A stretch of 39,789 nucleotides of DNA from an uncultured Anaerolineaceae bacterium (GTDB lineage Bacteria > Chloroflexota > Anaerolineae > Anaerolineales > Anaerolineaceae): positions 66,372-106,160 of the forward strand of contig CAKMKJ010000039.1 in the NCBI GenBank assembly GCA_927443345.1. The letters are read 5' to 3'. The notes beneath the pieces were generated by a model. The model was given only the letters and a program-made list of their open reading frames with translations, searched no databases and had not been told where the DNA came from. The translations under genes were made by a program, and so were the position numbers. Shown here piece by piece: positions 1 to 39,789 of the stretch. How positions within the stretch are numbered: the stretch's first letter is position 1; each line of letters starts with the position of its first letter.

Positions 1-24
1 ACGTAAAAACATTGCTTACAATTG

Positions 25-138
25 TTATGTTTTTTTAATAGGATCCTTGCTCTTTTTTATATCCTTATCTTTTTGCAGTTGCTCTTTCTTTTGCTTGTCT
101 GCCTTATTCTTATCTTTCTTGCCGCCTTTATCTCCCAT
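25..138 (-). CDS. Small Lys-rich hydrophilic protein, 37 aa
   Basis: Start ATG at 138-136, stop TAA at 27-25. An AAGGAGAT ribosome binding site lies a few bases upstream (146-151). The product starts MGDKGGKKDKNKADKQKK and is almost entirely Lys, Asp, Gln and Glu, with no hydrophobic segment, so it should be soluble and probably disordered. Very short proteins opening with MGDKG-K-KDK occur in many unrelated bacteria and are always annotated as hypothetical; I recognise the style, not a function. The strong ribosome binding site and clean codons argue for a real gene. It lies downstream of, and in the same direction as, the diguanylate cyclase gene but 166 bases away, so it may have its own promoter. 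Confidence 0.7.
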   Translation of the reverse strand: MGDKGGKKDKNKADKQKKEQLQKDKDIKKSKDPIKKT

Positions 139-181
139 TGAATATCTCCTTTTTAGTGTATGGATCAATCATGATGAGTGA

Positions 182-198
182 GGTGGCCAGTCGCCACC
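182..198 (-). terminator. Short GC-rich hairpin after the GGDEF gene
   Basis: GGTGGC (182-187) pairs with GCCACC (193-198) around a 5-base loop. It sits about 105 bases past the stop of the minus-strand diguanylate cyclase gene. No clear U-tract follows, so a terminator role is only possible. Confidence 0.3.
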
Positions 199-304
199 CT
201 GCATTTGTTAAGTATAGCCCTTTTTCTTTGACAATGCACATTGATTTTAATATAAAATAGAACTTCCAATAATGATCTTTAAGAGATTCAAGTTCAATAA
301 GGAA

Positions 305-1582
305 TTACTTCTTACCTGCTTTACTATTTTGTTTCGGACTATTAGGGTTAATTGAGACAGCTCCCACGACACAGTCGCGTCCTTGCTCTTTAGCTTGAAA
401 CAGAGCTGTGTCTGCAGATTTTAAGATCAATTCACCAGTAGAGCCGTTTTTTGGAAAAGACGATACGCCAATGGATACAGTAACATCAGATTGTGTTTTA
501 TTCATATAGGTAAATTGCAATTGTCTAACATGCTCACATAACAACTCAGCCCGAACCATTGTGACCTTTTGAGATGCACCAGGCATTACCAATACAAATT
601 CATCACCTCCAAATCGACATGCTATATCGGCATCTCGAACATGAGTCGAAAGTAATTTTGCAAATTCCTTGAGCAGAATGTCACCTGCTTCATGCCCCAT
701 GGTGTCGTTATATTGCTTGAAATAATCAATATCCATGATCATTATTCCAACTGGCAATCTATGACGTTTTGCGCGAAGTATTTCACGTTCCAAAGTCTCA
801 TCCATATAGCGTCGATTAAACAAATTGGTGATGTGGTCACGGATTGATAACTCTCTCATTTGCGACTCACTTTTAATTAACAAATGAGTCTGACGATCAA
901 TTTCATCCAAATCCTGGCGGCTGATTATGTTAGCCAGGATGCTAAGAATTGAAGTTAAAAATACAAATATTAAAAAACTTACCCAATTTACAGTTTCGGA
1001 GACTGGTGTGATTGAAGGGATCAACAACAACACACTAATTTGAAATAAAGCGATACCAATCGTAATCGCTGGATGAACAAGTATGCTGGATAACAAAACA
1101 GGGATTAATACATATGTCAGTGGAACAAAATCACCTTGAAGGACTTCTGGATCCAAAATCAAAGATCCCCATGGGCCAAGTAAAGCACAAACAAGCAGCA
1201 TCGAAACAGCTATGGAATAATGGCCGGTATGGTTTATTCGATAAGCCAATAAAATAATAACAATCGACACAAGAATCAATAATGTGTAGTGACTTCGCCT
1301 TAAACTGCCTGGTGCATTTGCAACAAAAACAACAACAAGAATGAGGATGGTTAATAAAAGAATAGTTAATAGTATCAATGCCAATAGTTTGGATCTACGT
1401 CGTTCAGCTTCAAGTGGGTTCTTAAGTGAAACTGAAGGATAAATTAAGCGATGAATTAACATATTAAAATGCCAATTCTTTGATAATAACGCAATGGACT
1501 TTTGACGCTCTGGAGTTTGATCTTTCACCGCAGGTGTAGGTTTTGATATCGTCATTCGTTTCCTCATTTGATAATCAGCCAT
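305..1582 (-). CDS. Membrane-anchored diguanylate cyclase (GGDEF)
   Basis: Makes cyclic di-GMP from two GTP at the inner face of the membrane. Using the ATG at 1582 (MADYQMRKRM) the product is about 425 aa. Six hydrophobic segments lie at roughly residues 66-222. A GGDEF domain follows, with the opening motif DHITNLFNRR, the catalytic GGDEF at about 325-329, and RDAD exactly five residues before it. RDAD fits the RxxD product-inhibition site, so feedback control by c-di-GMP is expected. No EAL domain is present. The membrane part resembles a generic MASE-like sensor; its ligand is unknown. The start is uncertain: no Shine-Dalgarno precedes this ATG, and the frame stays open to a TTG at 1690. 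It is divergent from the DUF4230 gene. Confidence 0.93.
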   Translation of the reverse strand: MADYQMRKRMTISKPTPAVKDQTPERQKSIALLSKNWHFNMLIHRLIYPSVSLKNPLEAERRRSKLLALILLTILLLTILILVVVFVANAPGSLRRSHYTLLILVSIVIILLAYRINHTGHYSIAVSMLLVCALLGPWGSLILDPEVLQGDFVPLTYVLIPVLLSSILVHPAITIGIALFQISVLLLIPSITPVSETVNWVSFLIFVFLTSILSILANIISRQDLDEIDRQTHLLIKSESQMRELSIRDHITNLFNRRYMDETLEREILRAKRHRLPVGIMIMDIDYFKQYNDTMGHEAGDILLKEFAKLLSTHVRDADIACRFGGDEFVLVMPGASQKVTMVRAELLCEHVRQLQFTYMNKTQSDVTVSIGVSSFPKNGSTGELILKSADTALFQAKEQGRDCVVGAVSINPNSPKQNSKAGKK

Positions 1583-1717
1583 TTTTAACGTATCAGAAAC
1601 CAACTGGCATAAACCCGAATAATAAATGAATAAAAACTCAAGAAATGGATATGAGGTCGAACGCCACTTTATATATATTAGATCGGACAAATTGGAGGTT
1701 TTTAGTAAAAACGACTG

Positions 1718-1723
1718 TATAAT
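1718..1723 (+). promoter_or_regulatory. -10 box TATAAT giving a possibly leaderless mRNA
   Basis: A perfect TATAAT ends six bases before the ATG at 1730, and no Shine-Dalgarno lies between. The expected transcription start therefore falls on or next to the start codon. The best -35 candidate, TTGGAG at 1692-1697, is spaced 20 bases away, which is long. Confidence 0.4.
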
Positions 1724-1729
1724 TAATTT

Positions 1730-2395
1730 ATGAATAAATTAGTTTTTCGCATCATCCTGGCAGTCATTTTGGTCATTTTGACATGGGTGGCATTTACTGC
1801 GCTCAACAAGAGTATTTCAAACGCGTTAAATCCCTTAAAGCAAGCTAACCAGTCACTCAGTACCCAGATCGCGAATCTGCTGCACCCCACCCCAACCATT
1901 ATTCCGGACCCAATCACCATCATCCACGAAGTGCGTGGTTTAGCCCGGCTTGAGACCATTCAATATTCAGTCGAAAAGATCATCACTGCCGAAATTGGCG
2001 GCGGTATATTCGAATTTCTCAACAAAGACCGTTTGTTGTTGGTCGCGCATGGCACAGTCATTGCCGGCGTGGATCTTGAGAAGCTAACACCCGATGACCT
2101 CTGGCTGACGAACAGCGTCTTGAACGTGCGTCTGCCCGCTGCAGAAATCTTCATCGCATCGCTCGACAACGAAAAATCTTATATTTTTGATCGCGAAACC
2201 AGCATCTTGCGCCAATCAGACCCCAATCTTGAGACCCTGGCCAGACAATCTGCTGAACAAGAAATTAGAAAATCCGCCATTGAAGACGGCATTCTTGAGA
2301 TTGCACAACGGAATGCAGAAAGCTATCTCTCACGCCTGTTTCTGGCCCTGGGATACGCAGATGTCATTTTTATGGAACCCGCACCATCAGAATAA
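1730..2395 (+). CDS. DUF4230 membrane-anchored protein
   Basis: 221 aa with one N-terminal membrane segment (about residues 5-27), a polar linker rich in Pro and Thr, then a DUF4230 domain from about residue 65 to the end. The domain shows the usual alternation: a conserved IYSVEKI-like beta strand, a small-residue GGG, a LLVAHGTVIAGVDL-like core and a C-terminal helix full of Glu and Arg. DUF4230 proteins are widespread and uncharacterised; the domain is expected outside the membrane. The ATG used lacks a ribosome binding site and sits just after a TATAAT box. The gene converges on the CcdA gene and shares its terminator. Family fairly sure, function unknown. Confidence 0.85.
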   Translation: MNKLVFRIILAVILVILTWVAFTALNKSISNALNPLKQANQSLSTQIANLLHPTPTIIPDPITIIHEVRGLARLETIQYSVEKIITAEIGGGIFEFLNKDRLLLVAHGTVIAGVDLEKLTPDDLWLTNSVLNVRLPAAEIFIASLDNEKSYIFDRETSILRQSDPNLETLARQSAEQEIRKSAIEDGILEIAQRNAESYLSRLFLALGYADVIFMEPAPSE

Positions 2396-2408
2396 CCCCA
2401 CCTAAACA

Positions 2409-2444
2409 AAAAACAGGTCAGAAAATCATTTCTGACCTGTTTTT
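2409..2444. terminator. Bidirectional intrinsic terminator
   Basis: A perfect 16-bp stem (2409-2424 with 2429-2444) closes a 4-base loop. Its core is CAGGTCAGAAA, with an A-run before and a T-run after, so it can stop transcripts from both sides. It lies exactly between the convergent DUF4230 (+) and ccdA (-) genes. Confidence 0.92.
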
Positions 2445-2458
2445 CTTTAATAACATAT

Positions 2459-3130
2459 CTAAAATCCTAAAACCAGTCGAATCAAGGGTAAGTTAACAAT
2501 AAAATCATATACACCAATACCGATTAGAAGTAACCCACCAAGCACATTGATTAATCTTGAATGCTGAGCCAGCCAGCGGGTTATCGTTCGCTGAAGGGCA
2601 CCAGAAATTAACGAGAGCAACAATAATGGCAATCCAAAGCCAATTCCAAACCACAAAAAAGCGCCTAAACGGCTCATTACTTCTGCCGAGGTGAGCGATA
2701 TGGCAAATATGCTTACCACCAGGGGACCGGAACACGGCAGGGCGATTGGCCCATAAAGTAACCCATACATGAATGCATTGACAAACGGATTCCGCATTGC
2801 CGGGATCTTGATTTGCGGCAGCGCTTTGAAAGGATTCTTGTCTGCTAAGAGCAAAATACCCAGGGTGATCAGCAGCAAATCTGCGATGGGAATGATAATA
2901 GATAATGCCCGACCGACCGAGACAGACAGCAGTGCAATCACCAGCCCCAGAAATAGCATCATGGTTAAAACACCTGCCAACACAAAGAAACCTAAGAAAT
3001 ATCGTCCTTTTCGTTTTTCACCCGTCGCTGCTCCGCTCAGATAAGCGAGATAACCCGGATACAGCGGGATAATACACGGGCTGGCACTGGCGAGTAAACC
3101 AAGACTGATTGATGTAAATATTGCATCCAT
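2459..3130 (-). CDS. ccdA: CcdA-type thiol:disulfide membrane transporter
   Basis: Moves reducing equivalents from cytosolic thioredoxin across the membrane to an outside thioredoxin-like partner. With the ATG at 3130 (MDAIFTSISL) the protein is 223 aa with six membrane helices. The redox pair is C19 in ASASPCIIPLYPGY and C133 in ALPCSGPLVV, the two hallmark CcdA motifs. The frame is open upstream to a TTG at 3190, only ten bases after the preceding stop, but the shorter start gives the usual CcdA N-terminus, and a GGAAAG precedes it. The gene directly follows the TlpA-like lipoprotein gene on the same strand, its natural redox partner. No cytochrome c maturation genes are nearby, so a role in reducing surface disulfides is as likely as cytochrome assembly. 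Confidence 0.92.
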   Translation of the reverse strand: MDAIFTSISLGLLASASPCIIPLYPGYLAYLSGAATGEKRKGRYFLGFFVLAGVLTMMLFLGLVIALLSVSVGRALSIIIPIADLLLITLGILLLADKNPFKALPQIKIPAMRNPFVNAFMYGLLYGPIALPCSGPLVVSIFAISLTSAEVMSRLGAFLWFGIGFGLPLLLLSLISGALQRTITRWLAQHSRLINVLGGLLLIGIGVYDFIVNLPLIRLVLGF

Positions 3131-3199
3131 ATGATTACTTTCCATAAAAGGCTGCGGTGACAAAAAATCATCCGCAGCCATTTTATTCAACTCAAATAC

Positions 3200-3823
3200 T
3201 TACATTCCTTCTGACAAGAAAGGTTCAATGAACAATTTAATATCCTCAGCGCTTTTTAAACCCATGTTCATGGGGTGTACAACTCCCTGACGATCAATGA
3301 TTAATATAGGGGTTAGCGGTGGATTCAGGAAATTTGCACCATACAGGTTGGCGATTTCTCTGACAATCTCAAGAGAAGGAATCGTGTAAACCCAATCAAA
3401 TCCATTGTTTTCAACATACTTCTTCAAATCTTCTGCTTCTTCATTCTGGTCAATATCAAACCCAATAGAAATCAGACCAGAGTCTTCTCCGAGCTGCTCA
3501 TGTAGCAATTTCACTTGTTGCTGCTGCTTCAGGCAACTTGAGCACCACATGGCTAAATTCTCAACCAGCACCACGTTGCCTGCGAAATCAGTGAGTTTAA
3601 AAGTTTCACCGGTTTTTATGTTTACCAAATCACTATTTGTCCAGGCAGGTGAGTTAGAGGCTTCTTCAGTCATTGCCTCAGCTGTTGCCTCAAGCACCGG
3701 TTCTGCGGTTTGAACCTTTATTTCTTTACTTGTTTCTTCAACCATCGCTTCTGTTGCAGCATTCATTGGTGCACAAGCAGTTATCACAAACACAGCAAAT
3801 AATAAGGGGATCAACAGTTTCAT
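3200..3823 (-). CDS. TlpA/ResA-like thioredoxin lipoprotein
   Basis: 207 aa. A signal peptide ends in the lipobox VITAC (Cys17), followed by an Ala/Glu/Thr-rich linker to about residue 58 and a thioredoxin fold with the active site CSSC (C94, C97) in AMWCSSCLKQ. The cis-Pro region NPPLTPILII is intact, as is the C-terminal strand and helix. It should sit lipid-anchored on the outer face of the membrane and reduce disulfides using electrons from CcdA, encoded directly downstream. The ribosome binding site GGAGG lies eight bases before the ATG. The long charged linker replaces the short tether of classical ResA. A terminator at 3905-3938 separates it from the next upstream gene, so this gene and ccdA form a two-gene operon. 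Confidence 0.92.
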   Translation of the reverse strand: MKLLIPLLFAVFVITACAPMNAATEAMVEETSKEIKVQTAEPVLEATAEAMTEEASNSPAWTNSDLVNIKTGETFKLTDFAGNVVLVENLAMWCSSCLKQQQQVKLLHEQLGEDSGLISIGFDIDQNEEAEDLKKYVENNGFDWVYTIPSLEIVREIANLYGANFLNPPLTPILIIDRQGVVHPMNMGLKSAEDIKLFIEPFLSEGM

Positions 3824-3904
3824 CTTTATACCTCCGTTAATTAGATATATATTATCATATTTATGATAAATATTAACCTACCTAATAATAGAATTATGTT
3901 AAAA

Positions 3905-3938
3905 AATATCCCGGATGAGTTTTTCTCACCGAGATATT
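3905..3938 (-). terminator. Intrinsic terminator upstream of the TlpA-like gene
   Basis: Left arm starts AATATC at 3905, right arm ends GATATT at 3938. The inner CGG/CCG and TGAG/CTCA pairs leave one mismatch and one bulge around a 5-base T loop. Read on the minus strand it is followed by six T, as expected for a stop after the small membrane protein gene at 4032-4202. Confidence 0.7.
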
Positions 3939-3982
3939 GTTAACAACCTGCTATTCGACTTGTTAGTCTGAATTCAATCCAA

Positions 3983-4020
3983 GGTAGAGGGTTCGTCCTA
4001 TGGCAAACAAGCCCTCTACC
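3983..4020. repeat. Inverted repeat GGTAGAGGG / CCCTCTACC
   Basis: Perfect 9-bp arms (3983-3991 and 4012-4020) enclose a 20-base loop just past the stop of the 56-aa membrane protein gene. It may be a second transcript-end hairpin, but no T-run follows on either strand. Confidence 0.55.
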
Positions 4021-4031
4021 ATCTCCAAGGT

Positions 4032-4202
4032 CTACAAATCGTTGAGTGCTGTGGCAAGAACTAACAACACAAAAGCGGCTGCCACCATCCAAAACGCGTA
4101 TGGCGCCAATGCCGGAATCGGAATCAGTGTTGACAAAATACCAAGTCCGCCAACGATAACAGCAATCCACCAGGTGACAACTTTCGGTCTACTGAGCTTC
4201 AT
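4032..4202 (-). CDS. Small two-helix membrane protein, 56 aa
   Basis: Start ATG at 4202 with GGAG nine bases upstream; an upstream in-frame ATG at 4217 has no ribosome binding site. The product begins MKLSRPKVV, has two membrane helices (about residues 9-27 and 33-52) joined by a Pro-rich turn, IPIPALAP, and ends in a short polar tail. I do not recognise a named family; short two-helix proteins of this shape are common in Chloroflexota. It is followed by two hairpins and preceded by a lipoprotein gene on the same strand 110 bases away. Confidence 0.7.
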   Translation of the reverse strand: MKLSRPKVVTWWIAVIVGGLGILSTLIPIPALAPYAFWMVAAAFVLLVLATALNDL

Positions 4203-4312
4203 AAGATTTTTCTCCATTTCAGTATATTTTTTACATCCATTACCGGCTCAATGGTTCTTCATACAATCAATAATGCCATCAGAAAATGATACCTGCTCAC
4301 GCAGAATTTTTT

Positions 4313-4708
4313 CTACAATTTCAATGGGGGTCTTCGCCTTACAAACAAGTTAATCACGATGAAAATGATCGCAATGCCCAGCAGGAAACCTATATTATAT
4401 GAACTGCCGTCGTTATGCACTTCATACATTTGCACATTCGGATTGATCAATGAAAAAATTAACGTCCCCGGAGAAATGAAACCATGCCACACCCCAGAAA
4501 GGATGCCACCGACCAGGCCGTGTGCATCCCCGGTGTTTACCAAGGGGTTAATGCCAGGCGCATTGAGTTGGACTTTGAACCCGGGAATATCCATTTTCTC
4601 ATTGGCATTTGGCACAGGTGTGGTGATTTGAATGCCAGAGCCTGGTGTACAACCAATTAACATCGTAAAAGCAAAAATGAGTACCACAATAACAATAAGC
4701 TTCTTCAT
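4313..4708 (-). CDS. Lipoprotein with C-terminal membrane helix, unknown function
   Basis: 131 aa. An N-terminal signal peptide ends in LIGC, a good lipobox (Cys about 20). A polar segment of about 80 residues follows, then a hydrophobic helix at about 105-122 and a basic tail with RRR. Two anchors in so short a protein suggest that the middle part, rich in Gly and Asn, forms an extracytoplasmic loop held close to the membrane. The sequence GGILSGVWHGFISPGTLI with its Gly-His pattern recalls small uncharacterised membrane proteins of Gram-positives and Chloroflexota, but I cannot name a family. GGAAA precedes the ATG. Confidence 0.72.
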   Translation of the reverse strand: MKKLIVIVVLIFAFTMLIGCTPGSGIQITTPVPNANEKMDIPGFKVQLNAPGINPLVNTGDAHGLVGGILSGVWHGFISPGTLIFSLINPNVQMYEVHNDGSSYNIGFLLGIAIIFIVINLFVRRRPPLKL

Positions 4709-5049
4709 AAATTTCCATTCTGTGTACAGTTGAATTGATATAGATATAAGGCCATAGATTTAAATGTCCATTACTTGATGACCTGGCCTTCGGCTACCAA
4801 CTCAATAAAACGAAGGCCGTTACTCAATTTGTTAATCTGTATGGGTTTAGTGTAAGTAAAAGTAACTGTTTATGTCCCCAATAAAATATATAAATATTCT
4901 AAACTTTTTTAAGGTTTACTCAGTCTACTCCTTGAACTTCAAATTTCACTGGGGGGGTCACCATCTTCGGTGTGAAGCCGTTGCAGCCAATAGTTAAAAC
5001 CCTGGTTCTCTTTTTTAGATCACCAGGGTTATTGAAAATTATTATTTAA
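4709..5049. other. Intergenic region with two hairpins, no gene
   Basis: No open frame with a ribosome binding site was found. GGCCTTCG (4785-4792) pairs with CGAAGGCC (4811-4818) across an 18-base loop. AACCCTGGT (4998-5006) pairs with ACCAGGGTT (5022-5030); read on the minus strand it ends in TTTT and is the likely terminator of the lipoprotein gene that stops at 5050. A run of seven G lies near 4950. Confidence 0.6.
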
Positions 5050-5682
5050 TTATCGAGCCCATTCTTCGGTAATTGTGCCAGAGGGACCATCATAAGTGAT
5101 CAACAAAGAACTCACTGAACAAACATAAGTGGTCGTGGAGGGAGGCGACATGAAGTCATCAGGTAGTGGTATAGCGGAAAATGGCCCTTCTGTAGTTTCT
5201 CCATCGATGCTTATGATTATCGTGCCAAAGTCAACTGCATAGGAGGAATCACTTAAGAATATTGAAGAACCATCCGCCGAGTAATTTCCCGCTCCGTTAT
5301 GAGTGGCATCTATTTGCATGTAATCACTGCCACTCGGAATATCAGCCCGTACAATAGTCTCGCCGGTGATCGCATAACTTCCCTCGGCGCGCAATTCCAA
5401 GGTCATGGCACTCGGCGCAACAACATACATGTTCGGAGACTGCGTCAGATCCAGGAATTTATTGTTCAAGGCGTAGGTATCCATGGTCCACACCCCAACC
5501 AGGCACGAATCAACGCCCTCCGAAACTTCATCCGGGGTTGGCACCGCAGGCGTAGGCATTTCAGGTGTGATGTCTTCGGTCGGTTCCGGGTCGGAGGAAT
5601 CTCCTGCCAGAAATGGTAGTGAACAAGCTGCGCTCGTCAGTAAAACAAATATGAGTAAGAAGTATTTTATGTTTATTTTCAT
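5050..5682 (-). CDS. Lipoprotein with lipocalin-like beta domain, unknown function
   Basis: Using the ATG at 5682 (MKINIKYFLL) the product is 210 aa. The signal peptide ends in the lipobox SAAC, followed by an acidic Pro/Thr/Glu linker, then a domain beginning CLVGVWTMD. This G-x-W start, the alternating beta pattern and the late Cys in YVCSVSSLLIT resemble the lipocalin-like fold of small extracytoplasmic proteins; the two Cys could form a disulfide. No ligand can be inferred. The frame is open upstream to 5841, overlapping the next gene, but the 5682 start gives a proper signal peptide and an AGGA seven bases upstream. That AGGA sits inside a hairpin (5690-5707), so translation may be structure-controlled. 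Confidence 0.82.
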   Translation of the reverse strand: MKINIKYFLLIFVLLTSAACSLPFLAGDSSDPEPTEDITPEMPTPAVPTPDEVSEGVDSCLVGVWTMDTYALNNKFLDLTQSPNMYVVAPSAMTLELRAEGSYAITGETIVRADIPSGSDYMQIDATHNGAGNYSADGSSIFLSDSSYAVDFGTIIISIDGETTEGPFSAIPLPDDFMSPPSTTTYVCSVSSLLITYDGPSGTITEEWAR

Positions 5683-5689
5683 CTTATTT

Positions 5690-5707
5690 ATCCTATTTTT
5701 ATAGGAT
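5690..5707 (-). promoter_or_regulatory. Hairpin occluding the ribosome binding site
   Basis: On the minus strand ATCCTAT, a 4-base A loop and ATAGGAT form a perfect 7-bp stem; the right arm contains the AGGA used by the ATG at 5682. Opening the stem would be needed for translation. Confidence 0.55.
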
Positions 5708-5783
5708 ACAAAACTCCAGCCATAAAAGCAATAGGCAAATTCAAATGCACTTAATAGCCATCGCAATAATCCAGAATATGAAA

Positions 5784-6395
5784 TTAAACTGCAGTTTTTG
5801 AACCTCGAGCAAATTGTATTGTCTTTTTCACCAGCCACCAATGCACTGCTAGCAGACTGGCCCCACCTACCACGATCAGGGCAATAATCATCCCCTGTGT
5901 CACCTCAAAATTCAGACGCAGTATGCCTTCAAGATTGGCTGCGGTGGTCGGATCTCGCAAAGCCAGAAAAGCGGATGAAGCGCAGATGAACGCCAACACC
6001 CCCGTGGTGAAAAGGTTAGTTCTCAGTATCGTTCGATTTTCAGCACCTACTGGGCTCTTATAATGCGCTAATTTTCGTCCGATGACCAGCTCCGCCGGAA
6101 TCGCCAATGCCAAATTAAACACTGGCACACCCATGAAAAAGCCAAACACACAAATAGAATAGAAAAAAAGAATACCCATCCAGAGTCTAAGGTCCATCTC
6201 GAAAGCCTTCGATACCCACTTCTTTAGAATAAGCGCATCAACAATGAAGCCAATAATCAATCCGACAAGCGCCGCAATGAACACCCAGGCATTCGAAACC
6301 TGTTGGCTGGTGCTCCACCAACCCGCCAGGAATCCGATCAACGGAAAGATCGCACCCAATACAATTCCAAGGAACAATTTATCATATCTACACAT
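5784..6395 (-). CDS. Multi-spanning membrane protein, unknown family
   Basis: 203 aa from the ATG at 6395 (MCRYDKLFLG), chosen because AGGA lies seven bases upstream; an ATG at 6410 has no such site. I count six hydrophobic segments: about 8-28, 36-57, 72-105 (probably two), 128-148 and 170-192. Short charged loops include AHYKSPVGAENR. The Gly-rich first helices suggest tight packing. No catalytic motif or known domain could be recognised. It overlaps the open frame, but not the chosen start, of the lipoprotein gene downstream and could be co-transcribed with it. Real by length, start signal and membrane pattern; function unknown. Confidence 0.72.
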   Translation of the reverse strand: MCRYDKLFLGIVLGAIFPLIGFLAGWWSTSQQVSNAWVFIAALVGLIIGFIVDALILKKWVSKAFEMDLRLWMGILFFYSICVFGFFMGVPVFNLALAIPAELVIGRKLAHYKSPVGAENRTILRTNLFTTGVLAFICASSAFLALRDPTTAANLEGILRLNFEVTQGMIIALIVVGGASLLAVHWWLVKKTIQFARGSKTAV

Positions 6396-6520
6396 ATTCA
6401 ATCCTGTCATTCAAGTGATGATTCCGGTAGAACCGGATGTCGTTATTGTAGTAAGCGGCGAGTATCACTTGCTCTCCAAATTCTTCAAAACCTATCAGAT
6501 TTGATTTAGAAACGATTTGC

Positions 6521-6570
6521 TTTACAATATGTACAATATACTTGACATTTTGTAAATCATTTGTTACTAT
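6521..6570 (+). promoter_or_regulatory. Sigma-70 promoter with operator-like repeats
   Basis: TTGACA (6542-6547), a 17-base spacer and TACTAT (6565-6570) precede the membrane protein/XRE gene pair. TTTACAA (6521-6527) and TTGTAAA (6550-6556) form an inverted repeat around the -35 box, and ACAATATGT/ACAATATAC is repeated in tandem just upstream. An XRE repressor encoded by the operon is the natural candidate to bind here; that part is inference. Confidence 0.7.
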
Positions 6571-6609
6571 ATGTTCACAATTCAATACATTCGACTAGGA
6601 GAATAAATC

Positions 6610-7104
6610 ATGTCTTACCAAGAAAAGAAAACACTCGCAAGCATCACTTCCGGCGCCCTCCTTTTGGCTGCCTATTGCCTCTATGCCTTCAACCCCGCCA
6701 ACACCCCCGCGGACCTCAAAGGTTGGGCAACCACCATGTTGATCTTCATTGCCATCGGCATTGGCGCTACCATCATCATCCAGATCATTTTCCATATTTT
6801 CTTCTCAATTGGCGTCGCCATCCAGGGAAAGATCCAGAATAGAGAATGCGATGACAAAGAAATCGAGAAGAACATCAAATTGGAAATGGTTGAAGACGAA
6901 CGCGACAAATTGATCGAAATGAAATCCAACCAGGTAGGGTTTGCAGTAGCCGGCTTTGGATTCGTTGCAGCCCTGCTGGCCCTGGTGTTCAATTACTCAC
7001 CTGTGTTCATGCTCAACATCCTCTTCATCACCTTTAGTTTTGGCTCTATTTGCGAAGGTATCTATCAGTTCGTTCTCTACCGCAGAGGTTATACCCATGC
7101 CTAG
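6610..7104 (+). CDS. Four-helix membrane protein paired with XRE regulator
   Basis: 164 aa with hydrophobic segments at about 10-27, 41-66, 109-130 and 134-153. The middle cytosolic loop is strongly charged and contains the signature [17 protein letters not shown] before the third helix. This arrangement, with the DERD motif, matches a DUF2178-like family that is regularly encoded directly before a very small XRE regulator in bacteria and archaea; no biochemical function is known. The ribosome binding site AGGAG lies eight bases before the ATG, and a strong promoter lies at 6542-6570. The gene overlaps the XRE gene by 8 bases, indicating translational coupling. Confidence 0.85.
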
Positions 7105-7321
7105 CCCAATTGTGATTACCAACAACATTCGCAAGCTGCGTTTCTTTGCCAACGAGATGACTCAGCAGGAACTCGCCGAAAAAGCCGGCGCATCACGACA
7201 GACCATCATCGCCATTGAAGCCGGCAAGTATTCCCCCTCACTCGAAATGGCCTTCCGCATTGCAGATGCTTTCGGCGTCTCGATCACAGAAGTCTTCGCA
7301 CACGAAGTCAAAGAAAAATAA
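7097..7321 (+). CDS. XRE-family (HTH_3) transcriptional regulator, 74 aa
   Basis: Consists of a single Cro/C1-type helix-turn-helix: [16 protein letters not shown] forms helices 2 and 3, followed by [20 protein letters not shown] and the short tail TEVFAHE. This is the compact family that always accompanies a small membrane protein. The start [10 protein letters not shown] lies inside the end of the membrane protein gene (8-base overlap), so the two are translationally coupled. It probably represses its own operon through the repeats at 6521-6556. A decayed second copy of its C-terminus is found at 8049-8111. Confidence 0.93.
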
Positions 7322-7335
7322 TCAAGGAGAATATG

Positions 7336-8025
7336 ATGAAAGTTTGCATCATTGGAGCATCTGGAAAACTCGGTTCTTACATGGTTCAACATGCACTTGA
7401 TCGTGGTTATGAAGTGGTCGGTGTTTGTCGCAAGCGAAGCGTAAGCAAATTGGATAAATTCAAAGACCGTATCACAATCATCCCTGGTGCTACAAATGAC
7501 CGCCAGGTGATTCAACAAGCGGTCGCTGGCTGCGATGGCGTCTTATCCGTGCTCGTTCCATGGGGAATTCAAAAATATTCATCTGGAACAGCTCAGGCTG
7601 TTCTCGATTATGCGCAGCCAGGAGCGCGCCTGGTCTTTTCATGCGGCTGGCATATCACTCGTGACGGACAAGATGTGTACACAAATTCTTTTAAGGCTTT
7701 GCTCAAGGCATCAAATGTAATTGGCAAGCTGCTGGGTGCAGTTGAAATTGAAGATCAGGAAGAAGCCTGCCGAAGGATTTTTAACAGTCAAACAAAGTGG
7801 ACGGTCGTCCGTGGCAGTGATCTTGAGGAAGGCGAAAGCCAGGGTCTTCCGGTGTGGAGCCGTCACATCGGTGACCCAATTCTCAAAAGCAACAAGACCC
7901 GTCGGGTGGATTTTGCTTTGTTCATGGTAGCCGCACTAGCAGACGACTCACTCATACACGAAGCCCCGGCCATTGTTGGTTGTACCACCCCATCTGCGCT
8001 CGCGCATCGCAAACAATCAAACTGA
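7336..8025 (+). CDS. NAD(P)-binding atypical SDR / NmrA-like protein
   Basis: 229 aa from the second of two adjacent ATG codons, which leaves six bases after AAGGAG. The N-terminal MKVCIIGASGKLGSYM is a GxxGxxG Rossmann motif of atypical short-chain reductases. The middle carries the NmrA-like pattern of a binding loop (GATNDRQVIQQAVAGCDGVL) and the later WTVVRGSDL strand typical of these flavin- or NADP-reductase-like proteins. No Tyr-x3-Lys pair is in the usual place, so it may be a sensor or an enzyme with another active site. It follows the XRE gene by 14 bases and probably belongs to that operon. Substrate unknown. Confidence 0.82.
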   Translation: MKVCIIGASGKLGSYMVQHALDRGYEVVGVCRKRSVSKLDKFKDRITIIPGATNDRQVIQQAVAGCDGVLSVLVPWGIQKYSSGTAQAVLDYAQPGARLVFSCGWHITRDGQDVYTNSFKALLKASNVIGKLLGAVEIEDQEEACRRIFNSQTKWTVVRGSDLEEGESQGLPVWSRHIGDPILKSNKTRRVDFALFMVAALADDSLIHEAPAIVGCTTPSALAHRKQSN

Positions 8026-8048
8026 CCTGAAAAAAACTCACCCCAAGC

Positions 8049-8111
8049 GAAATGGTCTTCCGCATCGCGGATACCTTCGGTGTCGCTATCTCAGATGTCT
8101 TCGTACATGAA
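8049..8111 (+). pseudogene. Relic of a second XRE regulator (C-terminal part)
   Basis: Reading from 8049 gives EMVFRIADTFGVAISDVF plus VHE. It matches the end of the intact XRE gene at 7244-7306 ([18 protein letters not shown] plus AHE) in 51 of 63 bases by my count. The N-terminal two thirds are missing; only a few matching residues (around SP/TPS) extend upstream. It lies directly before the quinone oxidoreductase gene, whose ribosome binding site follows the relic immediately. Confidence 0.75.
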
Positions 8112-8121
8112 AGGAAACGCA

Positions 8122-9063
8122 ATGAAAGCAGTTGTTTACGATAAAAGCAATTCCCCTGATGTTCTGGTGCTGCGCGAGGTTGATAAACCCGTCCCAACCA
8201 GTGATCAGGTCTTGATCAAGATCATGGCGGTCTCGGTCAACGCCGCGGACTACCGCTCCATGCGTATGGGTATGATCCCAAAAAACAAGATTTTTGGCGC
8301 GGATGTGGCCGGTATTGTTGAAGCAGTAGGCGCAGAGGTCAAAAAATTCAAGATCGGAGATGAGGTCTTTGGCGACCTCGCTGGTTTTGGCTTTGGCGGC
8401 TTTGCAGAATATGTCGCAGTAACCGAAAAAGCGCTTGCACAAAAACCGGCTGTTGTTACCTTTGAATCCGCCTCCTCAGTGCCCATGGCGGGGATCACAG
8501 CCCTACAGGGTCTGCGTAATCTCGGCAAAATCCAGTCAGGACAAAAGATTTTGATCGTCGGCGCTGGCGGCGGGGTGGGTAATTTTGCCGTGCAGCTTGC
8601 CAAATATTTCGGTGCCCAGGTGACCGCCCTCTGCGGACCTAAAAATGTAGACACCGTGAAATCGCTCGGCGCGGATAGAGTCATTGACTATACCAACAGC
8701 GACTTTAAAGCCGAAAATTATAAATATGATCTCATCCTGGCGGTCAATGGCAGCTATAAGCTGTCCGAATACCGGCGCGCCTCTAACCCAAAAGGGATTT
8801 TGGTCATGGCTGGCGGGGCCCTTTCGCAGATTTTTGGCGTAATGGCTTTCGGTTGGTTATACTCTCTCGGCAGCCAAAAAATGGTTACACTCACAGCTAA
8901 AGCAAGCACGGAAGATTTGGTCTTTTTGATCAAACTGGTTGAAAATGGCAAACTCAGCCCTGTGATTGACCGCACCTACCCCCTCGCTGAAACCGCTGAA
9001 GCCATGAAGTACGCCGCCCGCGGACACTCGCTCGGCAAAGTGGTTATCACGGTTAACAATTAG
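8122..9063 (+). CDS. NADPH:quinone reductase-like MDR protein
   Basis: 313 aa from the ATG at 8122 (MKAVVYDKSN), with AAGGAAA eight bases upstream; the frame opens earlier but that part is XRE relic. It has a GroES-like N-domain and a Rossmann domain with GAGGGVGNFAVQLAKYFG (about 147-164) that binds NADPH. The structural and catalytic zinc ligands of alcohol dehydrogenases are absent, placing it among zinc-independent quinone/enone reductases. The reaction is probably reduction of a quinone or an alpha,beta-unsaturated carbonyl. It is followed by a 15-bp hairpin. It may be read from the upstream XRE operon, since only about 96 bases separate it from the SDR-like gene. Confidence 0.9.
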   Translation: MKAVVYDKSNSPDVLVLREVDKPVPTSDQVLIKIMAVSVNAADYRSMRMGMIPKNKIFGADVAGIVEAVGAEVKKFKIGDEVFGDLAGFGFGGFAEYVAVTEKALAQKPAVVTFESASSVPMAGITALQGLRNLGKIQSGQKILIVGAGGGVGNFAVQLAKYFGAQVTALCGPKNVDTVKSLGADRVIDYTNSDFKAENYKYDLILAVNGSYKLSEYRRASNPKGILVMAGGALSQIFGVMAFGWLYSLGSQKMVTLTAKASTEDLVFLIKLVENGKLSPVIDRTYPLAETAEAMKYAARGHSLGKVVITVNN

Positions 9064-9066
9064 TCA

Positions 9067-9129
9067 TTAACCCATTTCTCTCATCCATGCTATAATAGCG
9101 GTATCGTTACCGGAAACGATACCGCTATT
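9067..9129 (+). promoter_or_regulatory. Promoter with 15-bp palindrome before the xylanase gene
   Basis: TTAACC (9067-9072), an 18-base spacer and a perfect TATAAT (9091-9096) form a plausible promoter. A palindrome follows: AATAGCGGTATCGTT (9094-9108), a 6-base loop, and its complement (9115-9129). It covers the expected transcription start, as a LacI-type operator would. The same palindrome can act as the terminator of the reductase gene ending at 9063; the downstream T-run is weak (ATTTCT). Both roles are possible. Confidence 0.55.
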
Positions 9130-9163
9130 TCTAAACATCCGAATTTCTTGTCTGGAGGCTTTC

Positions 9164-10399
9164 ATGAATCAACAATTAAAAGACAAAATGATCAACGCTT
9201 CCATTACCGTCACTGACCAGAATCACCAACCCTTGGTTAACCAATCCATCACGGTTACGCAAACCAATCACAAATTTCTGTTTGGCACGGCCGCTTTCGA
9301 TACCGTCCCCCTGGTGAACGGCGACTATACCGGTGCCGCTCTCGAAAAAGCCGAAGGGCTTGCCCAAAATTTACTTCAGCTTTGCAATGCCGCCACCCTG
9401 CCCTTTTATTGGGGACCGTTTGAACCCCAACACGGAGCGCCGCGCACTGAAGCCCTTAAACGTGCCGCCCGCTGGTGTCTGGATCATAACTTAATTACCA
9501 AGGGGCATCCCCTTTGCTGGCACACCATGACCGCGGATTTTCTGCTTCCAATGGATAACGCCGCTATCCTGCAAGCCCAAAAAGACCGTATCAAACGCGA
9601 AGTCAATGACTTCCGCGGATTGATCGACATGTGGGATGTGATCAATGAAGCCGTGATCATGCCCATTTTCGACAAGTACGACAACGGCATCACCCGCATC
9701 TGCAAACAAAACGGCCGCATTCAAACCATCAAGACCATGTTTGAAACCACCCGCGCCGAGAATCCCTCAGCCGTGCTCTTGATCAACGACTTTGAAACCT
9801 CCCCCGCTTATGACATCCTTATCGAGGGCTGTCTTGAAGCTGGCATCAAGTTCGACGTTATCGGCATTCAATCTCACATGCACCAGGGTTGGTGGGGACT
9901 CGAAAAGACTCACGAAATCCTCGAGCGTTTCAGCCGCTTCAATTTGCCCATCCATTTCACCGAAACCACCCTGGTGTCTGGCCATCTCATGCCCCCCGAA
10001 ATCGTGGACCTCAACGACTATCAGGTCACTGATTGGCCTTCCACCCCAGACGGAGAAGAACGCCAGGCGCACGAGACCATCTTGCATTACGAGACCCTTT
10101 TCGCCCATCCACTGGTTGAAGGCATCACCTGGTGGGATCTTCAGGACGGCAATTGGCTCAATGCCCCCGCTGGCCTAATCCGCAAAGACGGCACGACCAA
10201 ACCCGCCTATGACGAACTGCTCAAACGCATCAAGGGCGAATGGTGGCTGCCCGCCACTCAAATGTCCACAGATGCCAGCGGCAAACTTCACCTCTCAGCC
10301 TTTGCCGGTGATTACCAAATCAGTCTCAACGGTCAGCAGCAGACATTCGATTTTGATAAGAACAATACAAACCCGGTGGTCACATTGAAGCTGAATTAA
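9164..10399 (+). CDS. GH10 endo-1,4-beta-xylanase, cytosolic
   Basis: 411 aa. Cleaves xylan or xylo-oligosaccharides with retention. A short beta-rich N-terminal part (1-40) precedes a GH10 barrel with GHPLCWH (114-120), the acid/base Glu162 in MWDVINEA, INDFET at about 207-212, QSHMH, the nucleophile Glu267 in IHFTETTL, and a late WWDLQDG. Motifs are complete. A C-terminal beta segment of about 45 residues follows the barrel. There is no signal peptide, so it probably degrades imported oligosaccharides. GGAGG lies before the ATG. It is followed by a structured element and then a DUF1349 gene, but no transporter is next to it. Confidence 0.95.
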   Translation: MNQQLKDKMINASITVTDQNHQPLVNQSITVTQTNHKFLFGTAAFDTVPLVNGDYTGAALEKAEGLAQNLLQLCNAATLPFYWGPFEPQHGAPRTEALKRAARWCLDHNLITKGHPLCWHTMTADFLLPMDNAAILQAQKDRIKREVNDFRGLIDMWDVINEAVIMPIFDKYDNGITRICKQNGRIQTIKTMFETTRAENPSAVLLINDFETSPAYDILIEGCLEAGIKFDVIGIQSHMHQGWWGLEKTHEILERFSRFNLPIHFTETTLVSGHLMPPEIVDLNDYQVTDWPSTPDGEERQAHETILHYETLFAHPLVEGITWWDLQDGNWLNAPAGLIRKDGTTKPAYDELLKRIKGEWWLPATQMSTDASGKLHLSAFAGDYQISLNGQQQTFDFDKNNTNPVVTLKLN

Positions 10400-10406
10400 A
10401 CACAAG

Positions 10407-10579
10407 CTTCAATTTAATAAGTTTATTTCATCTCTCTCCTATTGATTGTAAGATGATAGACACCCTCATCTGTTCCGGAAGAGGGTGTCTATCATTAAAT
10501 ACCTGCCTTTGTACACCGGGAATCTTACAGATTCCCGGTGTCTAGGGGTAAATAAACTTAATAAATTTTTTACTTGAAG
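10407..10579. repeat. 173-bp nested palindromic element (MITE-like)
   Basis: Outer arms: CTTCAA plus TTTAATAAGTTTATTT (10407-10428) against AAATAAACTTAATAAATT (10550-10567) and TTGAAG (10574-10579), imperfect. Inside lie two perfect hairpins. The first has 15-bp arms starting ATGATAGACACC (10453-10467 with 10481-10495). The second has 12-bp arms, ACACCGGGAATC (10513-10524 with 10530-10541). Either inner hairpin could also end the xylanase transcript. No open frame is inside. Confidence 0.65.
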
Positions 10580-10656
10580 TCATTCGTATTGCCTCAGATA
10601 AAACAATTGACACAAGCACTATAATTAACCAGACCTCAATATCAGGAGCAATATTC

Positions 10657-11241
10657 ATGGATCTCTCAAAATTTCACTGGCTCTACCCCCCAAAACGCTT
10701 TGAGCTTGGCGCTGACAAGCTGACCCTCTTTACCGATCCCGACACGGATTACTGGCAGCGCACTTACTACGGCTTTCAGCATGACAACGCCCCCGCATTT
10801 CTCACTACGGTCAGTGAAACAGAATTCTCCTTTACTGTCACCGCCAAATGGACGCCTGTGAAGCTCTTCGACCAGTGCGGCGTCGTCCTTTATCAAGATG
10901 CCGACAACTGGTTAAAAGCCTCCGTGGAATACGAATCCCCGCAGGGCTCAAAACTGGGCAGCGTCGTTACCAACCTTGGATATTCTGATTGGGCTACCAC
11001 CGACATCAGCTCAGCCCAAAATGAAATGATCTACCGCCTCAGCCGCCGCGGACAGGATTTCTGCATCGAGAACGCCTTTGACGGCATCAGCTTCAAGCAG
11101 ATGCGTATCTTCCACATGCACCAGAGGTTGGAATCGGTCAATATCGGCGTCTATGCCTGCAGCCCGCTGGATTGTTCCATGCAAGCCGAATTCTCAGGCT
11201 TCACCTTCGGTCCCTGCCAATGGCCGCTGCATCAGGCATAA
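10657..11241 (+). CDS. DUF1349 (concanavalin-like lectin fold) protein
   Basis: 194 aa, all beta, no signal peptide. The start MDLSKFHWLYPPKRF, the DTDYWQRTYYGF segment, KWTPVKLFDQCGVVLYQD and WLKASVEYE are typical of DUF1349 / YesU-like proteins, which adopt a jelly-roll like that of carbohydrate-binding modules and are often encoded next to polysaccharide-degrading enzymes. Here it follows a GH10 xylanase, so binding or processing of plant-derived sugars is a reasonable but unproven guess. The ribosome binding site CAGGAGC precedes the ATG. It converges with the DUF4037 gene. Confidence 0.88.
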   Translation: MDLSKFHWLYPPKRFELGADKLTLFTDPDTDYWQRTYYGFQHDNAPAFLTTVSETEFSFTVTAKWTPVKLFDQCGVVLYQDADNWLKASVEYESPQGSKLGSVVTNLGYSDWATTDISSAQNEMIYRLSRRGQDFCIENAFDGISFKQMRIFHMHQRLESVNIGVYACSPLDCSMQAEFSGFTFGPCQWPLHQA

Positions 11242-11428
11242 AGTGAGTTTGGCTCAAACATGGTTGTCTGAATTAGCTGGCCATCATTTTTTCAGTACAT
11301 TGATAAAAAATCCGATAGGCTGAAAGAATTTTTGATGGTAATTCTCTGCGGGTTCTGCGTCTCGCGAATTGTGCGTCCTCATGACCCTCGTTTTTTAAGG
11401 CAAATGGAGTGAGTGAGGCTGCGAAAAA

Positions 11429-12496
11429 TCATCTCCTCAACACTCTCCCCAGCACATCCCCATTGGTAAAATCGGACGAATCCAGTTTGTTATCCAACCC
11501 CACCAGTGTAAGGTCAATGGCTTTCAACTGCTCATCTGTGATCGCCGCGCGCAAAGCACTCACAATCTCGCCCGCCCCAATCACCTTGTACGGACGGTTG
11601 TAATAGTTGGTGATCACCCTTTCCACCCTCGGCAACCCCGCGCATGCATTCTGCAGCGCCAGCACCGACATATAAAGCCCGGCCAGTTTGCTTTCGATGG
11701 CCGCCGGTTCATTCTCCGTCAAAACCTCAATCGCCAGCGCTTTGATTTCAGGCAGACCAAGATCATCAAACGCGCGTGAAAACCACTTGGAGTAAGGCAC
11801 ATAAGTTTCTTTCAGCACGAAACAAATCTTCAGCATCAGGCTGACCATGCGCGCGGCAAGCAGCTTCAAACTCACCAGATCGCCAAACTCAACCGCCCTG
11901 CCCGTAAACGCCTCTTCATTTGAAACACACTCCCAAAAGGCCGCCAGCTTGACCAGCTTCACATCTTGAGGATAATTCCTCAGCGCCGACCGTATCTCAT
12001 TCAAGCGCTCCAGACCATCGTGGAACACGCGTCCACTCGTTAGCTCCACCAGCCGCTGCTCGGGGATGCACATCCAATCCACGTGGGTGAGGTGAGACGC
12101 ATCCTTGTGAAGAAACTCGGTAAAAAATCCATCAATTTCGAACACATCGATCAGGTGATTGACCTCGCCTGACGGGTGCACCTGCATTTTCTGCGTGCCA
12201 TCAGGACCTTTCTCGCTGAAATGCGTCGAAAAGCCCATAAACTCGCCCGGCAGATGCGCGCGCAAATAAGCCTTAATCGATTCAATCCGCCCTGCGTCAG
12301 CCTTGCCCACAAAAATCTGCATCCGCGGACCCCAGTTGTGGTCCATGCTGGTGGCGTTGTCGTAGCCCAAAACATCCGACCCGTAACCGATCAGGCTGGC
12401 AGAATAGCGAAAACTTGCGTCATACCACTTCATCAGCGGCCCGACGATTTCGGTATAGTAGCGTTCGTTCAGTTCAAGTCCAGGGAGAAAGGGCAT
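11429..12496 (-). CDS. DUF4037 nucleotidyltransferase-like protein
   Basis: 355 aa. The N-terminal part has IGYGSDVLGYD (about 36-46) followed by DHNWGPRMQIFV, the DUF4037 version of a polymerase-beta-like nucleotidyltransferase core (G-S then acidic residues). A helical C-terminal domain of about 200 residues follows. Related proteins are thought to transfer a nucleotide or act as aminoglycoside-type modifying enzymes, but none to my knowledge is characterised. It follows the 101-aa gene by 11 bases yet has no obvious ribosome binding site. It is visibly GC-richer than the two genes upstream, which suggests that they arrived separately. Confidence 0.85.
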   Translation of the reverse strand: MPFLPGLELNERYYTEIVGPLMKWYDASFRYSASLIGYGSDVLGYDNATSMDHNWGPRMQIFVGKADAGRIESIKAYLRAHLPGEFMGFSTHFSEKGPDGTQKMQVHPSGEVNHLIDVFEIDGFFTEFLHKDASHLTHVDWMCIPEQRLVELTSGRVFHDGLERLNEIRSALRNYPQDVKLVKLAAFWECVSNEEAFTGRAVEFGDLVSLKLLAARMVSLMLKICFVLKETYVPYSKWFSRAFDDLGLPEIKALAIEVLTENEPAAIESKLAGLYMSVLALQNACAGLPRVERVITNYYNRPYKVIGAGEIVSALRAAITDEQLKAIDLTLVGLDNKLDSSDFTNGDVLGRVLRR

Positions 12497-12507
12497 AGAT
12501 AAGCACT

Positions 12508-12813
12508 TTATTTTTTTTGATCAAGTAGATCATATGGGTTGTTTAATCGCCATTGAGCAACCTCAATAGTATCAGGTTGGAAAAAATCAGGATTGTTAAC
12601 TATAAGAGATTCAAAAGTTCGATCAAGTTTGCCAACATCTCGAAGCGCTTTAAACCCTTGTTGTAAATCAGCATTATTCATCAAATGTGATAATGCGCCC
12701 TCCTCACCAAGTCGTTTAATGAGGTTCCAAGTATTTACAGCAGCATGCCCATTAACTCTTTCATACAGTCTGACAGTATTTCTAACTAATTCTCGAAAGG
12801 TTTCTACATCCAT
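12508..12813 (-). CDS. Unknown 101-aa helical protein next to the restriction enzyme
   Basis: Start ATG at 12813 (MDVETFRELV), with GGGAGG five bases upstream; an apparent longer frame would begin at TTG inside that ribosome binding site. Predicted all-helical, no Cys, with segments such as NTWNLIKRLGEEGALSHLM and a C-terminal WRLNNPYDLL. No family recognised. It starts 12 bases after the restriction-modification gene stops, so the two are almost certainly co-transcribed; its base composition is also AT-rich like that gene. A regulator or accessory subunit of the restriction system is a reasonable hypothesis, with no motif to support it. Confidence 0.8.
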   Translation of the reverse strand: MDVETFRELVRNTVRLYERVNGHAAVNTWNLIKRLGEEGALSHLMNNADLQQGFKALRDVGKLDRTFESLIVNNPDFFQPDTIEVAQWRLNNPYDLLDQKK

Positions 12814-12825
12814 TTTTCCTCCCAA

Positions 12826-15624
12826 TTAATCAATGATTAAAGATTTTGCTTTCCTTAATTTCTTTACCTTAACCTGATCCGGTATCAATGGAGAAGTATA
12901 TTTTTTATACAAACCAAAGAGAAGAACCAGTCTTTCGAGTTCACTTAATTTTTTCTTAACCCCATAACAAATATCAACCGCTTTATTTAAATTTTGGTGA
13001 GCCTCAACCAGTTCCTTTGGCATAGTATCAGGGTCATAGAGATCAGCCAAAGTGGAGGATTTAAACATGGCTCTGGCATCCAATACTTCTTGTGCAGCAA
13101 TTTCAACGCGTTTCCGTTGATCTTCGGTTGGGTTTTCAGGCCAAATAAAATTGTTATAGACTACATTATTTGAATACCTATAATCTCCCTTAATTCTTCC
13201 GCATATTTGTTTAACCCATACCATATGCATAATGGATTGCATGACTCCAAAATGATAAAGAGATGCATTTGGCAGAGTGGCACAAGAATTATTGGCGATA
13301 AATTCTTTAGTAAAGAAAACCATAGGTATATATTTTCTATATTCAGAAGTGTGAAGCGGTATTAAAACAAAATTACTATCAGGTTGTCGGATCTCACCAA
13401 AAAGACCGGGGGTTGAGGCAAGTTTTCGGGTGGCTTCCCTCTTGCTTATTTCTCTATATAGCCTGACTGCCTCAATTCGCTTCTTTACTTCTGGCAATGC
13501 TCTTAATTCTTCAGGGGCTGCATTTATAAGCCAAAGACAGTATCTATTTTCACCATGTAAAAATTCTCGTGCGCTGATTAATGGTCTGATAAATTTTTCC
13601 GCTTTGGGCTCTTTTGATAAGAAGTTGTTTTTCTCTTCTTCATCAAACAAGAGATTTCCATCATCATTGGGCATGCTGCCAAAACTCAATTCAGGCACTG
13701 AACAGATCGGTTTACTCCGGCTGTTGATGATTAAGTTATCTGCATCCACCAGATATGCATTGATTTGTTTGACCTTCAATTCCATAGAGTCGGCATCGGG
13801 TTTTATGTAGTCAAAAATTTTTTTATCAGTTTTTCCAAACTTGGCAAAACCAATGATCACACAAAAAACGGCTGCATTTCCGCGTGCTTCATTCGACCAA
13901 CGAAAGGTACGGTGTGCAAAATTAATAGTTATGTTTTCCGGTTGCAGAAATTGCCATAATACACCCACTTGCTCACCTTGAGTGATCGAGTTGGTGCTGA
14001 CAAATGCCACCTGGGTTTTGCTATCCCGTATAAACTTGGCTGCTTTGGCATACCAGCAGCACACATAATCCAAAACTCCCGTGTTCTCTGACTTCCCAAA
14101 AACCAAATCCATGTCATCTACTTGTTCAGCAGATCGAGCTTTCTTGCCAACAAATGGAGGGTTACCTAATATATATATTTCGGTTAAGTCAGATCTTGTT
14201 GGTTCTGGAACAATATCTTTCCAATCAAGTTGCACTGCATTTCCATGGATAATATGGGCGGCTTTTTTGAGCGGCAACCTGGCATAATGTTGACCGAATT
14301 CTTTTGATAATTCCATATTCATACGATGGTCAGTAAGCCAGATCGCTACTTCAGCAATTCTTGCGGGGAATTCTTCCAATTCAATTCCATACAAAGAATC
14401 CACATCAATTTTAGAAAGTGAGGAAACGTCAGTAACCAATTGCCTTGCGTCTTTTCCAGATAATAAATCAAGTTGTTTTAATATTTGAATTTCTAGTTTA
14501 CGAATTTCAGAATATGTAATTACAAGAAAATTTCCGCATCCACAGGCTGGGTCAAAAAACTTTAACCCGGCAATTTTTTCGTGCAATGACCTGAGTTTAT
14601 AAGTATCATGCTTACCGAGTTCAAATTCCTTTTGTAAATCATCAAGGAACAATCCGTGTACAACTTTAAGAATATTTTTCTCTGATGTGTAATGCGCACC
14701 AAGGTTTCGGCGTGTTTCTTTATCCATAACCGCTTGAAACATGGAACCAAAAATAGCTGGTGAAACTTTTCCCCAATTAAATCCGCAGCAGTCTAAAAGA
14801 ATTTGCCTCATTTGGGCAGAAAATGCCGGCATTGGTAGATTTTCTTCAAACAGATGTCCATTAATGTAAGGAAATTGCAACAATTCCTCATCAAAAGAGG
14901 TTTGTCGATCTTCAGTTGGTGTGTTTAGAATTTGGAAAATATTAGTTAAGATCGGCCCGGTATCACTTCCATTTGGGTTCATTCGATTTTCTAGAAAATA
15001 ATGAAAATGATCTTTGGGAGTAATGATCCCAGTATCATCAGCGAACAATAAGTAAATTAACCTAACAAGAAAAACTTCCAGATTGTGTCCTTTATAGCCA
15101 CTTGCCAACAATTTATCATGTAGCTCCCCCATTTTTTCTGCCACTTGTATATTTACTGGGTCTTCATCTTGATAGGTTTGTGTTTTATAACCTGAAATAA
15201 AACCAAAAAGGTTTACCTTGTCTGGTAAGTCACTTAACCCAAACTCTTCCTGGGTTCGATTTTCAAGGTCATACAATCTGAAACGTGAAAAATCAGATAC
15301 TAATATGTATTGCGGCAAATCTTGTTCTTGAATTCCTGGAAAATAATCAGTTGCTTGGTCAAAGGCCTTATTAAGATCTTTTCCTTCAGATTTGTGTTCG
15401 ACAATAAGTGTCCCCTTCCAAAACAAGTCAATCGAACCTCTTTTATCACCAAGTTTTTTTACTGGTTCTTCAAAAATTGCTACTCGCCGCCTACGCATGC
15501 CAAACACTTCAAAGAATTCATTCCAAAAACTTTGAGATTCAGCTTTTTCTCTAGATGTTCCAGCCCATTCTTTTGCAAAAACAAAAGCGCGTTCCTTGAT
15601 TTCAAGTTGAGTGAGCGATGGCAT
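12826..15624 (-). CDS. MmeI-like type IIL restriction-modification enzyme
   Basis: 932 aa, the expected length (MmeI is about 919). One chain carries nuclease, N6-adenine methyltransferase and target recognition. The nuclease shows D66-x9-E76-x-K78 in SIDLFWKGTLIVEHK, the MmeI-type PD-ExK pattern. The helical connector spans about 150-300. The methyltransferase has motif X GAHYTSE (309-315), motif I FFDPACGCGNFL (357-367) and motif IV NPPF (488-491). The region from about 620 to 860 should read the DNA target. All catalytic residues are present, so cutting and protection are both expected. These enzymes modify only one strand. The gene is AT-rich relative to its neighbours and lies beside repeat-rich DNA, consistent with transfer. 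Confidence 0.95.
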   Translation of the reverse strand: MPSLTQLEIKERAFVFAKEWAGTSREKAESQSFWNEFFEVFGMRRRRVAIFEEPVKKLGDKRGSIDLFWKGTLIVEHKSEGKDLNKAFDQATDYFPGIQEQDLPQYILVSDFSRFRLYDLENRTQEEFGLSDLPDKVNLFGFISGYKTQTYQDEDPVNIQVAEKMGELHDKLLASGYKGHNLEVFLVRLIYLLFADDTGIITPKDHFHYFLENRMNPNGSDTGPILTNIFQILNTPTEDRQTSFDEELLQFPYINGHLFEENLPMPAFSAQMRQILLDCCGFNWGKVSPAIFGSMFQAVMDKETRRNLGAHYTSEKNILKVVHGLFLDDLQKEFELGKHDTYKLRSLHEKIAGLKFFDPACGCGNFLVITYSEIRKLEIQILKQLDLLSGKDARQLVTDVSSLSKIDVDSLYGIELEEFPARIAEVAIWLTDHRMNMELSKEFGQHYARLPLKKAAHIIHGNAVQLDWKDIVPEPTRSDLTEIYILGNPPFVGKKARSAEQVDDMDLVFGKSENTGVLDYVCCWYAKAAKFIRDSKTQVAFVSTNSITQGEQVGVLWQFLQPENITINFAHRTFRWSNEARGNAAVFCVIIGFAKFGKTDKKIFDYIKPDADSMELKVKQINAYLVDADNLIINSRSKPICSVPELSFGSMPNDDGNLLFDEEEKNNFLSKEPKAEKFIRPLISAREFLHGENRYCLWLINAAPEELRALPEVKKRIEAVRLYREISKREATRKLASTPGLFGEIRQPDSNFVLIPLHTSEYRKYIPMVFFTKEFIANNSCATLPNASLYHFGVMQSIMHMVWVKQICGRIKGDYRYSNNVVYNNFIWPENPTEDQRKRVEIAAQEVLDARAMFKSSTLADLYDPDTMPKELVEAHQNLNKAVDICYGVKKKLSELERLVLLFGLYKKYTSPLIPDQVKVKKLRKAKSLIID

Positions 15625-15960
15625 TAGGCAATTCCCTCTTTAGTACAAATTTGTGAACCTAGAGTTTATCTAAAAAAACATGTTGTTAGTATTATACAAT
15701 TTCATCAAAATGACAGGTATAAAAACTGTTTTCAATTATCAATTTGCCAATTATTTATATTACCCTATTGACAAATGGATTATAATTAGAACATAAGTTC
15801 TTATTGGTGGTGTTCTTTAACAACTTAATCCCCATGCTCCCCAGACGAAGTGATTTGAGTCGTGCGGTTAATTTACCTTACCTGTTCCCACTTTTTCCAG
15901 AGCAAGCAAAGTGAAATAGGAGTCGTTTTAGTCGAATTGTTTTTTATTGTTTTTAATTTC

Positions 15961-15986
15961 ACGTAAAGAAAACAATTAATTTTACG
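15961..15986. repeat. Palindromic direct repeat, copy 1
   Basis: A 26-bp unit with CGTAAA and TTTACG as its ends; copy 2 differs at one base. Each copy is preceded by a GAATTGTTTT-like stretch, so a longer degenerate unit of about 60-100 bases may have been duplicated. Confidence 0.75.
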
Positions 15987-16243
15987 GTAAAAACGATTCA
16001 TGAGTCACGGTTTGACAGTTCTCGGTTCTCGGTTCTCGTTATTTTTGCCTGTTCGTTTTGTCGTCGCGGTTTTCTTGCCCCCACAGACGAGCGAAGCGAG
16101 ACTAGGGAGTGCGCCCCTGAGCGGAGCGAGTGGGGTTTCATTCTCAAAACGAAACAACTCACAAATAATTATCCATTCACCGAATTGTTTTGAATTGTTT
16201 TTGACGCGAACTTTGCGCCCCGAGCTGTGTTTGCGAGGGGAAG

Positions 16244-16269
16244 ACGTAAAGAAATCAATTAATTTTACG
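16244..16269. repeat. Palindromic direct repeat, copy 2
   Basis: 25 of 26 bases match copy 1 at 15961-15986, in the same orientation, 283 bases apart. Confidence 0.75.
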
Positions 16270-16370
16270 CCTGAGATTTTACTTAAAGAGGTTTTCTTTG
16301 CGTGCTCGCGATCTTTGCGCCACCGAGCCGCTTAGCGGCGAGAGGGGTTGCGCCTTTGCGAGAGAAGGTT

Positions 16371-17570
16371 TTACCTGATTACCTTCTTTGACCTGTCAAT
16401 CAACAACAACATCACAAACCCCACCACGGAGATCGCCAGCCCGACCGTCAGCATGAAGGGCACCCCGCCGCGCGAATCCAGCATCAGCCCGCCCAGAATA
16501 TTGCCCAAAAGGCCGCTGATGCCCATCACCATGCCCATCAACGCCTGCCCCTTGTTCTGGTCCGCACTGCTGATCACCTCGTTGACATAATACACCGACG
16601 CGGGGATGAACATGGCATAGGCGAAAAACTGCAGACTCATCGACACATTTACCCAGAACACGCTGGGAGCCAGCAGTGTGACCACCGTCTTGATGATAAA
16701 AGCCACACCTGAAAGCTTCATCAACAGCCCGGCGTTGTGTATTCTCATATACAGCAGCGGAAAGAGCGCCATTGCTGGCAGTTCCACAATCGCGGCAATC
16801 GAGTTGGCCATACCCATATCCGCGCTGCTGCCGCCCACATTTTCGATGATCTGGATCATGAAAGTGCTGATGGTCACATGCGAGAAAAACAAAATTGAGA
16901 TGCTGCCTACCACCCCGATAAAGCGCTTGTTGTTTTTGGCGAACGCCAGCAAACCCGTGGGTTTAACTTCGCCTTCAACGCCGCCCTCCCCGCTTCTTCT
17001 CGCCTTCTGAAAACTTAAGACCAATGCCAGCCCCAACAGCCCAAGCGCAATGTTAACCAGCATAATCACGCCCGCGCCAAAATCATCCACCAGATTGCCC
17101 AACCCAATCGAGAGGATGGCATAAGCAAACGAGCCGATGCCGCGGGCCAGGCTGAAGTTGATCGGCACCCCGTTGTTGATGTGATCCATTGACATGGTGG
17201 TCACCAGCGGAACCTGCGTGGCAAAGAAGGTCAGCAAAATAACATACAGAATACCCACCCCCAGCACCGGTTTGGGGATGATGAACAACAGCACCGCAAA
17301 GAGGATCATGATGAGTAACATCATCGCCACAATCGAGCGCAGCGAGAACTTTTTGGTCTTGTCGGCAAAACTCGCCACCATCGGCTGCACTAAAAGGCCC
17401 AAAACACTTGAAAGCGTGAGGGTTAAGCCGACCTGTGAGTTGGTAAATCCGCGCGCCAGCAGAAACACCGCAGCGTAAGAAAAAATGGAGCAATACCCCA
17501 TGATATAAATCGCCTGGATCATTGAGAAATGACGTGTCAGTTTCTTGCCCAGTATTTTATTGGCGCTCAT
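16371..17570 (-). CDS. MFS transporter (LacY/MFS_1-like)
   Basis: 399 aa from the ATG at 17570 (MSANKILGKK), chosen for the AAGGA eight bases before it; earlier ATGs at 17579 and 17591 lack a ribosome binding site. Twelve membrane helices with the loop 2-3 motif ADKTKKFSLR and a long central cytosolic loop with RRSGEGGVEGE. The pattern fits the sugar-type LacY/NupG branch of MFS; substrate unknown. It is transcribed away from an ArsR regulator whose operator-like repeat lies between them, so that regulator probably controls it. If so, an export role connected with metal stress should be considered. Confidence 0.9.
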   Translation of the reverse strand: MSANKILGKKLTRHFSMIQAIYIMGYCSIFSYAAVFLLARGFTNSQVGLTLTLSSVLGLLVQPMVASFADKTKKFSLRSIVAMMLLIMILFAVLLFIIPKPVLGVGILYVILLTFFATQVPLVTTMSMDHINNGVPINFSLARGIGSFAYAILSIGLGNLVDDFGAGVIMLVNIALGLLGLALVLSFQKARRSGEGGVEGEVKPTGLLAFAKNNKRFIGVVGSISILFFSHVTISTFMIQIIENVGGSSADMGMANSIAAIVELPAMALFPLLYMRIHNAGLLMKLSGVAFIIKTVVTLLAPSVFWVNVSMSLQFFAYAMFIPASVYYVNEVISSADQNKGQALMGMVMGISGLLGNILGGLMLDSRGGVPFMLTVGLAISVVGFVMLLLIDRSKKVIR

Positions 17571-17644
17571 GGTGTTCATCCTTATGGGCATAATTATAGT
17601 AGCTTTGCCCCTCCTCAGCGTCACTTCGTGTTGCACAACATCCC

Positions 17645-17700
17645 TTGACGATGGGGCCGAAAGGATTAAAATACACTTATAGTTGAACAACTATTCAACT
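17645..17700 (+). promoter_or_regulatory. ArsR promoter and 20-bp operator-like dyad
   Basis: TTGACG (17645-17650), a 16-base spacer and TAAAAT (17667-17672). The dyad AGTTGAA-N6-TTCAACT (17681-17700), extended by CTTAT/ATAAG on both sides, covers the expected transcription start, the standard position for ArsR/SmtB repression. The divergent MFS gene starts 75 bases from this promoter. Confidence 0.68.
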
Positions 17701-17716
17701 AATAAGGAAAAAAATT

Positions 17717-18016
17717 ATGCCCCCTTCCATACTTTCTTTGGATACCGCTTACGAACTGGCTGAACTCTTCGACTCGCTCAGCGACCCCACCCGCCTTCAA
17801 ATCATTTCTCTGCTCCCGGAGGATGACGAGGTCGGCGTCTCTGAACTCGTCGCCAAACTCAACCTGAGCAAATCGGCCGTCTCGCATCAACTGCGCGGAT
17901 TGCGCGACAAGCGCATCATCCGCACCCGCAAACAGGGCCGCAACGTCTTCGTTTGCCTGGATGACCGCCATGTCGCCGAACTCTTTCAGCGCGGCCTCGA
18001 ACACATCCAACATTAA
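17717..18016 (+). CDS. ArsR/SmtB regulator with alpha-5 Zn/Co-type site
   Basis: 99 aa winged helix. SDPTRLQIISLL is helix 2; VSELVAKLNLSKSAVSHQLRGLRD is the helix-turn-helix; TRKQGRNVFVCLDD is the wing. The last helix carries Asp83-x-His85-x10-His96-x2-His99. This is the spacing of the alpha-5 site of CzrA/SmtB (D84, H86, H97, H100 in CzrA), which binds Zn(II) or Co(II) across the dimer. The alpha-3 Cys motif of ArsR/CadC is absent. A zinc- or cobalt-released repressor is therefore predicted. AAGGA lies eight bases before the ATG. It is divergent from an MFS gene instead of the usual CDF or P-type exporter. Confidence 0.93.
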   Translation: MPPSILSLDTAYELAELFDSLSDPTRLQIISLLPEDDEVGVSELVAKLNLSKSAVSHQLRGLRDKRIIRTRKQGRNVFVCLDDRHVAELFQRGLEHIQH

Positions 18017-18031
18017 TATACGCTTAAAAAC

Positions 18032-18064
18032 GTCTCCGATTTCCTAAAAAAAGAAATCGGAGAC
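18032..18064. terminator. Hairpin terminator after the ArsR gene
   Basis: GTCTCCGATTTC (18032-18043) pairs perfectly with 18053-18064 around an A-rich 9-base loop. A perfect 18-base palindrome centred on GAATTC follows at 18087-18104. Together they separate the ArsR gene from the convergent aldo/keto reductase gene. Confidence 0.7.
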
Positions 18065-18130
18065 ATGCACTAAAAAACTCACTTTGGTTCCAGAATTCTG
18101 GAACTTGCACTTACTAAACCCGATAAAACA

Positions 18131-18991
18131 TTACTCGGCAAACAGATTCTGCATCTCAAGCTTATCCACCAAGGCCTGCATCACCCCGTCAGTGGGCTTA
18201 CGTTCAAAGCGATTGGCAGCATCCAGCACCAACGGCAAAATGTTAATGTCGCCTGCAGAGTTGAGGAATAACCCTTCATTGCCCAACACCCAGTGTACCG
18301 CCAGGTCGATATCCGCCTGGGCCTCAAGCGGACGGTACCATGTCGTACGCGTATGTTCGCGCTCACCCCAGGGCGTGTGCACCAGGGATTTGATCGTCTG
18401 CACAGCCACATTCCGTTTCTGGCAGATGGCCAGCAAATTCAAGAAATCGCTGCGGTACTGTTCATTGATCCACATCAGGTAGCTGTAAGGCAGCAGCACA
18501 GAATCAAAATCAAAAAGCGCCAGCGCTTTGGTGTGCTGTGCTGCCGTGGTCAAGCCATGACCGGTTATGCCGATGAAGCGCACCAGCCCCTCTTCTCGCG
18601 CACGGATGGCCGCTTCAAGCGCTCCGCCCGCACCCATTGCCGTCTGCCACTCGCCTGGCTCAACCAGATTATGCAGTTGGATCATGTCTACCTGGTCCAC
18701 GTGCAGCCGCTCCAGCGACCGGCGAATGGAGTCATAAGCTTTCTCGGCAGTACGTTCTTCAGTCTTGGTTGCCAAAAAGGAGGGCCTGCCGTGCCGCTTG
18801 ATCCAATCTCCAAGGTAAATCTCGGCATTGCCATAACTTGCAGCCACATCAAAGTGGTTTACGCCGCTCGACAGCGCTAGATCTATTGTCCTGTCTGCAT
18901 CGCCTTGAGGCATATCCCAAAGTGCCGCCGCCCCAAACAGAATACGCGAACTCATGTGTCCGGTTCGTCCAAATGCATATTTTGCGATCAT
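18131..18991 (-). CDS. Aldo/keto reductase
   Basis: 286 aa from the ATG at 18991 ([10 protein letters not shown]), with GGAGG eight bases upstream. NADPH-dependent reduction of aldehydes or ketones in the cytosol. The catalytic tetrad is present: Asp48 and Tyr53 in [13 protein letters not shown], Lys76 in LATKTEER, and His107 in [20 protein letters not shown] is the usual AKR core strand. The C-terminal part is shorter than in large AKRs and lacks the RS-x-x-R type cofactor loop that I could recognise, so cofactor preference is open. Substrate unknown. Monocistronic by appearance. Confidence 0.93.
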
Positions 18992-19136
18992 AAAAGTAAC
19001 CTCCAACAATAGACTAATACCTTTCCTTCATTATGCCATAAACTGAGTCTATCTTTAAGACAGACCCCCGTGTCTTTAAATCTGCGGGGTTCCAAAATAT
19101 TTTTTGAGTTTTTTGTGTAATTCGTGTAGTTCTAAG

Positions 19137-19757
19137 TTAAGCACTTTCTAATAACAAAGGTTCTCTCACCATGCACCACAGTTCCAGGTCATTATGCGGA
19201 AATTTCTCCGTGCTGATCAACTTAAACCCCTTATTTTCGTAATACGGCACATTCTTCTCGTCGTGCGTCTCAAGATACACGGGCATGCTGGCTGAATCCG
19301 CAATATCCAGCACCTTCTTCAGCAGCGCAGACCCAATGCCCGTGCCTTTTACTTTTGGGTCAACCGTCAATCCCCACAGATAATAATGCAGACGATCCTT
19401 CATCAGCCGTTCATGCGTCTCCCCCACGAAGGCCTCGCATTCCTGCGACCGCGAAAAATCCTTCAAACCCAACACCATAGGCGTGAGTAAAAATCCGTGC
19501 TGCATGTATTCCCACTGAGAAATCTTGGTATGCCCGGGCGGCAGAGTAAAAATGACAACAGAGCAATCAGGGTTTGTATAGACTTCTCCGTAGCTCAAGG
19601 CACACTTAAGCGTTTGCTCCATATACCAGGGTAGCTCCCACAACCGACGCTTTTCATCAGGAAAATAAAAGGTAAACATCGGGTAGTTGAAAAATGCGGA
19701 GGCCACCACCGCTGCTGCTTTCTTCTTGTTTTTGGGGTCGAGTTTGATGATTTCCAT
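19137..19757 (-). CDS. GNAT-family N-acetyltransferase
   Basis: 206 aa from the ATG at 19757 (MEIIKLDPKN), with GAGGGA upstream; the frame opens earlier without a better start. The acetyl-CoA site is LTVDPKVKGTGIGSALL (motif A), followed by motif B in PVYLETHDEKNVPYYENKGF. The N-terminal half, rich in Phe and Tyr (VASAFFNYPMFTFYFPDE), is typical of the GNAT group often annotated near resistance genes. It transfers acetyl from acetyl-CoA to an unknown amine. About 145 bases with a weak hairpin (around 19055-19082) separate it from the aldo/keto reductase gene. Confidence 0.9.
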   Translation of the reverse strand: MEIIKLDPKNKKKAAAVVASAFFNYPMFTFYFPDEKRRLWELPWYMEQTLKCALSYGEVYTNPDCSVVIFTLPPGHTKISQWEYMQHGFLLTPMVLGLKDFSRSQECEAFVGETHERLMKDRLHYYLWGLTVDPKVKGTGIGSALLKKVLDIADSASMPVYLETHDEKNVPYYENKGFKLISTEKFPHNDLELWCMVREPLLLESA

Positions 19758-19904
19758 AATATCCCTCGTTGGCAATTTGCAATTTTCTTCGTTACAAGTA
19801 TTCTCCAATTTCCATATTTCAACATCCCCCTTAAGTTATATTAGAAGGCACAATAAATTTTTCGTGTTTTTCGTGTATTCCGTGGTTAAGGCTCTTAAAT
19901 AAAA

Positions 19905-19939
19905 AACGTACCCTCCAATAAGTATCTGGAGAGTACGTT
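19905..19939 (-). terminator. Intrinsic terminator of the DUF998 gene
   Basis: A 13-bp stem (19905-19917 with 19927-19939, one mismatch) starts AACGTAC. On the minus strand it is followed by a run of T, directly after the stop at 19960. Confidence 0.85.
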
Positions 19940-19959
19940 AAAACATAATTGTTTAAACT

Positions 19960-20601
19960 CTATTTCATCATTTGGATGACACACACCGCCAACACGATCA
20001 CCCAAACGTTATAAATCACCACCATGATGCGGTTCGGCCAGCCCAGCAGCACCTTCGGACCAACCCGCCCCGCGCTTGGATCTTTCCTCCGCGACCAGAT
20101 GATGGAAGCAAAGAACCCGATCATACCAAGCCAGTTCAAGAGGGTGAAGTTAAACACCACCAGTGTATACGGCTCCCAGAACGGACTGCGCAACAAGGCG
20201 TTCGCCACCAGGGTTGAAGCAATGGGGAAGGTCAAGATCACAATAGATTCGCACAGGGTATGAATGGTGTTATCCCGACCGGTTGAGTTATCTGTGATCG
20301 CATTGGTCTTGAAAATGCCCGCGCCAACCAGCGCCAGTACAATAATCAAGAACCAAACCCAGCCGATGATTCCTCCCGCAGAACCGATGAAACGCCATGC
20401 CACGACCATCATAAAGAGAACGCTGGCCGCCCAGGCAAAAAAAGCTCCCTGCATCAGAGTGCCATGTTTACCGATTTCGTATTCGCTGATCATGCGCCAC
20501 TTGGGGTCAAACTCAGGCTTAAGAAAATGCAGCAAAGCCAGTGTCAAGATAAACATTGCAGCAAAAATAACAGCCGCAATACTCATTATTGAGTAAATCA
20601 T
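19960..20601 (-). CDS. DUF998 membrane protein
   Basis: 213 aa with six membrane segments. The first loop LKPEFDPKWRMISEYEIGKHG carries the Ser-x-Tyr-x-x-Gly-x-x-Gly pattern of DUF998; the second loop AITDNSTGRDNTIHTLCES is also typical. Function unknown. AGGAGG lies five bases before the ATG, so the start is certain. A clean terminator follows, and a hairpin lies upstream (20670-20707) from the neighbouring gene, so this is a single-gene unit. Confidence 0.88.
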   Translation of the reverse strand: MIYSIMSIAAVIFAAMFILTLALLHFLKPEFDPKWRMISEYEIGKHGTLMQGAFFAWAASVLFMMVVAWRFIGSAGGIIGWVWFLIIVLALVGAGIFKTNAITDNSTGRDNTIHTLCESIVILTFPIASTLVANALLRSPFWEPYTLVVFNFTLLNWLGMIGFFASIIWSRRKDPSAGRVGPKVLLGWPNRIMVVIYNVWVIVLAVCVIQMMK

Positions 20602-20669
20602 AAGTCCTCCTGATTTATAAATGCTCTGAGAATATTATACGTTTTATTGAAGTAGTTCATTGGTATTGA

Positions 20670-20707
20670 AAAACAGTGTGGAACCCTGTTTGAGTCCACA
20701 CTGTTTT
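20670..20707 (-). terminator. Intrinsic terminator of the Ntn-hydrolase gene
   Basis: AAAACAGTGTGGA (20670-20682) and its perfect complement (20695-20707) form a 13-bp stem with a 12-base loop. Read on the minus strand it ends in TTTTT, twenty bases past the stop at 20727. Confidence 0.9.
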
Positions 20708-20726
20708 CTCAATTACAGCAATTATC

Positions 20727-21845
20727 TTAGTTAATTGTTGCCATAAATTCAGGCGGCATCTTCTTCAATGGCAACTGAATCGGATAACTTGCCATCGGTG
20801 TATCAAACCCAATGCGGTACCAGGCTCCATCAACTGGAGAGCCAAAACACATATCGATTTCACCGGTTTGAGGGTCGAAGATCATTGACCTCAGCGTACC
20901 GAACCATTCTTCATAGAAGTGGCATGCCAGCCCATTAGGATACTCGTCTGAAAGCAGAGACTTGATGGCTTGCTTACTCACTTTTTGTGGCCCGCTCAGC
21001 CGTGCTTGAATCGCGTCATAACGGGTCTGCGAGTTTACCCAGACAGGATCACGATAGGGTTCCATTTCAGGCAGATTAAAGTGATTGGTTGAACTGATCA
21101 TTTGATCGGCGGTTTTGGAATCAATTTTTTTGACAACTTTGTGGGGGCCGAAAATTTCGATCAGCGCAGCTTCTCCAGATTTGTCTGCAACAATCAGATT
21201 CGGGTTCCCACAGGTTGGAATTTCCTTAATTAATTGAATCGCTTCATCTACTGTTTTACAGTTTTCAAGAACTGCTCGTATCACAAACCAAAACTGAAAT
21301 CCATCCTGAATCGGAGCGCGCATCCCCGCTTCAAGCCCGGTTGGCATCCCGCCCGCTGACATCGTGACCACCAGGCCGTGTTCATTCATTCCCTCGGTGT
21401 AACCAAAGAAAATGAGGGATGATCCAATAAATGCAAACTTATTGTTGGCTTGCAGGGTGCACAGACGCATGTCTTCAGTATTGACACCAAACTCATAGCT
21501 CCGTCCAACCAATGTTCGTCCTTCGGCTGTTCGAGAAGGGAGTAAAGCAAAGTGGCTGCACTTTCCATTGGGTAAAAATGTATAGGCGTAATACACGAGA
21601 TCTGCCAATGGAATTCCCAGACCATCTGCAAAACCTTCCATTTCCGCATTGATTCCCGGGCAGAAATGTTCCATTTGTGACGATACTCGATTGAATTGTT
21701 CTTCTGTAAACTTTCCGGTGCCGGAACCAAGAAAACTTACGAATTGCGGCATATGTTTAACCGCTTCTGCCTGGAGTCTGCCTATTTGGTACGGGTCACC
21801 TTTGAGGTGAATATGTTGAAATACGACTTGCCGCTGTTGAGTCAT
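20727..21845 (-). CDS. C45-type Ntn hydrolase (acyl-transferase-like)
   Basis: 372 aa. Related to isopenicillin N acyltransferase (AAT, peptidase family C45), Ntn hydrolases that cut themselves to expose a catalytic Cys. The probable nucleophile is Cys96 in LPNGKCSHFALLP, followed by GRTLVGRSYEF, the usual beta strand with Arg. The conserved later motif ISSTNHF is present, as is GYTEGMNEHGLVVTMS. The N-terminal GDPYQIGRLQAEAV is also typical. Substrate unknown; family members cleave or form amides such as acyl-amino acids. AAGGAGG precedes the ATG. It lies downstream of an AraC regulator gene on the same strand (89 bases). Confidence 0.9.
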   Translation of the reverse strand: MTQQRQVVFQHIHLKGDPYQIGRLQAEAVKHMPQFVSFLGSGTGKFTEEQFNRVSSQMEHFCPGINAEMEGFADGLGIPLADLVYYAYTFLPNGKCSHFALLPSRTAEGRTLVGRSYEFGVNTEDMRLCTLQANNKFAFIGSSLIFFGYTEGMNEHGLVVTMSAGGMPTGLEAGMRAPIQDGFQFWFVIRAVLENCKTVDEAIQLIKEIPTCGNPNLIVADKSGEAALIEIFGPHKVVKKIDSKTADQMISSTNHFNLPEMEPYRDPVWVNSQTRYDAIQARLSGPQKVSKQAIKSLLSDEYPNGLACHFYEEWFGTLRSMIFDPQTGEIDMCFGSPVDGAWYRIGFDTPMASYPIQLPLKKMPPEFMATIN

Positions 21846-21934
21846 TAGATCCTCCTTTTGAATGACCCAAGGATACTCGTGCAGCGTGAAAATTGCTTTG
21901 CAAAGCTTGCCTTCTACTTTACAAATCTTGCTAT

Positions 21935-22807
21935 TTAAAGCGGCACAATCGGAATATAGATTTCCATTTCATACTTCCCCTCAGGATTGGTTTCAGGTGT
22001 CGATAAATAGATCTCATAGGGCGGTAAATCGGCAGGTTGAAATCCGCTGTCTAACAACCAATCACGGTACAAATACATATAAATCCCCTGGATTTCATCC
22101 AATGTACAGGTTACTCTGACCGTAGCACATTTTGAGCCAGCCAGCTGCATATACCCAATGGGAGGTTGCGGATGGATTTCATTTGGAACGGACAGACAAG
22201 CAAAATATCTACACTTATCTGAAGGAGTAATTAGTGGGTCATCATAAGAAATGCCAAGCACACGAGTATCTTTAAAAACTAATTCATGCGCTGTTGCCCA
22301 TTTAAAGAGTTGATTCCAGCCTCTACAAATCAACTCAATTTTGTACCCCTTTAGAATCGAGACATAAATAAGGTTCCATGTTGGAACCTTTCGAATTTCG
22401 ACATTTATTTGATTTACATCATGAAGGAATAATTTATCACGATAAACATCAGGCAGAGCAGGTCTGCTTTCAGCCTTGCGATACGCGTTAGCTGACATTC
22501 CGAAATGATTTTTGAACGAACGAGCGAAGGCAGAGGATGAGGAAAAACCGCAGTTCAGGGCAATCTGCGTAATCGAATATCCAGAATATTTGGCGAGCAT
22601 ATTTGCAGCTCTTTCGAGGCGGATTCGATTTAGAAAATGTTGGGGTGTCTCACCAATTAAAGCAGAAAAGAGTCGATGAAAGTGGAAAGCCGAAAAACCC
22701 GCATTTCTGGCAAGGTCATTTAAAACCATTTTATCCTGCAGATGGTCATGCATATGCATGATTACTGCATCGACCCTTGCTTTATAGACTGACCTCGAAT
22801 CTGGCAC
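21935..22807 (-). CDS. AraC regulator with GyrI-like ligand domain
   Basis: 290 aa. Residues about 10-112 form the AraC double helix-turn-helix (LNDLARNAGFSAFHFHRLFS and ITQIALNCGFSSSSAFARSF, then the FGMSANAYR end). Residues about 130-290 form a GyrI-like/SOUL-type small-molecule domain, ending YEMEIYIPIVPL, as in Rob/SbmC-type activators that bind hydrophobic drugs. It probably activates genes in response to a small lipophilic compound. Start MPDSRSVYKA. The neighbour downstream on the same strand is the C45 hydrolase, a candidate target. A second stand-alone GyrI-like protein is encoded at 37439-37918. Confidence 0.93.
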   Translation of the reverse strand: MPDSRSVYKARVDAVIMHMHDHLQDKMVLNDLARNAGFSAFHFHRLFSALIGETPQHFLNRIRLERAANMLAKYSGYSITQIALNCGFSSSSAFARSFKNHFGMSANAYRKAESRPALPDVYRDKLFLHDVNQINVEIRKVPTWNLIYVSILKGYKIELICRGWNQLFKWATAHELVFKDTRVLGISYDDPLITPSDKCRYFACLSVPNEIHPQPPIGYMQLAGSKCATVRVTCTLDEIQGIYMYLYRDWLLDSGFQPADLPPYEIYLSTPETNPEGKYEMEIYIPIVPL

Positions 22808-22933
22808 TAATGACTCCTCACGGGTTTCAATTTAATTCTGAAAATCTGTTTTTGATCACTGCGGTTGTGTATCACCGAGATCAAATAGGATATATGGTTT
22901 TATTCTTTTTTCAACAGTCAGAAACTGTGCTTT

Positions 22934-23263
22934 TTATATATTTCTATCTTTTTTAGGCTTGGGAACTGGAAGCTCTTTTTCAGTAATTGTGATTAATTCA
23001 CACAGCCATTCCTTATCATCAAATTGCTCTTCAATTAAAAAGGATAACTTCGCTCCTTGATAAGGTGGTGCTTCGACAACCTCGCCAATGAATGCCCTGC
23101 CGCCTTCAGTTGGTTTTACAAACAGTTTATTGTCACACACTAAAGCAACAACTTTTTCGTTGCAATAAATGGCATACTCCCCGAACATCTTACGATACCT
23201 GATTGCGCCGGCCAGTTCCATTTGTTCAACCAGAAATTTTATAAAATCTTCATCAGATGCCAT
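22934..23263 (-). CDS. TfoX N-terminal domain protein
   Basis: 109 aa. Starts MASDEDFIKFLVEQM, then RYRKMFGEYAIYCNEKVVALVCDNKLFVKP, which is the TfoX-N pattern (Arg-x-Met-Phe-Gly, then Gly and Lys-Pro). The second TfoX-C domain is missing, as in most stand-alone versions. In gammaproteobacteria TfoX activates competence; for stand-alone TfoX-N proteins in other phyla no role is known. A GGAGAG is present upstream. It follows the DUF1697 gene by 53 bases on the same strand and may be co-transcribed. This pair of families is often seen together. Confidence 0.92.
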   Translation of the reverse strand: MASDEDFIKFLVEQMELAGAIRYRKMFGEYAIYCNEKVVALVCDNKLFVKPTEGGRAFIGEVVEAPPYQGAKLSFLIEEQFDDKEWLCELITITEKELPVPKPKKDRNI

Positions 23264-23316
23264 GTCTCTTTCTCTCCTAATTATGAGATTTATAAACGGA
23301 TGAAAACAAACGCTTC

Positions 23317-23856
23317 CTAATCATTAATCAGCATCTCCCTGAGTTTGCACACTGTGTTCCAGTTGCGATCAGTCATATCCACACCGATGATCTTTTCAGC
23401 CGTCGCAGCCAGCCTGGATTTACCCACCCCATCCGGTGCATAAAGGTAAAACACTTTTGGGGTAAGGCAGTAGTGTTCGCTCTCGGTCTTTAAACTGGTA
23501 AGCTTCTCGATATTAACATTCTCAGGCTCTGCAGCCAAAAACCCCAGATGCAGGGTGCTTGGCTCCGCATCTGGCACCGGAAACGGATTTTCATCAATGG
23601 CATTTTCAAGTTCATCAGCGGTCAGGAGCAACACTTTAGGCGCAAAACCGCACTTTTTTTCAATTTCAAGACTGATAGTGATGGAAAATTCAATCGTATC
23701 CACCTCATTGTATTGAAAAACTACATTGCCGCTCTGAATGTAGGTCTTCACACTTTGAGCCCCCAATCCTTCGAGGGTTTTTACCAGAACATCCATCGGC
23801 AATTTATTTTTGCCGCCCACATTAATCCCGCGCAATAGTGCGATGTATGCTTTCAT
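23317..23856 (-). CDS. DUF1697 protein
   Basis: 179 aa. The N-terminus YIALLRGINVGGKNKLPMDVL and TYIQSGNVVFQ are diagnostic of DUF1697, as is the late YLYAPDGVGKSRLA and NWNTVCKL. A ferredoxin-like cytosolic fold is known for the family; function is not. The coding sequence seems complete, without frameshift. Likely in one unit with the TfoX-N gene that follows. Confidence 0.94.
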   Translation of the reverse strand: MKAYIALLRGINVGGKNKLPMDVLVKTLEGLGAQSVKTYIQSGNVVFQYNEVDTIEFSITISLEIEKKCGFAPKVLLLTADELENAIDENPFPVPDAEPSTLHLGFLAAEPENVNIEKLTSLKTESEHYCLTPKVFYLYAPDGVGKSRLAATAEKIIGVDMTDRNWNTVCKLREMLIND

Positions 23857-24367
23857 TTATCCAATCCTTAGCTTTCCACGAAAAAAACTTCAATTTTCGG
23901 CATGTAAAAAAGTAACAAGTTTCTATTTTAATTCCTAATGGCTTTTTGGTCTTGCATTCATCGATGACTGTGCTTGGGGTTTCCTTCACCATTCGAAACA
24001 AAAAATGATTGTCAAATACAACGTACTGCTCGCTTAATCAATATCTTTAGATAACGCAACACTATTCTTACCAGTAGCCAAACACAACAATTCTACATGA
24101 GAAACCTGATGAATCTTTGAATGTTTAATCAGATATCACTTCTAATTAAATATTTATCAGCGCTATCCCACCAACCGGTATCGGGCATATAACCGGAGTT
24201 CGTGTATTCCAACCGCACCTTCAATAGCTTGATAAAGACACTCAAAAGAGTGTCGTCTTAATTATATTCGGTCTAATCCCTTCGAGGGATGATATCGCAG
24301 CACCACTATTCCCTTAAAAAGGTTCTGGCAATTTGAGTTTATCCTGCAAACCAAAAAATCTAAACCC
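23857..24367. other. Intergenic region with gene debris, no intact gene
   Basis: About 510 bases. On the minus strand 24129-24257 reads 42 sense codons to a stop, including the protein-like stretch LEYTNSGYMPDTGWWDSADK, but without start signal or upstream continuation; it may be the tail of a lost gene. A hairpin GACACTC-aaaa-GAGTGTC lies at 24237-24254. TCCCTTCGAGGGA near 24286 is a short palindrome. Confidence 0.45.
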
Positions 24368-24439
24368 TATACAAACCTCAAAATCCTTTGACATAGTTTA
24401 TACAAACCTTATAATAGATATTGTACATACGTTGTACAA
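24368..24439 (+). promoter_or_regulatory. Consensus promoter with direct repeats and 19-bp operator
   Basis: TTGACA (24388-24393), a 16-base spacer and TATAAT (24410-24415): both boxes perfect. TATACAAACCT occurs at 24368-24378 and 24399-24409, 31 bases apart (three helical turns), once upstream and once in the spacer. TTGTACA-TACGT-TGTACAA (24421-24439), a perfect dyad, covers the expected start of transcription. The fasciclin gene starts at 24479. Regulators are not encoded next to it. Confidence 0.85.
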
Positions 24440-24478
24440 GATAAATCTTAGACGTTCAGATGAAAGGAATTAGAAAAG

Positions 24479-25423
24479 ATGAAACACATTAAGTTATTCA
24501 GTATTCTTGTCACAGTCTCAATGTTAATAGCTGCATGTGCCCCTGTGGCAACCCCAGCTCCTACTCAAGCTCCAACAATGGCCGAACCTGCTGCAACCGA
24601 AGCACCAGCGACTATTGTTGATATTGCAGTCAACGATGGCCGCTTCACTACACTAGTAGCTGCCCTCCAGGCAGCAGGCTTGGTAGAAACGCTTCAAGGT
24701 GCTGGCCCAGTCACTGTTTTCGCCCCGACAGATGAAGCCTTTGCCAAGTTGCCTGCAGGAACTGTTGAAGACCTGCTCAAACCCGAAAACAAAGATAAAC
24801 TGGTTCAGATTCTGACCTATCATGTCTTATCGGGTAAAGTGATGGCCGCGGACGCAGCACAACTGACTAGTGCTGAAACGGTTGCAATGCTGCCCCTCAC
24901 AATCAAAAGCGATATGGGCAAGGTAATGATTAATGATGCTACTGTTGTTTTGGCTGATGTTACCGCTTCTAATGGTGTGATCCATGTGATCGACACAGTT
25001 CTTTTACCCCCCAGTGATATCGTTGATACAGCGGTCGCAGACGGCCGTTTCACCACCCTTGTTGCGGCTGTTCAGGCTGCCGGGTTGGTTGACACGCTCA
25101 AGGGAACAGGACCTTTTACCGTCTTCGCCCCGACTGATGATGCCTTTGCCAAGCTGGCCCCTGGAACTGTCGAAACACTCCTGTTACCCGAGAACAAAGA
25201 TCAGCTTGTTAGTATCCTCACCTACCATGTCGTTGCCGGAAGTGTTATGGCTGCAGATGTAGTCAAACTAACCAGTGCTGACACTCTTAATACCCAATCC
25301 GTTACGATTAAAGTAGAGGATGGTAAGGTTTACATCAATGATGCACAGGTGATCATCACTGACATTCTCACTTCCAACGGAGTGATCCATGTAATTGACC
25401 AGGTCATTCTACCCCCGCAATAA
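24479..25423 (+). CDS. Lipoprotein with two fasciclin (FAS1) domains
   Basis: 314 aa. Signal peptide with lipobox LIAAC (Cys20), a Pro/Thr/Ala linker to about 45, then two FAS1 domains (about 46-178 and 180-314). Each has FTTLVAA, TVFAPTD(E/D)AFAKL, LTYHV and SNGVIHVID, the H1 and H2 signatures. FAS1 domains mediate adhesion to surfaces, sugars or other cells. The two domains are very similar even in DNA, indicating a recent internal duplication. The ribosome binding site AAAGGAATTAG precedes the ATG. Very strong promoter upstream, so the protein may be abundant. Single gene, followed by a hairpin terminator. Confidence 0.95.
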
Positions 25424-25442
25424 AAATTTAGCTGCAATGTCT

Positions 25443-25471
25443 CATGGCCGCCCTCAGAACGGGCGGCCATG
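25443..25471. terminator. GC-rich hairpin after the fasciclin gene
   Basis: CATGGCCGCCC (25443-25453) and its perfect complement (25461-25471) with a 7-base loop, 20 bases after the stop. The U-tract is weak (AATTTA). Confidence 0.7.
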
Positions 25472-25656
25472 AATTTATAGTAGACGGAAAAAAACAATGT
25501 CAAAATTTTTAACTTTGAGAAGATGTGTATAATCACAAGTAGGTCAGAGGGCGTTGTGGAATTTGACAAGCGGTTGTGCATCCAATTTGCTGAAGACCTG
25601 AATTATCACCTGCTTGGATGAATTCAATTTGAGATAACAAAAGAAGGAAATATCCC

Positions 25657-26523
25657 ATGAAAAAAAATAATCGAATTGCCTTACTTAGTCTACCAATAAT
25701 CATCCTAATCGGCCTTTTGGTCGCTTTAGCAGGCAGCCAGGCAGGGCATTCAATCGGTAGCATCCCCATTTTTGCATTATGTGTGGGATTAGCCTTTCTT
25801 ATCCAGTGGCTGGTTTTTATCCCGTCTTTCCGGCTACAAACTGAAAAATACTTCGACCTGACCGGAAGTATCACCTACATCACTGTGATAAGTGTTGCTG
25901 CTTTATTGAGCGCAGGGCTAGATGCAAGATCTATCCTTCTTTGGGCTCTAGTCGTTATCTGGGCAATCCGTTTGGGCACTTTTCTGTATAATCGAATCCA
26001 CAAAGCTGGCAAAGATGACCGCTTTGATGAAATCAAGCCTTCCTTTGTTCGTTTTCTGAATGTTTGGACGATCCAGGGGTTGTGGGTTACCTTCACCATG
26101 GCTGCTGCGCTGGTTGCCATAACCACAACAAACCGCAAAGAGTTTGATGCTTTTGCCATTATCGGTCTACTGGTTTGGGTTTTTGGGTTCTCAATTGAGA
26201 TTATCGCTGATCGTCAAAAAAGTCGCTTCAGTGCAAACCCGGAAAACAAAGGGAAGTTTATTCAGACCGGTTTATGGTCTCGTTCTCGCCACCCCAATTA
26301 TTTCGGTGAAATCGTACTCTGGATCGGCATAGCATTGATCGCTTTACCTGTTCTTCAAGGTTGGCAATGGGTCGCCTTGATCTCTCCCGTTTTTGTCACT
26401 TTGTTAATCACTCGTGTCAGTGGAGTTCCTCTGCTTGAAAAGAAAGCAGATCAAAAATGGGGCGGACAAGCAGATTATGAAGCCTACAAAAAGTCAACGC
26501 CGGTATTGATTCCTCGCTTGTAA
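25657..26523 (+). CDS. DUF1295 / steroid-reductase-like membrane protein
   Basis: 288 aa with about eight membrane helices. The C-terminal signature LWSRSRHPNYFGEIVLWIGI and the late LLEKKADQKWGGQADYEAYK place it in DUF1295, related to 3-oxo-5-alpha-steroid 4-dehydrogenases and ICMT-type methyltransferases; the His-Pro-Asn-Tyr element binds cofactor. IWAIRLGTFLYNRIHKAGKDDRFDEIK is also typical. Enzyme activity is likely but unassigned; fatty or isoprenoid lipid reduction is the usual guess. AAGAAGGAA lies before the ATG. Followed by a hairpin at 26528-26555. Confidence 0.9.
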   Translation: MKKNNRIALLSLPIIILIGLLVALAGSQAGHSIGSIPIFALCVGLAFLIQWLVFIPSFRLQTEKYFDLTGSITYITVISVAALLSAGLDARSILLWALVVIWAIRLGTFLYNRIHKAGKDDRFDEIKPSFVRFLNVWTIQGLWVTFTMAAALVAITTTNRKEFDAFAIIGLLVWVFGFSIEIIADRQKSRFSANPENKGKFIQTGLWSRSRHPNYFGEIVLWIGIALIALPVLQGWQWVALISPVFVTLLITRVSGVPLLEKKADQKWGGQADYEAYKKSTPVLIPRL

Positions 26524-26527
26524 AAGA

Positions 26528-26555
26528 AACCCTTCTTCTGCTATTTAGAAGGGTT
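26528..26555. terminator. Hairpin terminator after the DUF1295 gene
   Basis: AACCCTTCT (26528-26536) pairs with AGAAGGGTT (26547-26555) just after the stop codon; loop of 10 bases, weak T-tract. Confidence 0.6.
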
Positions 26556-27294
26556 GGCTGGTGGAAATAATACTTGCACTCAACCCTCTCAATTTTTGCC
26601 GACCTCAAAATGCCATAAAGATGGTTTGTTACCAAAACAAGAACTGTCACCGGCCAGCCCAATATAACATTGGCTACACTATCAAGATGCAATTTTCCTG
26701 TTGGTAAAGTAAATATTGAATAACACTAGATGCGATTATGGAAGCGGTACACCTCAATATGGAAAGCATGACGGCCGCTGACAAGCTAGAACTGGCAAAC
26801 AGACATGCAAAAAAGGCTACATTTTTACTAAATCCAGGCAAAACATACCACCAACAAAATCAAAACATACCCGCTTACCTCTTAGCCTTTGGATTTCTCC
26901 TTGGGAGGAACACTAACTTTAGAACGACTGCTAAAACCAAAGATGAACGTGTGGCGGGAAATACCTCGCCATTATGTTAACCAAAACATATAATAACGGT
27001 TAAGGGAACGTTCCAGTCCTTTTGGTTTGTAAAAAAAGAAAGGTATGCTATTCTTATGCAAGCTCATCAAATTTTGGGGCTATATTTTTATTGTCATAAT
27101 TTATAATATCAAGATTATCTACTGGCCATGATCACCTAACTTCACAACAGGTGCACATTATAGAAAATAGTTCAATAAAGCATCGTTAAAAACAAGGGTT
27201 TCACGAAAATATGACTACAAATTACTCATCAGCAGGTAATGAAACAGCTAAAACAATTCCAGATACAGTCACAACCCAGATCAGAGGATAAGCT
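26556..27294. other. Intergenic region, no supported gene
   Basis: About 740 bases. AACCAAAA (26979-26986) and TTTTGGTT (27020-27027) form an inverted repeat whose loop holds the 10-base palindrome GGAACGTTCC (27005-27014). A plus-strand frame at 26738-26980 (80 codons) lacks a ribosome binding site and any family resemblance. A 26-codon frame at 27211-27291 ends just before the broken Usp gene and could be debris. AT-rich, possibly the remains of lost genes of the stress cluster. Confidence 0.5.
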
Positions 27295-27664
27295 ATGAAA
27301 CACTTCATGAATATTCTGGCAGTCTTTAATAGCAAAGTCGACAACCGAGATCTTTTAGATCAGGCTGTGGATTTGGCACAAAGGAATTGGGCTACCTTGA
27401 CGGTGATGGATGTCATTGAAGAAGCACCATCCAGTCTTGCGAAACTAAGAGCAAATGTATCTTTTGAAAGGGGATGCGGGGGATTTGACTTCTGAACTAG
27501 CCCAGGCAAAGGCAATTGACCTGATTGCAATCGGAACAGTCAGCCGCAAAGGTATTGCTGGTTTTCTTATTGGCAACACAGCAGAAAAAGTACTGCAGCA
27601 GGTGAATTGTTCGGTACTAACCATCAAGCCTGAAGGGTTTACCTCCCCTGTAAAAACAGATTAA
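27295..27664 (+). pseudogene. Universal stress protein, UspE-like, deleted and frameshifted
   Basis: Reading from ATG 27295 gives MKHFMNILAVFNSKVDNRD through ATLTVMDVIEEAPSSL, the start of the first domain of a UspE-like tandem protein. After about 55 codons the frame changes. From about 27458 the second frame gives LLKGDAGDLTSELAQAKAID, then IAIGTVSRKGIAGF and IGNTAEKVLQQVNCSVLTIK, the end of the second domain. Intact relatives have about 290-300 residues, so roughly 170 residues are deleted and the halves are joined out of frame. The ATP-loop motif Gly-x2-Gly-x9-Gly is partly kept at the end. It lies directly before the flavocytochrome gene. Not functional as drawn. Confidence 0.85.
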
Positions 27665-27710
27665 GTGTAAATCACACTGTAATGGATGCAAAAAGGAAGG
27701 ATGAAATAGT

Positions 27711-29039
27711 ATGACGAAACGTATCTTTCAGGGAATTTTTTGGGTCGGTATTTACTTGATAATCACTCTTGCACCGCTGTTAATTTTACTTGCAGGCCCT
27801 CGACCTGTGGGGCGAGAATTTTGGCGTGATCTTTCGGTGGGCTTAGGATACTGTGGCTTGTCGATGGTAGGGCTACAGTTTGTTTTAACAGCCCGTTTTA
27901 AGGTAATTAAAGCGCCATATGGCAGCGATATTGTGTATTTTTTCCACCGCCAAATTTCACTAGTCACTTTTATTTTGATTGCTGCCCATCCGCTTATTCT
28001 GTTCGTTTTTGATCCTCAACATCTCGGCCTCCTTAACTTGGTCACAGCGCCTTGGGCGGCTCGTTTTGGGGTAGTGGCTGTCATTTCTCTTGGAGTAATG
28101 ATTAGTTTATCTGTCTGGCGTAAAAGACTGAAGATTGAATACGACCGATGGCGGATTTGGCATGGCATCCTTGCTACCTGTGTGATGGCGCTGGCCATGA
28201 TTCACGTAGAATTGAGAGGTTACTACCTGAACACTCTTTGGAAACAACTTTTTTGGGGATTATATGGGGCTTTTTGGGTCGGTTTATTAGCATGGGTACG
28301 TGTGATCAAACCATTCTTGTTATTACGCAAAGCATATCTGGTCGAAAAGGTTATTCCTGAACGTGGTAATGCATGGACGCTTGTTTTACAGACAATGAAC
28401 CACGAAGGTTTACGCTTCCAACCCGGGCAATTTGCTTGGATTACAGCATGGGATACGCCCATTCGCGATCACGAACACCCATTTTCATTCTCAGGTAGTG
28501 CGATGGATAGCTCACAGCTATCCTTCACGATAAAAGAATTGGGAGATTTCACTGCTTCTATCAAGAACCTAACAAAGGGGCAACGTGTGTATGTGGACGG
28601 TCCATATGGGGCTTTCAGCATTGATCGTCACCCTAATGCACAGGGGTTTGTCTTCATCGCAGGGGGTATCGGAATTACACCGATGATTTCAATGCTGCGG
28701 ACCTTGGCTGACCGAGGAGATTCGCGCCAACTGACTCTCCTCTATGCCAATAAAACACTTGAAGGAGCTACTTTTCTGGAAGAAATCGAAAAATTGAACC
28801 TGATGTTAAACCTCAAGGTTGTTCATGTGCTGGAATCACCACCGGAAGGATGGACTGGTGAAAGAGGCTTCATAAACGCCGATATCTTGAAGCAATATTT
28901 ACCGGCAGATTTCAAACAAAATAGGGTTGAAATCTTTATTTGTGGGCCAGGGCCAATGATGAACGCTGTGGAAAAAATCCTCACAAAAATTGGCGTTCCT
29001 TTGGGCGATTTTCACTCTGAACGTTTTGACCTGGTTTAA
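27711..29039 (+). CDS. Ferric-reductase-like flavocytochrome b
   Basis: 442 aa. Six membrane helices form a ferric reductase-like domain with two pairs of heme ligands, His79/His93 and His151/His165, each 14 residues apart: a bis-heme layout. A ferredoxin-NADP reductase-like cytosolic part follows, with FAD motif HPFSFSG (256-262), GPYGAF, the NAD(P) motif GGIGITPMISML (318-329) and CGPGPMM (411-417). It should pass electrons from NAD(P)H through FAD and two hemes across the membrane to metal, oxygen or a quinone. All motifs are intact although the gene just upstream is broken. AAGGAAGG before the ATG. The 31-aa membrane protein gene starts 10 bases after it. Confidence 0.94.
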   Translation: MTKRIFQGIFWVGIYLIITLAPLLILLAGPRPVGREFWRDLSVGLGYCGLSMVGLQFVLTARFKVIKAPYGSDIVYFFHRQISLVTFILIAAHPLILFVFDPQHLGLLNLVTAPWAARFGVVAVISLGVMISLSVWRKRLKIEYDRWRIWHGILATCVMALAMIHVELRGYYLNTLWKQLFWGLYGAFWVGLLAWVRVIKPFLLLRKAYLVEKVIPERGNAWTLVLQTMNHEGLRFQPGQFAWITAWDTPIRDHEHPFSFSGSAMDSSQLSFTIKELGDFTASIKNLTKGQRVYVDGPYGAFSIDRHPNAQGFVFIAGGIGITPMISMLRTLADRGDSRQLTLLYANKTLEGATFLEEIEKLNLMLNLKVVHVLESPPEGWTGERGFINADILKQYLPADFKQNRVEIFICGPGPMMNAVEKILTKIGVPLGDFHSERFDLV

Positions 29040-29049
29040 AGGAGGACTC

Positions 29050-29145
29050 ATGCGACAGCGAGCAGCAACATGGTTGGCTATTTCAATTGGAGTGGTTGTA
29101 TTCTTTTTGGCAATTTTATTTGCTTTGCTTCAACAAAGCTACTAA
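29050..29145 (+). CDS. Single-helix membrane microprotein, 31 aa
   Basis: ATG at 29050 with a perfect AAAGGAGG six bases before it; stop TAA at 29143-29145. The product opens MRQRAATWLA, continues as one hydrophobic helix (residues 8-26) and ends LLQQSY. Basic N-terminus implies it faces the cytosol. The strong ribosome binding site and the 10-base distance to the flavocytochrome gene make it a real gene. Such tiny subunits often stabilise cytochrome-type complexes (like CydX for cytochrome bd); a comparable role here is a hypothesis. Confidence 0.8.
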   Translation: MRQRAATWLAISIGVVVFFLAILFALLQQSY

Positions 29146-29209
29146 ACACAAATGCATTCCATTTTAATATCATTTTCTTTTTATGCAGAAGAAACTATAA
29201 AGGCGAAAA

Positions 29210-29683
29210 ATGGTAAAAATAATTGGAAAATTCCTTGGTCTATTCGAACGCTTGATCGTTGGCAGCCTAATCCTAATGATGATAGTGGTTATATTTTTGT
29301 CAACAATTGAGCTGGGGCGAATGTTGGTTTTAGATATTATCACTCCACCCAATTACTTGCTTGATATCAATGAGTTATTGGATGTATTTGGTTTCTTCAT
29401 GCTCATACTAATAGGGGTCGAACTGCTCGAGACGATTCGCGCCTATCTTAACGAACATGAGGTGCATGTTGAGATAGTACTCGAAGTTGCCTTGATTGCT
29501 GTAGCCCGTAAAGTGGTCATCATTGATGTAAAAGAATTCTCCTCTGAAACTCTCTTGGCTATTGCAGCAATCGTAATATCCTTAGCAGGTGCATATTACC
29601 TTCAAAAGCGGGTCCGGAACAGGCATGATCATAGTGCAGGTAGTAAGAATCCAATAGAATCAACTGTTCCAAAAGTTCAGTGA
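29210..29683 (+). CDS. PsiE-like phosphate-starvation membrane protein
   Basis: 157 aa with four membrane segments: about 10-35, 55-77, 88-105 and 108-130. The core HVEIVLEVALIAVARKVVIIDV is characteristic of the PsiE family, as is LLDVFGFFMLILIGVELLETI. PsiE is induced by phosphate starvation and cAMP in Escherichia coli; its function is unknown. The start ATG has only a weak AAGG. It follows the 31-aa gene by 64 bases on the same strand and ends the flavocytochrome run. Confidence 0.88.
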   Translation: MVKIIGKFLGLFERLIVGSLILMMIVVIFLSTIELGRMLVLDIITPPNYLLDINELLDVFGFFMLILIGVELLETIRAYLNEHEVHVEIVLEVALIAVARKVVIIDVKEFSSETLLAIAAIVISLAGAYYLQKRVRNRHDHSAGSKNPIESTVPKVQ

Positions 29684-29824
29684 AATTGACCTTATGAAGC
29701 GATTCACAATTAACCGATTTATTTTGGCTCCATTTCATTCTTCTAACTGAGAAACAAGTTGATATTATGGATCACAAACGCAATAATAAAGTTAGATTAT
29801 CAACTTGATTCGGACACCTTATTT

Positions 29825-29867
29825 ATAACCCTCTGCTGACTAAAGGTTTTTAGTTTTGGAGGGTTAT
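29825..29867. terminator. Inverted repeat between the PsiE-like gene and CBS pseudogene
   Basis: ATAACCCTC (29825-29833) pairs with GAGGGTTAT (29859-29867); an inner ACTAAA/TTTAGT hairpin lies in the loop. It overlaps the end of the CBS pseudogene and may end transcripts from both sides. A second inverted repeat, CAAGTTGAT/ATCAACTTG, lies at 29755-29807. Confidence 0.5.
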
Positions 29868-30314
29868 TTCTTTAGAACTTTCCGAAGACCTGAAAAATAA
29901 TTTATGAGCTGCTCTATATGAAATCCCAATTCATCGATAAAATCTTTGGTCACATCACCGAGTGAGATCATACCGACAAGTTTTCATTCTTCCACAATCG
30001 GCAAGAAGCGAATGTGATTGTCCGTCAAAAGCATCATACACTCTTTTACCATTTGGTTTGGGTGAACAGAGATCAATTATCTAGTCATGACTTCTTCAAT
30101 ACTAGTCACCAACATGTTTATGAGATCAGGGCAGACTTTTCTAGCATAATAGCGCTCAATAAACAATCCCGATAATCTCCCCTTCCGCGATGGCCACAAG
30201 CGAGCTTATTAGTTTCTCTGCCATTAGTCTCAAGTTATCTTCAATGGTCGATTCCTTAAAAATAGACCATAAATGTACACTTTATATCTTAAGAATCTGT
30301 CACACTTTATTCAT
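29864..30314 (-). pseudogene. CBS-domain pair protein with four stops and a frameshift
   Basis: From ATG 30314 the minus strand reads MNKV*QILKI*SVHLWSI, then ESTIEDNLRLMAEKLISSL, EGEIIGIV, a frame change, ERYYARKVCPDLINM, EEVMTR*LISVHPNQMVKEC, DNHIRFLPIVEE*KLVGMI, SLGDVTKDFIDELGFHIEQL and a proper final TAA. This is a complete two-CBS protein of the short class (about 145 aa), which binds adenine nucleotides. The stops sit where relatives usually have Arg, Lys, an acidic or polar residue, and Gly, so they are recent point changes (two TGA, two TAA). Not translatable without recoding. It lies beside the P-type ATPase gene on the same strand. Confidence 0.9.
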
Positions 30315-30426
30315 ACTTTTCTACTGGACAAGTTTTTACATGGTAACCTGACAGAGATGGGCTGCAATTTCTCAAACAAATATTGGATGAAAAATCCTTC
30401 TCAAAGATTGGCTGGACCACCAAAAT

Positions 30427-33117
30427 TTATTCTTTAGCAACACTCAACCTTCGTCGAATCCATTTCTCGAATTCAATGACAATATAAGCAATCAAAGCGA
30501 CCGTTAAGACATTCAGCCAGAGTGCCAGCGAGATCGGTGCACTATCAAAGAGTTCGTTCATAAAAGGAGCATAGGTATACAATACCTGGATGAGCGCCAT
30601 AAGAATTGCGCCGCCCACCGCCCAGGGATTGGAGAAGAAACCTAATTGAAAAGGAGAGCGAGTCAGCGAGCGGGCGTTGAATAAATAGAATATCTCAACA
30701 AAAATGACCACATTAACAGCTACCGTACGAGCCTCTGGCAGCGAGGTCCCCCTGGACAGTTCATATTCAAATAATCCGAAAGACCCCGCTAAAATAATGA
30801 CACTTACCAAGACAATTCGCCAAAGCAGCGTCCCACTTAGAATGGGTGACTTGGGATTACGAGGCTTCCGCTGCATGATTCCAGGTTCTTTGGGCTCAAG
30901 CGATAGTGCAAACCCCAAAAACGCAGCCGTTACCATGTTGATCCACAATAACTGGATAGGAAGGATAGGTAACGTCGCTCCAGAAACAATTGCCGCCAAA
31001 AGCACCAATCCTTCACCTAGATTAGTAGGCAATGCCCAGGCAATGAATTTGGTCAGGTTATCAAACACACCCCTTCCCTCCTCAATAGCCGCTCTAATGG
31101 ATGCAAAATTATCATCGGTAAGGATCATGTCTGCAGCTTCTTTTGAAACGTCGGTACCAGTAATCCCCATTGCCACGCCTATATTGGCCTGTTTGAGAGC
31201 TGGAGCATCATTGACACCATCTCCGGTCATCGCAACCACGTGGTCGTGGGCTTGTAGTGCTTCCACAAGTCGCAGTTTTTGTTCAGGGGTTACACGGGCA
31301 AACACGTTTACCTTTTCAGCCTGTTCTATTAGTTCGATGTCAGAGAGTCTGGCCAACTCAGCTCCGGTTAACACAGTCGCGCAATCATCCTGGCATAACC
31401 CTATTTGTTGACCGATAGCAGCAGCGGTAAGGGCATGGTCGCCAGTGATCATTTTCACCGAAATACCCGCTGTATGGCAAGCCTGGATAGCATTAACTAC
31501 TTCTGGTCGAGGCGGATCCATCATACCCTGCAAGCCCAAAAGCGTTAGTCCATTAATGTCGTCGAAATTGATGGTCTTAGCTCCAGGCTTATCGTTGTAA
31601 GCGAATGCCAATACGCGCAGACCCTGCGAGGCCATCTGCTCCATTGCCTGACGAAACATCTCATTCGCACAAGATGAAACCTGGCCTGAAGGATCAAGTG
31701 CACCAGCACAACGATCAATCAACACTTCAGCAGCTCCTTTGACATATACTTTTCCATCGGCATGCAGTGTGGCCATGTACTGGTGTTGTGAATCGAAGGG
31801 AATCGAATCAAGTCTACCAGGATAGGTTGCCAGATCAGGATCCAAAGATGCCTTGCGGGCAGAGACCAGCAGCGCACCTTCAGTTGGGTCACCCTGCACA
31901 CTCCAGACCCCTTCTGACTGCACCACCTGGCTATCATTACAAAGCAGCCCGGCTTTGAGGGTCTCAAGAACAGCAGCGTCACTGAATTTAGCTGAGGGAA
32001 CTGAACCTTTTGGATAGATTTCTCCCACCGGCTGATAACCAACACCGTTTATCGTGTAAACTCCGCCCAGCGTGTGGATTTCTTGAACGGTCATTTGGTT
32101 TTGGGTAAGTGTGCCGGTTTTGTCTGAACAGATGACGGTCGTAGACCCCAGGGTTTCAACCGCTGGTAAGTTGCGGATGATAGCTCGGCGGCGGGCCATT
32201 CGCGAGACGCCAATTGCCAGCGTCACAGTTAACGCAGCAGGCAATCCTTCCGGGATGGCACCCACAGCCAAAGCGATGGCTGCCATAAGTGTTTCAACAA
32301 CCGCCTGACCGCGCATGAGACCAATGCCAAAGACTAGCGCAGATAACGCCAAAATTGTAATCAAAAGTAAACGGCTGAATTGACCGATTTTGCGCGTCAG
32401 CGGTGTTTCTAACTCAGCCGCGCTGGCAATTAACTGAGAAATTCTTCCCACCTCAGTACTGTCACCGGTAGCGACAACTACACCAGTCGCAGCGCCGTAC
32501 GTGACAAGGGTTGAAGCATAAGACATGTTTCGGCGTTCGCTTAAGATAGCATCGTGAGAAGTAACAAGAGCAGCGTCTTTTTCCACAGGGAGTGACTCCC
32601 CGGTAAGGGCTGATTCGGTTACCTGCAAATCACGTGAGGCCACAAGGCGCAGATCAGCCGGCACTCGCGCTCCGGACAAAAGCTGAACAATATCGCCAGG
32701 TACTAGTTCCGCAGCTGGAATTCGTACTACTTTGCCACCGCGAATGACAATTGCTTCGGTTGTCATTGTTCTCGCCAATGCCAAAATGGACTGCTCGGCG
32801 CGAGATTCCTGAATAAACCCAATAATCGCATTTATTAGAACCACTCCAAAGATTACTGCTGCGTCAGTCGGGTCTTTCAAAACCGCAGTCACCAGACTGG
32901 CAACCAACAAGATAATCACCAGAGGGTTGTTAAACTGAAGTAGAAAGCGTACCAACGGGCTTTGGCTTTTCTTGGGGGTCAGCATGTTCAGCCCAAAGCG
33001 TTGTTGACGGTGTTTTACCTCGAATACGTCCAACCCCTTCTCGATATTCGTGTCCAAGAGGTCAAGTACTTCATCTGCAGGAAGATGATGCCAGTGTTTG
33101 CCGAGCAAGGAGTTCAT
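30427..33117 (-). CDS. P-type cation-transporting ATPase (P2-like)
   Basis: 896 aa from the ATG at 33117 ([10 protein letters not shown]), with AAAGGA before it; the frame opens 36 bases earlier. It pumps a cation across the membrane using ATP. It has an N-terminal cation ATPase domain, TGES (172-175), PEGLPA in helix 4 (289-294), the phosphorylated Asp332 in CSDKTGTLT, and [11 protein letters not shown]. Helix 6 reads [16 protein letters not shown]: the Asp of the usual Ca-pump motif NLVTDG is Ala (residue 731). This fits a less studied branch resembling mycobacterial CtpF, so calcium cannot be assumed. All catalytic motifs are intact. A structured leader lies upstream at 33184-33267. Confidence 0.95.
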
Positions 33118-33183
33118 ATAAAAGTCCTTTACGTATCTCGAAGTCAAATCCAATTCATTAGTAACCCATGTTTGTTAATTTTA

Positions 33184-33267
33184 CCTAAATGTCTTGATTG
33201 CTGCTAGCATAGCCCTTTTCATGGACCTGTTTATTACAGGCCAAGGAAAAATCAATAGGCATTTAGG
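33184..33267 (-). promoter_or_regulatory. Structured 5' leader of the P-type ATPase gene
   Basis: On the minus strand CCTAAATG (33267-33260) pairs with CATTTAGG (33191-33184). TTGATT/AATCAA continues this stem inside. The interior holds a 7-bp hairpin GGCCTGT/ACAGGTC with loop AATAA and a small GCTA/TAGC hairpin. The element ends 66 bases before the ATG. It has the shape of a riboswitch-like leader, but I match it to no known class; a decayed mobile repeat is the alternative. Confidence 0.4.
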
Positions 33268-33537
33268 AATTTATTCAGTCTGATTTGGGAGCAAGCATAT
33301 CAACCTTTCACCAGCCGAAGCATATCAAGCATCACGTCCACCCATGCTCAGATGGCCAACACCATCAAAAAGAAATCCCCAGAGTGGAGTTCCAAGTCGC
33401 ACTTATATCGAATTATTAAGGTTTTCCATCGCCAACAAATCGATGACGAAGCAGATGGTCATAAGACCATTCCTCACTATAAACAGCAGCCTTTGGGAAA
33501 CCAGCGAGGTTGAAAATTTCATAGTATTCTGCTTATG

Positions 33538-33866
33538 CTAAAGTTCTAAGAAATTGTGAACTACCTTCCAGTTCGGAAGATCAAGTATACCTATTAAGAG
33601 TTCATAAATAATTACTGAAAACACATACAGGAATAACCATTAGGAAATAATCAACCAATTTAATCAGCATAATAGTGAAATTTGGATCTTTGCTGGACCT
33701 GACGATAATGAGATTTAAAGCATTGATGGTTTTCACTACACCAAACTCTGCAAGAGCAGCAAACAGCAATGAAACTACAACAATGGATCCGAGATAACTG
33801 GTTTTTCAAAAAACTTACCTGGAGATTTCTCTTCAAAATTCTTCTCTGTCTTCGATTCTCTTAATA
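33538..33866 (-). pseudogene. UPF0114/YqhA-like membrane protein, frameshifted
   Basis: On the minus strand three frames join into one protein: ESKTEKNFEEKSPGKFFEKP, then YLGSIVVVSLLFAALAEFG and TIMLIKLVDYFLMVIPVCVF, then IYELLIGILDLPNWKVVHNF to a stop at 33540-33538. LVDYFL followed by a helix and YEL-I--LDLP-W-VVHN matches the UPF0114 (YqhA) pattern as I remember it for Chloroflexota. At least two frameshifts and no start codon remain. The expected last helix may be further decayed in 33330-33537, where phrases such as GFLFDGVGHL occur. It begins a few bases after the dihydrofolate-reductase-like pseudogene. Confidence 0.6.
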
Positions 33867-33871
33867 TACCT

Positions 33872-34435
33872 TTAGGGTTCATAACGCAGCACCACAATGC
33901 CACAGGGAAAACTGAGCGAAGACTTGAGGGTCAAATCCAATCTTTTTTCCAAACCTTCAAAAATGGACATTCCCCTGCCAATGGCCGTTGGATTAATAAA
34001 CAGATGATACTCATCAATCAAATTTGCCTTGATCAAAGCTGACACAAAAGTGCCGCCACCATAAGCGATTATGTCGCTGCCCGGTTGCTTTTTCAAGCTC
34101 AAAATCTCGTCTGACAGGTCACCTTTGGCCAAAACGGTGTTGTCCCAATCAGATTGTGCCAGTGTATTGGTAAACACCACTTTATGTGTACCCGCGAATT
34201 TTTGTCCTGCGGCATGATCCGGAGCTTTCGGGTTTGCAGCCACCCCCGCCCAATGGGGAATGAAACCCTGGGCCAGTTTGCGTCCCAGTACAATACAATC
34301 CACCGGATCTGTGAGTTCTTTCACTTACTGGTTGATCTCATTATCCCAATCAAACACCATCCAATCCATTTCGCCATTTGCGCCGGCGATGAAACCGTCT
34401 ACGGTCATTTGCACTTGCAGCTTTAGCTTTCGCAT
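33872..34435 (-). pseudogene. Dihydrofolate reductase / RibD-C family protein with one stop
   Basis: ATG at 34435, with AAAGGGA upstream, reads MRKLKLQVQMTVDGFIAGAN, then GEMDWMVFDWDNEINQ and TAA (34327-34325) at codon 37. The same frame continues without interruption for 150 codons through KELTDPVDCIVLGRKLAQGF, IIAYGGGTFVSALIKANLID and LFINPTAIGRGM to a normal end. This is a complete 187-codon member of the RibD-C/dihydrofolate reductase-like family, NADPH-dependent reductases of unknown substrate. Only the one codon, probably once a Tyr, is wrong. A GTG directly after the stop could permit restart, but without the N-terminal strand and binding loop the product would hardly fold. Confidence 0.85.
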
Positions 34436-34636
34436 CATTCACATCCCTTTCTGAGTGCACCTTGGTGCTCTCTTGGGTCATTGTAACAACATATCAACCA
34501 CAAAACAAATAAATATTATTTCTGAAATTGCATTCCGCAACAAATTGATAATCAAAAAACTTTATTAACACACCTAACCGGATAATTCAGCTAAAAGAAG
34601 TACAATATATATGAGTAATATTGAAAGGGTGAAATT

Positions 34637-35446
34637 ATGAAAGAATCATCTTCTGAATCCAAAGCACAAATCGTCTATTTCTCACATGGCGGCGGACCGC
34701 TGCCCCTACTCGGGGATGAAGCTCACAAAGCCATGGTGGCATTTATGCAGAAACTGCCTGAGCAACTACACAAACCCGACCTGATTTTGGTGATCAGTGC
34801 CCATTGGGAAGAAAATACCGCCACCCTGCTGTCAGCGGAAAAACCGGTACTGTTTTACGACTACTACGGGTTCCCCGCTCGGGCATACGAGATTCAATAC
34901 CCTTTACCAGGCAGCCCATCTGACGCAAAACGCATTGTGGAAATTTTGGAAAAGAATAATATCCATGCAAAACTTGACCCTCAGCGCGGGTTCGACCACG
35001 GCGTGTTCATCCCGCTTAAACTAATGTACCCCCAGGCGGATATCCCCTGTTTGCAGCTATCTCTGATTGCCGGACTGAATCCTTCTAGTCACCTTGCCCT
35101 TGGCAAAGCCCTTCGCGAATTGAACAACGAAAACATCCTTGTAATTGGCTCCGGTTTCTCTTTTCATAATATGCGCGCTTTTTCAATGGAATCAAAATCC
35201 GCCCCTGATGCGGGTAATGATGCTTTTCAGAATTGGTTGATCGAAACCTGCACCGCTGACCTACCCCAGACAGAACGTGAGCAGCGTCTGGTGGAATGGG
35301 CCAAAGCGCCTGCCGCCCGCTATTGCCATCCGCGTGAAGAGCATTTATTACCCCTTCATGTATGCCAGGGAATGTCTGATAAACCGGCCAAGTTAATCTT
35401 TGATGATCTGATCATGGGCAAACGCGGCGTCGCTTTTAAGTGGTGA
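34637..35446 (+). CDS. LigB/DODA-type extradiol ring-cleavage dioxygenase
   Basis: 269 aa, the class III family that includes plant DOPA 4,5-dioxygenase and Escherichia coli YgiD. Metal-binding His residues fit His17 in FSHGGGPLPLLG and His56 in ISAHWEEN; further conserved His are His121 in GFDHGVFIPL, His177 in GFSFHNMRAF and His231/236/241 in HPREEHLLPLHV. Fe(II) or Zn(II) should be bound, and a catechol-type ring opened with oxygen; the substrate is unknown. In an organism from anoxic habitats this is unexpected but not rare. AAGGGTG lies before the ATG. Followed by a strong terminator. Confidence 0.92.
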   Translation: MKESSSESKAQIVYFSHGGGPLPLLGDEAHKAMVAFMQKLPEQLHKPDLILVISAHWEENTATLLSAEKPVLFYDYYGFPARAYEIQYPLPGSPSDAKRIVEILEKNNIHAKLDPQRGFDHGVFIPLKLMYPQADIPCLQLSLIAGLNPSSHLALGKALRELNNENILVIGSGFSFHNMRAFSMESKSAPDAGNDAFQNWLIETCTADLPQTEREQRLVEWAKAPAARYCHPREEHLLPLHVCQGMSDKPAKLIFDDLIMGKRGVAFKW

Positions 35447-35460
35447 AATAACCGATTTTA

Positions 35461-35498
35461 AAGGTTCCGAATTCTTTTTTTTCAGAATTCGGAACCTT
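35461..35498 (+). terminator. Intrinsic terminator of the dioxygenase gene
   Basis: AAGGTTCCGAATTC (35461-35474) pairs perfectly with 35485-35498, loop TTTTTTTTCA, followed by GCTTTT. The arm sequence resembles the GAATTC-centred palindrome at 18087-18104. Confidence 0.9.
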
Positions 35499-35571
35499 GC
35501 TTTTAAAATGATATTTTATGATATTATTAGAATATAATTTCTAACAATACTAAATCAGGAATCATTTACTC

Positions 35572-36447
35572 ATGGAAACCCCCATCGCCTACAAAGAAAT
35601 CCACTGCGAAAGCGCCCTTAATCCACTTAAACGAAAAATACCCTTTGGTTGGGACCTGAATATTTACCGCGGATGCAGTCACGCCTGCCGATATTGTTAT
35701 GCCATCTACTCACATTCTTACCTAAACTCTGATGGTTTCTTTGATGACATCCACGTCAAAACCAACATCGTTGAAAAATTGGAGCAAGAGCTAAGCTCAC
35801 CCAAATGGAAGCGTGAGGTGGTCAACATTGGCGGCGTGACAGATAGCTACCAAAAAGCAGAAGCAACCTATCAACTCATGCCCGAGATTCTGAAACTGTT
35901 GATCAAATACAAAACCCCTGCCATTATCTCCACCAAATCCACCCTGGTACTGCGCGATTATGACCTGATCAATGAACTCTCACAAATCACCTACATTAAT
36001 ATTGCAGCCACCATCACCAGCATGGATGAAAACGTACGCCAGAAAATTGAACCAGGCGGTGCGCCTTCCGCCGAACGGTTTGCCATGCTTAAACAGTTCC
36101 GCAAAACAAACGCTTCAGTCGGGCTGCACGTCATGCCCATCATCCCCTACTTGACTGATGATCGCGAAAACTTTGAGTCATTATGTGCCAATGCGAAAGA
36201 CAGCGGAGCCCATTATCTGCTGCCGGGTGTGCTCTATTTGCGCGGTGCTACTCGCAAGGTTTTCTTTGATTTCATTCAGCGCGACTACCCGCAGCTTTAC
36301 CCCCAATTACAAGCGCTTTACAAGACCGGCGGTGCGGAAAAAAGCTACAAAGACCAACTCTACCTGATGGTCAACGAACTGCGCGACCGTTACGGCATTT
36401 CATCCAGCTATTCCAAACCGATGAAAGAGAAGATGAATAAAGCATAA
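35572..36447 (+). CDS. SPL-like radical SAM protein
   Basis: 291 aa. The 4Fe-4S cluster Cys are C35, C39 and C42 in RGCSHACRYCYA. The start ALNPLKRKIPFGWDLNIYRGC and the later VVNIGGVTDSYQKAEATY are typical of the group related to spore photoproduct lyase and Rv2578c. AIISTKSTLVLRDYDLI and the IAATITSMDENVRQKIEPG segment are also hallmark. Radical chemistry with S-adenosylmethionine on an unknown substrate, possibly DNA damage. The ribosome binding site is weak (AGGA 12 bases from the ATG). Its stop lies 3 bases from that of the convergent NTF2-like gene, without a terminator between. Confidence 0.92.
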   Translation: METPIAYKEIHCESALNPLKRKIPFGWDLNIYRGCSHACRYCYAIYSHSYLNSDGFFDDIHVKTNIVEKLEQELSSPKWKREVVNIGGVTDSYQKAEATYQLMPEILKLLIKYKTPAIISTKSTLVLRDYDLINELSQITYINIAATITSMDENVRQKIEPGGAPSAERFAMLKQFRKTNASVGLHVMPIIPYLTDDRENFESLCANAKDSGAHYLLPGVLYLRGATRKVFFDFIQRDYPQLYPQLQALYKTGGAEKSYKDQLYLMVNELRDRYGISSSYSKPMKEKMNKA

Positions 36448-36450
36448 TTA

Positions 36451-36861
36451 TTACCCCTCTTCTTCTTGGGTCACTGCCCAGCCATAACCCTTTACCTTCC
36501 ACTCACCGTCTTCCTTTATTAGAACGAAGGCCCAGCCCCCATCTTCCTGAAATGGAATTTCACCCTGCAACCCCGTCCAATGCGTGGGTACAGACACAAA
36601 TGCCAGATCCTCGCCGACATTGAGATCGTGAACCTCGCCAAAGGTGTGCACCAAATTGATCGGCTTTGTATGCCACGACTTAACCACCGTTGACCAACGC
36701 GCAACAGCATCCTCACCCTCAAAAATATGCGGCTTAAAATTTTCGATAATCACCACACCCTTTTTAGCAAAAGCGGAAAGGAATGTTTCATTTCCTGTTT
36801 CCATAAATCGGGTCACTTTTTCGATCGGTTCCAATAATTCTGCATTTAGTAGCTCACTCAT
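36451..36861 (-). CDS. NTF2/SnoaL-like protein
   Basis: 136 aa from the ATG at 36861 (MSELLNAELL), with AAGGAG five bases upstream. Cone-shaped NTF2 fold predicted: helix 1 with TRFMETGNETFLSAF, a strand VVIIENFKPHIFEG, the WSTVVKSWHTK helix, and final strands GGWAFVLIKEDGEWKVKGYGWA. This is the pattern of DUF4440/SnoaL-type proteins that work as small enzymes or binding proteins. No catalytic Asp-His pair can be assigned with confidence. Cytosolic, single gene. Confidence 0.82.
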   Translation of the reverse strand: MSELLNAELLEPIEKVTRFMETGNETFLSAFAKKGVVIIENFKPHIFEGEDAVARWSTVVKSWHTKPINLVHTFGEVHDLNVGEDLAFVSVPTHWTGLQGEIPFQEDGGWAFVLIKEDGEWKVKGYGWAVTQEEEG

Positions 36862-36919
36862 TGGCACTCCTTGCACAAACACAAGCTAACATGGCGGTTA
36901 TCACCCAGTAGTAGGGTGC

Positions 36920-36976
36920 GGTCAATGAGCCATTGAGTAATTACCATCGTACAATGTCGTTGAGGGCTCATTGACC
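36920..36976. repeat. Inverted repeat with 12-bp perfect arms
   Basis: GGTCAATGAGCC (36920-36931) and GGCTCATTGACC (36965-36976), extended by GGTG/CACC. The 33-base interior repeats ATTGAG/TTGAGG. It lies after the minus-strand lipoprotein gene but lacks a T-run, so it may be a small mobile repeat instead of a terminator. Confidence 0.65.
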
Positions 36977-36988
36977 CACCTTAAATTT

Positions 36989-37375
36989 TTATCTACTCAA
37001 CAAAAAATCAATGATGATCTGTTTCTCTTCTTCACTGATTTTTGCGCCATAGCCGATCATGCGGTCAAGCGTTATGTTCCATTCTTCGCGTGTTTTGTTT
37101 GCCGAGTAAACCCGGGTAATACTGTGATTATTACCCAGCTTCTCTAGAATTAAAGCTTCGACATCAATCGTTGTTGCTTCAGTGGACGCAACTTCAGTCT
37201 CCTGAGATACGACTGTTGGGGATTCTGTCGGGGTCACTTCTGCGACCTCGGTGGATGCTTCCTCTGTCACAACTGGAAGCTCGGGGACCGGTGCATCTGC
37301 TTTAGGTGCACATGCTGATACACCAATAACTAATACAATCACTGTTACTAAAAATATTTGAACGAAGTGTTTCAT
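36989..37375 (-). CDS. Lipoprotein with heme-less cytochrome-c-like domain
   Basis: 128 aa. Signal peptide with lipobox VSAC (Cys22), a 50-residue Glu/Thr/Val linker, then a domain of about 55 residues: LEKLGNNHSITRVYSANKT, REEWNITLDRMIGYGA, SEEEKQIIIDFLLSR. It closely follows small c-type cytochrome domains that read xCxxCHxLxRVYxAxKTxxEW-x-x-x-VxRMIxxGA. Here CxxCH is LGNNH: both Cys that bind heme covalently are missing, whereas the axial His84 and the Met106 are kept. The protein is probably exported and anchored but cannot carry covalent heme. No frameshift or stop is present. Confidence 0.82.
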   Translation of the reverse strand: MKHFVQIFLVTVIVLVIGVSACAPKADAPVPELPVVTEEASTEVAEVTPTESPTVVSQETEVASTEATTIDVEALILEKLGNNHSITRVYSANKTREEWNITLDRMIGYGAKISEEEKQIIIDFLLSR

Positions 37376-37438
37376 TTTTAAACTCCTAAAAGTAATTTTT
37401 GTTCCTGATGTTCATTGGATTGAGTAAATGTCGTCTGC

Positions 37439-37918
37439 CTAAGTTAATTGTCTTACCACGTGGTACTGGATCTCGGTTTCTGATTTGCTCATGTCTTTGG
37501 GATCATTTTTATGATATATCTCTCGATATCCGCCGTTGAACGTATATCCATTGGCTTCAATCCAGGCCCCCAGGGTTTTGTGTGCCAAAATGAGCTCTTC
37601 AAACTCACCCTTGTGGACTAATGAAGCCACCAGCGTCTCTGGAACTTTATAAACTTGAACTGCATCATCACTAGAGATAAGTTTATCAATTTCAAAAACC
37701 CCTTCAACCACTTCATTTTCCACCACATCTGGTGACTGATGCCATATCGAGAAAAATGGACTAAGCACTTTCAATCCATTTGTGGATATAAAATCGTGAA
37801 GTGAATGATGTGCTCTTTCAAAATAAACCGGTACACTGTCATTGGTTGGGATGGTCATTTTGTAAGACGCAACCAGCATTGATGGTGTCGTTAATAGTTC
37901 AACCGTGTCATCACTCAT
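37439..37918 (-). CDS. GyrI-like small-molecule-binding protein
   Basis: 159 aa, the whole protein being one GyrI-like domain (SOUL/GyrI fold, two beta-alpha-beta-beta repeats). VELLTTPSMLVASYKMTIP and ALVHKGEFEELILAHKTLGA show the two repeats; IQYHVVRQL is the usual end. Without a DNA-binding part, such proteins bind drugs or protect gyrase, or act as cyclopropanoid hydrolases; none can be chosen here. The start ATG (37918) uses a GGAG that lies inside a perfect hairpin (37920-37945), so synthesis may depend on melting or on a factor. Confidence 0.88.
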   Translation of the reverse strand: MSDDTVELLTTPSMLVASYKMTIPTNDSVPVYFERAHHSLHDFISTNGLKVLSPFFSIWHQSPDVVENEVVEGVFEIDKLISSDDAVQVYKVPETLVASLVHKGEFEELILAHKTLGAWIEANGYTFNGGYREIYHKNDPKDMSKSETEIQYHVVRQLT

Positions 37919-37919
37919 A

Positions 37920-37945
37920 AAATAACTCCTATTGGAGTTATTTTA
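37920..37945 (-). promoter_or_regulatory. Perfect hairpin sequestering the ribosome binding site
   Basis: On the minus strand AAAATAACTCC, loop AATA and GGAGTTATTTT form an 11-bp perfect stem; the right arm contains the GGAG and ends one base before the ATG. AT-rich with few G-C pairs, it could melt with temperature or stop transcription early. Confidence 0.65.
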
Positions 37946-38003
37946 TCTTGTTTGTATATAATTTTTATAAAAAATATCACGCATTTTACAAAAACTCAAA
38001 TAA

Positions 38004-38489
38004 TCATTTTCGACCAATCCAGCAGCGGACTGTCGCCAGGTATTCAAGGTACTGTCCTCCAAACCTGGCAGCAAGATATTTTTCTTCGGGCACAATAAGT
38101 ATGATGTGGCAGGCTGCTGCGGCCGGGATAAGCAGAATTAATGCCCAGGTGATGCGAAATACCAGCGCAATCCCGATTAGAAAAAGAATGCCACCAAGAT
38201 AAAGCGGATTTCTGGAGAAAGAGAAAACCCCTGTGGTGATGATCTTGTGAGTCGCAAACCCGGGATCTGTGGGTTGAGCATGCTTCGCGAATTCACGTCG
38301 CGCCAGCACCACCAGAATGACGCCTGCCAGAGCAAGCATCACACCAACCGAAACGATGATCGACATCAGCCGTGTGGATGGAAACGGAATGGGCAGACCA
38401 AACTGCAGACCGATCCCGGCCAAAAACGGAATGCCCACCACTACCTCAAAGATTTGCCAGCCTCTGGAATGTGCGGCTTCTTGATTCAT
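38004..38489 (-). CDS. ICMT/PEMT-like membrane methyltransferase
   Basis: 161 aa from the ATG at 38489 (MNQEAAHSRG), with GGAG ten bases upstream. Four to five helices; the C-terminal signature is TTGVFSFSRNPLYLGGILF, followed by VPEEKYLAARFGGQYLEYLATVRCWIG. This is the isoprenylcysteine carboxyl methyltransferase / phospholipid methyltransferase family, in which the RNPxY element and the EE-x-L segment bind S-adenosylmethionine and the substrate headgroup. Bacterial members methylate lipids or small molecules; substrate unknown. It follows the zinc-ribbon gene by 38 bases on the same strand. Confidence 0.92.
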   Translation of the reverse strand: MNQEAAHSRGWQIFEVVVGIPFLAGIGLQFGLPIPFPSTRLMSIIVSVGVMLALAGVILVVLARREFAKHAQPTDPGFATHKIITTGVFSFSRNPLYLGGILFLIGIALVFRITWALILLIPAAAACHIILIVPEEKYLAARFGGQYLEYLATVRCWIGRK

Positions 38490-38527
38490 CACTTTTAAAC
38501 TCCAACTTACAAACTTGCTGTCTGAAC

Positions 38528-39082
38528 CTAATCTCGCAATTCGGTCAACACCAAGCATTTTGGACAAACTGAATAAGTGGCCTGCGGATCATCTTCCCAC
38601 GTTTCAGTGCAATCCAAACATTGACGCCAGCCTCCTTCGAGCAATTTTGCGCCAATCGCTGTAGGTGACGGAACCTCTGATCTCAATCGTGCGCCAATGC
38701 CCAAATAGTCAGGTTGAACACGAAAAAACAATCGTCTGGCAGAAATCTTTACTGCTGTATCGAATTTCAATTCAACCCTCAACGTTTCGTTTGCTATTGA
38801 TTCCTGTTTCACACTTCCTGTTGTAGATACATAGTCCAGCGCGTCATCGATGGAAAATTGAAGAACATCACAAAACAAGAGCTCAATTGCATAAGGTTGC
38901 CACTGCGACTGGATGATGATCTGCGCATCAATCTGATGTTTCATTAACATAGTGTGATCGGCTAACACACCGCCGCGGTTGATCATATGAATTTCTTTGG
39001 TCATGCTGTCATGAAAATCACCAAATGAATCAATCAAAGCATCCAATTCATCTTGTGTAGTGACCTCTGAATAATCTTCCAT
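38528..39082 (-). CDS. Unknown protein with C-terminal zinc ribbon
   Basis: 184 aa from the second of two adjacent ATGs (39082), which leaves five bases after GGAG. The first 110 residues form a predicted beta-rich domain with FGDFHDSMTKEIHM and YAIELLFCDVLQFSI, a pattern (FHD near the start, IEL-F--V--F later) found in several uncharacterised small bacterial proteins, some encoded like immunity proteins. Residues from about 153 hold C-x2-C-x13-C-x2-C (CLDC and CPKC), a zinc ribbon for nucleic acid or protein binding. No family name can be given. It follows the DUF3788 gene by 19 bases and precedes the methyltransferase gene, so the three are probably one operon. Confidence 0.78.
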   Translation of the reverse strand: MEDYSEVTTQDELDALIDSFGDFHDSMTKEIHMINRGGVLADHTMLMKHQIDAQIIIQSQWQPYAIELLFCDVLQFSIDDALDYVSTTGSVKQESIANETLRVELKFDTAVKISARRLFFRVQPDYLGIGARLRSEVPSPTAIGAKLLEGGWRQCLDCTETWEDDPQATYSVCPKCLVLTELRD

Positions 39083-39101
39083 CATTTCTCCGGAAAAACT
39101 T

Positions 39102-39527
39102 TTACTTGAGCAGGATCTTTAACTGCATCACTTTTTCAAAATCAGCAAGCACTTCGCTGCCTCGCATCTCGAAAATGCAAGCTCTTGATTTACCCATGCA
39201 GCGTGCCTGCCTGAATTTATCCTTGAACGTATCGCTGATATCCAGAGCATAAACCTGATCGAGAAACTTTTCAGGCATGTAGATGGCCGCCTGCATATAA
39301 CCCTTCCACGCAGACATCCACACAATTGTTTTCTTCTTTTTCTGCACCTTGCACAGCCAGGCTTTTCCATCATGATAATAGCGCCAGATCGGTTCCATTT
39401 CGTTGACCTCATATAAATGGAGCAGCTCAACGTATGCTGAATATGCCTTACCCAGCACACTTTTTAACACTTCCGCATCCGGATATATCGCTTCATCTTT
39501 GAGTTCAATCTTGTTGATTGTTTCCAT
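39102..39527 (-). CDS. DUF3788 protein
   Basis: 141 aa. EPIWRYYHDGKAWLCKVQKK followed by KKTIVWMSAWKGYMQAAIYM is diagnostic of DUF3788; the later ALDISDTFKDKFRQA and the SRACIFEMRGSEVL end also fit. A small cytosolic alpha/beta protein, function unknown; homologues are spread across Firmicutes, Bacteroidetes and Chloroflexota. AGGA lies eight bases before the ATG, so the start is well supported. First gene of the likely operon with the zinc-ribbon and methyltransferase genes. Confidence 0.92.
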   Translation of the reverse strand: METINKIELKDEAIYPDAEVLKSVLGKAYSAYVELLHLYEVNEMEPIWRYYHDGKAWLCKVQKKKKTIVWMSAWKGYMQAAIYMPEKFLDQVYALDISDTFKDKFRQARCMGKSRACIFEMRGSEVLADFEKVMQLKILLK

Positions 39528-39578
39528 GTGTATTATCCTTCCAATTTATCTCATAAGTCGTAGATGCTGTCTTGAAAG

Positions 39579-39789
39579 TCAAGAGGAAGCTTGCATTTTG
39601 TTGAGATAATTAGGGTCAAAGGGACGGCCGGTTTTTAAAACTCCATAAACAAGGCTAATTCTATTAGTTCTGTATTTTTTTTGTAAAAAAATCCACCAAA
39701 AACTTGTGATTTTTTTTATCTTTATAGTGTTCAACAAAAAAAGTAATATTTCTTACTTGACTCGTTTGAACTTCGTCTGCATCCAACAC
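39579..39789 (-). pseudogene. Degraded tail, possibly of a transposase
   Basis: Two overlapping minus-strand frames run to the window edge. One reads VEHYKDKKNHKFLVDFFTKK and stops at 39666-39664. The other continues with RTNRISLVYGVLKTGRPFD and PNYLNKMQASS, stopping at 39581-39579. The phrase VLKTGRPFDPNYL resembles the C-terminal end of IS110-family transposases as I remember them; the frame change would make it a decayed copy. No inverted repeats can be checked because the sequence ends here. Confidence 0.3.

Follow-up and report, generated by a model that had tools for sequence, protein, structure and literature searches.

The NOX catalytic subunit of NOX1-4 has a small membrane partner, p22phox, which is larger than, and unrelated to, the 31-aa protein described below and is used here as an analogy only. 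In mycobacteria, the DosR regulon includes universal stress protein (Usp), CBS-pair, and type II P-type ATPase genes, and DosS/DosR combines a two-GAF HisKA_3 kinase with a NarL-type regulator. The closest solved structure to the enzyme at the present locus is SpNOX (PDB 8qt6 and 8qq7), the characterized bacterial NOX. It is described as a minimal core that is monomeric and constitutively active and whose physiological role is not known (PMC11031084), and it is reported to be functional without a small subunit (PMC5676040). Examples given for small membrane subunits of other enzymes include CydX (37 aa) and KdpF (PMC10903887, PMC4325964). No small partner of a bacterial NOX appeared in the titles and opening parts of abstracts of the open-access journal papers listed.

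The locus lies in 39,789 nucleotides of DNA from an uncultured Anaerolineaceae bacterium (the window), where stress genes that were probably acquired by this anaerobe are decaying around an intact membrane electron-transfer enzyme. A sequence-only reading had described four intact membrane genes among four broken ones as a single half-decayed cluster. All eight features are present: the frames of the flavocytochrome, 31-aa protein, PsiE, and P-type ATPase are open, the catalytic motifs of the flavocytochrome and ATPase are in place, and lesions could be located in each of the Usp, CBS-pair, UPF0114, and RibD/DHFR-like genes. The single cluster was dropped, because backbone genes had been mixed in with it.

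An insert in a chromosomal backbone

Comparison of gene order with four congeners showed that the genes from ~23,857 to ~33,430 of the window are absent from all four, defining an unstranded insert of ~9.6 kb (~23857..33430) with approximate boundaries. DNA homology to these congeners stops at 23849-23873 and restarts at 33867-33960, protein-level homology restarts with UPF0114 at 33541-33816, and the right edge falls anywhere from ~33153 to 33541. The left flank is marked by TfoX_N and DUF1697 backbone genes (22934..23856, minus strand) and the right flank by a LigB-family backbone gene (34637..35446, plus strand). RibD and a DUF7000-type gene are ordinary chromosomal neighbors in the four congeners, as is UPF0114 in two of them. 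The DUF7000-type gene is missing from the window; the stretch from 33280 to 33560 gave no match in a Pfam family search and was later read in part as a possible weak relic (33428..33532, minus strand), collinear with that of G012, with equally high scores, out of 1000 shuffles in each comparison, for 16 against G012, 193 against G001, and 380 against G007. As signs of an insertion mechanism, the window contained no tRNA and no clear repeats, only weak ones; it also contained no Rfam RNA at gathering scores, and promoter and terminator scans returned sites at chance level.

The insert carries genes for a fasciclin protein, a DUF1295 protein, a two-domain Usp, the NOX-like flavocytochrome, the 31-aa protein, PsiE, a CBS pair, and the P-type ATPase. 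The insert extends beyond the seven kilobases first proposed for the cluster, as the intact two-domain fasciclin protein (24479..25423, plus strand; Pfam PF02469, E 1e-81) and the intact DUF1295 membrane protein (25657..26523, plus strand; Pfam PF06966, E 7e-67) also belong to the insert. A one-domain fasciclin relative (73-75%) adjoins the ATPase of locus L012, 3.8 kb upstream of the flavocytochrome there. The intact PsiE family membrane protein (29210..29683, plus strand; PF06146, E 9e-29) matches its counterpart at the same position of L007 at 79%. The intact ATPase (30427..33117, minus strand; 78% to that of L008) has an open frame beginning at TTG 33153, with the ATG at 33117 judged the likelier start. 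Its motifs DKTGT, TGES, GDGVND, and PEGLP, together with N- and C-terminal cation-ATPase domains, identify a type II cation P-type ATPase, and its scores fall short of the NCBIfam calcium-type equivalog cutoffs for PMR1 (704/798 bits), SERCA (622/703), and PMCA (447/507).

Because the four congeners have the backbone genes without the block, the insert was probably gained. It would have come from another member of the Anaerolineae as a stress/redox block, entering between DUF1697 and DUF7000/UPF0114/RibD. An intact parallel set (Usp, flavocytochrome, 31-aa protein, CBS, and ATPase) occurs at L008 in G897, another Anaerolineales genome, so that the genes are indeed linked in a relative. The window flavocytochrome is 75-76% identical to those of G116 and G897, whose RpoB is only 77% and 74% identical, and 63-64% identical to those of G112 and G035, whose RpoB is 78-79% identical (in this comparison the RpoB row for G332 was without a match and G009 was left out). 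In the flavocytochrome tree, the window, G116, and G897 form one clade with support of 100/96.

A possible but unlikely alternative is that the family inherited the block from its common ancestor and that the remaining congeners have since lost it, making the decay in the window the last stage of vertical loss. Orthologues of the flavocytochrome are widespread in the family, and the enzyme has been lost elsewhere (broken in G169 and deleted in G022), which speaks for this alternative. However, the only one of 15 congeners with an orthologue, G009, falls elsewhere in the tree, the identity to G116 and G897 is out of line with RpoB, and in the four congeners the backbone lacks the block but includes the DUF7000-type gene.

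The NOX-like flavocytochrome and its 31-aa neighbor

The flavocytochrome gene (27711..29039, plus strand) is intact and encodes six predicted long helices, heme pairs, and FAD and NAD(P)H domains. In the predicted model (mean pLDDT, 86), two H-x13-H pairs, H79/H93 and H151/H165, lie in helices 3 and 5, in agreement with the filter of Hajjar et al. 2017 (PMC5676040), which asks for a six-helix domain whose helices 3 and 5 carry two His-x12/14-His pairs, and the motif GIGITP was found on checking against the filters of the same paper. The FAD filter H[PSA]F[TS][LIMV] (PMC5676040) is failed by the window sequence HPFSF at its last position and passed by several orthologues with HPFSI or HPFSL, and for this one-residue difference the protein is called NOX-like here and not a NOX by that filter. 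SpNOX was the best match in both sequence and predicted fold (TM 0.78/0.86; Foldseek E 5e-23). In both proteins six helices precede an FAD/NAD(P)H domain, helices 3 and 5 carry two H-x13-H pairs, and an NADPH motif and CGP are present, but they are 22-23% identical, and a conserved microprotein gene lies directly 3' of the window flavocytochrome, whereas SpNOX is reported to need no p22phox-like subunit (PMC5676040). Electrons from NAD(P)H would reach the outer face by way of FAD and then two b hemes, and O2, ferric iron, or another oxidant could serve there as the acceptor.

The intact gene for the 31-aa single-helix microprotein (29050..29145, plus strand) begins 10 nt past the flavocytochrome stop and has a Shine-Dalgarno sequence. 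Of 61 orthologous loci, 50 have a related single-helix open reading frame that starts 8–59 nt past the flavocytochrome stop, compared with none of 20 more distant homologues and none of 207 control genes, and such a frame was detected in 19 of 30 loci whose reading frame lay outside the training set. The cultured relative Levilinea saccharolytica has an orthologue at L013. Among the 11 orthologous loci without a scoring frame, three had a weaker similar one, one (G033) had a weak match within a longer open frame, and seven had none. When 147 genomes were searched in six frames, 32 of the 34 strongest hits (E up to 1e-4) abutted a flavocytochrome, and one of the 34 abutted a relic consisting of a surviving C-terminal tail; 7 of the 11 weaker hits did not abut one. 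Shine-Dalgarno-like sequences preceded 47 of the 50 frames, and differences among them were distributed over codon positions as 340:139:606, a third-position bias. The pN/pS of 0.35, calculated over 30 codons with few sites, lies above that of the Usp remnants described below. Pfam and NCBIfam contained no matching family.

Going by this pattern of conservation, the 31-aa protein most likely serves a bacterial NOX-type enzyme as a micro-subunit. It would pack on the flavocytochrome helices and help the enzyme to assemble or to stay stable, as a small component comparable to CydX in cytochrome bd oxidase. It resembles subunits of the CydX/CcoQ/KdpF type in its length of roughly 30 aa, its single helix, and its link to a membrane enzyme, but it has no family match and its candidate partner is a NOX-type flavocytochrome. 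On a bolder proposal our judgment is evenly balanced: that this would be a small membrane subunit dedicated to a bacterial NOX-type flavocytochrome and the first of its kind, present beside the enzyme in several Anaerolineae families, needed to assemble, stabilize, or gate transmembrane electron flow, and a one-helix functional counterpart of p22phox.

A short, hydrophobic sequence with a positively charged N terminus and loose conservation (mean column identity, 47%) could also belong to a leader with a regulatory role, a hydrophobic peptide that is toxic, or an element of translational coupling, in each case simply trailing the flavocytochrome. We find this doubtful, since the frame has third-position bias and its own Shine-Dalgarno sequence, sits after and not before the enzyme, is followed by genes that vary or run in the opposite direction, and has strong matches almost solely beside flavocytochromes. 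As a micro-partner of the enzyme, the 31-aa protein would join its recurrent neighbors and lineage losses as a concrete handle on the role of a NOX-type enzyme in anaerobes.

Broken genes and their lesions

The two broken genes of the insert can be compared with intact copies at L008. The two-domain, UspE-like remnant (27295..27664, plus strand) retains the first ~50 and last ~70 residues in different frames, with roughly 230 codons lost between them, and both ends are 70% identical to the start and end of an intact two-domain Usp of 358 aa. The best match of that L008 protein is the UspE NCBIfam profile, at 171 bits against a cutoff of 227. The CBS-pair pseudogene (29882..30314, minus strand; 52% to an intact 144-aa protein) contains four in-frame stops and one frameshift. 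Outside the insert, the backbone UPF0114 gene (33541..33816, minus strand; 56% to an intact 152-aa protein of G012) has two frameshifts and lacks the C-terminal third, and UPF0114 of G001 is also frameshifted, at other places. The RibD_C/DHFR-like backbone gene (33875..34438, minus strand) has one in-frame stop and matches open copies in G001, G007, G012, and G013 at 79-82%.

With synonymous sites near saturation, pN/pS values are rough; against G897 they were 0.57 for CBS, 0.32 and 0.29 for the Usp pieces, 0.21 for the flavocytochrome, and 0.18 for the ATPase, and RibD gave 0.17-0.18 against four congeners, compared with 0.17 for a pair of open RibD copies. Decay is therefore real and lies beside constrained membrane genes, as the sequence-only reading had it. 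Judged by these ratios, the lesions differ in age: CBS appears oldest, Usp younger, and RibD, otherwise constrained, carries one stop that may be a variant of the assembly or of the population. Since the gain of the block, its Usp and CBS genes, and the DUF7000, UPF0114, and RibD genes of the backbone, would have been decaying one by one, RibD either very recently or in the form of a variant. A membrane module of flavocytochrome, 31-aa partner, PsiE, and cation-pumping P-type ATPase would still be under selection. We consider this account as a whole, from gained block through stepwise decay to retained module with its 31-aa partner, reasonably likely. The decaying insert forms an ordered series: from this one locus, the succession of losses in a module that was probably gained can be read.

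The further claims that decay was limited to soluble or sensor parts, and that a signaling half was decaying as a unit, found no support. UPF0114 is a membrane family, and the flavocytochrome itself has been lost in the two lineages noted above, so decay does not as a rule spare membrane parts. Of the four broken genes, two belong to the backbone, one of these two encoding a membrane protein, and the lesions of the four differ in age. The suggestion that copies exist elsewhere in the genome, which would make the lost sensors redundant, held for CBS domains (30 matches, one being the remnant itself) and for the presence of a two-domain Usp. That Usp, the tandem protein of C35, was rejected as a replacement copy: at 27% identity to the insert type over 56 aa, it is no obvious substitute.

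It is improbable that these genes formed a DosR-like dormancy unit whose signaling half is decaying as redundant, the model that the earlier reading had favored. The shared elements are the Usp, CBS-pair, and type II P-type ATPase genes, linked at L008, and the genome has many other CBS proteins, which would fit redundancy. An indirect point in favor of the DosR comparison comes from two relatives, L082 and L083, where a NarL-type (GerE) response regulator precedes the orthologous flavocytochrome. Ahead of the regulator of L082 stands a HisKA_3 kinase that has two GAF matches (in L083 the contig ends within the kinase). However, no such regulator or kinase occurs among the intact genes called in the insert, no shared regulator or site emerged for these genes, each partner gene is linked to the flavocytochrome in only a minority of loci, and the backbone genes and unequal lesion ages described above also argue against a unit.

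That the stops and frameshifts are assembly errors is hardly credible: the genome is a draft of 94 contigs and RibD has one stop at normal constraint, but the large Usp deletion, five CBS lesions, missing UPF0114 end, and different frameshifts in G001 represent damage too multiple or large for single base-calling errors.

The genes that recur near the flavocytochrome in relatives are those for CBS, PsiE, P-type ATPase, and two-component systems, with an NAD-linked hydrogenase as a further neighbor in Leptolinea.

The microORF behind the flavocytochrome

The most valuable result of this analysis is a microprotein of 31 amino acids, encoded by an open reading frame (29050-29145, plus strand) that begins 10 nt past the stop of the flavocytochrome gene (27711-29039, plus strand), is preceded by AAGGAGG, and has no match in Pfam or NCBIfam. 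The region downstream of flavocytochrome homologues was scored with A1, an HMM trained on 29 family-level sequences, at 81 loci, one per genome and all with enough sequence; these were the top hits from searches at family, class, and phylum level, together with a locus from G897 (L008). In the orthologous group (36 to 100% identity), 50 of 61 loci scored at least 5 bits, compared with none of the 20 remaining homologue loci (27 to 35% identity) and none of 207 control genes (top score, 3.2). A training sequence is contained in 31 of the 61 orthologous loci; among the other 30, 19 reached 5 bits and 13 reached 10 bits. Three of the 11 orthologous loci below the cutoff (L129, L146, and L147) show a comparable hydrophobic ORF with a score under 5 bits, a fourth (L065, from G033) has a weak match inside a longer open frame, and no microORF was found at the other seven.

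The microORF starts 8 to 59 nt (median, 12) past the flavocytochrome stop, with an SD-like tetramer upstream in 47 of the 50 loci. Across 38 non-independent pairs sharing 60 to 99% amino acid identity, differences at codon positions 1, 2, and 3 numbered 340, 139, and 606. Identity in the same pairs was only 37% over the 84 nt 3' of the microORF. This codon-position bias, combined with poor conservation beyond the ORF, indicates that the microORF is under coding constraint. Conservation and operon structure suggest that the microprotein is likely a small accessory subunit.

When A1 was run against six-frame translations of 147 family genomes, 45 matches at E values up to 0.01 were returned, in 44 genomes. 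At E values up to 1e-4, 32 of 34 matches sit 11 to 30 nt past the last matched flavocytochrome codon, so that at this cutoff the relation between microORF and enzyme is close to one-to-one. Of the remaining two, a match in G118 falls inside a 304-aa open frame, and the 16 kb around it gave no flavocytochrome match. The 11 weaker matches include 4 that adjoin a flavocytochrome and 7 that do not. The other match at the 1e-4 cutoff, in G022 (L195, contig C14, around 186298-186387), is an intact microORF. Ahead of it only the final ten flavocytochrome residues, DFHSERFDLV, survive, so the microORF can persist for some time after the enzyme is lost.

The flavocytochrome itself is of the ferric-reductase/NOX type, with a Pfam match. 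Its predicted model (mean pLDDT, 86; pTM, 0.81) has six long helices, with the H79/H93 and H151/H165 pairs placed in helices 3 and 5. SpNOX is the nearest solved structure (sequence E value, 3e-21; fold TM, 0.78/0.86). Under the published NOX motif filters (PMC5676040), the protein passes those for heme and NADPH and fails the one for FAD by its final residue; several orthologues pass.

Insert and chromosomal backbone

A reading of the sequence alone had described a single stress/energy cluster (27295-34435) of four intact membrane genes and four broken genes. The window spans positions 66372-106160 of contig C39 in a 3.67-Mb draft genome. All eight of the named features were found: besides the flavocytochrome and the microORF, the PsiE, type II P-type ATPase, and RibD_C genes are each backed by Pfam, both Usp pieces matched in Pfam (the first at 21 of 24 bits, under the curated cutoff), and the CBS pair, with two stops within one domain, was picked up in a profile search. 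UPF0114 was identified from an intact congener copy; a profile search of the window's own genome at E 0.001 gave no match to it.

The proposed single cluster instead resolves into two units. Four congeners, G001 (L038), G007 (L041), G012 (L039), and G013 (L037), share the gene order TfoX_N, DUF1697, DUF7000-type, RibD, LigB. Two of them have UPF0114 between DUF7000 and RibD, as an intact gene in G012 and a frameshifted one in G001; in G007 and G013 this position is occupied by a 358-aa gene. G013 additionally carries a gene with a GGEEF motif, located between DUF1697 and DUF7000. All four lack the cassette genes (fasciclin, DUF1295, Usp, flavocytochrome, microORF, PsiE, CBS pair, and ATPase) at this site, and DNA homology to the congeners breaks off at 23849-23873 and returns within RibD at 33867-33960. 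Gene order and homology ends thus mark the stretch from 23,857 to about 33,430 as an insert, and RibD and UPF0114 as backbone genes.

Two short minus-strand relics immediately left of the insert genes, at 24268-24312 and 24074-24145, resemble the RibD C-terminal tail and may be left over from the insertion; 24285-24312 is 82% identical to the RibD tail at 33874-33901 over 28 nt, and the protein match is weak (E about 0.2). G001 has a second RibD-like gene (L038:15197-15781, 30% identical) between DUF1697 and TfoX_N.

Origin and neighborhood of the insert

Of 15 congeners, one (G009) has a flavocytochrome orthologue, at 54% identity, the others giving distant matches only, and PsiE had no match among the 15. 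The window flavocytochrome clusters with those of G897 and Leptolinea sp. HRD-7 (G116; L007), which like Levilinea saccharolytica (G035; L013) belongs to the window's family (support, 100/96), and that of G009 clusters with G088. Identity to G116 and G897 is 75 to 76%, about level with RpoB (77 and 74%), whereas identity to G112 and Levilinea is 63 to 64%, against 78 to 79% for RpoB; the RpoB comparison covered these four genomes, the row taken for G332 RpoB having given no match. This grouping, and these identities set against RpoB, favor lateral gain of the insert over its main rival, vertical inheritance with loss in the other congeners.

The G897 locus holds intact Usp, flavocytochrome, microORF, CBS, and ATPase genes in the order and orientation of the window, without PsiE; Leptolinea has flavocytochrome, microORF, and PsiE, with a four-CBS protein further on. 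A TfoX_N gene less than 1 kb from Usp in G897 (L008:7483-7833) is 68% identical to that near the insert's left edge (22934-23263), either by chance or as a hint to the transfer route.

Neighbors were compared across 31 loci; gene calling recovered the flavocytochrome in 30 of these, including the window, the exception being L100. PsiE relatives and type II ATPases each occur near it in 4 of 30 loci, window included, with a fifth PsiE case (L015) from a separate comparison, and intact CBS proteins of this cluster occur at four loci, in addition to the remnant in the window; 11 control stretches gave 0, 1, and 0, respectively. L008 and the window each have a cassette-type Usp near the flavocytochrome; the neighbor comparison reports families present in at least three loci, so single further cases could escape it. 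In L082 (Leptolinea) and L083, the gene immediately before the flavocytochrome encodes a NarL-type regulator; the scanned kinase, that of L082, has two GAF matches plus HisKA_3 and HATPase_c, and the one in L083 is interrupted by a contig end. In Leptolinea (L082:1190-6843), genes for the four-CBS protein and an NAD-linked [NiFe] hydrogenase come after the flavocytochrome region, and in another subgroup of seven loci the neighbors are methylmalonyl-CoA mutase and a Na+/H+ exchanger. These variable surroundings indicate that the constant core is the enzyme with its microORF, everything else being variable.

Lesions and order of decay

Usp, a two-domain protein, is reduced to its first ~50 and last ~70 residues, in different frames, with ~230 codons missing between them. 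Frameshift-tolerant alignment revealed one frameshift and four in-frame stops in CBS, two frameshifts and loss of the last third in UPF0114, and a single in-frame stop in RibD. The DUF7000-type gene (Pfam scan of the G012 copy), which adjoins or is near DUF1697 in the four congeners, is missing from the window except for a doubtful relic. The frameshifts of UPF0114 in G001 (L038:16995-17474) lie at other places than in the window copy, suggesting independent decay within the genus.

Synonymous sites are near saturation, making pN/pS usable for order only: against G897, the CBS remnant gave 0.57, the Usp pieces 0.32 and 0.29, the flavocytochrome 0.21, the ATPase 0.18, and the microORF 0.35 (over 30 codons only); PsiE gave 0.15 against Leptolinea, RibD 0.17 to 0.18 against four congeners, and a pair of open RibD copies 0.17. 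By this order, CBS probably broke first, followed by Usp, and the stop in RibD probably arose very recently or is a variant.

The simplest account is that a stress/redox block was gained, whose regulators would be dropping out as the electron-transfer core is retained, and that the surrounding chromosomal patch would also be losing backbone genes beside it. The earlier suggestion that decay spares membrane parts does not hold for UPF0114 in the window or for the flavocytochrome in G022 and in G169, where the gene has two stops and its microORF stays open. The ATPase keeps its catalytic motifs and scores under the cutoffs of three calcium-pump models. In search output, flavocytochrome orthologues in L058 (G169), L124 (G525), and L125 (G363) carry in-frame stops.
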